Of a stretch of DNA of 64,000 bases, positions 1 through 64,000 are shown piece by piece. Made by a program: the position numbers and the translations under genes. The stretch is from Ruegeria lacuscaerulensis. GTDB lineage: Bacteria > Pseudomonadota > Alphaproteobacteria > Rhodobacterales > Rhodobacteraceae. Location: contig NZ_WQDY01000007.1 of assembly GCF_013033355.1 (NCBI RefSeq), forward strand, positions 124,001 to 188,000, written 5' to 3'. The notes under the pieces are model-generated. The model was not told where the DNA came from. It was given only the letters and a program-made list of their open reading frames with translations, and did no database searches. Every line of letters begins with the position of its first letter. Positions within the stretch are counted from its first letter, which is position 1.

Positions 1-1
1 T

Positions 2-403
2 GGCTGGACATTGGATCTGGCCAGTGCGCGCAAACTGGATATGGTCTCGACCGGGAACGCGGTACGCGGCGTGTCTGGCCCACCTTCGCCCAGCAATTGG
101 AATCTGAGCCTGACTCAGGGTACACAAAGCCGCGAAGACCTGCTGCGTGACATGGGCACCGGGCTGCTGGTCACGTCGATGATCGGGTCCACGATCAACC
201 CAAATACTGGCGATTACTCGCGCGGGGCCTCGGGGTTCTGGATCGAAAATGGGCAGATCGCCTACCCGGTCAACGAATGTACCATTGCGGGCAATCTGCG
301 CGACATGCTCAGGCGGATCATTCCGGCAAATGACGTACGACCTTACCTGTCGCGCGTTGTGCCGTCGGTTCTGATCGAAGGGATGACACTTGCCGGCAAC
401 TGA
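2..403 (+). CDS. pmbA: TldD/PmbA family metalloprotease, C-terminal part (5' end outside window)
   Basis: Only the last 133 or so residues are visible; the reading frame is open from base 2 and its start lies upstream of the window. The visible part carries the C-terminal hallmarks of the TldD/PmbA family: the stretch GWTLDLASARKLDM, then GSTINPNTGDYSRGASGFW, and NECTIAGNLRDML near the end. PmbA (TldE) works with TldD as a cytosolic Zn protease that trims peptides, for example in microcin maturation and CcdA degradation. The length of the tail fits PmbA rather than TldD, but the metal-site HExxxH of a TldD paralogue would lie outside the window. The next gene starts inside its last codons, which suggests co-transcription. 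Confidence 0.85.
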   Translation, partial: GWTLDLASARKLDMVSTGNAVRGVSGPPSPSNWNLSLTQGTQSREDLLRDMGTGLLVTSMIGSTINPNTGDYSRGASGFWIENGQIAYPVNECTIAGNLRDMLRRIIPANDVRPYLSRVVPSVLIEGMTLAGN

Positions 404-1190
404 CCTGCAACTGCTGATCGACGCTGCGCTTGAGGCCGGAAGGATCGCAACGCGGTACTCTGGCACAACTGCGCAACGCTGGGACAAACCCGACGGAGCC
501 GGCCCAGTTACCGAAGCCGATCTGGCCGTGAACGCAATGCTGGAACAACGCCTTCCCTTTGCGCGTCCCGACTACGGTTGGCTCAGCGAAGAAACCGAAG
601 ACTCGCAGGCGCGTCTGTCCAAAGATCGCGTGTTCATCATTGATCCGATCGACGGAACCCGCAGTTTTGCGGAAGGGTCAAAAACCTGGGCGCATTCGCT
701 TGCGGTCGCCCAGCAGGGCGAAGTCACGGCCGCAGTGATCTATTTGCCTTTGCGCGACATGCTTTACGCCGCAGCCAAAGGACAGGGGGCCACGCTTAAC
801 GGCGCGCCGATCAGGGTGTCCGGCGCCATGGACTTGGAAACCTCACAGATTCTGGCCGCAAAGCCAAATCTGGACGCGCGTCACTGGCGCAACCAAGATG
901 TGCCAGACTTCATCCGGACCTATCGTCCGTCTTTGGCCTATCGACTGGCGCTGGTGGCGCAGGGGCGGTTCGACGGTATGCTGACCCTACGCCCGAGCTG
1001 GGAATGGGACATCGCCGCCGGAGACCTTATCATTCGCGAGGCCGGAGGAGCCTGCACTGATCGTACTGGAGGCCTATTGCGGTTCAACAACCCGAATCCG
1101 CGCCTGAACGGGGTCATCGCTGCGGGTCAGCGGATTCACACCCGATTGTCGGAAAGACTAGCTCCGGAAGGCCCAGGAATACAGGCATGA
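390..1190 (+). CDS. cysQ: Inositol monophosphatase-family phosphatase, CysQ-like 3'(2'),5'-bisphosphate nucleotidase
   Basis: A 266-residue member of the Mg-dependent, Li-sensitive phosphatase family. The metal site is visible as Glu-Glu at 67-68, DPIDGT at 85-90 (motif A) and WDIAAGD at 206-212 (motif B). The likely substrate is 3'-phosphoadenosine 5'-phosphate from sulfate assimilation, although inositol-1-phosphatase activity cannot be excluded from motifs alone. The start is a TTG at 390: an in-frame stop lies just upstream, so no earlier start is possible, and GAAGG at 377-381 is a well-placed ribosome site. The gene overlaps the PmbA end by 14 bases and the next gene by an ATGA junction, so it is probably in an operon with the lipid A genes that follow. 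Confidence 0.85.
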   Translation: MPATDLQLLIDAALEAGRIATRYSGTTAQRWDKPDGAGPVTEADLAVNAMLEQRLPFARPDYGWLSEETEDSQARLSKDRVFIIDPIDGTRSFAEGSKTWAHSLAVAQQGEVTAAVIYLPLRDMLYAAAKGQGATLNGAPIRVSGAMDLETSQILAAKPNLDARHWRNQDVPDFIRTYRPSLAYRLALVAQGRFDGMLTLRPSWEWDIAAGDLIIREAGGACTDRTGGLLRFNNPNPRLNGVIAAGQRIHTRLSERLAPEGPGIQA

Positions 1191-2422
1191 GCAAACCGCG
1201 CTCTCTTAGCCTTGCGGCCTATCGCGTTCTGTCCTGGGGCGTTCGAAACGGGACGGACAAACCCTACATCCCGCGCCCCGAAGGTGAGCTGATCTGGATA
1301 CATATAGCCTCTCAGGATCGCCAGCGCGTGGTCGAGGGCTTCTGCCAACGTCTGCGCCAATCTCGTCCCAACCTGTCGGTCTTGTTGACTGCGCCCCCTC
1401 AAGCTGACCTGATCCGTTGGGATGCAAGCAGCCATCCTTTGGTCAATCTACCGTCCGAACAGACTGGTGCCGCACGAGAATTTCTGGATCATTGGCGTCC
1501 CGACCTTGGTCTATGGGTCGGTGGCGGGTTAATGCCCAACGTGATCACCCGCGCTGAAGAACGTGGGCTACCCCTGATTCTGATCGAAGCCGAGATTGAT
1601 ATCCACGTGGCACGCGGCGCACGATGGTTGCCCGATATCACACGATACACCTTTGATTGTTTTCAAACAATTCTTGCCACATCACCCGAAACAGTTCGAC
1701 ACATTCGCAGGCTCGGCGTCCCGGCCTCCAAAGTCGACACGGCCCCGCCGTTGCACGTCAGCCCCAATCCAAGTCCCTGGCCCGAAGATGAATTGATCGA
1801 AATGACGCACGCGCTGTCCAGCCGGCCAGTGTGGTTGGCAACCTGGGTTCAGGACAAGGAATTCATCTCGGTCCTCAGCGCGCACCGCCAGGCAATGCGG
1901 ATGCTGCCGCGCTTGGCTCTTATCCTACATGTCGCCGACATGTCCGAGACCGAACCACTGCATCGCAGGCTGCTCTCGATGGACCTTAGATGCGTCAATT
2001 GGGACGACGGAGGGACAATCGAAGATACAACACAGGTTATACTGACATCGGACCCTGAAAATCTGGGTCTGTGGTATCGTCTGTCACCCGTAGCATTCAT
2101 GAGCAGCTCGCTTGAACGGGGTTCAGGTGGGCGCGATCCGCTGACAGCAACTGCTCTGGGATCCGCGGTCATTCACGGACCTTTCGTGCATCGTCATCAG
2201 CAGCTATATGATCAGCTAAACAGAGCAGGTGCGGCTAGATTGGTGCGCACCGCGACCGAACTGGGCGATGCAGTGGTGGAACTTCTGGCACCTGACGAGG
2301 CTGCGAGAATGGCTCTGGCGGGTTGGGAAATCGTGTCAGAAGGCGCTCCGCAAACGGATCACCTGATCGAAATTGTACAGGACAGTCTGGACCAGCGGGG
2401 CCAAGATCATGCGAGCACCTGA
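1187..2422 (+). CDS. KdtA/WaaA-like glycosyltransferase (putative 3-deoxy-D-manno-octulosonic acid transferase), divergent
   Basis: The 411-residue protein resembles the KDO transferase family. An N-terminal glycosyltransferase domain holds HIAS at 39-42 and [11 protein letters not shown] at about 108-118, and a C-terminal domain ends with the GT-B-type segment around [17 protein letters not shown] transferases add KDO to lipid A at the inner membrane. Position supports this role, because lpxK follows with a 14-base overlap. The usual HxxSxGE catalytic motif reads H-I-A-S-Q-D-R here, so the expected glutamate is missing, and no N-terminal membrane anchor is obvious. It may be a second, specialised or inactive transferase. 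It begins with an ATGA overlap on the cysQ-like gene. Confidence 0.7.
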
Positions 2423-3407
2423 TTTCTGGAATACTGCGCCGGACAAACCGTCATTGGCGGCCCGGCTTCTGTCGCCGCTTGGGCACCTCTATGCGGCAGC
2501 AACCGCTCGCCGCGTTGCAAGCGATCCCGGCTTTGCCCCCGGTGTGCCGGTAATATGTGTCGGTAACCTGAACGCAGGCGGCACTGGCAAAACGCCTACG
2601 GTCATCTGGATGATCGAACAACTGCGCGACGCCTGGCATCAGACCCATGTGGTGACCCGCGGCCATGGCGGATCGCTGGACGGGCCGGTTCGCGTCGATC
2701 CCGGCAAACACACCGCAGCAGATGTTGGCGATGAGCCGCTTTTACTGGCGGCATTCGCCGATGTTTGGGTCGCCAAAGATCGCGCCGCCGGAGCAAAAGC
2801 CGCAGCCCAAGCCGGAGCAACGGTTATTGTGCTGGATGACGGGTTTCAAAATCCCTCGGTCGCAAAGGATTTCTCGGTCATCGTTGTGGATGCGGAACGC
2901 GGGTTCGGGAATGGCCTGTGCCTGCCCGCAGGCCCGTTGCGCGAACCGGTCGACGTAGGACTGCAGCGGGCCGATCTGGTTTTGTCGTTGGGTGATACAG
3001 ATGCGCAGGCCCAATTCTCAGACCGTTGGGTAGAGGATTTGACTGTTCCACATGTCACCGGTGCGGTCGAGCCTCTGCAAACGGGTATGGACTGGAGCGA
3101 CACTTCCGTATTGGCGTTTGCCGGTATCGGCCACCCGGAAAAGTTCTTTGCTACCTTGCGCAATCAAGGCGCGACACTCTCGCGGGCCGAAGCCTTGGAC
3201 GATCATCAACCGTTGACCTCGGCGTTGATGACCCGCCTGGAAAACGAGGCACGTTTGTTGGGCGCTCAAATGGTCACAACGGAAAAAGATGCTGTTCGTT
3301 TGCCCGCCGCCTTTCGCAGCAAAGTAATAACGTTGCCCGTCCGTTTGCGTGTCAATGAGGCCGACAACGTCAGGCAGATGCTACTTAAAATCGCACCGTC
3401 GCCGTAG
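2409..3407 (+). CDS. lpxK: Tetraacyldisaccharide 4'-kinase LpxK
   Basis: LpxK phosphorylates the 4' position of the lipid A disaccharide at the inner face of the cytoplasmic membrane. With the ATG at 2409 the protein has 332 residues, normal for the family. The Walker A loop GGTGKT is at 57-62 in the family context [11 protein letters not shown], and the downstream TTEKDAVR segment is also typical. The frame is open 36 bases further upstream, but the residues from 2409 ([11 protein letters not shown]) match the usual roseobacterial N-terminus and give the normal short overlap with the preceding gene. A hairpin follows the stop codon, and the next gene is convergent. Confidence 0.95.
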
Positions 3408-3412
3408 GTAGC

Positions 3413-3432
3413 GGCCGGTCCTAAGACCGGCC
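3413..3432. terminator. Hairpin between convergent lpxK and the DsbA-like gene
   Basis: GGCCGGTC and GACCGGCC form a perfect 8-bp stem with a CTAA loop, six bases after the lpxK stop and just before the end of the minus-strand gene. No long T-run follows on either strand, so termination strength is uncertain. Confidence 0.5.
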
Positions 3433-3440
3433 AACCCATA

Positions 3441-4097
3441 TTAACTGCCTAATTCAGCTTCGATCAGCTTCTTGAACTCGTCATAAGACTGGTTGTCGAC
3501 CTTTCTACCGTTCACGATGAACGAAGGTGTCGACTGGATACCATCCTTTTCGGCATTTTCCTGATACCAAGCGACCAGAGTACGCGCCCGGTCTCCGTCC
3601 TGCAGACAGGCTTCAAGCTGATCGTTGTCGATCCCTGCCAGACGCCCGATCTTGCGCAGTTCATCCACGATTTCAGCAGGACCGCCAGCGCGCGTCCATT
3701 CGGACTGGCCTTCATAGATCAGGTCCGAGATGCCAAAGAATTTATCGGGTCCGGCACAGCGCGCGACCATCGAGGCCCACAGGCCGTAGCGATCGAAGTA
3801 AACCTCGCGGTAGGTGAACTTAACCTTACCGGTGTCGATGAAATCCTTCTTGAGCTGCTTATACGGCCCTTTGTGGAAATTCGCGCAATGCGGACAGGTG
3901 TAGGATGCGTATTCGATGATCTCGACCGGTGCGTCTTCGGCCCCCAGGGTCATCTCGACGATGGTCGAGGTGTCCAGCTCGGCCTCTTGCGCCTCGGCGC
4001 TGCCGATCAGCGAAAATGACGCGTTCGGTGACGACAGCAAAAAGCTGCCTGCGGCAATGGCGACGGCCGCGCAAATTCCGGTTGCAATACGGCTCAT
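3441..4097 (-). CDS. Periplasmic DsbA-family thiol:disulfide oxidoreductase
   Basis: The 218-residue protein has an N-terminal signal segment (hydrophobic 8-22, likely cleavage after the AEAQ region near 37) followed by a DsbA-type thioredoxin fold. The active site is C68-P-H-C71, the classical DsbA dipeptide, in the context YTCPHCANFH. A cis-proline context is visible late in the chain (STPSFIVNG). It probably oxidises or isomerises disulfides of exported proteins; the partner DsbB or DsbD is not in this window. It lies 14 bases downstream of the DUF721 gene on the same strand, so the two are probably co-transcribed. Confidence 0.9.
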   Translation of the reverse strand: MSRIATGICAAVAIAAGSFLLSSPNASFSLIGSAEAQEAELDTSTIVEMTLGAEDAPVEIIEYASYTCPHCANFHKGPYKQLKKDFIDTGKVKFTYREVYFDRYGLWASMVARCAGPDKFFGISDLIYEGQSEWTRAGGPAEIVDELRKIGRLAGIDNDQLEACLQDGDRARTLVAWYQENAEKDGIQSTPSFIVNGRKVDNQSYDEFKKLIEAELGS

Positions 4098-4111
4098 GTA
4101 TCAGCCCTTTC

Positions 4112-4618
4112 TCAGCGTTTTTGTTTGGATAGAACGTTACGGCCCAGACGTTCAAGGGCTGCACGCAGATCGCCATCATGGACGCCTTGCGCTGCCCGGT
4201 CCGCCTCGGCCGCGATTTCAGGTTTCAGTATGGGTTTCGCCGCCTTCGGTTTGTGATCGAAACTGGCTTGCCCCTCGGCAAATCCTGTCGGAGCGGTCTG
4301 GGTGATACGCACCCGGCTGATGGCGTTATAGCCGTAGACCGCGTTCACCTTGCCGCGCAGCTGTTCCTTTTGCATCTCAAGCATCGGTGCCTGCGGGCCA
4401 GTGGTCAGCACAGTCAGCGTCGCCCCCATGCCGCCCTTACCATAGCCCACATTCACAGGCCGCGCGATGGCGGCCATATCCTGTCCCACGATCTCGGCCC
4501 AGTGAGTCAGGATGCGCGACACGGCAAACCCGCGGCTTTCGCCCGCACGCCTGATCTGCGTATTCAGCAATGTCGCGGTGCGTTTGAACCCGCGGGTCGA
4601 AGAACGTCTGCGCTGCAT
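4112..4618 (-). CDS. DUF721 (DciA-like) protein
   Basis: With the ATG at 4618 this is a 168-residue basic protein. The DUF721 domain fills the first two thirds: helical TATLLNTQIRRAG, then the ILTHWAEIVGQDMA segment typical of the family, then a strand-rich part with LTVLTTGPQAPMLEM. The family includes DciA, the ancestral loader or partner of the replicative helicase DnaB, so a role in replication is plausible. An upstream in-frame start at 4684 would add 22 residues unlike the family. The gene is divergent from mutY and heads a two-gene unit with the DsbA-like gene. Confidence 0.8.
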   Translation of the reverse strand: MQRRRSSTRGFKRTATLLNTQIRRAGESRGFAVSRILTHWAEIVGQDMAAIARPVNVGYGKGGMGATLTVLTTGPQAPMLEMQKEQLRGKVNAVYGYNAISRVRITQTAPTGFAEGQASFDHKPKAAKPILKPEIAAEADRAAQGVHDGDLRAALERLGRNVLSKQKR

Positions 4619-4699
4619 CTGGTTTCCAACTCCTGCACCACTATTGTAGAGGGCAGAACACCGGGCGCCAGCGAAACCCGACACGGAGATGATTAAAAA

Positions 4700-5755
4700 T
4701 TGCGTGACTCAAGTGAATTTGATGTCAGCAGCGAATTGCTGGCCTGGTACGACCGCCACGCCCGCGAGATGCCGTGGCGCGTCAGCCCCGCTGACCGCGC
4801 CGCCGGAGTGCTGCCCGACCCCTATCGTGTCTGGCTGTCCGAAGTGATGCTGCAACAGACCACCGTGGCCGCCGTGCGCGACTATTTCATGCGGTTCACG
4901 ACGCGTTGGCCCACGGTGCAGGCGCTGGCCGCAGCCCCAGATGATCAGGTCATGGGCGAGTGGGCTGGCTTGGGATACTACGCCCGCGCTCGCAACCTGC
5001 TGAAATGCGCCCGCGTGGTGGCGGACGAACATGGCGGTCAGTTCCCCGACACCTACGAAGCTTTGCTGACGCTGCCCGGCATCGGCCCTTATACTGCCGC
5101 CGCTATCTCGGCCATTGCCTTTGATCGCCCCGAGACGGTGCTGGACGGCAATGTCGAACGTGTCATGGCACGGCTGCACGACATACACGACCCCCTGCCC
5201 GGCTCAAAACCGCAGCTGAAAGACAAGGCCGCTGCACACACCCCGCAGGCCCGACCCGGAGATTATGCTCAGGCCGTGATGGATTTAGGCGCAACGATCT
5301 GCGCGCCAAAATCTCCGGCCTGTGGAATTTGCCCTTTGCGCGAACCCTGTCGGGCCCGCAAGGCTGGAACACAGGCGGACCTGCCGCGCAAAACGCCAAA
5401 GAAGCCAAAACCAACGCGATACGGCCATGTTTACATCGCCCAGCGACGAGACGGGGCCGTTTTGCTAGAACGCCGCCCCGACAAAGGACTGTTGGGCGGA
5501 ATGCTAGGCTGGCCTGGCTCTGATTGGTCCGACGCGCCGGTCGAAACGCCCCCTTTTGCTGCCGATTGGCAAGTTCTGCCTGCAGAGGTGCGCCACACCT
5601 TCACTCATTTTCATCTGATCTTGCGCGTCTGGACGACCGACCTGCCAGACGACACGTCGCCCGACGGTCTGATAATCTTAGACAAACACCAGTTTCGCCC
5701 AGGTGATCTGCCAACGGTAATGCGCAAGGCGCACGACCTGTGGCGCGGTCGATAA
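4700..5755 (+). CDS. mutY: A/G-specific adenine DNA glycosylase MutY
   Basis: MutY removes adenine opposite 8-oxoguanine. The 351-residue protein shows catalytic Glu48 in SEVMLQQT, the helix-hairpin-helix LPGIGPYTAAAI at 125-136, catalytic Asp149 in VLDGNV, and the 4Fe-4S ligands Cys201, 208, 211 and 217 spaced 6-2-5. A NUDIX-like C-terminal domain follows from about residue 235, with a FTHFHL segment that helps read 8-oxoG. The start is TTG at 4700, preceded by GGAGATG at 4685-4691; no nearby in-frame ATG would keep the N-terminus. It is divergent from the DUF721 gene. Confidence 0.95.
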   Translation: MRDSSEFDVSSELLAWYDRHAREMPWRVSPADRAAGVLPDPYRVWLSEVMLQQTTVAAVRDYFMRFTTRWPTVQALAAAPDDQVMGEWAGLGYYARARNLLKCARVVADEHGGQFPDTYEALLTLPGIGPYTAAAISAIAFDRPETVLDGNVERVMARLHDIHDPLPGSKPQLKDKAAAHTPQARPGDYAQAVMDLGATICAPKSPACGICPLREPCRARKAGTQADLPRKTPKKPKPTRYGHVYIAQRRDGAVLLERRPDKGLLGGMLGWPGSDWSDAPVETPPFAADWQVLPAEVRHTFTHFHLILRVWTTDLPDDTSPDGLIILDKHQFRPGDLPTVMRKAHDLWRGR

Positions 5756-5816
5756 CGCGTTGTACAGCAATTCGAACTGTGGCTAGACTCGCCTCAATCT
5801 CTGCGGAGCCTGATAC

Positions 5817-6953
5817 ATGATCGCACCAGACATCCTGTCCCGATGGCAATCAGCCCTGCCGTTCTGGGTTTCATTCCTGCTAATCCCACTGATCTGGGTC
5901 ACTGCTGTTCTAGGCGGGTGGTGGGTGGTTTTGGTGCCACTTTCAACATGGTGGGCCTTTGCCGCACTGGATAAGCTAACCGGGCTGGAACTCAGCAACG
6001 CCGACCCCGACACTCCCGACACTGCGCTGCACTGGTATATCCTGTTGACCAAAGCGTGGGTGCCGGTTCAGTTCCTGACCCTGTTCGGGTTGATCTGGTT
6101 CGCGACACATACAGACCACCTGTCCACGGCGTCCAAGATCGGGCTGTTCTTTGGCATGGGCGTGATCTCGGGCACGATCGGGATCAATTACAGCCACGAG
6201 CTGATGCACCAGAAAGGTCGGGCTGAGCGCTGGCTGGGTGATATCTTGCTGGCGATGGTGCTGTATTCACATTTCCGATCGGAACACCTGCTGGTCCATC
6301 ACCGCTTTGTCGGCACCCCCCGAGATCCTGTCACAGCCCGATATAACGAAGGCTTCCATCGCTTTTACCCTCGTGTCCTGTGGCAATGCCTGACCTCGGC
6401 CTTCCGCGCCGAGCGCGACAAGCTGGCCCGCAAAGATCGCCCTTGGACAGACCCCGCAAACCCGTTCTGGCGCTATTGGGCGTTGCAGGCAGGAATGCTG
6501 CTGCTGGCCCTGCTGATCGGAGGTCTTTCCGGCCTTGCCTTGTTCCTGATTCAGGCGGGCGTTGCGATCTGGCAACTGGAGCTGGTGAATTATGTCGAAC
6601 ACTACGGCCTGACCCGGAAACACCTGGGCGAGGGCAAATACGAGCATGTCCAGCCGCGCCACTCGTGGAATGCCTCGCAAAAGGCGTCGAACTGGCTGCT
6701 GATCAATTTACAGCGCCACTCGGACCACCACTACAAACCCAACCGCCGCTTTCCCCTGCTGCAACACCATTCACAGGACGCAGCGCCGCAATTGCCCTAC
6801 GGCTATCCCGTTATGACTGTTGCCGCCATGATACCGCCCCTGTGGAGGCGCGTGATGAACCCCCGTGTCAAGGCATGGAGGCGGCAATACTACCCCGAGA
6901 TAACCGACTGGACGCCCTACAATAAGTCGCGAAACCCGTTGCCCTCCGCATGA
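5817..6953 (+). CDS. alkB: Alkane 1-monooxygenase AlkB (membrane di-iron hydroxylase)
   Basis: The 378-residue integral membrane protein has hydrophobic segments at about 16-50, 75-95, 108-125 and 225-255. The di-iron histidine boxes are HELMH (127-131), HLLVHH (157-162) and LQRHSDHH (298-305), and the AlkB signature EHYGL is at 261-265. AlkB oxidises the terminal methyl of medium-chain alkanes using electrons from rubredoxin; neither rubredoxin nor its reductase is next to the gene here. The start ATG at 5817 has GGAG about ten bases upstream. It stands alone on its strand and ends in a strong hairpin. Related membrane hydroxylases with other substrates exist, but the EHYGL signature favours AlkB. 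Confidence 0.92.
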   Translation: MIAPDILSRWQSALPFWVSFLLIPLIWVTAVLGGWWVVLVPLSTWWAFAALDKLTGLELSNADPDTPDTALHWYILLTKAWVPVQFLTLFGLIWFATHTDHLSTASKIGLFFGMGVISGTIGINYSHELMHQKGRAERWLGDILLAMVLYSHFRSEHLLVHHRFVGTPRDPVTARYNEGFHRFYPRVLWQCLTSAFRAERDKLARKDRPWTDPANPFWRYWALQAGMLLLALLIGGLSGLALFLIQAGVAIWQLELVNYVEHYGLTRKHLGEGKYEHVQPRHSWNASQKASNWLLINLQRHSDHHYKPNRRFPLLQHHSQDAAPQLPYGYPVMTVAAMIPPLWRRVMNPRVKAWRRQYYPEITDWTPYNKSRNPLPSA

Positions 6954-6955
6954 CC

Positions 6956-6977
6956 GCAGCGCGCTCCCGCGCGCTGC
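6956..6977 (+). terminator. Strong hairpin after alkB
   Basis: GCAGCGCGC and GCGCGCTGC form a perfect 9-bp stem around a TCCC loop starting three bases after the alkB stop. The downstream tract is not T-rich, so this may be a pause or a Rho-assisted site. Confidence 0.5.
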
Positions 6978-7031
6978 GCGGCCCAACTGTCTTTAGGGCA
7001 TCTTTGATGCCGTGCAGACTGGCGGGAGCAC

Positions 7032-8414
7032 CTACATCACCCAAATATCCATCGGATGTTCTACACCCCGCACGCTCTGACCCGTATGTCGCACAAATCC
7101 TTCGGTCAAAGTCGCAGCGTTTGATCCTTCCTCGGAAAGCTGGGTACAAACCTCGTCACTCAGCACCACTTTGACGTCAAAATCGCGGGTCAGCGCCTCT
7201 AGTTTTGCGGCCACGTTCACCGCATCGCCTATGACGGCAAATTCCAACCGGTTCGCCCCAATATCTCCCAATACGACCGAGCCGTAATGAACACCGATCC
7301 CAACCCGTATTTCCGGCTCGCCCAGCCGCCGTCTTTCAACATTCCAACGGTTGATGACCCCCACCATGTCCCGCGCGCAAGCCACAGCATTACTGGCGTC
7401 CAGCGGCGTGGGCACCGGAGTTCCGAACGTGGCCATCAACCCGTCCCCCAGATACTTGTCCAACGTGCCGTGGTGACGAAACACCTCGGTCTCCATCCGG
7501 GCATGAAACCCGCGTAGGACTTCGATCACTTCATATGGATCGCGCCCGGCCGCGTATTTGGTAAACCCAACGATATCTATGAACAAAACCGCGACATTTT
7601 CCTTGCGCACCTGTTTGAGCGGCTCATCATTTTGGCTCAGCTCTTCCACCACATTGGGCGAAAAATAGCGCGACAGGTTGGCGCGCTCCCGCTCCAACCC
7701 GGCATTTGTCATCAACAACCGGTTCAGCCGTCGCATCGAGATACCCAACGTCACGGCAACCATCACGAACACAATGACCTGCTGAATGCGCAGCGACGGC
7801 ATAAAGCTGTTTGGGTCCATGAACTCGGCCACGTCAGGATAGCCAGCCAACGCCTGAGCAACCCGCTCGCTGAGACCAGGGATCGGAGTCGCAACCCACC
7901 ACGCAACGATCCAGCCGATCGTCCACATCATCGCAGTCCACGACCCGATTGCCACAACTGTCCGCCAGGAATAAGCAAGTGTTCCCGCCGCCAGAATAAT
8001 GAAGAAATACTGAAAGTTATCGAACCTGTACTGCATGGCCAGTGGCCGGACGTCGTCGCTGAACGGGTTCGGGATGATCATGCCCAGCGTCATGATCAGA
8101 AGATCCACAAAGATCAAAAGCAGTTCGACCCGCGATTGCCCGACACGGCCCGCACGTCGGATGAACCAACCGTTTGCGCAGATCAGCAGTAGAATGAAAT
8201 GATACCACATCACCTCCCACTGGGGATTCAGAAAGACCAAAAGCACACCGGTTAGTCCCATCGCGACCCAACGTGCGCGTACGGCCAGTTCCAACCCTTC
8301 GCGTTTGTGCTTTTCCAGCGCGGCCTCGGTGTATTTGTTGTCCAGATCGTAGCTGTCTGGTTGTGTCACAAAAAACCGGCCAAACCGGGATTCGCTGGCT
8401 GTGGTATCCGACAT
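7032..8414 (-). CDS. Membrane-bound class III adenylate/guanylate cyclase-domain protein
   Basis: The 460-residue protein has about six membrane segments between residues 45 and 225, then a linker and a class III cyclase catalytic domain (about 270-425). Metal-binding Asp280 (FIDIVGF) and Asp324 (LGDG) are present, as is substrate Lys320. Two other positions deviate: the second base-recognition position is Ala393 (LEFAVIGD) and the transition-state arginine is replaced by Lys404 (NVAAK). Cyclic nucleotide synthesis is therefore likely but not certain. The N-terminal membrane part is not a HAMP or CHASE module I recognise. It is transcribed alone; the ccrM terminator lies upstream of its start. 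Confidence 0.85.
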   Translation of the reverse strand: MSDTTASESRFGRFFVTQPDSYDLDNKYTEAALEKHKREGLELAVRARWVAMGLTGVLLVFLNPQWEVMWYHFILLLICANGWFIRRAGRVGQSRVELLLIFVDLLIMTLGMIIPNPFSDDVRPLAMQYRFDNFQYFFIILAAGTLAYSWRTVVAIGSWTAMMWTIGWIVAWWVATPIPGLSERVAQALAGYPDVAEFMDPNSFMPSLRIQQVIVFVMVAVTLGISMRRLNRLLMTNAGLERERANLSRYFSPNVVEELSQNDEPLKQVRKENVAVLFIDIVGFTKYAAGRDPYEVIEVLRGFHARMETEVFRHHGTLDKYLGDGLMATFGTPVPTPLDASNAVACARDMVGVINRWNVERRRLGEPEIRVGIGVHYGSVVLGDIGANRLEFAVIGDAVNVAAKLEALTRDFDVKVVLSDEVCTQLSEEGSNAATLTEGFVRHTGQSVRGVEHPMDIWVM

Positions 8415-8483
8415 GGCTGAGGCTCCCTCGGTGCGCGGCGGGCTATATCGAATTCATACCGAAATGGGAATGTGATGAAAACA

Positions 8484-8508
8484 AAAGACCCCGCCGAGAA
8501 CGGCGGGG
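8484..8508 (-). terminator. Rho-independent terminator of ccrM
   Basis: CCCCGCCG (8489-8496) and CGGCGGGG (8501-8508) form a perfect 8-bp stem with an AGAA loop. On the minus strand the stem is followed by TCTTTTGTTTTC, a U-rich tail. It lies about 45 bases past the ccrM stop. Confidence 0.8.
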
Positions 8509-8551
8509 CAAGGCTTAGTGCCTTGTGTCAGGCCACAGGCACCGGCGGTAT

Positions 8552-9664
<1,113 letters not shown>

Positions 9665-9710
9665 TCAAGTATCCACGGCGCTTTTGCGCTCATTTGGTTG
9701 AGACAAGGAT

Positions 9711-9749
9711 GAGTCAAAGACGAATCGCCGTCAATTTCTTTTTTGAATC
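9711..9749 (-). promoter_or_regulatory. Cluster of three GANTC methylation sites upstream of ccrM
   Basis: GAGTC at 9711-9715 and GAATC at 9722-9726 and 9745-9749 all match GANTC and lie 56-94 bases upstream of the ccrM start codon. The ccrM promoter of Caulobacter is known to contain GANTC sites whose methylation state affects transcription. No full CtrA box is visible in this gap. Confidence 0.55.
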
Positions 9750-9762
9750 AGCAGCTTACGAT

Positions 9763-10380
9763 TTACTCTTGATACAAGATATTGTGGACCGGTTTGAACG
9801 AACGTCTATGGTGTGGGGTCACACCAAGATTTCGCAACGCTTCGCGATGCATTTTTGTCGGATAGCCTGCATTCGACTCCCACCCGTAGCCGGGATGCTG
9901 TTGCGCCAAATCCACCATCGCCTGATCGCGCCAGTTTTTCGCAAGGATCGATGCCGCTGCAATTGAGACCGACCGCCCATCCCCCTTGACTACCGCCTGC
10001 GCCGGGATCGTCAAACCGCGCGGTATCATATTGCCGTCGATCAGCACATAATCCGGGGGCGGGTCCAAGGCGGCCACTGCGCGCTCCATCGCGATATGCG
10101 AGGCGCGCAAGATGTTGTGTGTATCAATCTCGGCAACTGTGGCCTGGGCCACCGCAAACTCGGCCCGTTCACGTATTGAAGTGTCCAACGCAGCGCGACG
10201 CTTGTCGGTCAGCTTCTTGGAATCGTTCAGCCCCTGCGGAATGTCCCCAGGGTTCAGAATCACTGCAGCAGCAACCACGGGTCCGGCCAAGGGGCCCCTA
10301 CCCACCTCATCCACGCCCGCGATCCGCACATACCCATGGGCTTTGACTGATTGTTCGATGTCATAATTCGGAGTCGTCAT
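9763..10380 (-). CDS. rnhB: Ribonuclease HII
   Basis: RNase HII nicks RNA-DNA hybrids and single ribonucleotides in DNA. With the ATG at 10378-10380 the protein has 205 residues. The catalytic Asp24-Glu25 lies in [14 protein letters not shown], and the later acidic residues lie in VLIDGN and the ASILAK context. The open frame extends 68 codons upstream, but those residues are unlike the family and run through the terminator of the upstream gene. It lies upstream of ccrM on the same strand, with a 107-base gap that holds the GANTC cluster; the rnhB-ccrM pairing is common in Rhodobacterales. Confidence 0.95.
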
Positions 10381-10417
10381 CCTTTCTGGCAAACCGTGTT
10401 TCGCCACCGTCCGCAAC

Positions 10418-10449
10418 AAAAAAGAGAGGGCAGCCTGCGCCACCCTCTC
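10418..10449 (-). terminator. Rho-independent terminator after the His-rich secreted protein gene
   Basis: GAGAGGG (10424-10430) and CCCTCTC (10443-10449) form a 7-bp stem with a 12-base loop. On the minus strand it is followed by TTTTTTG, a typical U-run. It lies about 40 bases after the stop at 10491. Confidence 0.75.
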
Positions 10450-10490
10450 CTGCACGGCGCTTCTGTGGCGCCGCTCCTGCTCGAAAACGG

Positions 10491-10958
10491 TTACTGGTAA
10501 ACCACGCGGTACCCATGATGGCGCAGGCAGGCGGGCTCGTAGGCGCGCTTGACCTTTTTTCCATTCCAGAAACCGACTTTGCACTCTTGCGGCAGGCTAT
10601 TGGTGTATTTGTAATGCTTTTTCAGACAACGCGGCCCCAAAAGCGCATGGTGAGGCGAGTAACGCTCGTACGTCCGCAGGCAGTGTTTCGGCAAATCATA
10701 CTTGGCCACGTGGTGGGGTAGCGGGCGAACCGGGTGATGGGGGTGAACCGGCTTGGGTGTCTGAACGTGCGAACGGTGGCGACGGTCACGGTCTTTGTCT
10801 TTTTCTTTGTTGTAGTAATGCACGCCGGCGCCAATGATCGCGATGGCGGCCAGGCCACCCAGAATGTCCTTGGCATCTGCGGCCCGCGCCTGCGACACTG
10901 AAACCCCTGTTATGGTGATGGCAGTTGCTACGATCAGGGCGATGAATTTCCGATGCAT
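10491..10958 (-). CDS. Secreted or membrane-anchored histidine-rich small protein of unknown function
   Basis: The 155-residue protein (ATG at 10956-10958) starts with a signal segment (about 6-27, ending SQARAAD), followed by a glycine-rich hydrophobic helix ([16 protein letters not shown], about 34-49). A highly charged stretch comes next ([12 protein letters not shown]), then a His/Pro-rich part ([12 protein letters not shown]), and a C-terminal region with four cysteines that could form two disulfides (HCLRTY, PRCLKKH, QECKVGF, PACLRHH). This layout suggests a periplasmic protein that may bind metal. I do not recognise the family. The open frame upstream of 10958 lacks a signal sequence. 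Confidence 0.75.
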
Positions 10959-11132
10959 GGTGCTTGTCCTTTTAGTGCTGGGGCGATCCGTGAACGATCG
11001 CGAATTCCTTGCACCGACAATGAGGACGCCCCTCTCAGACAAGCAATAACGGGCAAATGTTATCGAATATCAGGACACCAAAACCCCTTGGGTTATTGAA
11101 TATCAGGCCAAGCCATGCGCAGGATGCGGCCT

Positions 11133-11420
11133 ATGAAACAGATCCTATCTTTCTTGGCTGTTCTGGCCCTGATATCGGTCGCAAGCTCTGTGGCAGCCGC
11201 GGATTGTTATGCCGATTACAAGGCAAAACAGGACAACCCCCTGCGCCTGCACTATGGGGTGATGCAAGTGTCGGCCTGCGACAAGGGCAAGGCGACTCAA
11301 GAAGTGTCGCAACGGCTGCGCGGGTCGGGCTGGACCTTGCTGAACGTGATGTCGGTGTTTGGGCCGGAAGGGCTGGGTAAAAGGAAGGCAAATGCCGGAC
11401 AATTCTATCTCCGTTACTGA
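11133..11420 (+). CDS. Small secreted protein of unknown function
   Basis: A 95-residue protein with a clear signal peptide (MKQILSFLAVLALISVASSVAAA) followed by about 72 residues with two cysteines (DCYADYK and SACDKG), a likely disulfide. Three in-frame ATGs (11115, 11124, 11133) are possible; the third puts the signal sequence directly at the N-terminus and has AGGA nine bases upstream. The C-terminus overlaps the start of the next gene by 29 bases, so the two are probably translated together. The mature part looks like a conserved Rhodobacteraceae protein, but I can assign no function. Confidence 0.7.
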   Translation: MKQILSFLAVLALISVASSVAAADCYADYKAKQDNPLRLHYGVMQVSACDKGKATQEVSQRLRGSGWTLLNVMSVFGPEGLGKRKANAGQFYLRY

Positions 11421-12093
11421 GGCCCGACGATCCGGAGTACGTCTGGTCGGCGCAGGAATTGCAGCAATCGTGTTGATTCTGGTGACGGCCGCCATCTTCC
11501 TGTTCTGGACTCTGCCCGATGCAAACGCCTTTAACGCCCGCGTCGAACGCTTGTTTGTCGAAAGCGATCTGACCGCGCAGACCGAAATCCGGCTGCTCGA
11601 GATTCTGGCCCAATCGGGTACGGCGTTTGCGGATACGCTCTCAAGCTATCGGATGGTGATTTTCGTGTTGTTGGTGTTCGCCAGCGCGATGCTGGTCACC
11701 GCGCTTGTGTTTCTGGTCATGTTGGTTTTGCTGAACCGGCGCATGGCCCAGATCGAACGTAAGGGTATACAAGTTACGTCCCTTTTGATCAGCCGCGAAG
11801 AAAACACTGTTTACCTCAACAACATGGATTTCAAACTGACCCCCGCCGCGATGGAGACCTTGTCTGTTCTGGCTGAATCCCGGCTGGATGACGAGATGCT
11901 GTCAGGCGCCCAGATTGAGGCTGTGATTTCAGGCAAGGACGCTGCCGATTGCGACGAGGCCGCGGGCGCGACACGGATCAAACGGTTGCGGGATGCGTTG
12001 GGCAATCAGATGGTCAGCGAGTTGCTGGTCAAGAACATCGCCAAAAAAGGGTACATGCTGTCCATCGAGAAAGACGTCATTCAGATGGTTTGA
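11392..12093 (+). CDS. Two-helix membrane protein with a C-terminal winged-helix DNA-binding-like domain
   Basis: The 233-residue protein has membrane segments at about 18-40 and 82-110, separated by a short, probably periplasmic loop of about 40 residues. A cytoplasmic C-terminal region of about 110 residues follows. Its end (RIKRLRDALGN, then LLVKNIAKKGYML) resembles the recognition helix and wing of OmpR/PhoB-type winged-helix domains. This is the reverse order of ToxR/CadC, where the DNA-binding domain is N-terminal. AAGGAAGG at 11381-11388 supports the ATG at 11392. It lies upstream of, and co-directional with, the DUF427-cyclase gene. A DNA-binding role is inferred from the C-terminal pattern only. 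Confidence 0.65.
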   Translation: MPDNSISVTEARRSGVRLVGAGIAAIVLILVTAAIFLFWTLPDANAFNARVERLFVESDLTAQTEIRLLEILAQSGTAFADTLSSYRMVIFVLLVFASAMLVTALVFLVMLVLLNRRMAQIERKGIQVTSLLISREENTVYLNNMDFKLTPAAMETLSVLAESRLDDEMLSGAQIEAVISGKDAADCDEAAGATRIKRLRDALGNQMVSELLVKNIAKKGYMLSIEKDVIQMV

Positions 12094-12188
12094 TTGCGCG
12101 GTTCACGCTCTCGAAAAATGCGCCGCGCCCCTTGGAATAACTGCGCAAAAGCCCCATCCTTTAGGAACCTGTGCCAAGGAGGTTACCT

Positions 12189-13760
12189 ATGAACGTCCAC
12201 GCAGCACCACAGTCCAGTGGCTATGGAATCACTGTCGAACGATTGAATGGCTTGGTCTCGGTATACCGAGGTGACATCCTGCTGGCGCAAAGCGCGGACG
12301 CCAAGGTGATGTACGAAACACGGTTGCCGCCGATGATTTATATCCCGCGCCAGGATGTTCTAATCGACCTGAGCGCTGAAACCGATCTGCAAACCTTCTG
12401 CCCGTTCAAAGGCACCGCCACCTATCAGGACGTGTTACTGCCGGGCGAAACCTTGGCAAATTCAGTCTGGGCTTACGAAGATGCCCTGCCTGAAAGCAAG
12501 ATCATTCAGGGCCATATAGGGTTTGCATCAACCGCCTATGATCGGATGGATTTGGGCGACAACCGGCTTAAGACGCCGGATGACGGCAATATCAGCGGCC
12601 CGCTGATCGACTGGTTGATGCGGGGGGCCTCGGACATCAAGACGTCCGAGGAGTTTACCAAGGCGCTGGCAGAAAAGATGCTGGAACACGGGATCGCAAT
12701 TCAGCGGCTGAGTATTCTTGTCTGGTCGCTGCACCCTTTGATCGCAGGAAAACACTACATCTGGGAAAAGGACAAAGACGAGATTTCGACCAATGTGCCG
12801 ACCTACGAAATCCATGATCATCCCGCTTACATCAACAGCCCCCTGCGCCATGTTTCCAATGGGTTGGGCGGTGTACGACAACGCCTGAATGATGAGAACC
12901 CGCACAATAGCTTTCCCATTATCGAGGATCTGCGCGCCAAAGGTGCGACCGATTACGTCGCTATGCCGCTGCCGTTTTCTGACGGGCGCACCAATGTCAT
13001 AACGCTGACCTGCGATCATCCGGATGGCTTCACCACCGAGAATCTGGGGCTGGTATTCGAATGCTCCTCGGTCATCGCGCGGTTCTACGAGGTGTTCATG
13101 CAGCGGGAAAACGCGCAGGTCCTTCTGGAAACCTACGTGGGCAAACGCTCGGGCGCGCGAGTGCTGGGCGGTGAAATCCGGCGGGGTGACGGGGACGAGA
13201 TTGATGCGGCAATCATGTTCTGTGATCTGCGCAACTCGACCAGCCTTGAAGAACGGTTGGGGCGGGAAACCTACATCAGTCTTCTGAATGATTTCTTCGA
13301 AACCGTCTCTAACATCGTCCATGAGAACGCAGGTGAAGTCCTGAAATTCATCGGAGACGCGGTTCTGGCTGTCTTCCCCGCCGGGGAAGATGCCCAGTCG
13401 GCACGTGACAATGCGCAGAAAACGGCTGTGCAAATAGTCGAAAAGCTGGGCGAGTTGCGTCAATCGGGATCAGACATTCATTGTGATTGTTCGATCGGCG
13501 TGGCCTTTGGGCGCGTGACTTACGGCAATGTCGGGTCGCGTGAACGGCTGGATTTTACAGTGGTCGGCCAAGCCGCCAATATTGCTGCACGCCTTGGGGA
13601 GTATGGCAAAACAGTCAATCACCGGATCGTGGTTTCGGCCGATATTGTTCCCGCATGTGCCGACGCTATCCCACTGGGTGATGTTAAGCTTCACAATGTG
13701 TCGAAACCGGTCGAGTCCTATGCGCTGCGAACGGCTGCTGACGCCGTCCTGAACGGCTGA
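12189..13760 (+). CDS. DUF427-class III adenylate cyclase fusion protein
   Basis: The 523-residue soluble protein starts at 12189 behind a strong AAGGAGG. Residues about 13-120 match the DUF427 (NTP_transf_9) pattern, with YIPRQDV at 51-57 and CPFKGTATY at 71-79. Residues about 140-310 form a sensory-like region seen in some rhizobial cyclases (GLGGVRQRL, GATDYVAMPLPF). Residues about 335-490 are a class III cyclase domain with Asp346 and Asp390 (metals), Lys386 and Thr457 (base recognition), Asn464 and Arg468 (transition state). All key residues are present, so ATP to cAMP is likely. The DUF427 fusion is unusual. It follows the membrane winged-helix gene after 95 bases. Confidence 0.85.
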   Translation: MNVHAAPQSSGYGITVERLNGLVSVYRGDILLAQSADAKVMYETRLPPMIYIPRQDVLIDLSAETDLQTFCPFKGTATYQDVLLPGETLANSVWAYEDALPESKIIQGHIGFASTAYDRMDLGDNRLKTPDDGNISGPLIDWLMRGASDIKTSEEFTKALAEKMLEHGIAIQRLSILVWSLHPLIAGKHYIWEKDKDEISTNVPTYEIHDHPAYINSPLRHVSNGLGGVRQRLNDENPHNSFPIIEDLRAKGATDYVAMPLPFSDGRTNVITLTCDHPDGFTTENLGLVFECSSVIARFYEVFMQRENAQVLLETYVGKRSGARVLGGEIRRGDGDEIDAAIMFCDLRNSTSLEERLGRETYISLLNDFFETVSNIVHENAGEVLKFIGDAVLAVFPAGEDAQSARDNAQKTAVQIVEKLGELRQSGSDIHCDCSIGVAFGRVTYGNVGSRERLDFTVVGQAANIAARLGEYGKTVNHRIVVSADIVPACADAIPLGDVKLHNVSKPVESYALRTAADAVLNG

Positions 13761-13793
13761 AACCACAGTTCCTGTTTGAACGGGTTTCGATTA

Positions 13794-13835
13794 ATCCTGC
13801 TGGCGTGACGCCAACGGCTAACCACCCAGCAGGAT
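13794..13835. repeat. Inverted repeat spanning the end of the DUF1217 gene
   Basis: ATCCTGCTGG (13794-13803) and CCAGCAGGAT (13826-13835) are perfect 10-bp inverted arms separated by 22 bases, in the convergent gap between the cyclase and the flagellar genes. One arm is inside the last codons of the DUF1217 gene. It may act as a bidirectional terminator. Confidence 0.45.
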
Positions 13836-14609
13836 CAGGGCTGTTTGCGCTGGCGAGATCGTGCTTTGCAGCTGGGAAATCTGACTTCGAGCCAAGTACC
13901 TGTCCGTCAATTGGTCGATTGCAGATTCGTCAGTGAACTGGCTCAGATCTTCTGATCCTGTTGCACGAGACAGCCGGTCTTTGAACACCTCTAACTGCCG
14001 GTCCAGGTCGAGTTGCGCGAAACTGGATGGCAAACCAAGCGCTGTTTCCATCACGCTGCGCAACGGAGGCAAACCCATCAGATCAAACCATTTCGTATCC
14101 GCGCTTGTGTCTTCCGCCGCGAGATCAGCCAAAGCATGGCGCGCATAGAGCGAAATACGCATCGTATCGTCGCGTTCTCCAACGGCAACTTCGAACCGCG
14201 AGACAACATTGTCGCGCGCGATGTCTTCCATGAACGTGACCAGGCCAGTGCGTCGAATTTCACCTGGGCCCAAACCAAAAGCTTCGGAAAACTCTCGGTA
14301 CCGGCCATCTGCCAGCCGATTGGACAAGGCGTCATCCGCGCTGGTGCCGTCCGACAATATCTTCTGGATGAAGTAGCGATTATTGATATCACCCTCCAGT
14401 CCAAACGCACCCAATGCAACCTGAAGCAACCGTCGGTCTGAAACCAGATCCTCGGCGGTTTGCACTTTGCCAATGTTGTCCAAGAAGTATTGCGACTCAC
14501 GCTCATTGACGGCAGACGATGCAAAGCTCTCGATCTGCGCGTCATAAGTGCGCTGCAGAAAACGCCAGCCAACAATGCCGCCAGTGGGAATGACCGGCTG
14601 GAATGTCAT
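13818..14609 (-). CDS. DUF1217 family flagellar-associated protein
   Basis: The 263-residue, mostly helical protein matches the DUF1217 pattern found in alphaproteobacterial flagellar clusters, with repeated units such as FLDNIGKVQTAEDLVSDRRLLQVALGAFGL and RLADGRYREFSEAFGLG. The precise role is not established; the family lies in flagellar loci and is presumed to act in assembly. It overlaps the end of flbT by four bases and is the last gene of the minus-strand flagellin group. No signal peptide is visible. Confidence 0.8.
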   Translation of the reverse strand: MTFQPVIPTGGIVGWRFLQRTYDAQIESFASSAVNERESQYFLDNIGKVQTAEDLVSDRRLLQVALGAFGLEGDINNRYFIQKILSDGTSADDALSNRLADGRYREFSEAFGLGPGEIRRTGLVTFMEDIARDNVVSRFEVAVGERDDTMRISLYARHALADLAAEDTSADTKWFDLMGLPPLRSVMETALGLPSSFAQLDLDRQLEVFKDRLSRATGSEDLSQFTDESAIDQLTDRYLARSQISQLQSTISPAQTALILLGG

Positions 14610-15007
14610 TGCTGATAGGCCATCAACCGTTCCTCACGCGGCAACAGCGCACGCAAGGATTTGAGACATTTGTAATACTGCTCGGTCAGTAGCGCTTCGG
14701 TTGCTTCAGCCAGAACCTTGCGACTATCTGCGTCGGTAAACACCTGGCTCAGTTCCTCAACCCGGCGCAACAGCTGTTGGCGGGCGTCTCCCGGCTCCAT
14801 ATCGCCCGACAGGACAAGCTGTGCGGCATAGCAAACACGGCGGACAGGTGTATTGACCTCATTCGGGTGAATTGCATCGCGCAAACGCAACACATTCGCC
14901 TGTGGGGTCATGATCGAAAATCGGCTTCGACGATCGCCATTTTCAACGACTACCCCATTGATTAACACTCTCTCTTTCGGGGCGAGTTTTAGAACAAGTC
15001 CTCCCAT
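14606..15007 (-). CDS. flbT: Flagellin post-transcriptional regulator FlbT
   Basis: FlbT is a small alphaproteobacterial regulator that acts on flagellin mRNA in concert with FlaF. The 133-residue length fits. The start MGGLVLKLAPKERVLINGVVVEN and the later RVCYAAQLVLSGDMEPGDAR are close to the family pattern. It sits directly after flaF (one shared base) and upstream of the DUF1217 gene in the same unit, so flagellin, FlaF and FlbT are physically linked. In Caulobacter FlbT destabilises flagellin mRNA, while in some rhizobia it activates; which applies here cannot be read from sequence. Confidence 0.93.
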   Translation of the reverse strand: MGGLVLKLAPKERVLINGVVVENGDRRSRFSIMTPQANVLRLRDAIHPNEVNTPVRRVCYAAQLVLSGDMEPGDARQQLLRRVEELSQVFTDADSRKVLAEATEALLTEQYYKCLKSLRALLPREERLMAYQQ

Positions 15008-15381
15008 CAGGCAGTCCCCCTCTGACGGAGACCACGCAGTACAGCCATATTGATCTCGAGCAATGGCTCAACACTTGCCTTGTTGCCCAGAACCTGGCTG
15101 CTGTGTTGTTCGGTAAACTCGGCCAGATAGAAAATCCGGGCGCGCAGCTCATTTGGTAGCGCGTTGTCGGAATCTGTGACGCCACTGGCCAGTACCGTCC
15201 ACAGGCGGCGGTTTTCGTGCAACGCGTGAACGAATGCCCCAAAATCCGATTTCTGGCGCGCAGCCGCTGCCTTAAGGCGATGTGTGATCTTTGAAATCGC
15301 CTCATACTCGGTGTCTCGCGGTGTGCGGGTCGGGGCGGCGGTTTGTGCATACGCACGCTGTGCAAGAGTTTGCGGAGTCAC
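15007..15381 (-). CDS. flaF: Flagellin assembly/translation regulator FlaF
   Basis: FlaF is the partner of FlbT and is needed for flagellin synthesis and secretion. Starting at the GTG at 15381, the protein has 124 residues beginning MTPQTLAQRAYAQT, which matches the usual FlaF N-terminus. GGAAGGA lies seven bases upstream. A longer start at TTG 15396 is possible but would place this ribosome site inside the gene. Conserved helices follow (ITHRLKAA, LHENRRLWTVLASGV, LPNELRARIFYLAEFT). It lies downstream of the flagellin gene, separated by a strong hairpin. Confidence 0.9.
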   Translation of the reverse strand: MTPQTLAQRAYAQTAAPTRTPRDTEYEAISKITHRLKAAAARQKSDFGAFVHALHENRRLWTVLASGVTDSDNALPNELRARIFYLAEFTEQHSSQVLGNKASVEPLLEINMAVLRGLRQRGTA

Positions 15382-15418
15382 TTGAAATCCTTCCAATAGG
15401 CCGTCTGCGGGCGATCAG

Positions 15419-15446
15419 GGACGGGGCGCGAAACCACGCCCCGTCC
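15419..15446 (-). terminator. Hairpin between flagellin and flaF
   Basis: GGACGGGGCG (15419-15428) and CGCCCCGTCC (15437-15446) form a perfect 10-bp stem with an 8-base loop, 13 bases after the flagellin stop. There is no T-run, so it may stabilise flagellin mRNA or attenuate read-through into flaF rather than fully terminate. Confidence 0.55.
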
Positions 15447-15458
15447 AGGTTCCTGAAC

Positions 15459-16670
15459 TTAACGGAACAGCGACAGGATCGACTGTGGTGCCTGATTGGC
15501 GATCGACAGCGACTGGGTGGCCAGCTGCTGTTGCACCTGCAGGGCCTGCAGACGGGCCGAGGTCTCTTCCATGTCGGCGTCAACCAGCGAACCGATACCG
15601 GATTTGAACGAGTCCGCCAGGTTCGAGATGAACTCTTTCTGGGTTTCGATCCGGCCCTGCGACGAACCGAAGGCCGCCGAGGCATCAATAGCCGTGTCGA
15701 TCAATGTCTCAATCGTACCCAGAGCGGCGGTGGCACCGGCACCGGTGGACACATCAATCGAAGACAAAGCACCCAGACCACCAGAACCAGCATTGGCGAA
15801 CTGACCACTGACAGTCAGGTCATTGCCACCGGCATTGGTGAAATCGAGTGTACCTGGTGTGCCGCTGTCATAATCCACGGTCAAACCGGCGATACCCAAC
15901 TCGTCAACTTTGCCTTTCAAAGCAATGGCAACGATGTCAGCCGTTGTTGTCGCTGCAGCATCATCAGCGGTCACGGTATAGGACACGGTCTTGTCGCCAA
16001 CAGTAAGGCTAACGCTGTCTCCGGCTGCAAATGCGGTGGCGTTTTCGGCGATTTCAATCTGTTCGTTACCGCCACCATTATCCAGCGCGATCGCGACAGT
16101 GTCACCGTTGGCCGAGGCACCCGCTGAGCTGCCCGAGAAAATGTCATTGGCCGTATAACCCCCAACCGACAGATCCTGCCCCGTCACGGTAATGGAAGAA
16201 GCCGTAACAGCGCCCGTCGCATCACGATCCAGCGAAGCCAGAATAGAAGCTGAACCCGCCGACCCGTTAACCAGGTTAAGCCCGTTGAACTGGGCCGCTC
16301 CGACAACAGCGGTGATCTGATCGCGCAGCGCGGTTACGTCGTCGTTGATCTTGCCGCGATCCACGTTGTCTTCCTGCGCCGCGACGATCTTGCCTTTCAT
16401 CTGGTTCAGCAGGTCAGTCACGGTTTCCGATGCGTTCCGCGCCACCGCGACAGTGGACTCACCCAAGGCGAGGCTGTCTTTGATCGCGTTGAACCCTTTG
16501 ACGTCGGATTCCATGACTTTCGAGATTGCCCACACAGCCGAGTTGTCTTTGGCCGTAGCAACATCTTTACCGGTCGAGATCGCGTTCTGGGTCATCGCCA
16601 GGTTCTTGTTGACCGATTTCAGAGTCTGCAGCGCAACCATTGCGCCATTGTTGGTCAGAATGCTGGACAT
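15459..16670 (-). CDS. flaA: Flagellin
   Basis: The filament protein, 403 residues. The N-terminal D0/D1 helices (MSSILTNNGAMVALQTLKSVNKNL, ISTGKDVATAKDNSA) and the C-terminal helices ending in SLSIANQAPQSILSLFR are typical of alphaproteobacterial flagellins. Between about 150 and 310 lies a low-complexity, Ala/Gly/Thr/Asp-rich strand domain. It contains a flagellin-IN-like stretch (VSLTVGDKTVSYTVTADDAA) and would be surface exposed on the filament. The protein has no signal peptide, as expected for type III export. FlgN-like and rod-binding genes lie upstream on the same strand, and FlaF and FlbT downstream. Confidence 0.95.
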   Translation of the reverse strand: MSSILTNNGAMVALQTLKSVNKNLAMTQNAISTGKDVATAKDNSAVWAISKVMESDVKGFNAIKDSLALGESTVAVARNASETVTDLLNQMKGKIVAAQEDNVDRGKINDDVTALRDQITAVVGAAQFNGLNLVNGSAGSASILASLDRDATGAVTASSITVTGQDLSVGGYTANDIFSGSSAGASANGDTVAIALDNGGGNEQIEIAENATAFAAGDSVSLTVGDKTVSYTVTADDAAATTTADIVAIALKGKVDELGIAGLTVDYDSGTPGTLDFTNAGGNDLTVSGQFANAGSGGLGALSSIDVSTGAGATAALGTIETLIDTAIDASAAFGSSQGRIETQKEFISNLADSFKSGIGSLVDADMEETSARLQALQVQQQLATQSLSIANQAPQSILSLFR

Positions 16671-16879
16671 AGCTTCTTCCTTTTTTCGTATGGGCCCTTT
16701 GCGCCCGTGCTAACCCCGCACCACATGCGGGCTTTAACGTCTTTCTGATCATTGCGATCCGCCGTCGGGCTGTTCGCGCCACCTGCTGTTTCAGATGCCC
16801 GACCACCTTTGCCGCCGATCCCCTAACGGAGTGCTAAAACCCAAACGCGGAAAAATTCGGATTTGAATCAAACCGACAT
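16671..16879 (-). promoter_or_regulatory. Flagellin upstream region
   Basis: This 209-base gap separates the FlgN-like gene from flagellin and must hold the flagellin leader and probably its promoter. I see a purine-rich stretch near 16671-16685 as the ribosome site, but I could not identify a convincing sigma-28 or sigma-54 promoter by eye. Confidence 0.4.
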
Positions 16880-17239
16880 CTATGCCCGTTTTTCCAGTTT
16901 CGGGTGACTACGGACCGCGAAGCCGTTGCGTTGCCCATCAGCCCCGTAAGTGCTGAATTCCTGACGCACCCGGCGCAGTTCGGCCATGCGCGCGGCCACA
17001 GCGCGAATCCCATCCGCCGCGCTGTTCAGCAGTGCCTGGTTCCGCTCGACCTTTTTTTGCACGCGAATCAAATCCTCGCTGTCGAACACATCCAGTTCGT
17101 TGATCGCCCCAATCAGTTTTTCCTTTGCAGGGACCATATGATTAAGGCGATCCAGATCACCTTCGATCAGAGCAGAGCGCTCCAGATCCAAAACCTCTTC
17201 AAGAGACTGCACCAGATCAGGTTCAGATTTTGTCGGCAT
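16880..17239 (-). CDS. FlgN-like flagellar export chaperone
   Basis: The 119-residue, highly helical acidic/basic protein (EEVLDLERSALIEGDLDRLNHMVPAKEKLIGAINEL) has the FlgN family pattern. These chaperones keep hook-associated proteins FlgK and FlgL export-ready at the inner face of the flagellar export gate. The first 17 bases overlap the end of the rod-binding protein gene. It precedes flagellin on the same strand. Similarity among FlgN proteins is low, so the call rests on helix pattern, size and position. Confidence 0.75.
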   Translation of the reverse strand: MPTKSEPDLVQSLEEVLDLERSALIEGDLDRLNHMVPAKEKLIGAINELDVFDSEDLIRVQKKVERNQALLNSAADGIRAVAARMAELRRVRQEFSTYGADGQRNGFAVRSHPKLEKRA

Positions 17240-17504
17240 TGGTTTTCTCCATCATGGACCGCAAAAGAAATTCTGAAAGGCCAACGCCACCGGATTCGGC
17301 CAACTGGCGTGCTTGGTGCTGAACAAGAAAAGATGAGAACTGGTCTTCGCCCGCACCGCCACCAAAGGCTTTGCGCGCTTCACCCAACCCTGCCGACTTG
17401 AGCATTTCCGAAAGAAACGCTGCCTCAATCTCGACCGCGGCAGAGCGCAGCCTGTCGGATGTGGTGGGTGTTTGATGCGTAGGTAAGGTCGCAGAGATCT
17501 GCAT
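17223..17504 (-). CDS. Rod-binding protein (FlgJ N-terminal domain type)
   Basis: The 93-residue protein corresponds to the N-terminal rod-binding domain of FlgJ, with AAVEIEAAFLSEMLKSAGLGEARKAFGGGAGEDQF and the closing FLLRSMME. The muramidase half found in enterobacterial FlgJ is absent, as is usual in alphaproteobacteria, where a separate transglycosylase clears peptidoglycan for the rod. It is divergent from fliK; the 111-base gap between them holds a CtrA-like box. Confidence 0.85.
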   Translation of the reverse strand: MQISATLPTHQTPTTSDRLRSAAVEIEAAFLSEMLKSAGLGEARKAFGGGAGEDQFSSFLVQHQARQLAESGGVGLSEFLLRSMMEKTNADKI

Positions 17505-17554
17505 TGTTTTCTCCGAAATTTACGTCGAACTTTCTTGAACAAAGGCGAAAGCGG

Positions 17555-17570
17555 TTAAAATAAACGTAAC
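17555..17570. promoter_or_regulatory. Candidate CtrA-binding site between the rod-binding protein gene and fliK
   Basis: The sequence TTAA-N7-GTAAC matches the CtrA consensus TTAA-N7-TTAAC with one mismatch and lies in the divergent gap between two flagellar genes. CtrA controls motility in Rhodobacterales. This is one site judged by eye. Confidence 0.35.
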
Positions 17571-17615
17571 TTCCTGCAGGTAGATTTCGGGTCACACAAC
17601 CGGAGTCGGAGCAAA

Positions 17616-18800
17616 ATGCCCAACCCTCTTACAGCGGCGATGTCAGCGCCGACCACCCATGCAAAAGGCAACCAGAACGCGCAGGAACAGCCTGAACAGA
17701 AAGAGGCGGGTTCGTTTCAATCCGTTCTGGACGAGCAAACAGAAACGACCACCGGTGATGCCGAAACGCCGGATGTTCCGACGCCAGAGGCTGAGGCGGT
17801 ACAACATGAGCTGCCCATCAGCGACGAACCTACAGATGCCGAGCCTTTGCCAAGTGACCAACCAACCTCGTTGGCCAATGGCAATCCTGAGGTCCAACCA
17901 GATCGCGCCATTCTAGATTTTGGGAATGCACTAGCGCCGGAAAAACCGGCGGTCAGGGGCGAGGCGGCGGCTGCCATCATCGTCAAGTCGGATAAACCAA
18001 CCCAACATTCCGGCCGTGTCGCGTCTGATCTGCCGCATGTTTCACCGACCAAGACTCCCGTGCCCGTAGCGCCTGACGTTAATCGGGCGGTGAATTCGAC
18101 ATCACTGGCCCAAGCAACTCAAACGTCGAAGCCGCCTACACCGGTTCTGTCAGAAAATGCAGCCGATCCGAATCTGGTCGAGCCAGTTCAGGACGCTCCG
18201 GCCGCGCAGCCACGCACGCCAATCAATACAGCGACCAGCCTTGTTCAAATGCAGATCATGGCGACAGAAAAAAACCCTGTTGTCCCCGACGTTACCAACA
18301 CACCCGAATTAGACGAAATCTCGGCTTTCAAAGATGTATCACCCACATCCTCAGCCCGCGATACGTTGGCGGCCGCGCAAGCTTTGACCGCATCTGCTCG
18401 CGCCGAGACGGCCCGCGCCGTCGCGGGTCAAATGGCTGCGGCAATCCACGCGCGACCGCAATCAGGTATGATCGAGATCGCTCTTAACCCCGAAGAACTG
18501 GGGCGTGTTTCGATCGTCATGAATGGCCGTGACGATGGGCTGCATCTGACGATCGCCACCGAACGCCCCGAAACACTGGACATGATGCGGCGGCACATCT
18601 CGTTGCTGGAGGCCGAGTTCAAGTCCCTTGGACTGGGGGATTTGTCTTTCGATCTCGGGACTTCGTCTGACACGGGATCGGACGAACAGAACGATGCGCA
18701 CACTGCGGCATCAGAACCCGAACACGCGACCCAAGCGCAACCAGACCCTTCGGCCCGACCAATAATTGGCACCCTAGGGCGCATCGACATAAGGCTTTGA
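17616..18800 (+). CDS. fliK: Flagellar hook-length control protein FliK
   Basis: FliK is the secreted ruler that switches export from hook to filament subunits. The 394-residue protein has a long Pro/Glu/Thr/Ala-rich, poorly conserved N-terminal part (about 1-230) and the conserved C-terminal domain at about 270-350. That domain carries the family pattern IALNPEELGRVSI and LEAEFKSLGLGDLSF. The acidic tail is variable. The start ATG at 17616 follows GGAG about eight bases upstream. flgD follows almost immediately, so the two are co-transcribed. Confidence 0.88.
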   Translation: MPNPLTAAMSAPTTHAKGNQNAQEQPEQKEAGSFQSVLDEQTETTTGDAETPDVPTPEAEAVQHELPISDEPTDAEPLPSDQPTSLANGNPEVQPDRAILDFGNALAPEKPAVRGEAAAAIIVKSDKPTQHSGRVASDLPHVSPTKTPVPVAPDVNRAVNSTSLAQATQTSKPPTPVLSENAADPNLVEPVQDAPAAQPRTPINTATSLVQMQIMATEKNPVVPDVTNTPELDEISAFKDVSPTSSARDTLAAAQALTASARAETARAVAGQMAAAIHARPQSGMIEIALNPEELGRVSIVMNGRDDGLHLTIATERPETLDMMRRHISLLEAEFKSLGLGDLSFDLGTSSDTGSDEQNDAHTAASEPEHATQAQPDPSARPIIGTLGRIDIRL

Positions 18801-18802
18801 CA

Positions 18803-19468
18803 ATGATCACTCCTATTCAATCTGCAACTCAACCCGGTAACACGGCACAGACCACCGCACCTTCGGTTTCATCCGGGCTGGCCTCGGATTTTGAAACCTT
18901 CTTGCTGATGCTGACGGCTCAAGCAAAGAATCAGGACCCTCTTGAGCCGTTGGACTCGACGGAATACGCCTCGCAACTGGCGCAGTTTTCGATGGTCGAG
19001 CAACAGGTCCAGACCAACGACCTTCTGACTGGTCTGGCCTTGTCGATGGGCAACGTGGATATGGGCGAGCTTGCCAGCTGGGTCGGGATGGAAGTCCGGT
19101 CACCGGCCGCGTTCCGCTTTGATGGCCAGCCCGTTACTTTGCTTGCGCAGGCCAGCGCGGCGGCGGACAGCGCCGTCATGGTCATCCGCGACAAGGACGG
19201 GGCAGTGATCGACCGCATCCCCGTTCCGACCGATCAGGCAGAGTTCGAATGGGCAGGCACAGACGGTACCGGCACGCCCCTGCCAACCGGCTCTTATTCG
19301 GCCACTTTGGAAAGCTATGACGGCGAAGAGCTTGTGTCACAACAGCTGGCCGCGGTCTACAACCGGGTGGTGGAAGCACAAATTGGAGAGGGTGCTGTCC
19401 TTCTGACCTTGGAAAGCGGGCAGGTTGTGCCGGTTGGAGACGTGACTGCAGTCAGAGCGGGCGCTTGA
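18803..19468 (+). CDS. flgD: Flagellar hook assembly (capping) protein FlgD
   Basis: FlgD caps the growing hook. With the ATG at 18803 the protein has 221 residues. The conserved N-terminal region (FETFLLMLTAQAKNQDPLEPLDSTEYASQLAQFSMVEQ, about 30-68) is diagnostic. It is followed by a FlgD Ig-like and tudor-like part with FEWAGTDGTGTPLPTGSY. AAGG at 18791-18794 is well placed for the ATG; an in-frame TTG at 18797 is too close to it. It starts two bases after the fliK stop. Confidence 0.93.
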   Translation: MITPIQSATQPGNTAQTTAPSVSSGLASDFETFLLMLTAQAKNQDPLEPLDSTEYASQLAQFSMVEQQVQTNDLLTGLALSMGNVDMGELASWVGMEVRSPAAFRFDGQPVTLLAQASAAADSAVMVIRDKDGAVIDRIPVPTDQAEFEWAGTDGTGTPLPTGSYSATLESYDGEELVSQQLAAVYNRVVEAQIGEGAVLLTLESGQVVPVGDVTAVRAGA

Positions 19469-19522
19469 TCTAAGAGGCGAGACAGGCCAAAGGTTTGCAA
19501 CCCTCGACTCGTTTTTCAAACG

Positions 19523-20389
19523 GTGATCCCGCTGCCTGACCAGACGCCTCCTCCACAAGACCTTGTCAACCGGCTGCGGGACGCCGGGCTTATCGGAGCG
19601 GGTGCGCAGTTTCGCACCTTGTATGGCGGGCGCACCAATCAGGTGTGGAAAGTGCTCGGCGGAGATGGTGACAAGGTCCTAAAGCTCTACCGTGCCAATC
19701 CGTGCAATCCCCTGTTTCGCAATGATCCCGAACTTGAGGCGCGGTGTCTGCGCGCATTGGAACAGACCGGCTTTGTGCCGCGTTTGCGAACCACCGGGAC
19801 GCATGGGCAGGGTCATTGGGTATTCTACGACCATGCGCCGGGATCGCCCTGGTCGACCGGGCCAGAGGCTGTCGGTGCATTATTGCGCGATTTGCACGAC
19901 CTTAAAATCCCGGTTCAGGCCCCAGCCGGGTGCAACGGAAGCACCGATTTGGAGGCTCACACGCTAAACATTCTGAGCGGGTGCGAGTCCGCGATGAAGG
20001 CCCGCCTCAACCGAATGCGCCCGACGGCATCGGTTCCGCCGTCTCACCAAACCTGCTTGATCCATGGAGATCCGGTGGCCGGCAATATTCTGGTCGACGG
20101 TTCGGCATTGACTTTGATCGACTGGCAATGCCCCGCACAGGGCGACCCCTGCGAAGACCTTGCCATGTTCCTGTCGCCTGCCATGCAGCAAGTCTATCGC
20201 GGCGCGCCCCTGACCCCCGATGAGGAAAACGCCTTTTTGGCGGCCTATAATCACCCGGCCACAACGTCACGCTATCTTGCGTTGCGTCCCTGGTATGCCT
20301 GGCGCATGGCGGCCTATTGCCTGTGGCGTATCGAGCGCGGGGCCGAAGACTATGCAAAGGGTCTGGAACTGGAACTCGAGTCACTGTGA
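19523..20389 (+). CDS. Aminoglycoside/choline kinase-like phosphotransferase (APH family)
   Basis: The 288-residue protein has a kinase-like fold of the APH family: a glycine-rich segment (LYGGRTNQVWKVL), ATP-lysine region KVLKLYR, catalytic loop HGDPVAGNIL (about 180-189) and the metal Asp in LIDWQ. Members phosphorylate small molecules such as choline, aminoglycosides, thiamine or homoserine; the substrate cannot be told here. The start is GTG at 19523. It lies 54 bases after flgD but is functionally separate from the flagellar genes, and is convergent with the oxidoreductase that follows. Confidence 0.8.
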   Translation: MIPLPDQTPPPQDLVNRLRDAGLIGAGAQFRTLYGGRTNQVWKVLGGDGDKVLKLYRANPCNPLFRNDPELEARCLRALEQTGFVPRLRTTGTHGQGHWVFYDHAPGSPWSTGPEAVGALLRDLHDLKIPVQAPAGCNGSTDLEAHTLNILSGCESAMKARLNRMRPTASVPPSHQTCLIHGDPVAGNILVDGSALTLIDWQCPAQGDPCEDLAMFLSPAMQQVYRGAPLTPDEENAFLAAYNHPATTSRYLALRPWYAWRMAAYCLWRIERGAEDYAKGLELELESL

Positions 20390-20394
20390 CCGGG

Positions 20395-21696
20395 TCACAT
20401 GTCCGCAAGCCCCATCATCCAATAGGCGGGCGGCATCAGTGCCCTCCGCCAGGGCCCCAGCGGAAACCGGGGAGGAGTGCGCGTCATCGGAGTGGGAAGC
20501 TGCGGGCCTTGACCAATGGCCAACTGGGCAAGTGCGCGCCCGCAATAAGTCCCCATTGCGACGCCGTTGCCGTGGAACGCAAACCCTGCAAACATGCCAG
20601 GCTGGCCCGAAACTGGCCCCACATAGGGCGTTAACCCCCGTGTCAAACACACCATTCCCGACCAGATATTGGTGATATCCACTGCGCTCCATTCCGGGAA
20701 CGTCTGTGTGAAGTCACGTTGAACCTTATGGCGAATCGCGGCCTCAGCTCGGGGTGAGGATCGCAGCCCGCCGCGCATTCCAAACAGGAACCGCCGGTCG
20801 GGCATCAGCCGGAAATAATGCAGCAGGTGCCGCGTGTCATAAGACATCTGATCCGTGGTCCAGCCTTGCGCCGCCAACTCGAAATTGGTCAAGGGACGAG
20901 TCACCAGTACCGTGGACTGGGCGGGCATGTAGCGCCCGGACATCCAGTTCGGCACATCCTCGCTGGAATACCCATTGGTGCAAATCAGGACATTTGATGC
21001 ACGCACTTTCCCTACAGGTGTTGTGACCTCAAAACCCTGAGCGATCTTTTGCAGTGTCTGAACGGCGCTTTTCTGAAACAGTTTTGCACCATTTCGCTGC
21101 GCCGCTTCGGCCAGTCCGAACAAGTATTTCCGGGGATTCAGGCCAAATCCCACAGGGTTCGTATACCCGCCATGAAACGCGCCACCAAAACCGAGACCGG
21201 GCAAGTCCTTGGCTTCGTGCAAAACTCCGGTCGAATCCGCACCTTTCCTAAGGGCTGACATGGCCCGCGCATTGTGCGCCAGCTGGGTTTCTCCTTTCGA
21301 ATGGACATCCGCCTCAATCCGATGGTCCCTTAGGAGACCAGCCACGAGATGAACGGCGTCCGCTTCGGCTTGTCCGTATTCACGCGCAGCAGAAGCTCCG
21401 AACCTGCGGGACATTGCCTTCGGGCTGAGTTTTGAACCACCCAGACAGCAGAACCCACCGTTTCGCCCGGACGCGCCCCAGCCGGGCGTCTCGGCCTCAA
21501 GCACAGCAACAGACGTACCCGCTTGCGCCAAATGTAGCGCCGCGGAAAGGCCCGTGAACCCACCACCCACAACCGCGACATCAACCGTCAGGTCTCCTTT
21601 CATTTCCGGCCAATTCAGGCTGGGAATGGTTTCATCCCACCAGCATCCTTCCCGGGGTCCGGGGCCATAAGTGTAGTCCGGGAACAGCCGTTTCAT
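20395..21696 (-). CDS. FAD-dependent oxidoreductase, PuuB/DAO family (gamma-glutamylputrescine oxidase-like)
   Basis: The 433-residue flavoprotein has the Rossmann FAD motif VAVVGGGFTGLSAAL at about 40-54 with the acidic end VLEAE, and a C-terminal DAO segment (AGFAFHGNGVAMGTYCGRALA). The N-terminus (YGPGPREGCWWDETIP) resembles the PuuB/OrdL type that oxidises gamma-glutamylputrescine or other N-alkyl amino acids. It is the last gene of the putrescine transporter operon, overlapping the upstream permease gene by ATGA. No PuuA-type glutamate-putrescine ligase is present in the window, so the substrate might instead be free putrescine or another amine. Confidence 0.85.
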   Translation of the reverse strand: MKRLFPDYTYGPGPREGCWWDETIPSLNWPEMKGDLTVDVAVVGGGFTGLSAALHLAQAGTSVAVLEAETPGWGASGRNGGFCCLGGSKLSPKAMSRRFGASAAREYGQAEADAVHLVAGLLRDHRIEADVHSKGETQLAHNARAMSALRKGADSTGVLHEAKDLPGLGFGGAFHGGYTNPVGFGLNPRKYLFGLAEAAQRNGAKLFQKSAVQTLQKIAQGFEVTTPVGKVRASNVLICTNGYSSEDVPNWMSGRYMPAQSTVLVTRPLTNFELAAQGWTTDQMSYDTRHLLHYFRLMPDRRFLFGMRGGLRSSPRAEAAIRHKVQRDFTQTFPEWSAVDITNIWSGMVCLTRGLTPYVGPVSGQPGMFAGFAFHGNGVAMGTYCGRALAQLAIGQGPQLPTPMTRTPPRFPLGPWRRALMPPAYWMMGLADM

Positions 21697-22511
21697 TCGG
21701 TACGCGCCGCGGCCATTTCATCCTGCTTTTGTCGCATCATGGCGCGTTTTGTCACCAGCGACGCGGTAATGACGCCCACTGTCACGACGGCGATCATCAA
21801 CGTTGACAGCGCGTTGATCTCGGGGCTGACGCCCAACCTGACTGCCGAGAAGATCTTGATCGGCAGGGTTGTGGCCGACGGCCCCGAGGTAAAGGACGCA
21901 ATCACCAGATCATCCAGCGACAGAGTAAAGGCCAGCAACCAGCCGGAAATCACGGCAGGCGCAATGATCGGCAGTGTCACTAGGCGAAACGCTTGCGCGG
22001 GCGAACAACCAAGGTCAAGAGCGGCCTCTTCCAGCGACTGATCGAACGTGACCAAGCGCGACGAGACAACGACCGATACGAAACACATCGAAAAGGTCGT
22101 ATGCGCCAGAACGATGGTCAGGATACCGCGATCCAGCCCGATGCCTATGAACAATAGCAGCAACGACAGGCCGGTGATCACTTCGGGCATCACCAGCGGG
22201 GCGTAGATCATACCGGAGAACAGCGTTCGACCGAAGAAACGCCCGCCGCGCACCAGCACATAGGCGGCGGCGGTGCCCAGAATGGTCGCCAGCGTAGATG
22301 AGAACACAGCCACCCGGACTGTCACCCATGCCGCATCCAGAAACGCCTCGTTCTGGACCAGCTCTCCATACCATTTGGTCGAGAAGCCAGCCCAAACGGT
22401 GACCAGCTTGCTTTCGTTAAAGGAAAAGATGATCAGGATGATCATCGGGATATAGAGGAACGCAAATCCCAGCGTCAGCGAGACCGCGTTGAACCAGCTT
22501 AGCCTGTTCAT
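21693..22511 (-). CDS. potI: Putrescine/spermidine ABC transporter permease, PotI/PotC type
   Basis: With the ATG at 22509-22511 the permease has 272 residues and about six membrane helices. It carries the EAA loop that contacts the ATPase (SLEEAALDLGCSPAQAFRLVTLPIIAP). It pairs with the upstream PotH-type subunit. The open frame continues far upstream through the other permease gene, but the MNRLSWFNAVSLTLGFAFLYIPM start is the normal one. Start and stop overlap with neighbours by four bases on both sides (ATGA), a tightly coupled operon. Confidence 0.93.
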   Translation of the reverse strand: MNRLSWFNAVSLTLGFAFLYIPMIILIIFSFNESKLVTVWAGFSTKWYGELVQNEAFLDAAWVTVRVAVFSSTLATILGTAAAYVLVRGGRFFGRTLFSGMIYAPLVMPEVITGLSLLLLFIGIGLDRGILTIVLAHTTFSMCFVSVVVSSRLVTFDQSLEEAALDLGCSPAQAFRLVTLPIIAPAVISGWLLAFTLSLDDLVIASFTSGPSATTLPIKIFSAVRLGVSPEINALSTLMIAVVTVGVITASLVTKRAMMRQKQDEMAAARTE

Positions 22512-23398
22512 TGCTCGGCCTCCGTCTGTTTCTGCTGGTTTCGCTGGAACAGCACGATTGGGATCACAAGGATCAGCAGAAGCACTACCGCCACGGCGCT
22601 CGCCACCGGCCAGTCGCGGTTCGAGAAGAACTCCTCCCACAGTACCTTGCCAATCATCAGCGTGCCTGACCCGCCCAGAAGCGAGGGGATCACGAACTCG
22701 CCAATCACCGGGATCATCACAAGGAAACAGCCTGCTATGATACCGGGGCGCGACAGCGGGACTGTCACAAGCCAAAAGGCCTGAACCCGCGAACAACCAA
22801 GGTCTTCGGCGGCCTCGATCAGGGATTCGTCCATCCGTTCCAGCGCCGAATAGATCGGCAGGATCATGAACGGCAGATAGGTGTAGACGATGCCGATATA
22901 GACGGCAGTGTTGGTGTTCAGAATGGTCAGCGGGGTCGAGATCAACCCCGTCCACAGCAGCAACTGGTTCAGATAGCCTTCGTTCGACAGGATGCCCATC
23001 CACGCATAGACGCGGATCAGGAACGAGGTCCAGAAGGGCAGGATCACGAGCATCATCAGCGTCGGCCGCCATTCAACCGGAGCGCGGGCCATGCCATAAG
23101 CGATGGGATAGCCAACCAGCAGCGTGAAAAACGTGGAAATCACCGCGATTTTGACGCTAGAGAGGTAGGCTTTCCAATACAGGTCATCCTCGGTCAGCCA
23201 GACGAAGTTTTCGAAATCCAATTGGCTGAAGAACTCTTTGATTCCTGACCAGCCCTGCGAGAAGTCCAGCGTCGGCGTGTAAGGCGGGATCGCCAGTTCG
23301 ATATCCGACAGCGAGATTTTCAGGACGATAAAAAACGGCACCAGAAACAGCGCCAGCAGCCACACATATGGGACGGCGATCAGAAAGGCGCGGCGCAT
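22508..23398 (-). CDS. potH: Putrescine/spermidine ABC transporter permease, PotH/PotB type
   Basis: The 296-residue inner-membrane permease begins MRRAFLIAVPYVWLLALFLVPFFIVLK (first helix). It shows the conserved EAA loop SLIEAAEDLGCSRVQAFWLVTVPLSRPGI in the fourth cytoplasmic loop. It forms the translocation channel with PotI. The start overlaps the stop of the ATPase gene by one base and its end overlaps potI by four, so the subunits are translationally coupled. The first periplasmic loop is large, as in PotH. Confidence 0.93.
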   Translation of the reverse strand: MRRAFLIAVPYVWLLALFLVPFFIVLKISLSDIELAIPPYTPTLDFSQGWSGIKEFFSQLDFENFVWLTEDDLYWKAYLSSVKIAVISTFFTLLVGYPIAYGMARAPVEWRPTLMMLVILPFWTSFLIRVYAWMGILSNEGYLNQLLLWTGLISTPLTILNTNTAVYIGIVYTYLPFMILPIYSALERMDESLIEAAEDLGCSRVQAFWLVTVPLSRPGIIAGCFLVMIPVIGEFVIPSLLGGSGTLMIGKVLWEEFFSNRDWPVASAVAVVLLLILVIPIVLFQRNQQKQTEAEQ

Positions 23399-24525
23399 CA
23401 GTCGGCCAGCAGAACCGCAGCCGTTGCTGTCCAGGACAGCCAGACCGGGTCTTCCCAGGTAAAGGACCGGCGCGAGATACGGCGGGTATTGGCCGTCTGC
23501 GCCTTGATGATCGTGCCGTTGGGCAGCTCCACGTAATAGGTGGACAGGTTGCCCAGATAGGCGATGTCATGGACCTTGCCCTGCACCGCATTGATCGCGT
23601 CCGCCGGGCGGTCGGCCGAGATAGTTACCTTCTCGGGGCGGATCGCCAGATGACAGGCCTGCCCCTGCGCGAACCCATTGGCCGAGGTCGCTGTCAACGG
23701 GGCCTGCCCTTCGGCCCAATCGATCTGATAGGTGTCTTCGCCATTGGCGGTGGCGCGGCCTTCGATGATATTTACGTCGCCTATAAAGTCGGCGACATAG
23801 ACCGAGTTGGGGTTCTCATAAATCCGGTCCGGCGTGGCGACCTGCATCAGCTGTCCCTGATCCATCACGGCCACGCGGCTGGCCACGGTCATAGCTTCCT
23901 CCTGATCGTGGGTCACGATGACAAAGGTGGTGCCGGTCTTTTCCTGAATATCCATCAGTTCAAACTGCGTGTCCTGCCGCAGCTTCTTGTCCAGCGCCCC
24001 CAACGGCTCGTCCAGCAGCAACAGCTTGGGCGCTTTCGCCAAAGACCGCGCCAGCGCAACCCGCTGTCGCTGCCCGCCCGAGATCTGGTGCGGTTTACGA
24101 CGCGCGAATTGCGTCAGCCGGGTCAGACGCAGCATTTCCTCGACCCGCTCCTCAAGATCATGCTTGGGCATGTTGTCCCGGCGCAGACCAAAGGCGATGT
24201 TTTCCCAGATGCTTAAGTGCGGGAACAGCGCGTAGGACTGGAACATCATGTTTACCGCCCGCTTATTTGGCGGGATCGGGTCGATATCCTGACCGCCCAA
24301 CATGATGTGGCCCTCGGTGGGTGTTTCGAACCCCGCCAACATCCGCATCATCGTGGTTTTGCCGCAGCCCGATGGCCCCAGCAGAGCGAAAAATTCTTTC
24401 TCGAAAATATCCAAAGACAGGTTGTCGATTGCCGTAAAGTCTCCAAACCGCTTGGTGACATTCTGGAATTGGATCAAGGGTTTCGCCTGTGGGTCTTCCC
24501 ACGGCGCAAAGACGTCAGAGTTCAC
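23398..24525 (-). CDS. potG: Putrescine/spermidine ABC transporter ATP-binding protein, PotG/PotA type
   Basis: The 375-residue ATPase has the Walker A loop GPSGCGKTT at 50-58, the signature ISGGQRQRVALARSLA, Walker B LLLLDEPLGALD and the switch His in VIVTHDQEEAM. The C-terminal OB-type regulatory domain (TOBE) is present from about 265. The start is GTG at 24525. It energises uptake through PotH and PotI. A terminator hairpin lies between it and the binding-protein gene upstream, so the ATPase and permeases are probably made at lower level than the binding protein. Confidence 0.93.
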   Translation of the reverse strand: MNSDVFAPWEDPQAKPLIQFQNVTKRFGDFTAIDNLSLDIFEKEFFALLGPSGCGKTTMMRMLAGFETPTEGHIMLGGQDIDPIPPNKRAVNMMFQSYALFPHLSIWENIAFGLRRDNMPKHDLEERVEEMLRLTRLTQFARRKPHQISGGQRQRVALARSLAKAPKLLLLDEPLGALDKKLRQDTQFELMDIQEKTGTTFVIVTHDQEEAMTVASRVAVMDQGQLMQVATPDRIYENPNSVYVADFIGDVNIIEGRATANGEDTYQIDWAEGQAPLTATSANGFAQGQACHLAIRPEKVTISADRPADAINAVQGKVHDIAYLGNLSTYYVELPNGTIIKAQTANTRRISRRSFTWEDPVWLSWTATAAVLLAD

Positions 24526-24549
24526 TACAGCCCCCGTTCGGCAATTTTG

Positions 24550-24582
24550 GGAAAAACGGCAGGGCGGAAAACCCGCCCTGCC
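24550..24582 (-). terminator. Intra-operon terminator between the binding-protein gene and potG
   Basis: GGCAGGGCGG (24558-24567) and CCGCCCTGCC (24573-24582) form a perfect 10-bp stem with an AAAAC loop; the minus strand continues into GTTTTTCCC. It begins 14 bases after the stop at 24596, so it attenuates transcription into potGHI. Confidence 0.75.
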
Positions 24583-24595
24583 TTAGGAAATCGGA

Positions 24596-25681
24596 TCAGG
24601 TACCCGATTTGATCTTGGTCCACAGACGGGTCACAACCCGCTGCGTTTTTGCCGGGTAGGGCGTGGTGATGTAGAGATTCTGCATCGTTGCGTCGTCCGG
24701 ATAGATCGCCGGATCGCCGATTACGTCTTCCTCAAGAAACTCTTGCGAGGCCTTGTTGCCATTGGCGTAGTACACATAGTTCGACGCCGCAGCCATGTTG
24801 TTGGCATCCAGGATGAAGTTCAGGAACTTGTGCGCGCCTTCTGGATTCGGAGCATCTGCCGGGATGGCCATCTGGTCAAACCACATCAGCGAGCCTTCAG
24901 CGAACGGATGGTATTCTATCTCGACCCCGTTATCGGCCTCGGCCGCACGGTCGCGGGCCTGTAGAATGTCACCTGACCAACCCACGGCCACGCAGATATC
25001 ACCATTGGCCAGAGCGTTGATGTATTCCGAGCTATGGAACTTCTGGATATGCGGACGCACGCTGGTCAGAACTTCTTCGACCTTCTTGATGACGTCTGGA
25101 TCGTGGCTGTCCGGATCTTCGCCCAGATATTGCAACGTCATGGGGATCATCTCGGCAGGCGCATCCAGGAAATGCACACCGCACCCGGCGAGCTTCTCCA
25201 TGTTTTCCGGGTTCAGCACCAACTCCATGCTATTCAGCGCGACGTCATCGCCCAGCGCCTCTTTGACCTTACCAACATTGACGCCGATCCCCGTGGTTCC
25301 CCACATGTAGTTGATCGAGAAGGCGTTGTCGGGGTCGTATCCTGCGGTCCGTTCCTGAATGACGTCCCAAAGATTCCCCGAGTTATCCAGCTTGGAAGTA
25401 TCCAGTTGCTGGAAAGCCCCCGCTTGAATCTGGCGCTGAAGGAACGTGCCGGACGGAACCACCACATCATAGCCTGACCCACCGGCCAGCATCTTGGTTT
25501 CCAGAACCTCGTTGCTGTCGAACACGTCGTAAATCAGCGTCAGGCCGGTTTCTTCCTCGAATTTCTGCAAAAGGTCTTCGTCGATGTAATCCGACCAGTT
25601 GTAAACACGCACTTCTTCAGCGAAGGCCGCCGAAGTCCCCAATGCGATGACCGCTGTCAGTGTCAGCGTTTTGATTGACAT
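24596..25681 (-). CDS. potF: Periplasmic putrescine-binding protein, PotF/PotD family
   Basis: The 361-residue solute-binding protein has a signal peptide (MSIKTLTLTAVIALGTSAAFA, cleavage before EEVRVYNW) and the polyamine-binding family opening VYNWSDYIDEDLLQKFEEETG. Later family segments include MWGTTGIGVNVG and VAVGWSGDI. It captures putrescine or spermidine in the periplasm. The ATG at 25679-25681 directly precedes the signal peptide; an 18-codon upstream extension is not needed. A candidate operator (TTGGATTTGATCAAG) lies 41-55 bases upstream. A terminator separates it from potG. Confidence 0.95.
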   Translation of the reverse strand: MSIKTLTLTAVIALGTSAAFAEEVRVYNWSDYIDEDLLQKFEEETGLTLIYDVFDSNEVLETKMLAGGSGYDVVVPSGTFLQRQIQAGAFQQLDTSKLDNSGNLWDVIQERTAGYDPDNAFSINYMWGTTGIGVNVGKVKEALGDDVALNSMELVLNPENMEKLAGCGVHFLDAPAEMIPMTLQYLGEDPDSHDPDVIKKVEEVLTSVRPHIQKFHSSEYINALANGDICVAVGWSGDILQARDRAAEADNGVEIEYHPFAEGSLMWFDQMAIPADAPNPEGAHKFLNFILDANNMAAASNYVYYANGNKASQEFLEEDVIGDPAIYPDDATMQNLYITTPYPAKTQRVVTRLWTKIKSGT

Positions 25682-25721
25682 TTTATTCTCCCTGCAAGTG
25701 TGCGGGTATTTTCCCGTTTTT

Positions 25722-25736
25722 TTGGATTTGATCAAG
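25722..25736. promoter_or_regulatory. Candidate GntR operator, copy 1, upstream of the binding-protein gene
   Basis: The 14-base sequence TTGGATTTGATCAA is repeated exactly at 25822-25835, and its palindromic core TTGATCAA (25728-25735) recurs as TTTGATCA before the aminotransferase gene. It lies 41-55 bases upstream of the binding-protein start. Confidence 0.5.
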
Positions 25737-25821
25737 TTTTGCGTTTTTCCCCGATCCGTCGTATGGTTTCACGAGGTCAGGCACCTGGCAAGTCAACACA
25801 ATCGCAAACAGGGCAAACCAA

Positions 25822-25836
25822 TTGGATTTGATCAAA
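25822..25836. promoter_or_regulatory. Candidate GntR operator, copy 2, at the start of the regulator gene
   Basis: Exact second copy of TTGGATTTGATCAA with the palindromic core extended to TTTGATCAAA (25827-25836). If the regulator begins at GTG 25855, this site lies in its leader and would allow autoregulation. Confidence 0.5.
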
Positions 25837-26505
25837 AATAAGGCACCGAGGCCAGTGGCCGATGATCAGAAACGACCTGCCCACGAGCAGGTCTATCAGA
25901 CGCTGCGCGCCCAGATCATGTATGGCGATCTGGTCCCCGGACAGCCTGTCACCATTCAAGGGCTGACTGATTCGCTGGACGTTGGCATGACCCCTGTTCG
26001 CGAAGCGATTCGCAGGCTGATCTCTGACGGAGCACTGATGTTTCAGGGCAATCGCCGGGTCAGCGTACCTTTGCTGAAACATAGCGATGTTCAACAGATG
26101 ATTTTCGCTAGAATTTCAATAGAATCAGAGCTTTCCAGACGCGCGACAACCAACATGAGCGCTGTCGAAATAGATCATCTGGCTCAGATCGATAAACAGT
26201 TGGACCGTACCATCGCCGACGGCGACGTCGGCGGATATCTGCGCCTCAACCACCTGTTTCATGAAACGCTCTATTCCTACGCAGACGCTCCGATTCTCAA
26301 CGATTTGGCGGAACGGTTATGGCTGCGGTTCGGCCCTTCACTGCGTGTCGTTTGCGGTCGTTTCGGAACCCAAAGCCTGCCCGACCGCCACAAAGATATC
26401 ATAACGGCGCTCCGCCGTAAGGACCCCGACAGGGTCGCGAAAGCCACCGCGCAGGACATCGAACAGGGAATGGAGCTGATGGCAGGTGCCTTGTCATCTA
26501 CCTAG
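25822..26505 (+). CDS. GntR-family regulator (FadR/FCD type) of the putrescine locus
   Basis: The 227-residue regulator has an N-terminal winged helix (HEQVYQTLRAQIMYGDLVPGQPVTIQGLTDSLDVGMTPVREAIRRL, about 21-65) and a helical FCD ligand domain (about 85-215) with a metal-type His in LNHLFHETLY. It sits between the divergent transporter operon and the aminotransferase, so it probably controls both in response to a polyamine or its product. The start is uncertain. TTG at 25822 gives the longest form but overlaps a repeated operator-like sequence. GTG at 25855, with GAGG just upstream, would leave that sequence in the leader and may be the true start. Confidence 0.88.
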   Translation: MDLIKNKAPRPVADDQKRPAHEQVYQTLRAQIMYGDLVPGQPVTIQGLTDSLDVGMTPVREAIRRLISDGALMFQGNRRVSVPLLKHSDVQQMIFARISIESELSRRATTNMSAVEIDHLAQIDKQLDRTIADGDVGGYLRLNHLFHETLYSYADAPILNDLAERLWLRFGPSLRVVCGRFGTQSLPDRHKDIITALRRKDPDRVAKATAQDIEQGMELMAGALSST

Positions 26506-26520
26506 ATAAATGCGATTCGA

Positions 26521-26549
26521 TTGACAGAAAAAAATTTGATCATATTGTG
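26521..26549 (+). promoter_or_regulatory. Promoter of the aminotransferase gene with embedded operator-like TTTGATCA
   Basis: TTGACA at 26521-26526 is a perfect -35 box. TATTGT at 26543-26548 is an acceptable -10 at 16-base spacing. TTTGATCA (26535-26542), the core of the two upstream repeats, lies within the spacer, a classic repressor position. The start codon is 32 bases downstream. Confidence 0.5.
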
Positions 26550-26580
26550 ACCGCTAATCGCTCTTGCAGGAGATTCCCCG

Positions 26581-27978
26581 ATGTCGACCATCACAAATCA
26601 CATGCCGACTGCCGAATTGCAGGCACTGGATGCCGCCCACCACATGCACCCCTTTTCGGCCAATGGCGCGCTCGGGAAAGAGGGTGCCCGCGTCATCACC
26701 CGCGCCAAGGGCGTCTATCTGACCGATAGCGAAGGCGAGGAAATCCTGGATGCCATGGCCGGTCTTTGGTGTGTCAATGTCGGGTATGGCCGCGACGAGC
26801 TGGCCGAGGCAGCTGCGCGACAAATGCGCGAACTACCCTACTACAATACCTTCTTCAAAACCACGCATGTCCCCGCCATCGCGCTGGCTAAAAAGCTGGC
26901 CGAACTGGCGCCGGGCGATCTGAACCATGTGTTCTTCGCTGCTGGCGGGTCTGAAGCAAATGACACCAATATCCGTCTGGTTCGCACTTATTGGGCCGAA
27001 AAAGGCCAACCCGACAAGAATATCATCATCAGTCGCCACAATGCCTATCACGGTTCGTCCGTTGGCTCGGCCTCGCTGGGGGGTATGGCGGGGATGCACG
27101 CGCAGGGTGGTATTCCGATCCCGAACATTCACCACATCAACCAGCCGAACTGGTGGGCCGAAGGCGGCGACATGACGCCCGAAGAGTTCGGTTTGGCCCG
27201 CGCGCAGGAACTGGAAGAGGCAATTCTTGAACTGGGCGAAAATCGCGTCGCGGCCTTCATCGCCGAGCCGGTTCAGGGCGCAGGTGGCGTGATCGTCGCC
27301 CCCGACACCTATTGGCCCGAAATCCAGCGTATCTGCGACAAATACGATATCCTGCTGATCGCGGATGAGGTCATCTGCGGCTTTGGTCGCACTGGCAACT
27401 GGTTCGGGTCGCAAACCGTGGGCATCCGCCCCCATATCATGACCATTGCCAAAGGCCTCAGCTCGGGTTACGCGCCCATCGGAGGTTCTATCGTCAATGA
27501 TGAGATCGCCGAGGTGATTGGCGGCACCGAATTCAACCACGGCTACACCTATTCCGGCCACCCGGTCGCCGCCGCGGTGGCACTGGAAAACCTACGCATC
27601 CTCGAAGAGGAAAAGATCGTGGACCACGTCCGCGACGTCGCCGCCCCCTACCTGAAAGAAAAATGGGAGGCGCTGGTCGATCACCCGCTGGTGGGTGAAG
27701 CGAAAATCGTAGGTATGATGGCCTCGATTGCGCTGACGCCCGACAAAGCAAGCCGCGCTAAGTTCGCCTCAGCCCCCGGCACCGTCGGCTATGTCTGCCG
27801 CGACCGTTGCTTTAGCAACAACCTGATCATGCGCCATGTGGGGGACCGGATGATCATCTCACCTCCGCTGATCCTGACCCCATCGGATATCGACGAGATG
27901 TTCGTGCGCATCCACAAATCGCTGGACGAAGCCCAGGCCGACATCATCGAACAAGGGCTGATGAAAGCCGCCAGCTGA
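26581..27978 (+). CDS. spuC: Class III aminotransferase, putrescine-pyruvate type (SpuC-like)
   Basis: The 465-residue PLP enzyme has the class III features: AGGSEANDTNIRL at 121-133, ADEVICGFGRTG at 261-272 with Asp262, and PLP lysine Lys291 in TIAKGLSSGYAPIG. The sequence is closest in style to putrescine-pyruvate and related omega-amino acid:pyruvate transaminases. The reaction would give 4-aminobutyraldehyde and alanine from putrescine. The adjacent polyamine transporter and regulator support putrescine as substrate; taurine or beta-alanine are alternatives in this family. AGGAG at 26568-26572 lies upstream of the ATG. Confidence 0.85.
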   Translation: MSTITNHMPTAELQALDAAHHMHPFSANGALGKEGARVITRAKGVYLTDSEGEEILDAMAGLWCVNVGYGRDELAEAAARQMRELPYYNTFFKTTHVPAIALAKKLAELAPGDLNHVFFAAGGSEANDTNIRLVRTYWAEKGQPDKNIIISRHNAYHGSSVGSASLGGMAGMHAQGGIPIPNIHHINQPNWWAEGGDMTPEEFGLARAQELEEAILELGENRVAAFIAEPVQGAGGVIVAPDTYWPEIQRICDKYDILLIADEVICGFGRTGNWFGSQTVGIRPHIMTIAKGLSSGYAPIGGSIVNDEIAEVIGGTEFNHGYTYSGHPVAAAVALENLRILEEEKIVDHVRDVAAPYLKEKWEALVDHPLVGEAKIVGMMASIALTPDKASRAKFASAPGTVGYVCRDRCFSNNLIMRHVGDRMIISPPLILTPSDIDEMFVRIHKSLDEAQADIIEQGLMKAAS

Positions 27979-27989
27979 TCCGCGCAGTT

Positions 27990-28050
27990 TCATCTGGCCA
28001 AATATATCTCGGGGGAATCGCGGCTTGCCGCGATGGGGGCAGAGCCCCCT
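27990..28050. repeat. REP-like intergenic element with two hairpins
   Basis: After the sequence TCTGGCCAAATATATCTC come two perfect hairpins: ATCGCGGC-TT-GCCGCGAT (28017-28034) and GGGGGC-AGA-GCCCCC (28035-28049). The motif resembles GC-rich intergenic elements that recur in Rhodobacterales genomes; only this copy is in the window. It separates the convergent aminotransferase and transglycosylase genes and may terminate both. Confidence 0.5.
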
Positions 28051-28053
28051 CCT

Positions 28054-29352
28054 CTACCTCAACCGTTCTAGCAACCGCAGGGTTGGATAGCCATCCGGTA
28101 CCAAACCCTGCGCCAACTGATAGGCCCGCACCGCGTTGACAGTATTCGGGCCTGTGCGCCCATCGATTCCTTGGGTATCGAACCCAGCCTGGGTCAAAAG
28201 GCTCTGCAGCTCTTTCTTTTCGGTAAAGCTCAGTATCCGGTCATCGCGGGGCCAAGATGCCTGAAACGGGCTGCCACCGACCAGCCGATCCGATAAATGA
28301 CCGATCCCGATCACATAGGCGTCGGCACCGTTGTATTTCTCGATCACGTTGAAATTGTCGAATATCATCAAGGCCACGCCTTGCCCGCCTGCCGGCAAGA
28401 GAATGGCCGCCTTCCCATGATCCGGAATGGCCTGCCCGTCGCGTCCAACAACACCAAGCGCGGCCCATTCGGATGGCATCAACCTGTGGTCCCGCTTGGC
28501 CGAAGCAAAATCGAAACCGTATGGCAACTGCACTTCGATCCCCCAGGGTTGACCCTTTTTCCACCCATGTCGCGCCAGGTAGGACGCCGCCGAAGCCAAA
28601 GCGTCTGTCGGGTCGTCGGACCAGATATCTCGCCGTCCGTCGCCATCAAAATCCACCGCATGTTCCAAATACGAGGTCGGCATAAACTGCGTATGACCCA
28701 TTGCGCCCGCCCAACTGCCTGTCATAGCACCGGGCACGACATCGCCAGCCTGAATGATCTGCAAGGCCGCCACCAGTTGCGCCTCGAAGAAAGACGCCCG
28801 ACGTGCGTCGAACGCCAGCGTTGCCAGCGACCGGATCGTCTGATCTCCGCCCCGAAACGAACCATACGAGGTCTCAAGCCCCCAGATGGCCGTTACAACT
28901 TCTTTCTCGACGCCATATTGCGCTTCGATCCGGGTCAAGACCGCGTCATGGCGCTCCAACCCGGCGCGTCCATTCGCAATTCGCCGGTCTGATACGGCAG
29001 AGTCCAGATACTCCCAGATTGGCTTCGAGAACTCGGCTTGATTGCGATCGCGCTTGATAACGTCCCAATCGTAAGTCAGCCCCGCCAATGACCGGTCCAA
29101 CGTCGTCGCAGATATACCTTGCTGCAACGCGCGTTCGCGGAACGCTCCCAGCCACGCCTGAAAGCGCGCATTCCCTTCGGTTGACACGCGGATCTCCTTA
29201 AACTCTGGCCGAACAACCGGCCGTATCGACACGGTGACATCGGCCGATGCGAGCTCGTGAATCTGTGGGCCATTGGCCGAGTTGATAGGATCCGCCTGCA
29301 CTATGGATGCCCATAATGCAGCGGTCATGACGCCGCTTACGCATTTTTGCAT
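28054..29352 (-). CDS. MltB-family lytic murein transglycosylase with peptidoglycan-binding domain
   Basis: The 432-residue exported enzyme has a signal segment (about 1-20) and a MltB-type catalytic domain at about 62-345. The catalytic Glu160 lies in GLETSYGSF, and the domain also carries AMGHTQFMPTSYL and DFDGDGRRDIW. A C-terminal peptidoglycan-binding domain (about 370-432) ends with GIDGRTGPNTVNAVRAYQ. It cleaves glycan strands to 1,6-anhydromuropeptides during wall turnover. No lipobox is visible, so it is probably periplasmic and soluble rather than a lipoprotein. It is a single gene, convergent with the aminotransferase. Confidence 0.93.
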   Translation of the reverse strand: MQKCVSGVMTAALWASIVQADPINSANGPQIHELASADVTVSIRPVVRPEFKEIRVSTEGNARFQAWLGAFRERALQQGISATTLDRSLAGLTYDWDVIKRDRNQAEFSKPIWEYLDSAVSDRRIANGRAGLERHDAVLTRIEAQYGVEKEVVTAIWGLETSYGSFRGGDQTIRSLATLAFDARRASFFEAQLVAALQIIQAGDVVPGAMTGSWAGAMGHTQFMPTSYLEHAVDFDGDGRRDIWSDDPTDALASAASYLARHGWKKGQPWGIEVQLPYGFDFASAKRDHRLMPSEWAALGVVGRDGQAIPDHGKAAILLPAGGQGVALMIFDNFNVIEKYNGADAYVIGIGHLSDRLVGGSPFQASWPRDDRILSFTEKKELQSLLTQAGFDTQGIDGRTGPNTVNAVRAYQLAQGLVPDGYPTLRLLERLR

Positions 29353-29414
29353 TCCGATTTTCCTGATTACTGCTCAACACCAAGGTAGCGCATAATGGCG
29401 AAATCACAAAGAGC

Positions 29415-30128
29415 TCAGGTTTCGTCCTCGCGGAGTTTTGCTGCCCGCTCGGCCCGCAACCGATCCAGCGCTAGCCGAAGCAGAGGCACCCTGTTGGGCC
29501 GGAAAAAGTCTTCGGTCAGGGCCATGTCGCGCATACGGTCCAGCCGGAATATTCTGAAGTCCTGCCGTAAATGGCACCAACTGATCAAAACGCTTGCCCG
29601 GTCCATATATACGATACTCAGCGGATTCACCCGACGACGGGTGGCATCCCCCTTGGCATCGGTATAGGCAAACTCGACTGTGCGTTCATCCCATGTGGCT
29701 TGTCTCAGATCGCGCACATCGATGGTTGGCCGGGCCGGGCGATCAAACCGGGTGGCCGTCAGGACGGCGTGTGACAGGCGATGCGACTGGCGGTGTGGCA
29801 AGCGTCCCTGCAGCTTGCGCAGAACCGCCCCAGCCGCATCTGCCAGACCTGGATCGCCAATGGATTGCACCTCGCGCAAGCCCAGAACCAGTGCCTCTAG
29901 CTCGTCATCGGTGAAGCCCAAAGGCGGCAGAGTCGCATCCTCGATCAGGGTGAACCCAAACCCTGCCTCTCCGTCGATGACAGCTCCCAGTCCGCGCAAA
30001 GCGTCGATGTCACGATGAACGGTGCGGGCTGAGACGCCCAGATCCTGCGCCAGTTGGACCGAAGTCTTGGGCGACGGGCCAGAGCGCAAGGCTTGCATCA
30101 ATTGGAACAGGCGAGCGGTGCGAGACAT
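29415..30128 (-). CDS. YafY-type transcriptional regulator (HTH + WYL domain)
   Basis: With the ATG at 30126-30128 the protein has 237 residues. An N-terminal helix-turn-helix (TSVQLAQDLGVSARTVHRDIDALRGLGAVI, about 22-52) is followed by a WYL-type ligand domain (about 130-215, including RRRVNPLSIVYMDRASVLISW and FRLDRM). WYL regulators respond to nucleotides or other small ligands. It is divergent from a glutathione S-transferase gene; the 85-base gap contains a 9-bp perfect inverted repeat that is a likely operator. Such regulators commonly control the divergent gene. Confidence 0.9.
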   Translation of the reverse strand: MSRTARLFQLMQALRSGPSPKTSVQLAQDLGVSARTVHRDIDALRGLGAVIDGEAGFGFTLIEDATLPPLGFTDDELEALVLGLREVQSIGDPGLADAAGAVLRKLQGRLPHRQSHRLSHAVLTATRFDRPARPTIDVRDLRQATWDERTVEFAYTDAKGDATRRRVNPLSIVYMDRASVLISWCHLRQDFRIFRLDRMRDMALTEDFFRPNRVPLLRLALDRLRAERAAKLREDET

Positions 30129-30148
30129 ATCGCAATCTAGACTAAGGC

Positions 30149-30169
30149 TAATGACAGAAACTGTCATTA
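30149..30169. promoter_or_regulatory. Inverted-repeat operator candidate between the WYL regulator and GST genes
   Basis: TAATGACAG-AAA-CTGTCATTA is a perfect 9-bp inverted repeat in the divergent gap, 21 bases from the regulator start and 45 from the GST start. It is well placed to control both promoters. Confidence 0.6.
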
Positions 30170-30213
30170 TGGCATCTTATCCAAACGGCATCTTAACGAC
30201 TCCGGAGCCAACG

Positions 30214-30909
30214 ATGCTGACCCTTCTGACCTTCCCTGCCGCCTTTGGCCAATTCAGCGCCAGCCCTTTTTGTGTCAAAACGGCTTATATGTTGCAACTG
30301 TCCGGCCAAAGCTGGCAGCGGTCCGATATGCTGAACCCATCGAAGATGCCCCACCAGAAATTGCCTGTTTTGCGCACGTCTCAAAGGCTGGTGGCCGACA
30401 GCGACCTGATCCGGGACTGGCTGGAAACACAAGGGGCCAATTTCGATGCAGACCTTAGCGACATTCAAAAGGCCCAGTCCCGCGCCCTGATCCGCATGGC
30501 CGAAGAACATATCTATAACCACGTCGTTCTGGATCGCTGGGGCAATGACGAGGTCTGGCCGATCCTGCGCGATATGTTCTTCACCGAGGTTCCTGCACTG
30601 ATCCGTCGCCCCGTGACCCACGCAATCCGCAAATCGGTGATGAAGCGAATGGACGGGGCCGGTGTCTCGCGGTTCTCGGATACTGAACGCACAGATCGCC
30701 TGGAACGTGACCTCGAAGCGATATCAGCTTTTCTGTGGCAGTCGCCCTTCCTGTTCGGTGAAAGCCCAACCGCCGCAGACATGAGCGTCGGGCCTGTACT
30801 GGCCGCGATGCGCGCGACGCCAAAAGAAACTCAGCTGACGCGACGCATCAAAACCGATACCTTGCTTAACAGTTATTTGGACCGGTTAGAGCAGGCGATC
30901 CCGCTATGA
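30214..30909 (+). CDS. Glutathione S-transferase family protein
   Basis: The 231-residue protein has an N-terminal thioredoxin-like half (FSASPFCVKTAYMLQLSGQSWQ, KMPHQKLPVLRTSQRLVADSDLIRDWLE) with Ser/Cys in the active-site loop (SPFC). A helical C-terminal half carries FLFGESPTAADMSVGPVLAA. GSTs of this kind conjugate or reduce small electrophiles with glutathione; the substrate is unknown. The start at 30214 matches the fold; upstream in-frame starts would run through the inverted-repeat region. It is co-directional with the next gene (ATGA overlap). Confidence 0.85.
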   Translation: MLTLLTFPAAFGQFSASPFCVKTAYMLQLSGQSWQRSDMLNPSKMPHQKLPVLRTSQRLVADSDLIRDWLETQGANFDADLSDIQKAQSRALIRMAEEHIYNHVVLDRWGNDEVWPILRDMFFTEVPALIRRPVTHAIRKSVMKRMDGAGVSRFSDTERTDRLERDLEAISAFLWQSPFLFGESPTAADMSVGPVLAAMRATPKETQLTRRIKTDTLLNSYLDRLEQAIPL

Positions 30910-31292
30910 CGCCCTTTCAAGACCCCGCTGTTCAGTCCGTTTTCGACGGGTACAAGCCAGACACCCACAAGGGTGTGCTGGCCCTGCGTGAATTGATCTT
31001 TGAAACGGCCCTAACTCTTCCCAGCGCCCAACCGCTGCAAGAGGCCTTGCGCTGGGGGCAACCCGCCTACCTGGCACCCAAAGGGTCCACAATCAGGTTA
31101 GGGGGCCACAAGACCGCCAGTTTCGCCCTGTTCGTCCATTGCCAAAGCCGTCTGATCAGTGATTTCACTTCGGCCTTCCCAGACGAGGATCGGCTGGAAG
31201 GCAACCGGGCAGTTCTTTTCGAAGACCCCCGCCAGATTGACGCGAACCGCCACGGATGGCTGATTGCGCGGGCGCTGACCTATCACCTCTGA
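30906..31292 (+). CDS. DUF1801 domain protein
   Basis: The 128-residue protein carries the DUF1801 pattern: LRELIFETALTLPSAQPLQEALRWGQPAYLAPKGSTIRLG, then FALFVHCQSRLISDF. The function of this family, which has a YdhG-like fold, is unknown; some members sit with stress genes. It overlaps the GST stop by four bases, so both probably respond to the WYL regulator. Its end overlaps the 3' end of rnr, which is convergent. Confidence 0.85.
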   Translation: MTPFQDPAVQSVFDGYKPDTHKGVLALRELIFETALTLPSAQPLQEALRWGQPAYLAPKGSTIRLGGHKTASFALFVHCQSRLISDFTSAFPDEDRLEGNRAVLFEDPRQIDANRHGWLIARALTYHL

Positions 31293-33541
31293 CGGCGTTT
31301 GCGTTCGACTTTGCGTTTGATCTTGTCTTTCTTGCGCTTGTTGCTGAGCGCCTTTCGGCGCGCGCCACGTTTCACCGGACCTCGCCCACGCGGCAGGGCC
31401 TGATCGTCGATGGACAGCAGCTCCAGCTCCAACCCGCCCGTAACCGGCGTCGCCTCAGTCAGGCGCACCGTGACGCGTTGGCCGATGGCGATAATCAGCC
31501 CGGTGTCTGATCCCATCAGCGTCCCGGCCTCGCGGTCGAAATGAAAAAACTCACGCCCCAAGGATCGCACGGGCACCAACCCATCAGCGCCGGTTTCGTC
31601 CATCTTCACAAAGGCCCCGAACCGCGCAATACCACTGATGCGGCCGGTGAACTCGTTACCCACCCGCTCGCTCAGATAGGCGGCCAGATAGCGGTCGGTT
31701 GTGTCACGCTCGGCCATCATCGAACGCCGCTCGGTGTCCGAGATATGGGTGGCGGTTTCGTCCAGCCGCGCGATTTCATTCTCAGTCAGACCATCCTTGC
31801 CCCAACCATGGGCCGAGATCAGCGCGCGATGCACGATCAGGTCCGCATAGCGGCGAATGGGCGAGGTGAAATGTGCATAATTCCGCAGCGCCAGACCGAA
31901 ATGGCCGAAATTCTCTGGGTTGTAGTAGGCCTGCGCCATCGACCGCAGGGTGGTCAGGTTGATCAACTCGGCATCTTCAGTGCCCGCAGCAGCGTTCAGC
32001 AGCGCGTTGAGGTGGCGTGTTTGCAGCACCTGCCCTTTCGCAAGGTTCAAACCGGCAGCCTGCGCAGTTTCCCGCAGGCTTTCCAACTTCTCGGGCGCGG
32101 GTTCTTCGTGGACACGGAACAACAGCGGGCGGCGTTTGGCAATCAGCGTTTCAGCGGCGGCCACGTTGGCGAGGATCATGAACTCCTCGATCAGCTTATG
32201 AGCATCCAGCCGGTCGCGAAACGCCACGCTAGTCACTTCACCGGTGTCGCTGAGGACGATCTTGCGTTCGGGCAGGTCCAGCTCCAATGGCTGTCGCACC
32301 GCACGCGCGGACTTCAACGCGGCATAAGCAGCGTAGAGAGGTTTCAGCACTGTCTCCAACAGGGGCCCGGTGCGGTCGTTGGGGGTGCCATCGATGGCCT
32401 CCTGCACCTCGGCATAATGCAGAGATGCAGCCGAGCGCATCAGCCCCCGCACAAACCGGTGGCCGATCTTGTTACCCTCGGCGTCGATCTGCATCCGCAC
32501 GGCGATACAAGCGCGCGGGACGCCTTCGTGCAGCGAGCACAGATCGCTCGACAGACGGTCGGGCAGCATCGGCACAACGCGGTCTGGGAAATAGCTGGAA
32601 TTGCCCCGCTTGCGCGCTTCACGGTCCAGCGCGGTTCCGGGCTGCACATAGGCGGCAACATCTGCGATGGCGACCCAGATTACATGACCGCCGGGGTTCT
32701 TAGGGTCGTCATCAGCGTGCGCGTAACAGGCATCGTCGTGATCCCGCGCATCCGAGGGGTCGATGGTTAGCAGCGGCATATCCCGCAGGTCATCGCGGCC
32801 CTTCAGACCGACGGGTTTGGCCTTATCGGCCTCGGCGATCACCTTGTCCGGGAAGTCGTCCGGGATGCCGTGCTGGTGGATCGCGATCAGAGAGACCGCC
32901 TTGGGCGCGGTGGGGTCACCCAACCGTTCCACGATGCGGGCACGGGGCAGACCCATGCGGTTCTTGGACCCGGCCTGTTCGGCCTCGACCAGCTCACCGT
33001 CTTTGGCGCCATGCACCGCACCATCGGGGACCAGCCATTCATTCTGGCCCGCTTTGTCGATGGGCACGATCCGCCCGCCCTCGGCCCCTTTGCGGAAAAT
33101 GCCGACGATCTTGCGCGGGTTGGTGCCGATCCGGCGGATCAGGCGTGCCTCATAATTGTGGTCTTCCTCATGCACCACGGTCAGGCGGGCCAGAATCCGG
33201 TCGCCCTCGCCCAGAGCCGGGTCACTGGCGCGAGTGATCAACAAGACGATGGGCTCAACCCCTTCACCATGCCATTCCAGCGGGCGGGCGAACAAGTCTC
33301 CGTCCGCGTTCGGAGCCTTCACTTGCAGCACACTAACCGGCGGCAGACGATCCGGGTCGCCATAGCTGCGCTTGCGCTTTTCCAGATGGCCGTCGGCCTC
33401 AAGCTCGCGCAGGATGCGTTTCAGGTCGATCCGCGCCGCGCCCTTGATCCCAAAGGCTTTGGCGATATCGCGTTTCGAGGTCAGGGTGGGGTTCGCCGAG
33501 ATCCAGTCAAGGACCTCCTGCTTGGTGGGGATACGACTCAT
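31283..33541 (-). CDS. rnr: Ribonuclease R
   Basis: This 3'-5' exoribonuclease of 752 residues degrades structured RNA. The domain order is an N-terminal winged helix (about 1-65), cold-shock/OB domains (about 75-240), the RNB catalytic domain (about 265-590) with DPSDARDHDDACYA, a C-terminal S1 domain (about 640-720, GNEFTGRISGIARFGAFV), and a very basic Lys/Arg tail (RKKDKIKRKVERKRRQR) that aids RNA binding. All fit RNase R rather than RNase II. It starts with ATG at 33539-33541; upstream on the same strand are the TIGR04282 gene and dapE. Confidence 0.95.
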   Translation of the reverse strand: MSRIPTKQEVLDWISANPTLTSKRDIAKAFGIKGAARIDLKRILRELEADGHLEKRKRSYGDPDRLPPVSVLQVKAPNADGDLFARPLEWHGEGVEPIVLLITRASDPALGEGDRILARLTVVHEEDHNYEARLIRRIGTNPRKIVGIFRKGAEGGRIVPIDKAGQNEWLVPDGAVHGAKDGELVEAEQAGSKNRMGLPRARIVERLGDPTAPKAVSLIAIHQHGIPDDFPDKVIAEADKAKPVGLKGRDDLRDMPLLTIDPSDARDHDDACYAHADDDPKNPGGHVIWVAIADVAAYVQPGTALDREARKRGNSSYFPDRVVPMLPDRLSSDLCSLHEGVPRACIAVRMQIDAEGNKIGHRFVRGLMRSAASLHYAEVQEAIDGTPNDRTGPLLETVLKPLYAAYAALKSARAVRQPLELDLPERKIVLSDTGEVTSVAFRDRLDAHKLIEEFMILANVAAAETLIAKRRPLLFRVHEEPAPEKLESLRETAQAAGLNLAKGQVLQTRHLNALLNAAAGTEDAELINLTTLRSMAQAYYNPENFGHFGLALRNYAHFTSPIRRYADLIVHRALISAHGWGKDGLTENEIARLDETATHISDTERRSMMAERDTTDRYLAAYLSERVGNEFTGRISGIARFGAFVKMDETGADGLVPVRSLGREFFHFDREAGTLMGSDTGLIIAIGQRVTVRLTEATPVTGGLELELLSIDDQALPRGRGPVKRGARRKALSNKRKKDKIKRKVERKRRQR

Positions 33542-33589
33542 ATATTTGGCGTAACACGGGCGTGCGACGGCGTCATGACCAAAAACGGA

Positions 33590-34165
33590 TCAGGGTTTCA
33601 GATCCGCCACCGTGTCCACATCGCGCAACGGGTCCAGCAGCGCCACCCGTGCGCCGGAGATCGAGGCCAGCGTGTCGGCCAGAGCATGTTCGGTGGACCA
33701 GCGCACATCGCGGAACAGGTTGTTGGGAAGCGCGCCATATCTTTGCGCACCCACCAGCCAATAGCCGCCATCCGGGGCGGGGCCGAATGCCATCTGCGCG
33801 GACCCCAACGCCTTGAACGCGCGGGCAATGTGGCTGCGGGTAATGCCCCGAATATCCGCGCCGATCAGGCAGACCGGCCCCGGCGGCATCCCGCGCAGCA
33901 TCCGACCCATCCGGTCACCCAGATCTCCGCGCCCCTGCGCCGCCCGCGGCAGATCAGCAGGCCAGATTCGGCTGGTCAGACCTTCGCGGTCAGGCGCGAC
34001 CGCCAGCGCAATCTGCCAACGCGGATCACGCAGCCGCCGGATCAACGAGCGTGTCTGGTGGCGAAACCACCAAGCCGCCCCAACCATACCGATATCGCGG
34101 CCCAGCCGGGTTTTCACCCGACCGGGGCGCGGCTCTTTCACCATGATCACGAGAGTGCGCTGCAT
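33590..34165 (-). CDS. TIGR04282-family glycosyltransferase (DUF2064, arsenosugar-type)
   Basis: With the ATG at 34163-34165 the protein has 191 residues. It starts with VIMVKEPRPGRVKTRLGRDIG, the nucleotide-sugar site of the TIGR04282 family, followed by GDRMGRML, CLIGADIRGI (the metal-binding Asp) and GPAPDGGYWLVG. Some members are linked to arsenosugar synthesis, but most are uncharacterised. No arsenic gene is near. It begins one base after the dapE stop, so it is in an operon with dapE; rnr follows. Confidence 0.85.
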   Translation of the reverse strand: MQRTLVIMVKEPRPGRVKTRLGRDIGMVGAAWWFRHQTRSLIRRLRDPRWQIALAVAPDREGLTSRIWPADLPRAAQGRGDLGDRMGRMLRGMPPGPVCLIGADIRGITRSHIARAFKALGSAQMAFGPAPDGGYWLVGAQRYGALPNNLFRDVRWSTEHALADTLASISGARVALLDPLRDVDTVADLKP

Positions 34166-34166
34166 G

Positions 34167-35306
34167 TTAGGCGAAATAGTCCCGCAGGATGCGCGTGTAG
34201 ATGGCCTTGAGCTGTTCGATCTGTGCCACCTCGACGCATTCATCCACCTGATGCATGGTGCGGCCCACAAGGCCGAATTCCACCACCGGGCAGTGGTTCT
34301 TCACAAATCGCGCGTCCGAGGTACCGCCCGTGGTCGACATCTCGGGCACCACACCGGTTTCCGCCTCAACCGCCTTGGCGACCAGGGCGGACAGAGGCCC
34401 CGGCGGGGTCAGAAAGCTCTCGCCCGAGATCTTGATGCGCAGGTCGATCTCAACCCCGAACTCATCGGCCACTGCAGCGGCCTCGGCCCGCAACCAATCG
34501 CTGAGGCTGGCCCCGGAATGCAGATCGTTGAACCGGATATTCACCGCCCCTGTAGATTGCGCGGGGATCACGTTGGTTGCCGAGTTGCCCGTGTCGATCG
34601 TCACCACGGCCAGTGTTGAGGCGTCGAAATGGTCTGTACCCTGATCCAGCTCGTGGCTGGCCAAACGATCCATCAGCCGCGCCATTGCGGGCATCGGGTT
34701 CTTGGCGCGGTGCGGATAGGCCGCGTGACCCTGTACCCCGGTCACGGTGAACCAGATGTTCATCGAGCCACGCCGCCCGATCTTCATCATCTCGCCCATT
34801 GTGTTGGGGCAGGTCGGCTCGCCCACCACACAGACCGACATCTTTTCCCCGGCGCTGTCCATATAGTCCAGCAGGGCGGTGGTGCCGTCCAGCGCATCGC
34901 CTTCCTCATCCCCGGTGATGGTCAGGATGACGGCCCCGTCGGGCGGCGTGTCGCGCACAAAATCAACGGCCGCTGCGGCAAAGGCCGCCACTCCGGATTT
35001 CATGTCCGTCGTGCCTCGACCAAACATCACGCCATCTTTCACCTCAGCCCCGAAAGGTGGCATGGTCCATGCAGCCTCATCCCCAACCGGCACGACGTCT
35101 GTATGGCCATTAAAACCAAAGCTGCGCGGATGCCCCTTCTCGCCCCAGCGTGCAAACAGATTGCAAATCCCGCCGCGATCGACACGGGTGCAGGCAAACC
35201 CCGCCTCCGCCAGCAGCTTTTCCAACAGAACAAGGGCGCCCCCTTCATCAGGTGTGACCGATGGGCAACGGATCAGGTCCGCTGTCAATTCTACCGCATC
35301 TGTCAT
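34167..35306 (-). CDS. dapE: Succinyl-diaminopimelate desuccinylase DapE
   Basis: DapE releases LL-diaminopimelate from its N-succinyl form in lysine and wall synthesis. The 379-residue M20-type zinc enzyme has [13 protein letters not shown] (first His/Asp), [10 protein letters not shown] (bridging Asp), the [11 protein letters not shown] catalytic Glu pair, and the C-terminal His in the [10 protein letters not shown] context. The ATG at 35304-35306 gives the family N-terminus; a 16-codon upstream extension is unlikely. dapD lies about 2.4 kb upstream on the same strand, separated by other genes. Confidence 0.95.
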
Positions 35307-35514
35307 TTCTTGCCCTTTCTCTGCACTGAACTGCATCTTCGCGCACAGATTCAACGAATTGGCGGGATTGCCAACCCCCGCACGGCACGCTTCACACGCT
35401 TTTTTGCAGTCTATCTCGCGATGTCATGTCAACAAAACATTGGCGTTTCCGTTGCGATTGCCTTGCCGCCCAATTCGAAATCGCGTTAGAGGGCCGCGAA
35501 ACAGGTAAATTTCG

Positions 35515-36573
35515 ATGACACGCGCTTTTATCGCTTGGATCTGCCTGACTTTCGCCGTTCTTGCACAGCAAAGCCAGGCTCAGACTTTGACGGTCACCAC
35601 TGTGACCCGCCAACCGTTCTCGTATGTCGAGGACGGGGCAGAGACCGGATTCTCGATGGATCTTCTGGCTGCATTGGCACAATCGTTGGACTGGGACTAC
35701 CAAATCAACCGGGTCGAGGGGTTCGGAGATATGCTGGTCGCAGTGCAGGACGGATCAGCAGATTTGGCCATCGCCAATATCTCGATCACGGCTGCGCGCG
35801 AAACCCAGATGGATTTCAGTCAACCGATTTTCGAGGCCGGGCTTCAGATCATGGTGCCGTCGGACGCGATGCGCCGCCCGTCACTGTTGCAGGCGTTGTT
35901 GTCGGTCGAGCTGTTCATCGCCATCGGGCTGGCCTTTGCCATCCTGCTGGGCGGAGGTATGCTGATGTGGGTGTTCGAGCGCCGCTCGCAACCCTATTTC
36001 GATCGCAAGCTGGACGAAGCGTGGTTTCCGTCCTTCTGGTGGGCGCTCAATCTGGTCGTGAATGGCGGGTTCGAGGAACGGATGCCGCGCACACCCTTTG
36101 GGCGCTTGCTGGGTGTTGTTTTGGTCGTATCATCCCTGTTCATCGTGTCTGTCTTTACCGCGCGGATCACCTCGGTGATGACGGTGGATGCGATCAGCGG
36201 TAACGTGAATTCGGTGAATGATCTGTACGGAAAACAGGTCGGAACGATCTCGAACTCGACTGCAGCCAGCTTCCTGAACCGGCGCGAGATCGAATTTACC
36301 GGATACGACAGTCTTGAACCCATGCTTGACGCATTCCGGGCCGAAGAACTGGACGCGATCGTCTTTGATGCGCCCATCCTGTCCTACTATGCATCGCACG
36401 AAGGACGCAGATTCGCGTCCATGACCGGCGGGGTGTTCCTGCGCGAAAACTACGGCATAGCCTTTCCCACTGGGTCGCCTCTGGTCGAGGATGTCAATCA
36501 GGCGCTGCTGGCGCTACGCGAAGATGGAACCTATGACGAAATCTACCGCAAATGGTTCGGGGCGCGGAACTAA
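35515..36573 (+). CDS. Prokaryotic ionotropic-glutamate-receptor-like channel (binding fold split by an NMDA-like pore)
   Basis: The 352-residue protein has a signal peptide (1-22), then lobe 1 of a periplasmic binding fold (about 24-128) with Arg95 in [16 protein letters not shown], the position that binds an amino acid alpha-carboxylate in glutamate receptors. A membrane helix follows (132-154), then a re-entrant pore loop (about 170-192), a second helix (197-222) and lobe 2 (about 228-350) with Asp285, the amine-binding position. This is the GluR0 layout, but the loop reads [15 protein letters not shown] with Asn183, without a TVGYGD potassium filter. It ends in [13 protein letters not shown], like the SYTANLAAF gate. 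The gene is solitary. Most likely it is a ligand-gated channel for an amino acid; ion selectivity is unknown. Confidence 0.85.
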
Positions 36574-36914
36574 GCTGGTTCCTCATCCCCGAAAAACGGT
36601 GTCATCTGGGCGACAATAACCGCGTTTTCGTCCAACGCGCGCTGCATCAGGGCGCGCTCATCCGGGTCGATGTCATGCCCCTGCGCCTCGCGTTCAGCCA
36701 GCGTGCCATAGCCGGTCACATCCAAAGGCGCTGTGTCAGCCTGTTTCAGGATGGCGACGGTTTCACGAACGGCCTCGGCTTCGTCCACGCCACTGGCAAA
36801 GCACATCAGCGCCGCACCGGTTGCACCTTCAGGCAAACCATCGCCTTCCTTGCGACCGATCTGCACAAGCAGGGTGTAAACTTGCTGACGAGAGGGTTTC
36901 TTTTGCTTTTCCAT
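36570..36914 (-). CDS. Conserved protein of unknown function
   Basis: With the ATG at 36912-36914 this is a 114-residue soluble protein with no signal or membrane segment. It begins [25 protein letters not shown], has a hydrophobic centre ([26 protein letters not shown]) and ends in an acidic tail ([10 protein letters not shown]). I do not recognise a named domain; it looks like a Rhodobacteraceae-restricted protein. It is convergent with the receptor-like gene, overlapping it by four bases, and lies downstream of the LysE gene on the same strand. Confidence 0.7.
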
Positions 36915-36960
36915 GCGCCCGGCCTTATCGCCGCGCCGCGTGTTGGTCAAGCGCGGGGCA

Positions 36961-37587
36961 CTAACGCTCGGCCGTCGCCAGTTTGAGCGCCAGCGCCACG
37001 AAGATCACGCCCGAGATTCGGTTCAGCCACAGTTGAACGCCTGGCGACCCGCGCAACAGCCCGCCCAGAGTACCCGCGGCCAGCGCCACAGCACCGAATA
37101 CCACGACCGTAGCCAGAAACATCAGAGCGCCCAACTGATAGAACTGCCCAATGATCGGCCCATTATTCGGGTCGACGAACTGCGGCAGAAACGCCAGCAT
37201 GAAGATTGTCACCTTGGGATTGGCAATATTCATGATCAAACCGCGCAGAAACAACTTGCGCGTCGCGATACGGGGTGCATTTGCACTGTCCAGCCGGGTT
37301 TCGGTGGCCGTGAAGGCTTTCCACGCCAGATAGACCAGATACCCCGCCCCGGCATATTTCAACATGGCAAAGGCCGCCTGCGAGGTCTGAAACAGCACCG
37401 CAACCCCGAACGCTGCCGCAGTGGTGTGTATAATCAGCCCAGATGCCAAGCCAAGCGTCACAATCAGCCCTGACATCCGGCCATAAAGCGCCGATTGGGT
37501 CAGTACAAAAATATTGTCCGGCCCCGGCACCGCGGCCAAAGCGATGGCAACGCTCATGAACAAAATGACCACGTCAACGGGAATCAT
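36961..37587 (-). CDS. LysE/RhtB-family amino acid exporter
   Basis: The 208-residue inner-membrane protein has about six helices and the family opening PGPDNIFVLTQSALYGRMSGLIVTLGLASGL. It also shows the mid-protein YLVYLAWKAF and the ANPKVTIFMLAFLPQFVDP segment. LysE/RhtB proteins export lysine, threonine, homoserine lactone or similar amino acids. It is co-directional with and downstream of dapD, a lysine pathway gene, so lysine or a relative is a reasonable guess, not a proof. Confidence 0.88.
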   Translation of the reverse strand: MIPVDVVILFMSVAIALAAVPGPDNIFVLTQSALYGRMSGLIVTLGLASGLIIHTTAAAFGVAVLFQTSQAAFAMLKYAGAGYLVYLAWKAFTATETRLDSANAPRIATRKLFLRGLIMNIANPKVTIFMLAFLPQFVDPNNGPIIGQFYQLGALMFLATVVVFGAVALAAGTLGGLLRGSPGVQLWLNRISGVIFVALALKLATAER

Positions 37588-37640
37588 GAAAACCTCAAAA
37601 GGTGCGGGAAAGAGCCGGTCAATTCTTCAGACTGCAGGAG

Positions 37641-37667
37641 AAGGCCACATCCAAAAAACATGGCCTT
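37641..37667. terminator. Hairpin between dapD and the LysE gene
   Basis: AAGGCCA (37641-37647) and TGGCCTT (37661-37667) form a 7-bp stem with a 13-base A-rich loop, 20 bases after the dapD stop. The T-run lies on the plus strand, so its effect on dapD transcripts is uncertain. Confidence 0.35.
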
Positions 37668-37686
37668 TTCCCGCGAACGCTCGGGA

Positions 37687-38514
37687 TCAGTCGCGCAGCA
37701 GCTCGTTGATCCCGGTTTTGGAACGGGTCTTTTCGTCTACCCGCTTCACAATGACGGCGCAGTAAAGGCTGACATTGTTTTTCGACGGCATCGAACCGGC
37801 CACAACCACCGAATAGGGCGGCACCTCGCCATACATGACTTCACCGGTTTCGCGGTCTACGATCTTGGTCGATTGGCCGATGAACACGCCCATCCCCAGA
37901 ACCGACCCTTCGCGGACGATACAGCCCTCGACCACCTCGGACCGGGCGCCGATAAAGCAGTTGTCTTCGATGATGGTCGGCCCGGCCTGCATCGGCTCCA
38001 GCACGCCGCCAATGCCGACGCCACCCGACAGGTGAACGTTCTTGCCGATCTGCGCGCAGGATCCGACGGTGGCCCAGGTATCAACCATGGTGCCTTCGTC
38101 CACATAAGCGCCCAGGTTCACAAAAGACGGCATCAGCACCACGCCCGGCGCAACATAGGCCGATTTGCGCACCACGCAGTTTGGCACGGCGCGGAAGCCG
38201 GCGGCCTTCCACTGGTTCTCGCCCCAACCGGCGAACTTGCTGTCCACCTTGTCCCACCAGCCGCCATCTTGCGGGCCACCCGTTTGGATTTCCATGTCCT
38301 TGATGCGAAAACCCAGCAGAACCGCCTTTTTGGCCCACTGGTTTACGTGCCAATCGCCGCTGTCCAGCTTTTCGGCAACCCGCAGGGAACCGCTGTCCAG
38401 TGCATTCAGCGTATCTTCGATGGCTTCACGCTGTTCACCGGTGGTGGCGGGGGTCATTGTATCGCGTGCCTCCCAGGCGGCTTCGATGGCGGCTTCCAGT
38501 TGCGCGTTGGACAT
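37687..38514 (-). CDS. dapD: Tetrahydrodipicolinate N-succinyltransferase DapD
   Basis: DapD succinylates tetrahydrodipicolinate in the lysine/DAP pathway. The 275-residue protein has an N-terminal helical domain, then the left-handed beta-helix of hexapeptide repeats (about 105-235: [48 protein letters not shown]). It ends with the family tail [14 protein letters not shown]. It forms a trimer in the cytoplasm. dapE is further along on the same strand, so both succinylase steps are present in the window. Confidence 0.96.
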
Positions 38515-38638
38515 TTCGGGGCTCCCTGACGAATCTGTTCATGTTGGTGTTGCCTATACGCAAGCGCCAACCTTGGCGCAATGCGACGCAGGTGGGCGCG
38601 TTTGCGTCGGGCCGATCGCAATCAAAGGCTACAGTAGT

Positions 38639-39238
38639 TCAACGCGCGCGCCGGATGTGCCGGACCAGAAGCCCAACCGCCCCTGCGGTGTCTTTCTTTT
38701 GGATCGCCTGCATGATCGCCGCATGATCCGTATCCGCCCGCTGCACCCATTTTGGCCGCCAATGCGCGAACAGATGGCGCGCGCTGGCAATGTGCAAATC
38801 ATCAATCGTCCGCAGCAGCCGGGGCAGCGCGCATGGTGCAAGAATGGCGCGGTGGAAAGCGCGGTTTTTGGCTTCCCACTCGGGCATCGTTTCAGCCGCA
38901 TCGCAGGCCAACCGCGCCTGTTCTGCCCGGGTGACCGCGTTCATCGACATGTTCTGCACCGCGTATTGCAAGGCCAACGGTTCAAGGGCGACACGCATTT
39001 CGATCACTTCGCGCACTTCAACCGGATCCAGTGGCGTCACACGCATCCCGCGTCGGGGTTCGCTTTTGGCCAGCCCATGGGCTTGCAAACGCAGCAGAGC
39101 TTCGCGCACCGGGACATGGCTGGTATCAAAAGCCCGCGCGATGTGGTCCTGACGCAGCTTTTCCCCGGCGGTCAGTTCGCCGGTTATGATTTGCTGGCTC
39201 AGGCTGTCGTAGATGGTGTCGGCAATGGTCGCGCTCAT
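38639..39238 (-). CDS. GntR-family transcriptional regulator (FCD type)
   Basis: The 199-residue regulator has a winged helix at about 5-68 (IYDSLSQQIITGELTAGEKLRQDHIARAFDTSHVPVREALLRLQAHGL) and a helical ligand domain (VREVIEMRVALEPLALQYAV, FHRAILAPCALPRLLRTIDDLH). It is slightly shorter than the usual 220-230 residues. It lies 44 bases downstream of a threonine dehydratase gene on the same strand, which is the obvious candidate for linked regulation. No clear operator is visible in the short gap. Confidence 0.9.
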   Translation of the reverse strand: MSATIADTIYDSLSQQIITGELTAGEKLRQDHIARAFDTSHVPVREALLRLQAHGLAKSEPRRGMRVTPLDPVEVREVIEMRVALEPLALQYAVQNMSMNAVTRAEQARLACDAAETMPEWEAKNRAFHRAILAPCALPRLLRTIDDLHIASARHLFAHWRPKWVQRADTDHAAIMQAIQKKDTAGAVGLLVRHIRRAR

Positions 39239-39282
39239 GGATTATAGATAAAATCCGACCCCACAGATCACAAGCCGCATTC

Positions 39283-40200
39283 TCAGCCCATCAGCGGGTC
39301 GGGTGAGATATTGCCCCCGCACACCAGCACAGCCACTTTTTCCCCCGGCGCGGGCTTATACGCGCCAGAGGTCAACGCCGCCAAAGCCGCAGCACCTGCC
39401 GGTTCGACCAGAATCCGATGCGCTTGCCAAAGCCGCTTTTGCGCATCGGCAATGGCCGCGTCGCTGACCAGGACCGAGGTCATGCCCTGCGCCAGACCAA
39501 AACAGATCGACCCGATCCGCCGCGCGCCCAGCGCATTGGCCACAATACCCGAGACCGAGACATCGACCGGCTCCCCCGCCTGCAACGCGGCGTTCAATGC
39601 GCATGAGGTCTCGGGCTCGACCGCCACGACCTTGCGCGCACCCTGCAACCACGCCAGCGCACCGGCGATCAGCCCTCCGCCACCGACAGCGACCAGAACT
39701 GTGTCGGCTTGCAGGCCTTGCGCCTCCCATTCGGCGAAACACGTGCCTTGCCCGGCGACGGTGCCCGGCGCGTCATAGGCGTGGATCTGCATCGCGCCGG
39801 TCTGCGCTTCATGATCTTGCGCCGCCGTAAGCGCGTTCGCGTATTCGCCAGAGACCACACTCAGGTCCGCTCCCGTTTGTTCGATCAATGCGATTTTGGA
39901 CGGACCCGCCAGTTTGGGTACGAAAATCTTGGCCGGATAGCCCAGCGTCTGCGCCGCATAGGCCGCCGCTGCCCCGTGATTGCCACCCGATGCGGCCACC
40001 ACACCGGCCTCGGGGACATCCATGCTGAGCAACGTGTTAAACGCCCCGCGCGCCTTGAAACTGCCGGTGTGCTGCATCTGCTCCAGCTTCAACTCGACCG
40101 GATAGTCCAGCCCCAGCGCATGGCTTTCCATTACGGGTGTAACCTGTGCATATCCGGCGATCCGGTCTGCGGCCGCTGAAATTTCGTTCTTCCAATTCAT
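39283..40200 (-). CDS. Threonine/serine dehydratase (PLP fold type II)
   Basis: The 305-residue enzyme deaminates threonine or serine to the 2-oxo acid. The PLP lysine lies in GSFKARGAFN, the phosphate-binding loop is GGGGLIAGAL (about 173-182), and SGGNHGAAAAYAAQ positions the substrate. No C-terminal ACT domain is present, so it is a catabolic type, not the feedback-inhibited biosynthetic IlvA. Related roseobacterial enzymes act in hydroxyectoine breakdown, but no ectoine genes are here. The GntR regulator follows on the same strand. Confidence 0.88.
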   Translation of the reverse strand: MNWKNEISAAADRIAGYAQVTPVMESHALGLDYPVELKLEQMQHTGSFKARGAFNTLLSMDVPEAGVVAASGGNHGAAAAYAAQTLGYPAKIFVPKLAGPSKIALIEQTGADLSVVSGEYANALTAAQDHEAQTGAMQIHAYDAPGTVAGQGTCFAEWEAQGLQADTVLVAVGGGGLIAGALAWLQGARKVVAVEPETSCALNAALQAGEPVDVSVSGIVANALGARRIGSICFGLAQGMTSVLVSDAAIADAQKRLWQAHRILVEPAGAAALAALTSGAYKPAPGEKVAVLVCGGNISPDPLMG

Positions 40201-40279
40201 TCTTGTACTTCCGTGACTGGCACTCTGCCCGCGAACCCTATAGCTGTTTTGGAAACACGCAAGCAGGGATCGATCACCT

Positions 40280-41122
40280 ATGAGAGAAGACCGCCACAGC
40301 CCGTTTCGCGACGCGCAGACCGACCGCTCGACCGCGAGCGAGGTGCCGGATACGCCGCAGACGCGCTCCCCCGCCTATCGCCTTGCCTTTGCCGATGACG
40401 AGTTCCTGTGCCGCGATGAGCTGCGCCCGGTGCGCCTGCAGCTGGAACTGCTGAAGCCTGAGATGATCATGAGCGAACGTCAGATCACCTCGACCATCGT
40501 CATGTTCGGCGGTGCACGCATCCCGGAACCGTCGCAGAAACACACCGCCCGCACGAAAACGCTGGCTGATTTGTCGGAGTATTATGACGAGGCGCGCGAA
40601 TTCGCCCGGCTGATGACCGAAAAGTCGAACCAGACTGGCTGCCGCGAGAACGTGATCGTCACCGGTGGCGGCCCTGGCGTGATGGAGGCTGGCAATCGCG
40701 GCGCGCAAGATGCAGGCGGTTGTTCCATCGGATTGAACATCGTGTTGCCGCACGAGCAGGCGCCGAATGAGTACGTGACGCCCGAGCTCAGCTTCAACTT
40801 CCACTATTTCGCCATCCGAAAGATGCACTTCCTGATGCGCGCCCGCGCCATCACCATCTTCCCCGGCGGCTTCGGCACGATGGATGAGCTGTTCGAGTCG
40901 CTGACCCTGATCCAGACCGGCCGGATGGACCGCGTGCCCTTCCTGCTGTTTGGCCGTGAATTCTGGGAGAAAGTCATCAACTGGGAAGCGCTGGCAGATG
41001 CGGGCACCATCTCGGACGAAGATCTGGACCTGTTCCGCTTTGTCGACACCGCGCAAGAGGCTGTCGACATCATCGAGAATTGGGAACCCGCCCCGCCCCG
41101 CGACGACATTCCGGGGCGCTGA
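40280..41122 (+). CDS. LOG-family nucleotide 5'-monophosphate phosphoribohydrolase
   Basis: The 280-residue protein has the LOG (lysine decarboxylase-like, TIGR00730) domain in its C-terminal two thirds: VTGGGPGVMEAGNRGAQDAG and the signature PGGFGTMDELFE. Such enzymes release adenine or related bases from nucleoside monophosphates and can make cytokinins. An N-terminal extension of about 70 charged residues precedes the domain, as in the larger bacterial LOG class. The gene follows divergently from the threonine dehydratase, and a PLP enzyme gene starts three bases after its stop. Confidence 0.9.
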   Translation: MREDRHSPFRDAQTDRSTASEVPDTPQTRSPAYRLAFADDEFLCRDELRPVRLQLELLKPEMIMSERQITSTIVMFGGARIPEPSQKHTARTKTLADLSEYYDEAREFARLMTEKSNQTGCRENVIVTGGGPGVMEAGNRGAQDAGGCSIGLNIVLPHEQAPNEYVTPELSFNFHYFAIRKMHFLMRARAITIFPGGFGTMDELFESLTLIQTGRMDRVPFLLFGREFWEKVINWEALADAGTISDEDLDLFRFVDTAQEAVDIIENWEPAPPRDDIPGR

Positions 41123-41125
41123 GAG

Positions 41126-42223
41126 ATGGCCCCCAAACCCGGAGAGATGCTGCACCTGCGCGGCAATGCCCTGAATGCAGGCGACCCTGTAGCGCTGCCT
41201 TTGACCCAAAGCAGCATGTACCACCTGCCAGGCGCGCCGGATGGCCTGCCGACCTATGGCCGCGTCGACAACCCCACATGGGTGCATCTGGAACATGTTC
41301 TGGCCCATCTGGAGGGCGCGCCTTGCCTCGTGTTCCCCTCGGGCATGGGGGCGATCTCGGCCGCTTTGTTTGCCGCCATCAAGGCCGGGTCGCGTATCCT
41401 GATCCCATCCGACGGCTACTACGTCACCCGCGTGCTGGCGGATCGATTTCTGTCGGGTCTGGGCGTGTCGGTCACCGAACGCCCCACGACCGCGTTTACC
41501 GAGGGCGGGTTTGACGGGTTCGACGTGGTCTTTGTCGAAAGCCCCTCGAACCCCGGCTTGGACATGATGGACCTGCCCGCGATTGCACAAGCAGTACGCG
41601 CAAGCGGAGGGATCACGATTGCCGACAACACCACCATGACCCCGCTGGGCCAGCGCCCGCTGGATCTGGGCGTGGATGTGGTTGTGGCCTCAGACACTAA
41701 GGCGATGGGCGGGCATTCCGACCTGCTGATGGGCCACGTGAGCAGCCGCAATCCGCAGATCATGGAGCGGGTCGAGGAATGGCGCAAAGTCTCGGGCGCG
41801 ATCCCCGGCCCGCATGAGGCTTGGCTGCTGCATCGCGGATTGGAAACGCTGGATGTGCGGTTCGACCGGATGTGTGCCTCGGCGCAGGTACTGGCAGAAC
41901 GGCTGGCGGATCACCCCGCGGTAAAGGCCATCCGCTATCCCGGTCTGCCCTCTGACCCCGCGCACGCGCTGGCCAAAGCGCAGACCGCGCGGTTCGGGTT
42001 TCTGCTGTCGATCACGCTGGACAGTGAAGACAAAGCCGAAACCTTCATCAACGCCTGCCCGATGCTGCGTCCTGCCACATCCTTTGGCGGGGTCCACAGT
42101 TCGGCTGAACGCCGCGCGCGCTGGGGCGACGATGTGGACCCAGCCTTCATCCGCCTTTCGGTCGGATGTGAACCGGTCGAGGAGTTGTGGCAGGCGGTAA
42201 ACGCCAGCCTTAACGTGCTGTGA
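41126..42223 (+). CDS. metC: Cys/Met-metabolism PLP enzyme, cystathionine beta-lyase type
   Basis: The 365-residue PLP enzyme shows the family features: TYGRVDNPTWVHLE, FPSGMGAISA, the Asp/Asn pair in IADNTTMTPLGQRPLD, and PLP lysine Lys192 in SDTKAMGGHSDLLMG. The C-terminal region RPATSFGGVHSSAE and LSVGCEPVEEL is also typical. Cystathionine beta-lyase (to homocysteine) is the best guess, but gamma-lyase or gamma-synthase activity cannot be excluded. It is co-directional with the LOG gene, which ends three bases upstream. Confidence 0.82.
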   Translation: MAPKPGEMLHLRGNALNAGDPVALPLTQSSMYHLPGAPDGLPTYGRVDNPTWVHLEHVLAHLEGAPCLVFPSGMGAISAALFAAIKAGSRILIPSDGYYVTRVLADRFLSGLGVSVTERPTTAFTEGGFDGFDVVFVESPSNPGLDMMDLPAIAQAVRASGGITIADNTTMTPLGQRPLDLGVDVVVASDTKAMGGHSDLLMGHVSSRNPQIMERVEEWRKVSGAIPGPHEAWLLHRGLETLDVRFDRMCASAQVLAERLADHPAVKAIRYPGLPSDPAHALAKAQTARFGFLLSITLDSEDKAETFINACPMLRPATSFGGVHSSAERRARWGDDVDPAFIRLSVGCEPVEELWQAVNASLNVL

Positions 42224-42607
42224 TTACTTCTTGGGCTCGCGCAACTCAGTGAACACATAGATCGGCAGCACGATGCTGGCGATCAACGCCCCCAGCCAGA
42301 CCAGCAGGGTTGAGGCCAGCAGGTTGGAAATCCCGCCTACAGTAAGGCCGTTTGTGATCAGATCGGTCAGCAACAAGCCCACAAACGTCACGATCAGCGC
42401 GATGCCACCCTTGATCGCAGGCGCGCGCTTTGCCCCCAGTTTCAGGATCAGCGGCTCGGCGATCCATTGAATAAGCGTGAAAACGATCACCACCACAATG
42501 AACGAGATCGGTCGGATCGCGAACTCGGGCAGTAGGATCGCCGCCAGCAGCAGCCCGATGGCGTTCCCGGCCAGCAGGGCCAGAATGGATTTCAATCGGC
42601 GCGTCAT
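42224..42607 (-). CDS. Small four-helix membrane protein, phage-holin-family superfamily
   Basis: With the ATG at 42605-42607 the protein has 127 residues and four membrane helices (about 7-25, 30-50, 64-86, 94-118) joined by short charged loops. The pattern (FTLIQWIAEPLILKLGAKRAP, GGIALIVTFVGLLLTDLI) fits the four-helix family annotated as phage holin family, found in many bacteria without phage. No phage genes are near, so a lysis role is unlikely. It is convergent with the PLP enzyme gene. Confidence 0.7.
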   Translation of the reverse strand: MTRRLKSILALLAGNAIGLLLAAILLPEFAIRPISFIVVVIVFTLIQWIAEPLILKLGAKRAPAIKGGIALIVTFVGLLLTDLITNGLTVGGISNLLASTLLVWLGALIASIVLPIYVFTELREPKK

Positions 42608-42749
42608 GGGGCCTCCGGTCAATCTATAAAAACATGCGTATGTTAGCAGACCTATAGGGATTTGCGAGCGGTTTCAAAAGCCTCTTCCTTTTGGGTCGTT
42701 GAAAACGCATGATAAAACCACCCTGTTCCTCCGAGCCGCGAGAGGTGAG

Positions 42750-43667
42750 ATGAGCGACGATCCCTATTCCGCCCTTGGCGTCACCAAAGACGCCAGCGAT
42801 GCCGAGATCAAAAAAGCCTATCGGCGCATCGCCAAAGACTGCCACCCCGACCTAAAGCCCGGCGATGCCGAGGCCGAGGCCAAGTTCAAAGCCGCAGCCG
42901 CCGCTTATGACCTGCTGAAAGACCCCGAAAAGCGCGCGCAGTTTGATCGGGGCGAGATTGACGCTTCGGGTCAGGAACGCGCCCAGCAGCAATACTATCG
43001 CGACTATGCCGAGGCCGCCGGAAACCCCTATCGCGGGCGTCAGACAGATCCGGATGACATGTCGGACATCTTCGCCGAGTTCATGCGCGGGCGTGGCGGC
43101 TATGGCCAGCGCAGCCAAGGCTTCCACGCGCCGGGGCATAACCGCAGCTACAGCCTGCAGATCAGCTTTCTAGATGCTGTGTTTGGCGCCAGCCAGAAAC
43201 TGACATTGCCTGACGGCGACCGGATCGAGGTTAAGATCCCGGCAGGCATTACAGACGGCCAAACCATCCGACTTCGCGGCAAGGGGGATCCCGGGTTTGG
43301 CGACGGGCCTGCAGGTGATGCCCTGGTCACCGTGACAGTCGCACCTCATCCGGTGTTTGAACGTCAGGGTGATGACATCCACATTACCCTGCCCATCACC
43401 ATTGACGAGGCTGTTCTGGGCGGCAAAATCCCCGCGCCAACTATTGACGGCGGCGTCAACGTCAGCGTGCCGCCTGGCACCAGCAGCGGCAAAACCTTGC
43501 GGTTGCGGGGCAAAGGGGTCAAAAAACGGGGTTCGGCCGACCGGGGCGACCAACTGATCGAATTGACCGTCGCCATGCCCGACCAGATCGACGATGACCT
43601 AAGGGCTTTCATGGAAAATTGGCGCGACACGCACAGCTATGATCCTCGCAAAGGAATGCCGTCATGA
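42750..43667 (+). CDS. cbpA: DnaJ-like co-chaperone, CbpA type
   Basis: With the ATG at 42750, behind GAGAGGTGAG, the protein has 305 residues. The J domain occupies about 1-68 with His32-Pro33-Asp34, followed by a Gly/Arg-rich linker and two C-terminal substrate-binding domains (from about 130: GDRIEVKIPAGITDGQTIRLRGKG). The DnaJ zinc finger is absent, so it is CbpA-like. It stimulates DnaK and may bind nucleoid DNA. The gene overlaps the next one, a CbpM-like modulator, by four bases, which supports the call. Confidence 0.9.
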   Translation: MSDDPYSALGVTKDASDAEIKKAYRRIAKDCHPDLKPGDAEAEAKFKAAAAAYDLLKDPEKRAQFDRGEIDASGQERAQQQYYRDYAEAAGNPYRGRQTDPDDMSDIFAEFMRGRGGYGQRSQGFHAPGHNRSYSLQISFLDAVFGASQKLTLPDGDRIEVKIPAGITDGQTIRLRGKGDPGFGDGPAGDALVTVTVAPHPVFERQGDDIHITLPITIDEAVLGGKIPAPTIDGGVNVSVPPGTSSGKTLRLRGKGVKKRGSADRGDQLIELTVAMPDQIDDDLRAFMENWRDTHSYDPRKGMPS

Positions 43668-44008
43668 ACCGCACCTTGACCGAATCCGAAGTGATCGCAT
43701 CCGTGACCCGCCTGACCTCGGCCCGGTTGACCGAGTATCTGGCCGCCGAAATCGTGATCCCTGAGAACACTGAACAAGGGCTGGTCTACCACAGCCTCGA
43801 CGTGGCCCGGCTGGAGTTGGCCTGTGAATTGCATGAACAATACGACATGGAGACCGACGCGCTGTCGATGATGATCTCACTTATCGACCAGATGCACGGT
43901 TTGCGCGCCGAACTGCGTGAGGTGCTGAGCGCCGTCGAAGCGCAGCCGGAACCAGTCAGGCAAAACCTGATCGATGTGATCGGAATCGCCCGGTTCGGGT
44001 CAAAGTAA
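43664..44008 (+). CDS. cbpM: CbpM-like modulator of the DnaJ-type co-chaperone
   Basis: The 114-residue protein has a MerR-type winged-helix-like N-terminal part (LTESEVIASVTRLTSARLTEYLAAEIVIPE, and YHSLDVARLELACELHEQYDM) and a coiled C-terminal part. This is the layout of CbpM, which binds the J domain of CbpA and inhibits it. Position directly after cbpA with an ATGA overlap is the same as in E. coli. Its function in alphaproteobacteria is inferred from this arrangement. Confidence 0.82.
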   Translation: MNRTLTESEVIASVTRLTSARLTEYLAAEIVIPENTEQGLVYHSLDVARLELACELHEQYDMETDALSMMISLIDQMHGLRAELREVLSAVEAQPEPVRQNLIDVIGIARFGSK

Positions 44009-44011
44009 GGT

Positions 44012-44638
44012 TCAGTTCTGCACCAAATATTCTTCGGGTACGTAAAAAGTATAATCCCGATCAGCCACAGCCTCGTGGCAATCGTGGCAATAGGCTACGG
44101 CGCTTGCGCGATCTCCCATCGTGTCACCGAACACCGACCCGTCCGGCATCACCATGATGTACCGCCAATCCGCCGTATCGGGGCTAACGCCTTCGGCCAG
44201 CTTTTCCATTACGAACAATGCGCCGGGATGCGTATTGCCGGTATCCGTGACGGTCATGCTGTCCTTCGCCAACACAGACCCCATGGGCAGTTTTTCGCCC
44301 TCAGTCAGAGTGCCATAGTTGTGTGCCATCCGGTTTGCATAGCTGTTCACGAACCGCCGGCCATGTGTCTCAGAGATGTAAGGCGCATCATTGAACAGCG
44401 GCCAGCTTTGGTAGTTTCTGATGATTTCCATTTGCGCGGAGGCATATCCCCGCGCCATGCGCTTTTGCAGCGAGCTATAGATGCCGGACGCTTCTTCCTT
44501 GGACAGTTCAGCAGGATTTTCGATGGCAAGATGTGCGCTTTCACTCTCGGACTGGGCTGCAGCAGAAACTGCAACCAAACAGCCGACACATAGCCCCGGA
44601 AATATGCCGGGGATTCGTCGTATCAATTCCAATAGCAT
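44012..44638 (-). CDS. Cytochrome P460-family periplasmic heme protein
   Basis: With the ATG at 44636-44638 the protein has 208 residues and an N-terminal hydrophobic export segment (about 11-28). The mature part has the P460 pattern: ETHGRRFVNSYANRMA, MGSVLAKDSM, DWRYIMVMPDG, and a c-type heme site C184-H-D-C187-H188 near the C-terminus. Family members oxidise hydroxylamine or bind NO through a heme with an extra lysine cross-link, while the related cytochrome c'-beta lacks this. Which type this is cannot be told by eye. It is convergent with the cbpM gene. The 228 bases upstream hold an inverted repeat. Confidence 0.78.
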   Translation of the reverse strand: MLLELIRRIPGIFPGLCVGCLVAVSAAAQSESESAHLAIENPAELSKEEASGIYSSLQKRMARGYASAQMEIIRNYQSWPLFNDAPYISETHGRRFVNSYANRMAHNYGTLTEGEKLPMGSVLAKDSMTVTDTGNTHPGALFVMEKLAEGVSPDTADWRYIMVMPDGSVFGDTMGDRASAVAYCHDCHEAVADRDYTFYVPEEYLVQN

Positions 44639-44756
44639 TCTATGGCCCAACCGGTAATTCGTTTCACAGGAACGCAGCACGTCATGTGAGTGGCAAGTGG
44701 ATAGCGGCCACGCTTAATCTTGCCAAAATGGGTAAAGCTTGCGCTTGGTCAGGCGC

Positions 44757-44800
44757 TGGTATGTCAGTGCTTCAACCACTCAGGCCATACAAACATACCA
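44757..44800. repeat. Nested inverted repeat between the cytochrome P460 and rlmN genes
   Basis: TGGTATGT (44757-44764) and ACATACCA (44793-44800) are perfect 8-bp arms; inside them AGTG (44766-44769) and CACT (44777-44780) form a second stem. It lies in the noncoding stretch 44639-44866. It could be a terminator of rlmN or part of a small RNA. Confidence 0.4.
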
Positions 44801-44866
44801 AATTCCGCATACAATAGACAGCGGATGGCGCATTAAATCTGTTCAAATATCGCTGAAATATTGCGC

Positions 44867-46057
44867 TTACTGCCTGTCCAACCCCGCTTCGGCTGCGATT
44901 TGCTTGCGAGATTTGCGCGCGCGTTCCGTCGCTGACTTCAGCTGGCCGCAGGCCGCCATAATGTCCTCGCCCCGAGTCTTGCGGATGGGTGAAGCATAAC
45001 CCGCCTGATAGATGATATTCGCAAAAGCCCGGATTCGGTTGTTCGAGCTGCGCTTGTACGGCGCGCCGGGCCATTCGTTGAACGGGATCAGGTTGATCTT
45101 GGCCGGGATCTTGTGGCGCTTGATATGGTCGATCAACCGGTGCGCGTCAGCGTCGCTGTCATTCACACCATCCAGCATCACGTATTCAAACGTGATTCGT
45201 TCAGAATTCGAGACTTTAGGATAGCTGGCCAGCGCCTGAAGCAGTTCCTCAATGTTCCAACGCTTGTTGATGGGGACCAGCACATCGCGGGTCTGATCCG
45301 TTGTCGCATGGAAAGAGATTGCCAGCAGACAGCCGATTTCCTCAGCGGTGCGGGCGATTTCAGGGACAACGCCCGACGTGGACAGTGTAATCCGGCGGCG
45401 CGACAGAGAAATCCCTTCGGGGTCCATGGCTATCTTCATCGCATCGCGGACGTTTTCAAAGTTATAGAGCGGCTCGCCCATACCCATCAGAACGATGTTC
45501 GACAGCAAACGGGTTTCATCCTTGGGCGCACCGGGGGTGGGCCATTCGTCCAGATCATCGCGCGCCATCATCACCTGACCAACGATTTCCGCCGCTGTCA
45601 GGTTGCGCACCAGTTTCTGCGTACCCGTGTGGCAGAAGGAACAGGTCAGCGTACACCCCACCTGCGAGGAAATACACAGCGTGCCGCGGTCATCCTCGGG
45701 GATATAGACCACCTCGACCTCATGCCCGCCGGCGATGCGGCACAGGTATTTTCGGGTGCCGTCCTCGGACACTTGCCGCGTCACGACCTCGGGGATTTCG
45801 ATGACGAAATTCTCGGCCAGTTGGGCACGATAGGCTTTGGCAAGGTTCGTCATATCCGCAAAGTCGCGCTTGCCCCATTGATAGATCCACTGCCAGATCT
45901 GACCGGTGCGCATCTTGGCCTGCTTTTCCGGCGTGCCATGTTCGATCAAAGCCGCACGCATCTGGTCGCGGGTCAAGCCGACAAGGTTCACCTTTCCCTC
46001 GGGCAGTTTGCGAGGGAGGGTCAGGACGTCTTGAGTGATCGGCGCTTTGGGCGACAT
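44867..46057 (-). CDS. rlmN: Dual-specificity 23S rRNA A2503 / tRNA A37 C2-methyltransferase RlmN
   Basis: RlmN is a radical-SAM enzyme that methylates C2 of adenine 2503 in 23S rRNA and of A37 in some tRNAs. The 396-residue protein has the cluster cysteines Cys135, Cys139 and Cys142 (CTLTCSFC), the N-terminal helical domain with [14 protein letters not shown], the [12 protein letters not shown] motif for SAM, and the C-terminal CGQLKSA with the methyl-carrier cysteine. The length and spacing are normal. It is transcribed alone; the region after its stop contains the nested inverted repeat. Confidence 0.95.
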
Positions 46058-46136
46058 GGGGCTATCTCGGCAGATTCTGGCTTGGGATGCGCCTCTATAT
46101 AGGACCTAGCGCAAAGATCAAAAGAAATCGTCGCGT

Positions 46137-46514
46137 TTAATTCGCGTAGCGCAGCAATTCGTCCACACGTGCCCGGCCCAACTCTACCCGACAGGCGGTA
46201 ATGCCAATGCCGGTACCTGACCCACCGCCGAACGACGCGCCAACAGCCTCGCATTGGGCATCGCGGTAAGCCAGCCACGCGGTCTGAGCGCTGTCCAACG
46301 CGGGCACTGCCACAACACGTCCGGTAACATCATCCAGTTCTTTGGCCGACTGCATGGCGATGCCGTAACTTGCATCTATCGCCTGATTGACGCGGTCCTC
46401 CATCGCGCCCACGCATGCGCCGATCTCTACCTGAGACCCAGCATCCAGACATTCTAGTGCTGGATCGGCACTGGCAGCGGAGGACAGAAACAAAATCAAA
46501 AATGCAAAGCGCAT
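46137..46514 (-). CDS. LprI-family (DUF1311) secreted protein
   Basis: The 125-residue protein has a signal peptide (MRFAFLILFLSSAASA) and the DUF1311 pattern: ECLDAGSQVEIGACVGAMEDRVNQAIDASY, AQTAWLAYRDAQCEAVGASFGGG, and a final cysteine in TACRVELGR. The family includes lysozyme inhibitor LprI of Mycobacterium; in Gram-negatives the role is unclear. The cysteines probably form disulfides in the periplasm. It is a single gene upstream of rlmN on the same strand (79-base gap). Confidence 0.8.
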   Translation of the reverse strand: MRFAFLILFLSSAASADPALECLDAGSQVEIGACVGAMEDRVNQAIDASYGIAMQSAKELDDVTGRVVAVPALDSAQTAWLAYRDAQCEAVGASFGGGSGTGIGITACRVELGRARVDELLRYAN

Positions 46515-46624
46515 CAGGCAGCTCCCTTTTGGTTGCCCAATACTAGCACAGGCCCGGGTTCATCCCAAAGCTACGAAGCCCCAGGCACGACGACATGGCC
46601 GTGCCACGATGGGACCCGCATGCG

Positions 46625-46792
46625 TCAAATGCCCGGTGGCAGGATATTGCAATCCGTTGCGTCCAGCGTTTGAACCGGATCATCCGGCCCGCATTGCTCG
46701 CCCGTGACCGGATATGTATCGGCCTCTTTCTCGCAGGCACTCAGGGTAAGGGCGGCCATCATCAAGACGGTGGTGAGTGATTTCGTTGGCAT
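46625..46792 (-). CDS. Small lipoprotein of 55 residues
   Basis: Starting at the ATG at 46790-46792, the peptide has a lipoprotein signal (MPTKSLTTVLMMAALTLSAC) with lipobox L-S-A-C, followed by about 36 mature residues. These include two cysteines (GEQCGPDD and ATDCNIL) that could form a disulfide. No family is recognised. The short length and clean lipobox make it a credible gene, probably anchored in the outer membrane. The codons before 46792 would add five residues and are not needed. The stretch 46515-46624 between it and the LprI gene holds nothing I can assign. Confidence 0.6.
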   Translation of the reverse strand: MPTKSLTTVLMMAALTLSACEKEADTYPVTGEQCGPDDPVQTLDATDCNILPPGI

Positions 46793-46917
46793 TTCGGGCT
46801 CCTTCACTAGTTCAGAGCCTTATACATGCAGATATTTGCATTCATTTCTTTGACCGGAATCAAGTTCTGAATACGGGTGCCGCCTCCAGAACGCTGCACA
46901 ATGCCTTGTCACAAAGC

Positions 46918-46941
46918 AAAAACCCCGCCGAACTGGCGGGG
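46918..46941 (-). terminator. Rho-independent terminator after the IalB-like gene
   Basis: CCCCGCC (46923-46929) and GGCGGGG (46935-46941) form a perfect 7-bp stem with a GAACT loop; the minus strand continues into TTTTTGC. It lies 24 bases after the stop at 46965. Confidence 0.8.
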
Positions 46942-46964
46942 CAGCGGTCAGGCAAATGCCCAGT

Positions 46965-47498
46965 TTAGCTAGTGCAGCGCTTTTCCGCGTCTTCAATCGC
47001 CGCAGTGAACCCCAGCAATGAGAACGTGTCCTTGGTCTGTGTGCCACGCTCAGAGCGCGCAGTCAGTACAGCCTCGGTCCCGCGTTTCATCGCGGCAACA
47101 ACCTTCAGATCTTCGCCTTCGGTCGCAGGCCAAGCCCATTCGCCTTCGGTGATCAGCTCGAACTTGGTGCCATCGACATCAAGACTCACGGTTGACCCTG
47201 CCGCGAAAGGATAGCCACCCGTAAAGGTAACCTGACCTTTAACCTCGGCGTTGGGGCGGTAGAACACGAACAGCAAAATATCACTGCGGCGCACCGAGAC
47301 TACGCGACCGCCACGGGTATTCACTGTCTCTTTAGGTGCAGAAACGCTCCAGCACTCGGTTGGGTCGTCTTCGACGAAAACGCTCCAATCGGTTTTGGCA
47401 GCCACCCTGTTGGTGCTTGTTGCCTGTTGAGCGGTTGCAGTTGTGGCCAGCCCCGCCACGCAAAGGCCCGCGATCACGCGGACAAGCTTTGATCCCAT
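46965..47498 (-). CDS. Invasion-associated locus B (IalB) family periplasmic protein
   Basis: With the ATG at 47496-47498 the protein has 177 residues, a signal peptide (SKLVRVIAGLCVAGLATTATA) and the IalB pattern: TDWSVFVEDDPTECWSVSAPKE, then a strand-rich core with FEL and MKRGTEAVLTARSERGTQTKDTFSLLGFTAAI. IalB was first linked to erythrocyte invasion by Bartonella, but the family is widespread in free-living alphaproteobacteria, with unknown periplasmic function. The longer open frame upstream lacks a signal sequence. A terminator follows. Confidence 0.85.
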   Translation of the reverse strand: MGSKLVRVIAGLCVAGLATTATAQQATSTNRVAAKTDWSVFVEDDPTECWSVSAPKETVNTRGGRVVSVRRSDILLFVFYRPNAEVKGQVTFTGGYPFAAGSTVSLDVDGTKFELITEGEWAWPATEGEDLKVVAAMKRGTEAVLTARSERGTQTKDTFSLLGFTAAIEDAEKRCTS

Positions 47499-47675
47499 CG
47501 TCCAGCCTCCTAGCTCGACTATTACCTCATACCCACCATCGTCGCGTGCGAACCCTGCCTGGTTCGTCTGTAAGTTGCGTCTTCTGGTGTTTGCCGACAT
47601 ACACACTGTAACGCAGGTTTCGCCACAGGCGAAAGGGCGATTGGCAGAATTTTGCGCATGTTTAGGAGGGTTCGC

Positions 47676-48674
47676 ATGACACAAGCCGTACCAATGACAG
47701 AACTGTGGCGTGGACCCCTGTTGGAAAGCCTACATCTTGGGCATGCGGTGATCTGCGACGATACCGGCCAGATCGTTCAAAGTTGGGGGGACCCGAACGC
47801 TGTGATCTATCCGCGATCCTCGGCCAAGATGATTCAGGGGCTGCCGCTGATCACCTCGGGTGCTGCGGCAAAATACGGGCTGAATTCGGAACACTTGGCG
47901 CTGGCCTGCGCCTCGCATAGCGGTGCACATATCCACACGGATCGCGTCTCGGCCTGGTTGGACCATCTGGGTCTGGCGGAACCCGATCTTCGCTGCGGCC
48001 CGCAAGAGCCACAGGACATGGCTGCGCGCGACGGGTTAATTTTGGCCGACGACACGCCCTGTCAGATTCACAACAACTGCTCAGGCAAGCATTGCGGGTT
48101 TCTGACCGTTGCTCAGCATATGGGCGCCGGACCGGAATATCTGGAAATCGACCACCCCGTACAACAAGCCTGCCTGTCCGCGCTGGAGGAAACAACCGGC
48201 GAGACCAGCCCTGCCTATGGGATTGACGGCTGCTCGGCCCCGAACTTTGCGACCTCGCTGGCGGGGCTGGCGCGTTCGATGGCGTGGTTTGCCAGCGCCT
48301 CGGATCGGTCAGATCGGGCCAGCGACGCGGCGCAACAGCTGACGGCCGCAATGATGAAACACCCCGAGCTGGTCGCCGGTGAAACCCGAGCCTGCACCGA
48401 ACTGATGCGCGCCATGGGTGGTCGCGTTGCCATCAAAACCGGTGCCGAGGCCGTGTTCGTCGCGATCCTACCGGATAAGCGCATGGGCGTGGCACTGAAA
48501 ATCACCGACGGCGCCACCCGCGCCAGCGAATGTGCCATTGCCGCGATTCTGGTCAGCTTGGGCGTGCTGGAGGCCGACCATCCAGCCACCCGCAAATTTC
48601 TGAACGCCGCGCAATACAGCCGTCGCGGGCTGGAATGCGGCGTGATCAAACCCGCACCGGGGTTCCCCAGCTAA
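47676..48674 (+). CDS. L-asparaginase II family protein
   Basis: The 332-residue protein matches the asparaginase II (rhizobial AnsA-type) family: HAVICDDTGQIVQSWGDPNAVIYPRSSAKMIQGLPLI, CASHSGAHIHTDRV, and NNCSGKHCGFLTVAQHMG. These enzymes hydrolyse L-asparagine to aspartate and ammonia and are unrelated in sequence to the E. coli AnsA/AnsB type. A strong AGGAGG at 47664-47669 supports the ATG at 47676. It is divergent from the IalB-like gene and convergent with the YCII gene. Confidence 0.88.
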   Translation: MTQAVPMTELWRGPLLESLHLGHAVICDDTGQIVQSWGDPNAVIYPRSSAKMIQGLPLITSGAAAKYGLNSEHLALACASHSGAHIHTDRVSAWLDHLGLAEPDLRCGPQEPQDMAARDGLILADDTPCQIHNNCSGKHCGFLTVAQHMGAGPEYLEIDHPVQQACLSALEETTGETSPAYGIDGCSAPNFATSLAGLARSMAWFASASDRSDRASDAAQQLTAAMMKHPELVAGETRACTELMRAMGGRVAIKTGAEAVFVAILPDKRMGVALKITDGATRASECAIAAILVSLGVLEADHPATRKFLNAAQYSRRGLECGVIKPAPGFPS

Positions 48675-48677
48675 AGG

Positions 48678-48998
48678 CTACATCTCAATCTCGTGAATCT
48701 CGGCCACTTCGACCGAACCGGATCCGTTCACAACCATCGGGCAGCCCTTGGCCATCTCGGTCGCAGCATCCATGCTGTCGGCTTTGACAACTGTGAAACC
48801 CGAGGCCGGATTGGCGCCGCCATTGTCGACAACACCGCTGCTGCTGACGGTGTAAGACTGGCCAACCGGGTTTCCGGGGATATCCAGTGCTTCGCCCATT
48901 CCGCCAAACCACGCGCCCCAGGCGGCCATGGTCGCTTCGATTTCAGCGGGGTCGGTCGGGGTATGACCGCCGTGATAAACAAATAGAAACTGTGGCAT
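48678..48998 (-). CDS. YCII-related (YciI/DGPF) domain protein
   Basis: The 106-residue protein is a small alpha-beta barrel-type fold of the YCII superfamily: MPQFLFVYHGGHTP, WGAWFGGMGEALDIPGNPV, GFTVVKADSMDAATEMAKGCPMV and a final VEVAEIHEI. Function is unknown. It lies 22 bases downstream of an SRPBCC gene and the ArsR regulator, forming a three-gene unit. Proteins of this family are often encoded with SRPBCC (AHSA1) proteins, and a shared role in small-molecule stress is a guess only. Confidence 0.85.
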   Translation of the reverse strand: MPQFLFVYHGGHTPTDPAEIEATMAAWGAWFGGMGEALDIPGNPVGQSYTVSSSGVVDNGGANPASGFTVVKADSMDAATEMAKGCPMVVNGSGSVEVAEIHEIEM

Positions 48999-49020
48999 TT
49001 ATTTCCTCCCTGATGAAATC

Positions 49021-49449
49021 CTATGTCAGCTGTGCCGCTAGCTTGTTCAGCGTCGACGTCCAGCCTTTGCTGTGGTTCGCTGCGATTTCGTCATCGCCCA
49101 GCTCGCGGTGGTCGATGATCAACTTTGCACCCTCTTCTGCTGCCTCGACCACCAACATCACATGGCTTTCGGCTCCGCGCTGGTCCTGATCGTCATGCCA
49201 GCCCCATGTGAACGCAACTGATTTGGGCGGATCGACATGCGTCACGTGACCCGAAACCTTGAACCGCTGCCCTTCGCCATTTTGCATCACCGAATACCAC
49301 GGCCCCGTGCGAGAGAAATCCAGGTTGTGCTCGGGCACATGCATCCCTTCGGGTCCCCACCACTGCAGAAGCTTGTCGGGGGTACTAATCCACGCATACA
49401 GATCGTCCGGTGCAAGCGGGTAAGCGCGCTCCAGTTTCAAATCGGCCAT
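49021..49449 (-). CDS. SRPBCC (AHSA1-like) domain protein
   Basis: The 142-residue protein has the START-like SRPBCC fold: LERAYPLAPDDLYAWISTPDKLLQWWGPEGM, then PWYSVMQNGEGQRFKVSGHVTHVDPPKSVAFTWGWHDD and the C-terminal helix GWTSTLNKLAAQL. Family members bind hydrophobic ligands or Hsp90; the ligand here is unknown. The start overlaps the end of the ArsR-type gene by 13 bases, so expression is coupled. The ArsR-SRPBCC pair is common in proteobacteria. Confidence 0.88.
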   Translation of the reverse strand: MADLKLERAYPLAPDDLYAWISTPDKLLQWWGPEGMHVPEHNLDFSRTGPWYSVMQNGEGQRFKVSGHVTHVDPPKSVAFTWGWHDDQDQRGAESHVMLVVEAAEEGAKLIIDHRELGDDEIAANHSKGWTSTLNKLAAQLT

Positions 49450-49766
49450 GAGGTCTCCTTTTCGATTGCATCACCCAGGCGGTCCAGGCTGCTTTCCCAG
49501 AATTGACGTTTCGAGATGGTCCATTCCGCAATCGCCCGCAGCCCCTCGGCGCGGATCGAATACATCCGCTGGCTGCCCTGCACGCGCTGATTTATCAGCC
49601 CCGCCTCCCGCAGCAGTTTCAAATGGCGCGAGATCGCAGCGCCGGACATACCGCGTCCTTCAATCAGGTCTCCGGCGGGCAATTCGCCATCCTGCATAAG
49701 CTGCTCGACGATGGAAAACCGTGTAGCGTCAGACAACGCGGAAAATGTGGTCAGAAGGGTGTTCAT
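49437..49766 (-). CDS. ArsR-family transcriptional regulator
   Basis: The 109-residue regulator (ATG at 49764-49766) begins MNTLLTTFSALSDATRFSIVEQLMQDGELPAGDLIEGRGMSGAAISRHLKLLREAGLI, a winged helix typical of ArsR/SmtB repressors. No cysteine cluster for metal binding is visible, so it probably senses something else, perhaps the SRPBCC ligand. An almost ideal inverted repeat lies seven bases before the start and is the likely operator of the ArsR-SRPBCC-YCII unit. Confidence 0.9.
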   Translation of the reverse strand: MNTLLTTFSALSDATRFSIVEQLMQDGELPAGDLIEGRGMSGAAISRHLKLLREAGLINQRVQGSQRMYSIRAEGLRAIAEWTISKRQFWESSLDRLGDAIEKETSWPI

Positions 49767-49772
49767 GACCAC

Positions 49773-49794
49773 TATTTAACATTTTTGTTAAATA
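49773..49794 (-). promoter_or_regulatory. ArsR operator candidate (inverted repeat)
   Basis: TATTTAAC-ATTTTT-GTTAAATA is a perfect 8-bp inverted repeat with a 6-base spacer, seven bases before the ArsR start codon. This size and AT content fit ArsR-family operators and predict autorepression. Confidence 0.6.
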
Positions 49795-49812
49795 AAAGAA
49801 AGCCGCGTTGTG

Positions 49813-50691
49813 CTATCCGACCGCAAACTCAGATCGTGCATAGCCTTGCAGGAACAACAAAGCCGTGAGATTTCCATGGTTTACCCGCACCTCACACTGT
49901 TCCGCGACCGAAGTTTTCGCGTGCAGCGCCACGCCGGTGCCGGCCCGTCCCAGCATCCCCAGATCATTCGCACCATCACCCACGGCGATCACATCCGATT
50001 CGGACAGGCCCAACCGCGCAGTGATCTGTTCCAGCGCATCCACCTTGGCTTGACGTCCCAGAATAGGCCGCCCGACCTCCCCGGTCAGCTTGCCGCCCTC
50101 GGCCAGCAGCGTGTTGGCGCGGTTCTCATCAAAACCCAATTCGGCCCCGACCTTGGCCGTAAACGCCGTGAACCCGCCCGAGACCAATGCGGCATAACCA
50201 CCATTGGCCCGCATCGCACCGACCAGCTCCCTACCGCCGGGCATCAGGGTAATACGCTCGGCCAGCACCTTGTCGATCACGGCCTCGTCCAAACCTTTCA
50301 GCAACCCGACACGCTCGGTCAGAGCGCCCTCGAAATCCAGCTCGCCGTTCATGGCGCGTGCGGTGATATCCTTGACGCGTTCGCCAACGCCCGCCTCATC
50401 GGCCAGTTCGTCGATGCATTCTTGCTGAATCATGGTGCTGTCCATATCGGCCAGCAGCATCTTTTTGCGGCGACCGTCGGCGGGTTGGACCACCAGATCG
50501 ACACCCATGTTCTGCAAATCAGCCCACACGTCCCACTGATTATCCGGCAGGCCCGCCAGAGAAAACTCTGCGGCCTCATCCGGGCTCAACCACTTCACAT
50601 CGCCGCCGCCCCAGGCATTACGCAAGGAATCGACCAACGCCTGATCAAACGTGTTCTTCTCGGGGTTGGTCAAAAGGGTGGCAACGTACAT
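49813..50691 (-). CDS. serB: Phosphoserine phosphatase SerB
   Basis: SerB completes serine synthesis by hydrolysing phosphoserine. With the ATG at 50689-50691 the protein has 292 residues: an N-terminal ACT-like part (about 1-75), then the HAD phosphatase core with nucleophile Asp82 and Asp84 (ADMDSTMI), the SGGFTAF segment, and GDGANDLGML (motif with metal Asp). A TTG two codons upstream is possible but the ATG is better placed. serA and serC are about 12 kb away in the same window, not in an operon with it. Confidence 0.95.
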   Translation of the reverse strand: MYVATLLTNPEKNTFDQALVDSLRNAWGGGDVKWLSPDEAAEFSLAGLPDNQWDVWADLQNMGVDLVVQPADGRRKKMLLADMDSTMIQQECIDELADEAGVGERVKDITARAMNGELDFEGALTERVGLLKGLDEAVIDKVLAERITLMPGGRELVGAMRANGGYAALVSGGFTAFTAKVGAELGFDENRANTLLAEGGKLTGEVGRPILGRQAKVDALEQITARLGLSESDVIAVGDGANDLGMLGRAGTGVALHAKTSVAEQCEVRVNHGNLTALLFLQGYARSEFAVG

Positions 50692-50761
50692 CTTCAATCT
50701 CCGGCAAGCTCACCTGCGGGATATCGCAGGTGCAGCATTTTCACCAGAGGACAGATGCGCC

Positions 50762-52444
50762 CTAGCCCAGAATACCCGGCAACCGCAGCCCATGCGCACG
50801 GGCGCAATCCTTCGCCGCCTCATACCCGGCATCCGCATGACGCCACACGCCCGAGGCCGGATCGTTCCACAACACCCGCTCGAGCCGCCGCGCGGCGTCC
50901 TCGGTCCCGTCAGCGCAGATCACCACACCCGCGTGCTGACTGAAGCCCATGCCAACGCCGCCGCCATGATGCAGCGACACCCATGTCGCCCCGCTGGCCG
51001 TATTGATCAACGCATTCAGCAAAGGCCAGTCACTGACCGCATCCGAGCCATCCGGCATCGCCTCGGTCTCGCGGTTCGGGCTGGCGACCGAGCCGCTGTC
51101 CAAGTGATCCCGCCCGATCACAACTGGGGCCTTCAACTCACCATTGGCCACCATCTCATTGAAGGCCAGCCCAGCACGATGCCGATCCCCAAGCCCGATC
51201 CAGCAGATGCGCGCGGGCAAACCCTGAAACGCGATGCGGTCCTGCGCCATATCGAGCCAGCGGTGCAGGTGCTCGTTCTCGGGGAACAGCTCTTTCATCT
51301 TGGCGTCGGTCTTGTAGATATCTTCGGGGTCGCCAGACAGGGCGCACCAGCGGAACGGGCCGATCCCTTTGCAGAACAGCGGACGGATATAAGCAGGGAC
51401 AAAACCGGGGAAGGCAAAGGCGTTTTCCAGCCCCTCATCCTGCGCCACCTGGCGGATGTTGTTGCCGTAATCCAGTGTCGGGACGCCTGCATTCCAGAAA
51501 TCAACCATGGCCGCGACATGCTGTTTCATAGACGCACGTGCGGCTTTTTCCACCGACTTAGGCTCTGTTTCGCGCTTTTCCCGCCACTGTGCCATGGACC
51601 AGCCGATAGGCAGGTATCCATTGATCGGGTCATGGGCGCTGGTCTGATCGGTAACGATATCGGGGCGCATGCCCCCCTCGGCCATGCGACGGTAGATCTC
51701 GGGGAAAACCTCGGCGGCATTGCCCAGCAGACCGACGGATTTCGCCTCACCGGCTTTGGTCCAGCGGTCGATCATCTCAAGCGCTTCGTCCAGCGTCTCG
51801 GCCTTTTCATCCAGGTATTTGGTGCGCAGGCGGAAGTCGATGCTGTCGGGGTTGCATTCCACCGCCAGACAACAAGCCCCGGCAAAGACGGCCGCCAGAG
51901 GCTGCGCGCCGCCCATACCACCCAAGCCGCCGGTCAGAATCCACTTGCCGGTCAGGTCGCCGCCATAGTGCTGACGCCCGGCCTCGGCAAAGGTCTCATA
52001 GGTTCCCTGAACGATGCCCTGCGTGCCGATATAGATCCACGAGCCGGCCGTCATCTGGCCGTACATCATCAGGCCCTTCTTATCGAGCTCGTTGAAGTGA
52101 TCCCAGTTGGCCCAATGCGGCACGATGTTGGAATTGGCGATCAGAACGCGCGGTGCATCCTTGTGGGTGCGGATGATGGCCACGGGCTTGCCAGACTGGA
52201 CAATCAGAGTCTCGTCCTCTTCTAGATCCTTCAAACCCTCAACAATTGTGTCGAAATCCTGCCATGTACGTGCGGCGCGACCAATCCCGCCATAAACCAC
52301 CAACTCATGCGGATTCTCGGCCACGTCCGGGTGCAGGTTGTTCATCAGCATCCGCAAAGGCGCTTCGGTCATCCAGCTTTTGGCGTTCAGCTCTGGCCCA
52401 GTCGGCGGATAGATATCTCGCGTGTTCTTGCGGGGATCGTTCAT
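50762..52444 (-). CDS. hutU: Urocanate hydratase HutU
   Basis: HutU converts urocanate to 4-imidazolone-5-propionate using bound NAD. The 560-residue length is standard. Family segments are visible: [18 protein letters not shown], the NAD-binding [15 protein letters not shown] region, [17 protein letters not shown], the conserved [22 protein letters not shown] with the catalytic cysteine region, and [18 protein letters not shown]. The ATG at 52442-52444 overlaps the hutG stop by four bases. It is the last gene of the minus-strand hut operon. Confidence 0.97.
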
Positions 52445-53238
52445 GGCGTAAGCTCCAATACTGTGTCTTGGATGGCATCCAGAATATCGCGCAACCACGG
52501 GCGCAGACGGTCGGCCTTCGCAGTGTCATAGCGCCACGGCGCGCGCTCGGCGGTTAAGTACGCGGACTGCGCAATCTCCATTTGAATGGCGTGTACACAT
52601 TCGCTCGGTCGACCGTAGTGCCGAGTGGTCCACCCGCCGCGAAAACGTCCGTTCAAAACGGTGCTATACGGCGACGAATCCGCAAATTCGTGCGCAATAG
52701 CCTCGATTTCCGGCGCGCAGGTCGTTCCGCCGTCTGTTCCAATGTTCAAGTCTGGCAGTACACCCTCAAACAGGAACGGAATGCGACTGCGGATCGAATG
52801 GCAATCAAACAAGACCGCCACGCCATGTTTAGCCCTGACGCGATCCAGCTCTGCTGCAAGCGCCACGTGGTACGGCGCGTGGTATGCACTGCACCTTTTC
52901 TGGGCCTCATCGGCTGAGGGCACCTGACCGGCTTGCCAGATCGGCTGACCGTCAAAGTCCGTCTCGGGCACGAGCGTTGTCGTATTCTGCCCAGGATAAA
53001 GCGAGGCACCTTCGGGATCGCGATTTGCATCAACGACATAGCGGTGGATATGAGATTGCACCACGGTCGCACCCGGCAATAGCCCGTCATAGAGCCTGTT
53101 TATGTGCCAATCCGTATCTGTCAGCGCAGCGCCCGCTGCGTTCAATCGCCCAGCTACTTCGCCTGGAACAAACGTCCCGCAGTGAGGTTGGCCCAGCACA
53201 ACCGGACCGTCACCTTGTTGGACACTAACGACCTGCAT
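52441..53238 (-). CDS. hutG: N-formylglutamate deformylase HutG
   Basis: The last step of the Pseudomonas-type histidine route: N-formylglutamate to glutamate and formate. The 265-residue zinc enzyme of the N-formylglutamate amidohydrolase family has [13 protein letters not shown], the [16 protein letters not shown] segment and the metal/substrate part [18 protein letters not shown]. Together with hutF in the same cluster it implies the formylglutamate rather than the direct formamide route. The start overlaps the end of hutH by one base and its stop overlaps hutU. Confidence 0.93.
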
Positions 53239-54767
53239 CAGCGCAACTCTGGCATCGGGTTGCCAGCCGCCTTCACAATGTCACCGCGCGCTACCAGTGC
53301 TTTCGCGGCCTCAAGGTCTGGCGCCATATAGCGATCCTGATCCAATGTAGGCACCTCGCGGCGTAGTCGGTTGATGACTTGCTGCAGCGGGGCGCTGGTC
53401 GCCAACGGCGCGCGAAACTCGACGCCCTGCGCGGCGCACAACAATTCTACCCCAAGGATGTAGGTCAGGTTTTCGACCATCCGTCCCAACCGCCGCGCCC
53501 CATGCGCAGCCATCGAAACGTGATCTTCCTGATTTGCAGAGGTCGGCGTGCTGTCGGTGACGCATGGGTTGGCGAGATGCTTGTTCTCGCTCATCAATGC
53601 GGCGGTGGTGACTTCGGCGATCATAAGGCCCGAGTTCAAGCCCGGATCGGGTGTCAGGAAGGGTGGCAGATCAAAGCTCAGCGCAGGGTCCACCATAAGG
53701 GCGATCCTGCGTTGCGCGATCGCGCCGATCTCGGACAGCGCCAACGCGATCATGTCAGCGGCAAATCCAACGGGTTCAGCGTGGAAATTCCCACCAGAGA
53801 CTATCGCATCTTCAAGAACCAATGGGTTGTCAGTCGCGGCATTTGCCTCGATTTCCAAAGTCGCAGCGGCCTGACGTATGACGTCCATCGCCGCCCCCGT
53901 GACCTGTGGCTGGCATCTGATGCAATAGGGATCCTGCACGCGACTGTCTCCCTCGCGATGACTTTCGCGAATCTCTGACCCGGCCAGCACAGCGCGCATG
54001 GCGCTAGCGGCTTCGGTCTGGCCGCGATGTCCGCGCAGGGTGTGGATTTCGGGCCGCAAAGGGGCCGTAGATCCCATGATCGCATCAGTGGATAAGGCCG
54101 AAATGACGAGCGCAGTTTGCGCTGCTTGCCAGGCTTCGAACATGCCCGCCAAAGCGTAGGCTGTCGAAAACTGAGTGCCGTTGATCAAGGCCAACCCTTC
54201 TTTTGGGCCCAGCGCAACAGGTTCTAACCCTGCCGCTTTCAACGCGTCACGCCCCGGCATCATCTTGCCGTTCCAGTCGGCCTCACCCTCGCCAATCAGG
54301 ACTGCCGCCATATGGGCCAAGGGTGCCAGATCGCCAGACGCGCCGACCGACCCCTGCGCCGGAACGACCGGGATAACACTGTGTGCCAGCATGTCTTGCA
54401 ACAGCGCAATCAGTTGCCATCGAACGCCCGACGCGCCGCGGCCGAAGGACAGCAGTTTCAGCGACATCATAAGCCGAACGATACGGCGCGGGACAGACGG
54501 CCCAACACCGCAACAATGGCTGAGGATCAGGTTGCGCTGCAAAACCGCAGTATCCTTGGGGGCGATCTTGTGGCTGGCCAGCTTCCCGAATCCGGTGTTG
54601 ACGCCATAGACGGCCACGTCGCCCTCGGCGGCGTGCTGAACGCGCTGTGATGCGCGCTGCACGACGGTTTCGCAAGCAGGGTCCAGTCGCACAGATGGCT
54701 GGCTCCAGTAGATCTCGGCCAATTCCGCAAGGGTTACGCTTCCGGGTGTTACGGTGAGGTGCGCCAT
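53238..54767 (-). CDS. hutH: Histidine ammonia-lyase HutH
   Basis: HutH eliminates ammonia from histidine to give urocanate. The 509-residue protein has the MIO prosthetic triad Ala143-Ser144-Gly145 in [16 protein letters not shown], the active-site YGVNTGFG (54-61), and [15 protein letters not shown] and [13 protein letters not shown] toward the C-terminus. The start ATG at 54765-54767 is preferred over a GTG one codon earlier. It overlaps the hutI stop by one base, so the genes are translationally coupled. Confidence 0.97.
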
Positions 54768-55972
54768 CACTTCCCTCCGAAGATTCGCTGGTGGAGGGGA
54801 TTGAACCCGATCCGATACGCCAGTTCAGCCGGGTGCCGCACATCCCAGACAGCCAGATCCGCCCGTTTGCCCACAATGATTTCGCCCGTGTCCTGTAAGC
54901 CCAGCGCACGCGCCGCATTCCGGGTCACACCAGCCAGCGCCTCTTCGGGCGTCAGGCGGAACATGGTGCACCCCATATTCATCGTCAGCAACAAAGAAGT
55001 CAGCGGAGACGACCCCGGATTGCAATCTGTCGCCAATGCCATCGGCATGGATTTGTCTCGCAGTCTGTTCACGGGCGGAACCTGAGTTTCGCGTAGCGTG
55101 TAAAACGCGCCCGGCAAAAGCACGGCAACCGTGCCCGCCTCCGCCATGGCCGCGATACCGTCCTCATCCAGATACTCCAAATGATCAGCCGACAGGGCTC
55201 CGTAACTGGCAGCCAATCTGGCCCCGCCAAGATTGGACAGTTGTTCAGCATGCAGCTTGACCGGCAGACCAAGAGATTGCGCCTCATCAAAGACAAGCGC
55301 CATCTGGGCGGGGGTGAAGGCAATACCCTCACAGAAACCGTCAACCGCATCCACGAGCCCTTCGGCGTGGGCTGCGTGCAGGGTCGGGATGCAAACCTCG
55401 GTCAAATAGTCTTTAGGGCGGGACTTGTACTCGGGCGGAACAGCATGCGCGCCCAGAAAGGTGGTTTTCACGCGCATCGGACGCAGTTTTTCTATTTTTC
55501 GTGCAACCCGAAGCATTTTTAGCTCGGTTTCTACGTCCAACCCGTATCCCGATTTCACCTCGACACAGCTGACACCTTCAGAAACCAAAGCATCGGCACG
55601 GGTCAAAGCGTCGGACAACAGGGCCTCTTCGGATGCTTCGCGGGTGGCGCTGACGGTCGACAGAATGCCCCCTCCGGCGCGCGCGATCTGTTCATACGAT
55701 GCACCGTTCAACCGCATCTCGAATTCAGCCGCCCTGTTGCCCCCGAACACCAGATGCGTATGCGCGTCGATCAAGGCCGGGGTCACCAGCCTTTCACCAT
55801 AATCCGTGGCCTCCCAACCCGAGAATCGCTCGGGCAACTCATTTTTCGATCCGACCCAGACAATTCGACCACCCTCGATCGCGATCGCTGAGTCCACGCA
55901 CAAACCGTAGGGCTCCCGGTCGCACTCCATCGTTGCAACATTTCCCGCAAAAATGACCATATTTGTCATCAT
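54767..55972 (-). CDS. hutI: Imidazolonepropionase HutI
   Basis: HutI opens 4-imidazolone-5-propionate to N-formimidoylglutamate. The 401-residue amidohydrolase has the metal pair in [22 protein letters not shown], the substrate-binding segment [48 protein letters not shown], and [15 protein letters not shown] with the metal Asp. It is the first gene of the hutI-H-G-U operon and is divergent from hutF. The palindromic operator lies in the 81-base gap. Confidence 0.96.
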
Positions 55973-56003
55973 CGAAGCTCTTTTCGGTTTCCGTGGTTGT
56001 TTA

Positions 56004-56023
56004 TTTTTAAGTATACTTATAAA
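56004..56023. promoter_or_regulatory. Candidate HutC operator in the hutI/hutF divergent gap
   Basis: TAAGTATACTTA (56008-56019) is a perfect 12-bp palindrome extended to near-symmetry by flanking T and A runs. It sits between two divergent hut promoters. HutC-type repressors bind similar AT-rich palindromes in other proteobacteria, and hutC is two genes away. Confidence 0.6.
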
Positions 56024-56053
56024 AATTTAAAGTCTACACAAATTGGATATGCC

Positions 56054-57406
56054 ATGACGATCCACGCGAAGACAGCCTTGTTGGGAACGGGATGGGCTAA
56101 GAACATACGAGTCCACGTTCGGAATCGCCGGATATCCGGACTTGAAACCGGCGCGGCAGTCTCTGGGGATACCTGCGTCGACCTTTTGCTGCCGGCGCCG
56201 GGAAACCTGCATAGCCATGCGTTTCAACGCGCCATGGCCGGCATGACCGAAACCCGAGCGGCAGGGCGTGAAAGCTTTTGGACCTGGCGCACCTTGATGT
56301 ATCGATTTCTCGACAGGCTGACGCCCGATCAAATCCAGGCCATAGCTGCGCTGACGTATGTGGAGATGCAAGAGGCCGGCTTTGCCGCAGTTGGTGAGTT
56401 CCACTATGTCCATCACCAGCCCGGCGGGCAGCCCTATGACACGCTGTCCGAACTGAGCCAACGAATCTTTGCCGCAGCGGATCAAACCGGGATCGGCTTG
56501 ACACACCTGCCGGTCCTTTATTCCTACGGGGGCGTACAGCAACAGGCTTTAGAGGGCGGGCAGTTGCGATTTGGGAACAGCTTGGACCGCTATTGTGACT
56601 TGACCGAAGAGTGCCGCACGATCCTGCCGCATGCAGACAGCAAGATCGGTGTTGCGCCTCATTCGCTGAGGGCGACCTCGCCCGGTGACCTGAAACAGCT
56701 AATGCAACTGGACCCAACTGGCCCGGTCCACATCCACATCGCTGAACAGGTACAAGAGGTTACCGATGTCGAGGCCGCATTAGGCCAACGCCCTGTGGCT
56801 TGGCTGTTGAACAACATGGATGTCGACCAAAGATGGTGTCTGATCCACGCCACCCACATGACCGATGCCGAAACCCGCATGCTGGCGCGATCCGGGGCTG
56901 TAGCAGGGCTGTGTCCGATAACCGAGGCGAACCTTGGCGACGGTATTTTCAACGGCTCCGCCTTTATCAACGAAGGGGGTCGGTTTGGTGTTGGTTCCGA
57001 CTCTAACATCAGAATTTCACTGCCCGCAGAACTGCGAACGTTGGAGTATTCGCAACGCTTGCGCGACCGCGAACGCGCTGTTCTGGTTCGCGGAGAAGGG
57101 TCCGTGGGCCATGCGCTTTATACAGGCGCCACCAGCGGAGCAGCGCAGGCGTTGGATCGGGATTCTGGTTCGATAGCCATTGGTAAGTTGGCCGATCTTG
57201 TGGCCTTCGATCGCTCCCATCCGTCCTTATGGCCGCTGACGGATGATCAGGTACTGGACGGGCTGTGTTTTGCGGGCCCCGATGGGTTGGTAACGGATCT
57301 TTGGTCCGCCGGGCGGCACATGGTGCGCGAAGGCCGCCATGTCGCACGCGACCGCATTGTAGATACCTACCGCGCTGCGATTGCCGAGCTGCTGACTGAC
57401 GTCTAA
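56054..57406 (+). CDS. hutF: Formimidoylglutamate deiminase HutF
   Basis: HutF converts N-formimidoylglutamate to N-formylglutamate and ammonia. The 450-residue amidohydrolase has the metal motif PAPGNLHSHAFQRAMAGMTE, the family segment FWTWRTLMYRFLDRLTPDQIQA, HIHIAEQVQEV, HATHMTDAE and the late metal Asp in GVGSDSNIRISL. The ATG at 56054 is the family-like start; 19 codons of open frame upstream cross the palindrome and are not used. hutC follows. Confidence 0.95.
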   Translation: MTIHAKTALLGTGWAKNIRVHVRNRRISGLETGAAVSGDTCVDLLLPAPGNLHSHAFQRAMAGMTETRAAGRESFWTWRTLMYRFLDRLTPDQIQAIAALTYVEMQEAGFAAVGEFHYVHHQPGGQPYDTLSELSQRIFAAADQTGIGLTHLPVLYSYGGVQQQALEGGQLRFGNSLDRYCDLTEECRTILPHADSKIGVAPHSLRATSPGDLKQLMQLDPTGPVHIHIAEQVQEVTDVEAALGQRPVAWLLNNMDVDQRWCLIHATHMTDAETRMLARSGAVAGLCPITEANLGDGIFNGSAFINEGGRFGVGSDSNIRISLPAELRTLEYSQRLRDRERAVLVRGEGSVGHALYTGATSGAAQALDRDSGSIAIGKLADLVAFDRSHPSLWPLTDDQVLDGLCFAGPDGLVTDLWSAGRHMVREGRHVARDRIVDTYRAAIAELLTDV

Positions 57407-57432
57407 AACGAATCCCTGAAAGCAGGACGCAC

Positions 57433-58137
57433 ATGACCCAGACATCCGAGACCACCAGCTACAAGGACATCAAGAGAACGGTCCTGTCTCGTATTCGGTC
57501 CGGGGATTGGGGGCCGGATTCTCTGCTGCCCAACGAACAGGATTTGGCCGCCGAGTTTTCATGTACCCGCACCACAGTGAACCGCGCCCTGCGCGAACTG
57601 GCCGACGAAGGATATCTTGAGCGTCGTCGCAAAGCAGGCACACGGGTTCTGAGCGCCCCTCAGAGGCAAGCCAGATTTACCATTCCGATGGTCCGAGACG
57701 AGGTTGAGGCCCTTGGCGGGACCTATCGCTATGCGTTGGTCTCTTCGGCTCGGGAAAACGCGCCCGACTGGCTGGCGGCCCGGCTGGCATTGCGTACGGG
57801 GCAACCGGTGATGCATGTCAGGTGCATGCACTTTTCGGGCAACACGCCATTCCAATACGAAGACCGTTGGATCGTCGTCGATAGCGTTCCGCAAGTGATG
57901 CAAGCGGATTTCTCGCAGATCGGACCGAATGAATGGCTGATCCAGACAGTACCTTTCACAAATGTCGAACTGACGTTCCTGGCCAGCCGTGCCGACGCAA
58001 TGGTTGCCGGATTTCTGGACGTTCCTGAAGGCGAGCCCGTTTTCACCGGTGAGCGCATCACTTGGCTGGAAGGCCAGCCTGTAACTTTCGCCAAGATGTA
58101 TTTCGCGGCCGGCTACCGCATGACGACGCAGTTCTGA
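57433..58137 (+). CDS. hutC: Histidine-utilization repressor HutC (GntR/HutC family)
   Basis: HutC represses hut genes until urocanate accumulates. The 234-residue regulator has an N-terminal winged helix (YKDIKRTVLSRIRSGDWGPDSLLPNEQDLAAEFSCTRTTVNRALRELADEGYLERRRKAGTRV, about 10-72) and a UTRA ligand domain (about 90-230, RCMHFSGNTPFQYEDRWI). It is 26 bases downstream of hutF and co-directional, so its own expression would be under the same operator. Position within the cluster makes the assignment firm. Confidence 0.95.
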   Translation: MTQTSETTSYKDIKRTVLSRIRSGDWGPDSLLPNEQDLAAEFSCTRTTVNRALRELADEGYLERRRKAGTRVLSAPQRQARFTIPMVRDEVEALGGTYRYALVSSARENAPDWLAARLALRTGQPVMHVRCMHFSGNTPFQYEDRWIVVDSVPQVMQADFSQIGPNEWLIQTVPFTNVELTFLASRADAMVAGFLDVPEGEPVFTGERITWLEGQPVTFAKMYFAAGYRMTTQF

Positions 58138-58218
58138 TTTCGTCACGAATTGGCTTTACCGTCCTGCCGATCCGCGCCAGATTTCCACGAAATTGATCTG
58201 GCGAAAGGAACATCTGTC

Positions 58219-59730
58219 ATGAGCAACCCGCTTTACGATCGCTTGTTCGGCATTCACGCGGGCAAAGACACACCGTTCCTGCATCTTCCGAACGGTCAGA
58301 CTGTGACTCATGCCGATTTTCTGGACATGTCAGCCCGGCTGGCCAATGCGCTGATCGGGTATGAGCTTGAGCCCGGCGACCGTGTGGCTGTTCAGGTGGA
58401 AAAATCCCCCGAGGCGCTGGCGCTGTACGCCGCCTGCGCGCAGGCCGGACTGATCTTTTTGCCTCTCAATACCGGCTACACCACGGCCGAGCTGCAATAT
58501 TTCATCGAAAACAGCGAAGCCGCGCTAGTGGTTTGCGATAACGCGAAATCCAAGGGTCTGGCCCCCATTGCCACTGCCCAAAACGCTCGGCTGGAAACAC
58601 TGAACGCCGATGGATCGGGCAGTTTGATGCGACGCGCGCTTGGGATGCTGCCCGCGTTTGAACCCGTGCGCCGGTCCGAGGAAGATCTGGCCGCCTTCCT
58701 GTATACCTCAGGGACAACCGGGCGCTCCAAGGGAGCGATGCTGTCGCAGGCCAACCTGCTGTCGAACGCGGAAACGCTGGTGCGGGAATGGCGGTTCAGC
58801 GCAGATGATGTGCTGCTGCACGCCTTGCCGATTTTCCACACGCACGGGCTGTTTGTGGCGACGAATGTGGTGCTGGCCTCGGGTGGGTCTATGATCTTTC
58901 TGCCGAAGTTCGATCTGGATGACATGCTGCGCCTGATGCCGCAGGCGACGTCAATGATGGGGGTGCCGACCTTCTACACCCGCCTGTTGGGGGATGATCG
59001 GTTCACCGGTGATCTGGCCCGGCATATGCGACTGTTCATCTCGGGCTCGGCCCCCTTGCTGGCGGAAACCCATGAGCGGTTCGAAACCCGTACCGGCCAC
59101 CGCATCCTTGAACGCTATGGCATGACTGAAACCAACATGAACACCTCGAACCCCTATGACGGCGAGCGCCGCGCGGGCACAGTTGGCTTCCCCCTGCCCG
59201 ATGTCGAATTGAAAGTGACCGACCCCGAAAGCGGAGAGACCCTGCCGCAGGGTGAGATCGGCATGATCGAGGTGCGCGGTCCGAACGTCTTTCAGGGTTA
59301 TTGGCAAATGCCCGAGAAAACCACCGCTGAGCTGCGCGAGGATGGGTTTTTCATCACCGGCGATCTGGGTCGAGTGGACGCCGATGGCTATGTCCATATC
59401 GTCGGGCGCGGCAAAGATCTGATCATCTCGGGCGGGTTCAACATCTATCCAAAGGAACTTGAGATGCTGCTGGACGATCAGCCCGGCGTGTTGGAAAGCG
59501 CGGTGATCGGCGTGCCACACCCGGACTTTGGCGAAACGCCTGTCGGCCTGCTGGTGGCGGAACCCGGCGCAACACCTGATCTGGACGCGATCATGGCCCG
59601 TGCGCAGGCCGAGTTGGCGCGGTTCAAACATCCCCGCAAGCTGATCGTTCTGGACGCGTTGCCGCGCAACACGATGGGAAAGGTGCAGAAAAACGCCCTG
59701 CGCGAGCGTTTCGCCGAACTCTTCACCTAA
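58219..59730 (+). CDS. matB: Malonyl-CoA synthetase MatB (AMP-forming)
   Basis: MatB activates malonate to malonyl-CoA with ATP and CoA. The 503-residue ANL-superfamily ligase has YTSGTTGRSKGAM at 162-174, the ERYGMTETNMNTSNPYDGERRAGTVGFPLP region typical of MatB (substrate pocket and A5 motif), GFFITGDLGRVDADGY, and the C-terminal catalytic lysine in GKVQKNALRE. Decarboxylase MatA and malonate transporter genes are not adjacent. The ATG at 58219 gives the family N-terminus. It shares the strand with hutC but lies 81 bases after it. Confidence 0.88.
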   Translation: MSNPLYDRLFGIHAGKDTPFLHLPNGQTVTHADFLDMSARLANALIGYELEPGDRVAVQVEKSPEALALYAACAQAGLIFLPLNTGYTTAELQYFIENSEAALVVCDNAKSKGLAPIATAQNARLETLNADGSGSLMRRALGMLPAFEPVRRSEEDLAAFLYTSGTTGRSKGAMLSQANLLSNAETLVREWRFSADDVLLHALPIFHTHGLFVATNVVLASGGSMIFLPKFDLDDMLRLMPQATSMMGVPTFYTRLLGDDRFTGDLARHMRLFISGSAPLLAETHERFETRTGHRILERYGMTETNMNTSNPYDGERRAGTVGFPLPDVELKVTDPESGETLPQGEIGMIEVRGPNVFQGYWQMPEKTTAELREDGFFITGDLGRVDADGYVHIVGRGKDLIISGGFNIYPKELEMLLDDQPGVLESAVIGVPHPDFGETPVGLLVAEPGATPDLDAIMARAQAELARFKHPRKLIVLDALPRNTMGKVQKNALRERFAELFT

Positions 59731-60448
59731 GCGGCACGCGTCCCGTCGGGGTCAAAAGCCGGCACTTGCGATCCTCAAATACCGCCGTGGCCAAGGGGCG
59801 GCCATAGCCTGCGCCCGCATCCAGATTTACCCGGTTGCCGCAATGCTCGGCCTGATCGACGGGCGTGTGGCCATGGACAATCAGCCACGGATGCGGCGCG
59901 GCTTCGATCAGGAATTCGTTGCGGATCCAGATCAGGTCATTCTCGGATTGCTGCTCCAGCGGAAGGCCCGGCCGGATACCCGCGTGAACGAACAGCATTT
60001 CGCCCTCTTGGTGATAGTTCGGCAGAGCATTGAGGAAATCCAGATGCTGCGGTGGAACAGTCTCGACCGCGCGTTGATGGACATGGATGATGCGGTCATT
60101 GTCGGTGATATCCACACCGTAAGAGGCCAATGTCTCGCGCCCGCCCAAACGCGGATGCAACCAACTGAGCGTGACCGGCAAGTGGCTGTCCGCGACCTCG
60201 CAATCCTGCACGAACCGCGCCATCATCCGGTCGTGATTGCCCCGGACCATGACCCAGTTACGCCCCGCACGCTGACCTTCGTTCAACAGGTCAAGAACGC
60301 CGCGACTGCTCGGACCACGATCAACATAGTCACCAAGAAAGACCACACGCGCATCCGGCCCGCCATCCGCTTCGATCCGCGCCAGGGCGTCTTTCAGCAT
60401 GTCAAGCTGCCCGTGGATATCTCCGATGGCATAGATGGGGGGCTTCAC
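59723..60448 (-). CDS. Calcineurin-like metallophosphoesterase (PrpA/ApaH-type serine/threonine phosphatase)
   Basis: The 241-residue protein has the metal motifs of the PPP phosphatase fold: GDIHGQLDML near the N-terminus, VVFLGDYVDRGPSS, VRGNHDRMM and the late IVHGHTPV. It resembles bacterial diadenosine tetraphosphatase and protein phosphatase homologues. The GTG at 60446-60448 has AAAGG about eight bases upstream and places the first metal motif next to the start; earlier codons add a basic tail through the serA terminator. It is downstream of serA on the same strand but separated by that terminator. Confidence 0.88.
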   Translation of the reverse strand: MKPPIYAIGDIHGQLDMLKDALARIEADGGPDARVVFLGDYVDRGPSSRGVLDLLNEGQRAGRNWVMVRGNHDRMMARFVQDCEVADSHLPVTLSWLHPRLGGRETLASYGVDITDNDRIIHVHQRAVETVPPQHLDFLNALPNYHQEGEMLFVHAGIRPGLPLEQQSENDLIWIRNEFLIEAAPHPWLIVHGHTPVDQAEHCGNRVNLDAGAGYGRPLATAVFEDRKCRLLTPTGRVPLR

Positions 60449-60499
60449 GGCTTTACCTTTCCTGAAACTCTGCTGTCTTGTGGCGCATCTGAGTAACTT

Positions 60500-60538
60500 A
60501 AAAAAAGACAATGCCCGCGCATTCATCGGCGCGGGCAT
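60500..60538 (-). terminator. Rho-independent terminator of serA
   Basis: ATGCCCGCGC (60511-60520) and GCGCGGGCAT (60529-60538) form a perfect 10-bp stem with an 8-base loop; the minus strand continues into TGTCTTTTTTTAAG. It starts about 25 bases after the serA stop. Confidence 0.88.
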
Positions 60539-60562
60539 CAGTTGTTTCCTCTTTGCCGCAGA

Positions 60563-62158
60563 TCAGGCCACGTCAAATACCAAAGGCTTGATCTGAGTGA
60601 ACAGCCCGGTTTCGGCCAGCTTGGCGCGCGCTTCAGCCGGGACCGGCTCATCGACATAGAGCAGCGCGATGGCCTCGCCCCCTGCCTCGGACCGGCCAAG
60701 GGTAAAGTTCGCGATATTCACATCGTTCTCGCCCATCGTCTGACCCAGCGCACCGATGATGCCCGGCACGTCTTCGTTGGTGGTATAGAGCATATGCGCC
60801 CCGACCTCGGCGTCGATATTGATGCCCTTAATCTGGATGAACCGGGGCTTGCCATCGCTGAACACTGTCCCACCGATCGAACGTTCGCGTTTCGAGGTGA
60901 CAACGGTGACTTTGATATAACCCTCAAACGCACCGGACTTGTCCTGATTGGTGGTCGAAATCTTGATCCCGCGTTCCTTGGCAACGACCGGCGCCGAGAC
61001 CATGTTCACATCGGGATTGACCTTTTTCATGATCCCCGCAACCACGGCGCAGTTCAGCGCGGCCAGGTTCATCTCGGCGGCCACACCATCATAGAGGATG
61101 TTGATCGCCTTGATCGGTTCATCCGTCATCTGGCCGATGAATCCACCCAAATGCCCGGCCAGCTTGATCCACGGGCCCATGATCTTGGCCTCTTCGGCGG
61201 TGACGCTGGGCATGTTCAGAGCGTTTTCAACAGCCCCGGTCAGCAGATAGTTCGAGATTTGCTCGGCCACCTGCAACGCTACGTTTTCCTGCGCCTCGGT
61301 CGTGGCGGCGCCCAAATGCGGCGTGCAGACGACGTTGGGCAGGTTGAACAAAGCGTTTTCCTTGGCCGGTTCCTCGCTGAACACGTCAAAGGCCGCACCA
61401 GCCACATGGCCCGAATGCAGCATCTCGGCCAGCGCGTCCTCATCAACCAGACCCCCACGAGCACAATTGACGATGCGCACGCCCTTCTTGGTCTTGGCCA
61501 GATTCTCGCGGCTCAGGATGTTGCGGGTCTGGTCGGTCAGAGGCACGTGCAAAGTGATGAAATCGGCGCGGGCCAGCAGGTCATCCAGTTCGACCTTTTC
61601 AACACCCATCTTGGCGGCTTTCTCTTCGCTGAGATAGGGATCATAGGCGACGACCTTCATCTTCAGGCCCAGCGCGCGCTCACAAACGATGCCGCCAATG
61701 TTGCCTGCACCAATGACACCGAGGGTCTTGTTGGTCAGCTCAATCCCCATGAATTTGGACTTTTCCCACTTGCCGGCGTGGGTCGAGGCGCTGGCCTCGG
61801 GGATTTGCCGCGCCACGGCGAACATCATCGCAATGGCATGTTCGGCGGTGGTGATCATGTTGCCGAACGGCGTGTTCATCACGATCACGCCTTTTTTCGA
61901 GGCCGCTTCCTTGTCGACATTGTCTGTGCCAATCCCGGCGCGACCGATCACTTTAAGATTGTCGGCTTTCTCCAACAGGGTCGGCGTGACCTTGGTGGCC
62001 GAGCGGATGGCAAGGCCGTCATACTGACCGATCACCTCGGCCAGCTTGTCTTTGTCCTTGCCCAGATCGGGCATGAAATCCACATCAATGCCGCGATCGC
62101 GGAAAATCTGCACGGCGGTTTCGCTGAGCTTGTCAGATACGAGTACTTTGGGGGCCAT
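60563..62158 (-). CDS. serA: D-3-phosphoglycerate dehydrogenase SerA
   Basis: The first committed step of serine synthesis. The 531-residue long form has the substrate domain, the NAD-binding domain (GVIGAGNIGGIV, about 144-155), the catalytic segments CARGGLVDE and PHLGAATTEAQENVA, an allosteric substrate-binding domain (about 330-450), and a C-terminal ACT domain (about 455-525, YTTNEDVPGIIGALGQTMGE) for serine feedback. It is 71 bases downstream of serC and co-directional, under the serC leader RNA. A strong terminator follows. Confidence 0.97.
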   Translation of the reverse strand: MAPKVLVSDKLSETAVQIFRDRGIDVDFMPDLGKDKDKLAEVIGQYDGLAIRSATKVTPTLLEKADNLKVIGRAGIGTDNVDKEAASKKGVIVMNTPFGNMITTAEHAIAMMFAVARQIPEASASTHAGKWEKSKFMGIELTNKTLGVIGAGNIGGIVCERALGLKMKVVAYDPYLSEEKAAKMGVEKVELDDLLARADFITLHVPLTDQTRNILSRENLAKTKKGVRIVNCARGGLVDEDALAEMLHSGHVAGAAFDVFSEEPAKENALFNLPNVVCTPHLGAATTEAQENVALQVAEQISNYLLTGAVENALNMPSVTAEEAKIMGPWIKLAGHLGGFIGQMTDEPIKAINILYDGVAAEMNLAALNCAVVAGIMKKVNPDVNMVSAPVVAKERGIKISTTNQDKSGAFEGYIKVTVVTSKRERSIGGTVFSDGKPRFIQIKGINIDAEVGAHMLYTTNEDVPGIIGALGQTMGENDVNIANFTLGRSEAGGEAIALLYVDEPVPAEARAKLAETGLFTQIKPLVFDVA

Positions 62159-62229
62159 TTCTCTGGTCCTTGAATATAGGGAGATGTCCGGGCCACAGGC
62201 GGGCCCAGATTTTTCGTCGAAAAATCTTG

Positions 62230-63384
62230 TCAGGCGGCTGCCGATTGCGCAGCGATCTCGGCCTCAAAGGCCCAGGCCAGCCAGGGCAGCATGGCCTGAA
62301 TGTCCGAGGTCTCGACCGTGCCGCCGCACCAGATGCGCAGGCCCGCAGGGGCATCGCGATAGGCACCTATGTCCAGCGCAATATTCTCGGCTTCCAGCCG
62401 TTTGGCCACGGCCTTGGCAAAGGTCGCGCCATCCTGAATGCGAGGATCGGTGAATTTCAGGCAGACGGACGTGTTCGATTGCGTCGCCACATCCTCGGCC
62501 AGATTGGCGATCCAGTCGTTCTGGTCACAAAACGCATGTACCGCACCGGCATTGGCATCGGCGCGGGCGATCAGGCCCTGCAAGCCACCCACCGAACGCG
62601 CCCAGTCCAGCGCGAACAGGTAATCCTCGACCGCCAGCATCGAGGGCGTGTTGATCGTGGCCCCGGTGAAAATGCCATCAATCAGCTTGCCGCTTTTGGT
62701 CAGGCGGAAAATCTTGGGCAGCGGCCATGCGGGGGTGTAGCTTTCCAGTCGCTCCACCGCACGCGGGCTGAGGACCAGCATGCCATGCGCTGCTTCACCA
62801 CCCAGCACCTTTTGCCAGCTAAACGTAGTCACATCCAGCTTGTCCCACGGCAGGTCCATCGCAAAGGCAGCCGAGGTTGCATCACAGATCGTCAGACCCT
62901 GACGGTCATCCGCGATCCAGTCGCCATTGGGTACTCGCACGCCCGAGGTCGTGCCGTTCCACGTAAACACCACATCGTTGACGAAATCGACCGAGGCCAG
63001 ATCGACGATCTGTCCGTACTCCGCCGTTTTCACCTCGGCGTCGATTTTCAGTTGCTTGACCACGTCGGTGACCCAACCGGCACCAAAGCTTTCCCACGCC
63101 AGCATCTCGACCTTGCGTTCGCCCAGCAGCGACCAAAGCGCCATCTCGACCGCGCCGGTGTCCGATGCGGGAACGATACCGATTTTGTAATCCGCCGGAA
63201 TACCCAGCACCTCGCGCGTGCCTTCGATGGCCGCTTTCAGCTTGTCCTTGCCCACGGCAGCACGGTGCGACCGGCCCAGCGCGGCATCGGCCAACTTGTT
63301 CAGATCAAATGTGGGGGGTTTGGCGCAGGGGCCCGAGGAAAAACGCGGATTCGCCGGCCGCGTAGCCGGTTGTTCAATGCTCAT
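62230..63384 (-). CDS. serC: Phosphoserine aminotransferase SerC (alphaproteobacterial type)
   Basis: SerC transfers the amino group to 3-phosphohydroxypyruvate. The 384-residue PLP enzyme belongs to the alphaproteobacterial class: [15 protein letters not shown] at the N-terminus, [30 protein letters not shown], and PLP lysine Lys192 in [16 protein letters not shown]. The ATG at 63382-63384 follows a hairpin whose loop holds the ribosome site, part of the serC leader RNA. serA is downstream in the same transcript. Confidence 0.96.
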
Positions 63385-63460
63385 GTGTATTACCCTTCCA
63401 GATACACGCCCCTCGTTGGGGAGGGGTGTCCCGCCGCCACACCTAGAAACCCCTCGGCAG
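63385..63460 (-). ncRNA. serC leader RNA (cis-regulatory 5' UTR element)
   Basis: The leader shows a last hairpin GTGTAT/ATACAC (63385-63390 with 63402-63407) directly before the ATG, with the purine-rich ribosome site in its loop. This matches the known serC leader of alphaproteobacteria, whose final stem overlaps the ribosome site. Upstream is a stem 63425-63429 with 63439-63443. In addition, 63421-63426 can pair either with 63409-63414 or with 63450-63455, giving two exclusive folds. The ligand or signal is not known to me. Confidence 0.7.
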
Positions 63461-63669
63461 TGCAGCAAGCAGAAAAGACGTTTGAATGCCGAAAAACGAC
63501 ATCACTTTTCGCTCCGCACACGGTCATAGGTTTCCGATAGGCGAAAAGATTTGCGCGCCATGAACATTCACGCGGCGGGGTTGACTGTTTTTTAGGCACT
63601 CTGTCTCGCGTCCCGACGGAAAAGCCACCGAACTCTTGAGATCGCGCAGCCACCCGGTGAAAAGGTGCC

Positions 63670-64000
63670 ATGCCAGACACCCTGACCATTGTCGTAGTAG
63701 AGGAAGACCGCGAGCGTGCGATTGCCATCGTCGACGCACTCAACGCGTCCGGGGCCTATGATGTGCACGTGATCGGCAATGTCTCCAGCCTTGCGCGCAA
63801 GATTGCCGCCTTGATTCCGGATGTGGTGCTGATCGACATCGACAACCCGACCCGCGATATGCTTGAGGAACTGACGCTTGCATCCGGGCCTCTAGAACGG
63901 CCCGTGGCCATGTTCGTCTCGGGCGCAGCCGGAGATCTGGCCTCGACCGCGATTGAGGCGGGCTTGTCGGCTTATGTGGTTGACGGGATGCAGCCGGATC
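63670..64000 (+). CDS. nasT: NasT/AmiR-type ANTAR response regulator, N-terminal part (3' end outside window)
   Basis: The frame is open from the ATG at 63670 to the window edge, giving 110 residues. It shows a receiver-like domain of the AmiR/NasT type: ITVVVEEDRE-like opening (TIVVVEEDRERA), VVLIDIDNPTRD with possible phosphoacceptor Asp56, RPVAMFVSG and a GLSAYVVDG segment that leads toward the ANTAR RNA-binding domain, which lies beyond the window. Such regulators bind hairpins in nitrate or amide leader RNAs to prevent termination. It is divergent from serC; the 285-base gap holds the serC leader and probably both promoters. Confidence 0.85.
   Translation, partial: MPDTLTIVVVEEDRERAIAIVDALNASGAYDVHVIGNVSSLARKIAALIPDVVLIDIDNPTRDMLEELTLASGPLERPVAMFVSGAAGDLASTAIEAGLSAYVVDGMQPD

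Follow-up and report, generated by a model that had tools for sequence, protein, structure and literature searches.

A putative amino-acid-gated channel of Ruegeria with the pore-loop motif NGGFEE in place of the potassium filter

The window of this study, i.e., the whole stretch of 64,000 nucleotides of Ruegeria DNA that was analyzed, encodes a 352-aa protein with the architecture of a prokaryotic ionotropic glutamate receptor (iGluR), which carries NGGFEE where K+ channels have their filter TVGYGD. With somewhat better than even confidence, we regard this protein (hereafter the query) as a tetrameric, probably glutamate-gated and weakly selective cation channel of the prokaryotic iGluR family. 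To what was known, we add the filter motif for the clade as a whole and the degree to which it is conserved, controls on a proposed relation to the NMDA receptor pore, and the co-occurrence with relatives that have a K+ filter.

Gene, domain architecture and neighborhood

The gene is an ATG-started ORF with a stop codon (Table 1), and its residues are those quoted in the original prediction, which was made from the sequence alone. A whole-genome search revealed a single intact copy in the 4.64-Mb Ruegeria genome. The closest named records belong to R. lacuscaerulensis (92%) and Ruegeria sp. THAF57 (91%).

The profile search proposed along with the original prediction gave SBP_bac_3 as the strongest Pfam match (1.7e-29, residues 29-349), interrupted by Lig_chan (2.8e-13, residues 141-242), and Lig_chan-Glu_bd in lobe 1 (1.3e-12, residues 24-115). 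All three lie over their cut-offs, whereas Ion_trans_2 stays just below (4.4e-4; 20.5 bits vs a cut-off of 22.5 bits). According to Pfam and an AlphaFold model of the 352-aa protein (pLDDT 93.1), lobes S1 and S2 flank two transmembrane helices and a pore loop. The best 50 PDB matches of a Foldseek search with this model are all eukaryotic iGluRs. By sequence, the Nostoc GluR0 core (2pyy) comes first in the PDB with 2.1e-43, followed by glutamine-binding proteins, GluA2, plant GLR3.4, and GluN1. An M4 helix and an amino-terminal domain are absent: the protein ends with lobe S2, and only a signal peptide precedes S1. We are close to certain that this is an iGluR architecture lacking M4, composed of signal peptide, S1, M1, re-entrant pore helix and loop, M3, and S2. 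The original description of the sequence (signal peptide, lobes, two helices, pore loop, Arg95, and Asp285) is confirmed, and the reading as an iGluR-like membrane protein, with amino-acid-type lobes and a re-entrant pore helix set between two transmembrane helices, is borne out by Pfam and the AlphaFold model.

Table 1. Features of the channel gene and two genes downstream of it, in coordinates of the window.
Feature	Positions	Strand	Basis or remark
iGluR-like channel subunit	35515-36573	+	complete 352-aa ORF; Pfam; AlphaFold pLDDT 93.1
Signal peptide, residues 1-22	35515-35580	+	by eye: hydrophobic N-terminus to SQA-QTL; model helix 2-19; least conserved segment
Ligand-binding lobe S1, residues 23-117	35581-35865	+	
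Arg95, predicted ligand alpha-carboxylate site	35797-35799	+	117/117 NGGFEE homologues; role from PMC2950845
M1, residues 131-153	35905-35973	+	model helix 131-155; mean hydropathy 2.16
Re-entrant pore helix, residues 166-183	36010-36063	+	model helix 166-183
Filter NGGFEE, residues 183-188	36061-36078	+	ungapped on K+-channel TVGYGD; synonymous changes at all six codons
M3 gate helix, residues 194-228	36094-36198	+	model helix 194-228
Ligand-binding lobe S2, residues 226-352, with S248, T249, D285, Y313	36190-36570	+	
Asp285, predicted ligand alpha-amino site	36367-36369	+	117/117 NGGFEE homologues; role from PMC2950845
126-aa conserved protein	36570-36950	-	overlaps channel gene end, tail to tail
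LysE-family gene	36961-37587	-	between 126-aa gene and dapD

Gene neighborhoods were compared for 69 loci with full 5-kb flanks, out of 80 fetched, and scored by similarity to the genes of the window. The neighbors retained are dapE (68/69), the 126-aa protein (67/69), dapD (58/69), and RNase R (57/69), while a LysE homologue lies beside the channel gene in a single neighborhood. Because it occurs in only one of 69 related neighborhoods, the LysE gene found here is probably a local insertion. On the same count LysE or lysine as the signal is ruled out, and the suggestion that this exporter hints at an amino acid signal fails. The dap genes had been read in the same way. Both dapE and dapD are indeed conserved neighbors, but they are encoded on the other strand and share no operon with the channel gene, and we therefore read them as synteny. 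As dapE diverges from the channel gene and the 126-aa gene converges on it, the channel gene is probably transcribed alone. Its conserved location argues for vertical descent and would tell little about the ligand.

For the 126-aa protein no Pfam or NCBIfam match was found, and a Pfam scan of seven neighboring proteins revealed neither an ABC permease nor an ATPase. Between 35300 and 36700, one promoter-like site, located within the ORF, was predicted (0.5 in shuffles), along with one terminator-like site (1.5 in shuffles). A tRNA search of the window found none, and its sole Rfam match at gathering score is the serC leader RNA RF00517 (63385-63436, minus strand, 69.8 bits).

Distribution, conservation and ligand-binding residues

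Within the genus Ruegeria, 53 of 54 genomes, the window's own included, carry the gene at an identity of at least 76%, and one is without it. A whole-protein search covering 198 genomes within the family yielded 41 full-length loci at an identity of at least 47%. NGGFEE is present in 38 of these, distributed over 37 genomes (one has two copies), and the variants NGSFEE, SGGFGQ, and NGGFEV are held by three further genomes. With 38 of 41 full-length loci, the conservation of Asn183 in roseobacterial homologues, which the original prediction had put forward as a check, is supported. A separate 53% match in genome G064 is split at residue 299/301 and stands outside the 41 loci. A search for related loci returned NGGFEE in 80 of 80 cases, a figure that is partly ascertained, NGGFEERM being among the six seeds. 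In the class, Lig_chan matches occur in 12 of 385 genomes (8 over cut-off), and a phylum-wide protein search at 1e-10 gave hits in 64 of 398 genomes, many of them via binding-protein lobes only.

After removal of rows shorter than 290 aa, 178 distinct homologues were aligned: 117 with NGGFEE, 19 with T(V/I)GYGD, and 42 others, which include overlapping loci of genome G383. Genomes G003 and G103 carry a TVGYGD homologue (L193 and L194) besides the NGGFEE one. A tree of 84 bacterial proteins was computed with the filter columns excluded, by a quick search without bootstrap, and drawn with midpoint rooting. The 44 NGGF rows, including the three variants, form one side of a branch with SH-aLRT 95. 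Nearest to this clade are L157 and, next, L159 and L195, and these rows have no K+ filter either. The K+ label needs three changes on the tree, two of them forced by well-supported branches, and all three labels together need four. Thus, the filter changed more than once in bacteria.

Other groups appear among the homologues. L158, L160, L131, and L145 belong to another bacterial iGluR-like group, composed of alphaproteobacteria and one cyanobacterium (L145). The filter of L158 and L160 is shorter (TLATQADQMP), M3 motifs such as FYTAQLTASLTV are found in the group, and L158 has the top Lig_chan score (72.1 bits) among eleven homologues scanned. Judged by these motifs, L158, L160, and L131, with L145 nearby, look more animal- or plant-like than the query. 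A further clade (L147-L152, L154, L168, L171, L172, L174, L175, L178, and L197) has loops such as SGK..RKNLFGW, retains R95 and D285, and has named members in Hyphomicrobiales and Paracoccus; the Lig_chan match of its member L171 is weak (20.0 bits, below cut-off). Four iGluR-like genes of genome G383 (L130, L142, L143, and L144) are clustered within some 5 kb on a single alphaproteobacterial contig; all of them have unusual loops and lack the R95/D285 pair in the alignment.

The Arg in S1 binds the alpha-carboxylate and the Asp in S2 the alpha-amino group of the ligand (PMC2950845). Both residues, R95 and D285, are invariant in the 117 NGGFEE homologues, and the loss of either, which had been named as evidence against an amino-acid-gated channel, is not seen in this clade. 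The S2 site residues are almost as constant, with S248 and T249 in 116 of 117 rows each and Y313 in all. GluA2 positions 653, 655, and 732 were tentatively placed on query residues. A rule for glutamate, taken from an excerpt of PMC12226733, calls for Gly, Ser, or Thr at the first of these positions, Thr at the second, and Tyr at the third. The query has the Thr and the Tyr, but Asn247 at the first site, which across the 117 rows is occupied by Gly (69), Asn (20), or Asp (18). In a sequence alignment, glutamate-bound 2pyy shows Gly-Ser-Thr and Tyr at the corresponding sites. From these residues, L-glutamate is the favored ligand, with about even chances of being the actual one; glutamine is another possible one. 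R32 is present in 117 of 117 NGGFEE rows, but only in 4 of the 19 rows with a K+ filter and in 6 of the remaining 42, and is by this alignment a clade-specific site.

Conservation was determined for the query together with 49 homologues that share 51-80% identity, i.e., 50 aligned sequences, the window's own included, out of 55 homologues kept at less than 80% mutual identity. Conservation peaks in residues 171-192, which comprise pore helix and filter, with a mean column identity of 0.96 and 15 of 22 positions invariant, as compared to 0.67 in S1, 0.68 in S2, 0.70 in M1, and 0.82 in M3. The filter codons reveal synonymous changes at all six residues among 117 distinct DNAs, counted on rows selected for NGGFEER. 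For 20 Ruegeria genes, the median dN/dS is 0.060 over the whole gene and 0.026 in M1-P-M3. The dS medians of about 1.2 are near saturation and, pairs without dS being dropped, 188-190 of 190 pairs were used. A chance ORF or a pseudogene is ruled out by the one intact copy, the occurrence in 53 of 54 Ruegeria genomes, and a dN/dS of 0.06.

As far as sequence comparison tells, the pore is the part that selection guards most, which argues for conduction over a mere anchor, and we consider it likely that the protein is a conducting channel. The alternative that survives best, although unlikely, is a non-conducting, membrane-tethered amino-acid receptor, whose helices and loop serve as an anchor or signaling element and whose pore is closed or dead. 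No channel activity is known for the protein, and several distant homologues are without R95 or D285 or differ greatly in their loops, so that some of the wider family may serve other functions. However, the conserved pore helix, the filter, and the K+-channel register retained here are not needed by an anchor, which makes a mere anchor unlikely; the top conservation of residues 171-192 and the low dN/dS of M1-P-M3 stand against it as well.

The pore loop in relation to K+ channels and GluN1

In a profile alignment of the pore region, the loop aligns with that of K+ channels without a gap, and NGGFEE (183-188) sits on TVGYGD. N183 takes the Q/R/N position and E187 the +4 site, at which an acidic residue is tied to polyamine block in an excerpt of PMC12226733. 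The pore region as a whole (residues 120-232) matches GluA2 at 3.9e-4, with one residue gapped in the loop, and the K+ channels 4h33, KvAP, and KcsA at 4.8e-4, 6.5e-4, and 8.9e-4, respectively. Its match to GluN1 (5e-3) is weaker than those to GluA2 and the K+ channels. The original prediction was right that the K+ signature is absent from the pore loop, which shows NGGFEE instead of the GluR0-type TXVGYG; Ion_trans_2 stays below cut-off.

The pore is quite likely not K+-selective. A channel that still selects K+ despite NGGFEE, in the manner of GluR0 or AvGluR1, is improbable. Such a channel would fit a pore region as near to K+ channels as to iGluRs, a GGF that retains the central Gly and an aromatic residue, and the presence of K+-filter proteins among the homologues; yet the Thr and the second Gly of TVGYG have become Asn and Glu, and Ion_trans_2 reaches 20.5 bits in the query vs 51.9 and 59 in two K+-filter homologues. 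Furthermore, G003 and G103 hold a TVGYGD homologue alongside the NGGFEE one.

According to the original prediction, the loop is of NMDA type and the protein a bacterial form closer to the animal pore. The 20-residue segment of GluN1 quoted in its support is exact, being identical to residues 220-239 of PDB 8uue. HMMER matched query residues 172-226 to GluN1 (8uue) 211-265, and since both stretches are equally long, the GluN1 Asn lies opposite N183 by coordinates. The ungapped alignment of Asn183 to the N site therefore stands, without by itself pointing specifically to NMDA receptors. The position of N183 is that of the first K+-filter residue, and an Asn in any loop of the same register gives an N-site match. 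Over the 20 residues, the query loop has a BLOSUM62 score of 38 to GluN1 (8/20 identical, reached in 1 of 10,000 shuffles), as against 37 to 4h33, 39 to KvAP, and 27 to a KcsA chain. The 117 NGGFEE rows score 37.8 to GluN1 and 32.0 to 4h33 on average. For the 19 homologues with T(V/I)GYGD, the mean to GluN1 is 29.4, but five of them score 38 to 53, the upper value being that of L170. By these scores, the query's own loop ties GluN1 with K+ channels, and the clade mean leans slightly to GluN1; the whole pore region favors K+ channels and GluA2.

A pore that is NMDA-like, lets Ca2+ pass, and has a specific kinship with animal receptors, the reading originally proposed, is quite improbable. N183 facing the GluN1 N site without gaps, the acidic E187 at the +4 site linked to polyamine block (PMC12226733, excerpt), and the clade loop means, with K+-filter homologues at only 29.4 to GluN1, would agree with it. 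K+ channels and GluA2, however, beat GluN1 over the whole pore region, five of 19 homologues with an intact K+ filter reach or exceed the query's score to GluN1, and the clade is one branch inside bacteria in a tree of bacterial proteins only. Lig_chan scores are 50.4 bits for the query, 53.7 and 40.7 for the K+-filter homologues L162 and L193, and 72.1 for the non-K+ homologue L158. Because L158, from another bacterial group, scores higher than the query, the latter is not the most animal-like bacterial pore; the proposal of a form closer to the animal one is not established by these data.

Finally, an ABC-transporter substrate-binding protein fused to a membrane anchor, to which SBP_bac_3 as top Pfam match and the annotation of relatives as 'transporter substrate-binding domain-containing protein' would point, is very improbable indeed, as the helices lie inside the binding domain like those of iGluRs rather than at an end, and none of the seven neighbors scanned is a permease or an ATPase, although such partners might be encoded elsewhere.

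Proposed mechanism and comparison with known systems

In the weakly selective cation channel that we favor, four copies, a number which we infer, would assemble in the inner membrane into a pore of the K+-channel type but of inverted orientation, in the order M1, a loop entering from the cytoplasm, and M3. Both lobes would lie on the periplasmic side and close on an alpha-amino acid gripped by Arg95 and Asp285, and this closure would pull M3 and open the pore. Asn183 would be placed at the narrow Q/R/N site, with the Glu rings of residues 187 and 188 toward the cytoplasm. With NGGFEE for TVGYGD, Asn183, and two Glu rings, no K+ selection is expected, and the pore would pass both Na+ and K+, perhaps also some Ca2+. 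In sea water, its opening would lead to Na+ entry and depolarize the cell.

On a wider scale, we tentatively propose, with less than even confidence, that the glutamate-gated cation channels of roseobacters with NGGFEE for TVGYGD constitute a single clade passed on by vertical descent, that this change of selectivity occurred separately from that in animals and plants and is under very strong selection, and that a K+-filter relative beside it in some genomes would permit opposed depolarizing and hyperpolarizing responses to amino acids. The query would bear on how a K+-filter glutamate receptor turned into the non-selective type found in animals and plants. As a simple receptor with two helices and a non-K+ filter, present in marine bacteria that can be cultured, it offers a small system for the study of gating and selectivity, relatives with intact K+ filters are available for side-by-side comparison, and such work would tell to what use a bacterium puts a cation current gated by amino acids.

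One previously described protein, YP_168531.1, we take to be probably the Ruegeria pomeroyi orthologue. Ger et al. (2010) reported 22 prokaryotic proteins that share this topology. A K+ filter is present in 12 of them (Group 1), and the pore loop of the other 10 was unassigned; the latter (Group 2) were held to be closest to eukaryotic receptors. YP_168531.1 is in Group 2, listed as a glutamine ABC transporter periplasmic protein (PMC2950845). Besides the prokaryotic relatives with a TVGYGD filter named in the original prediction, relatives lacking a K+ filter had thus already been published (PMC2950845). According to an excerpt of PMC2924276, a survey from 2010 arrived at 23 prokaryotic iGluRs in 971 prokaryotic genomes. 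Non-K+ prokaryotic iGluRs are thus already known in the form of Group 2, and the query is a further member of a kind apparently untested; searches of the open-licence literature revealed neither an electrophysiological recording from a non-K+ prokaryotic iGluR nor a paper on a Ruegeria glutamate receptor.

The query shares with Group 2 the S1-M1-P-M2-S2 topology, the conserved Arg and Asp, and the lack of a recognizable K+ filter. In contrast to Group 2 as presented in the main text of PMC2950845, where a clade-wide filter motif is not given, NGGFEE is near-invariant in the roseobacter clade. With Synechocystis GluR0 and the Nostoc GluR0 core 2pyy it has in common the absence of M4, the fold of the ligand-binding domain, and the Arg/Asp pair; GluR0, however, has a K+ signature and is K+-selective (excerpts of PMC3483616 and PMC12332018), whereas the query has NGGFEE instead. 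Like GluN1, the query has an Asn at the aligned N site without a gap, with Pro-Arg and Arg further on, and unlike GluN1 it possesses neither M4 nor an amino-terminal domain.
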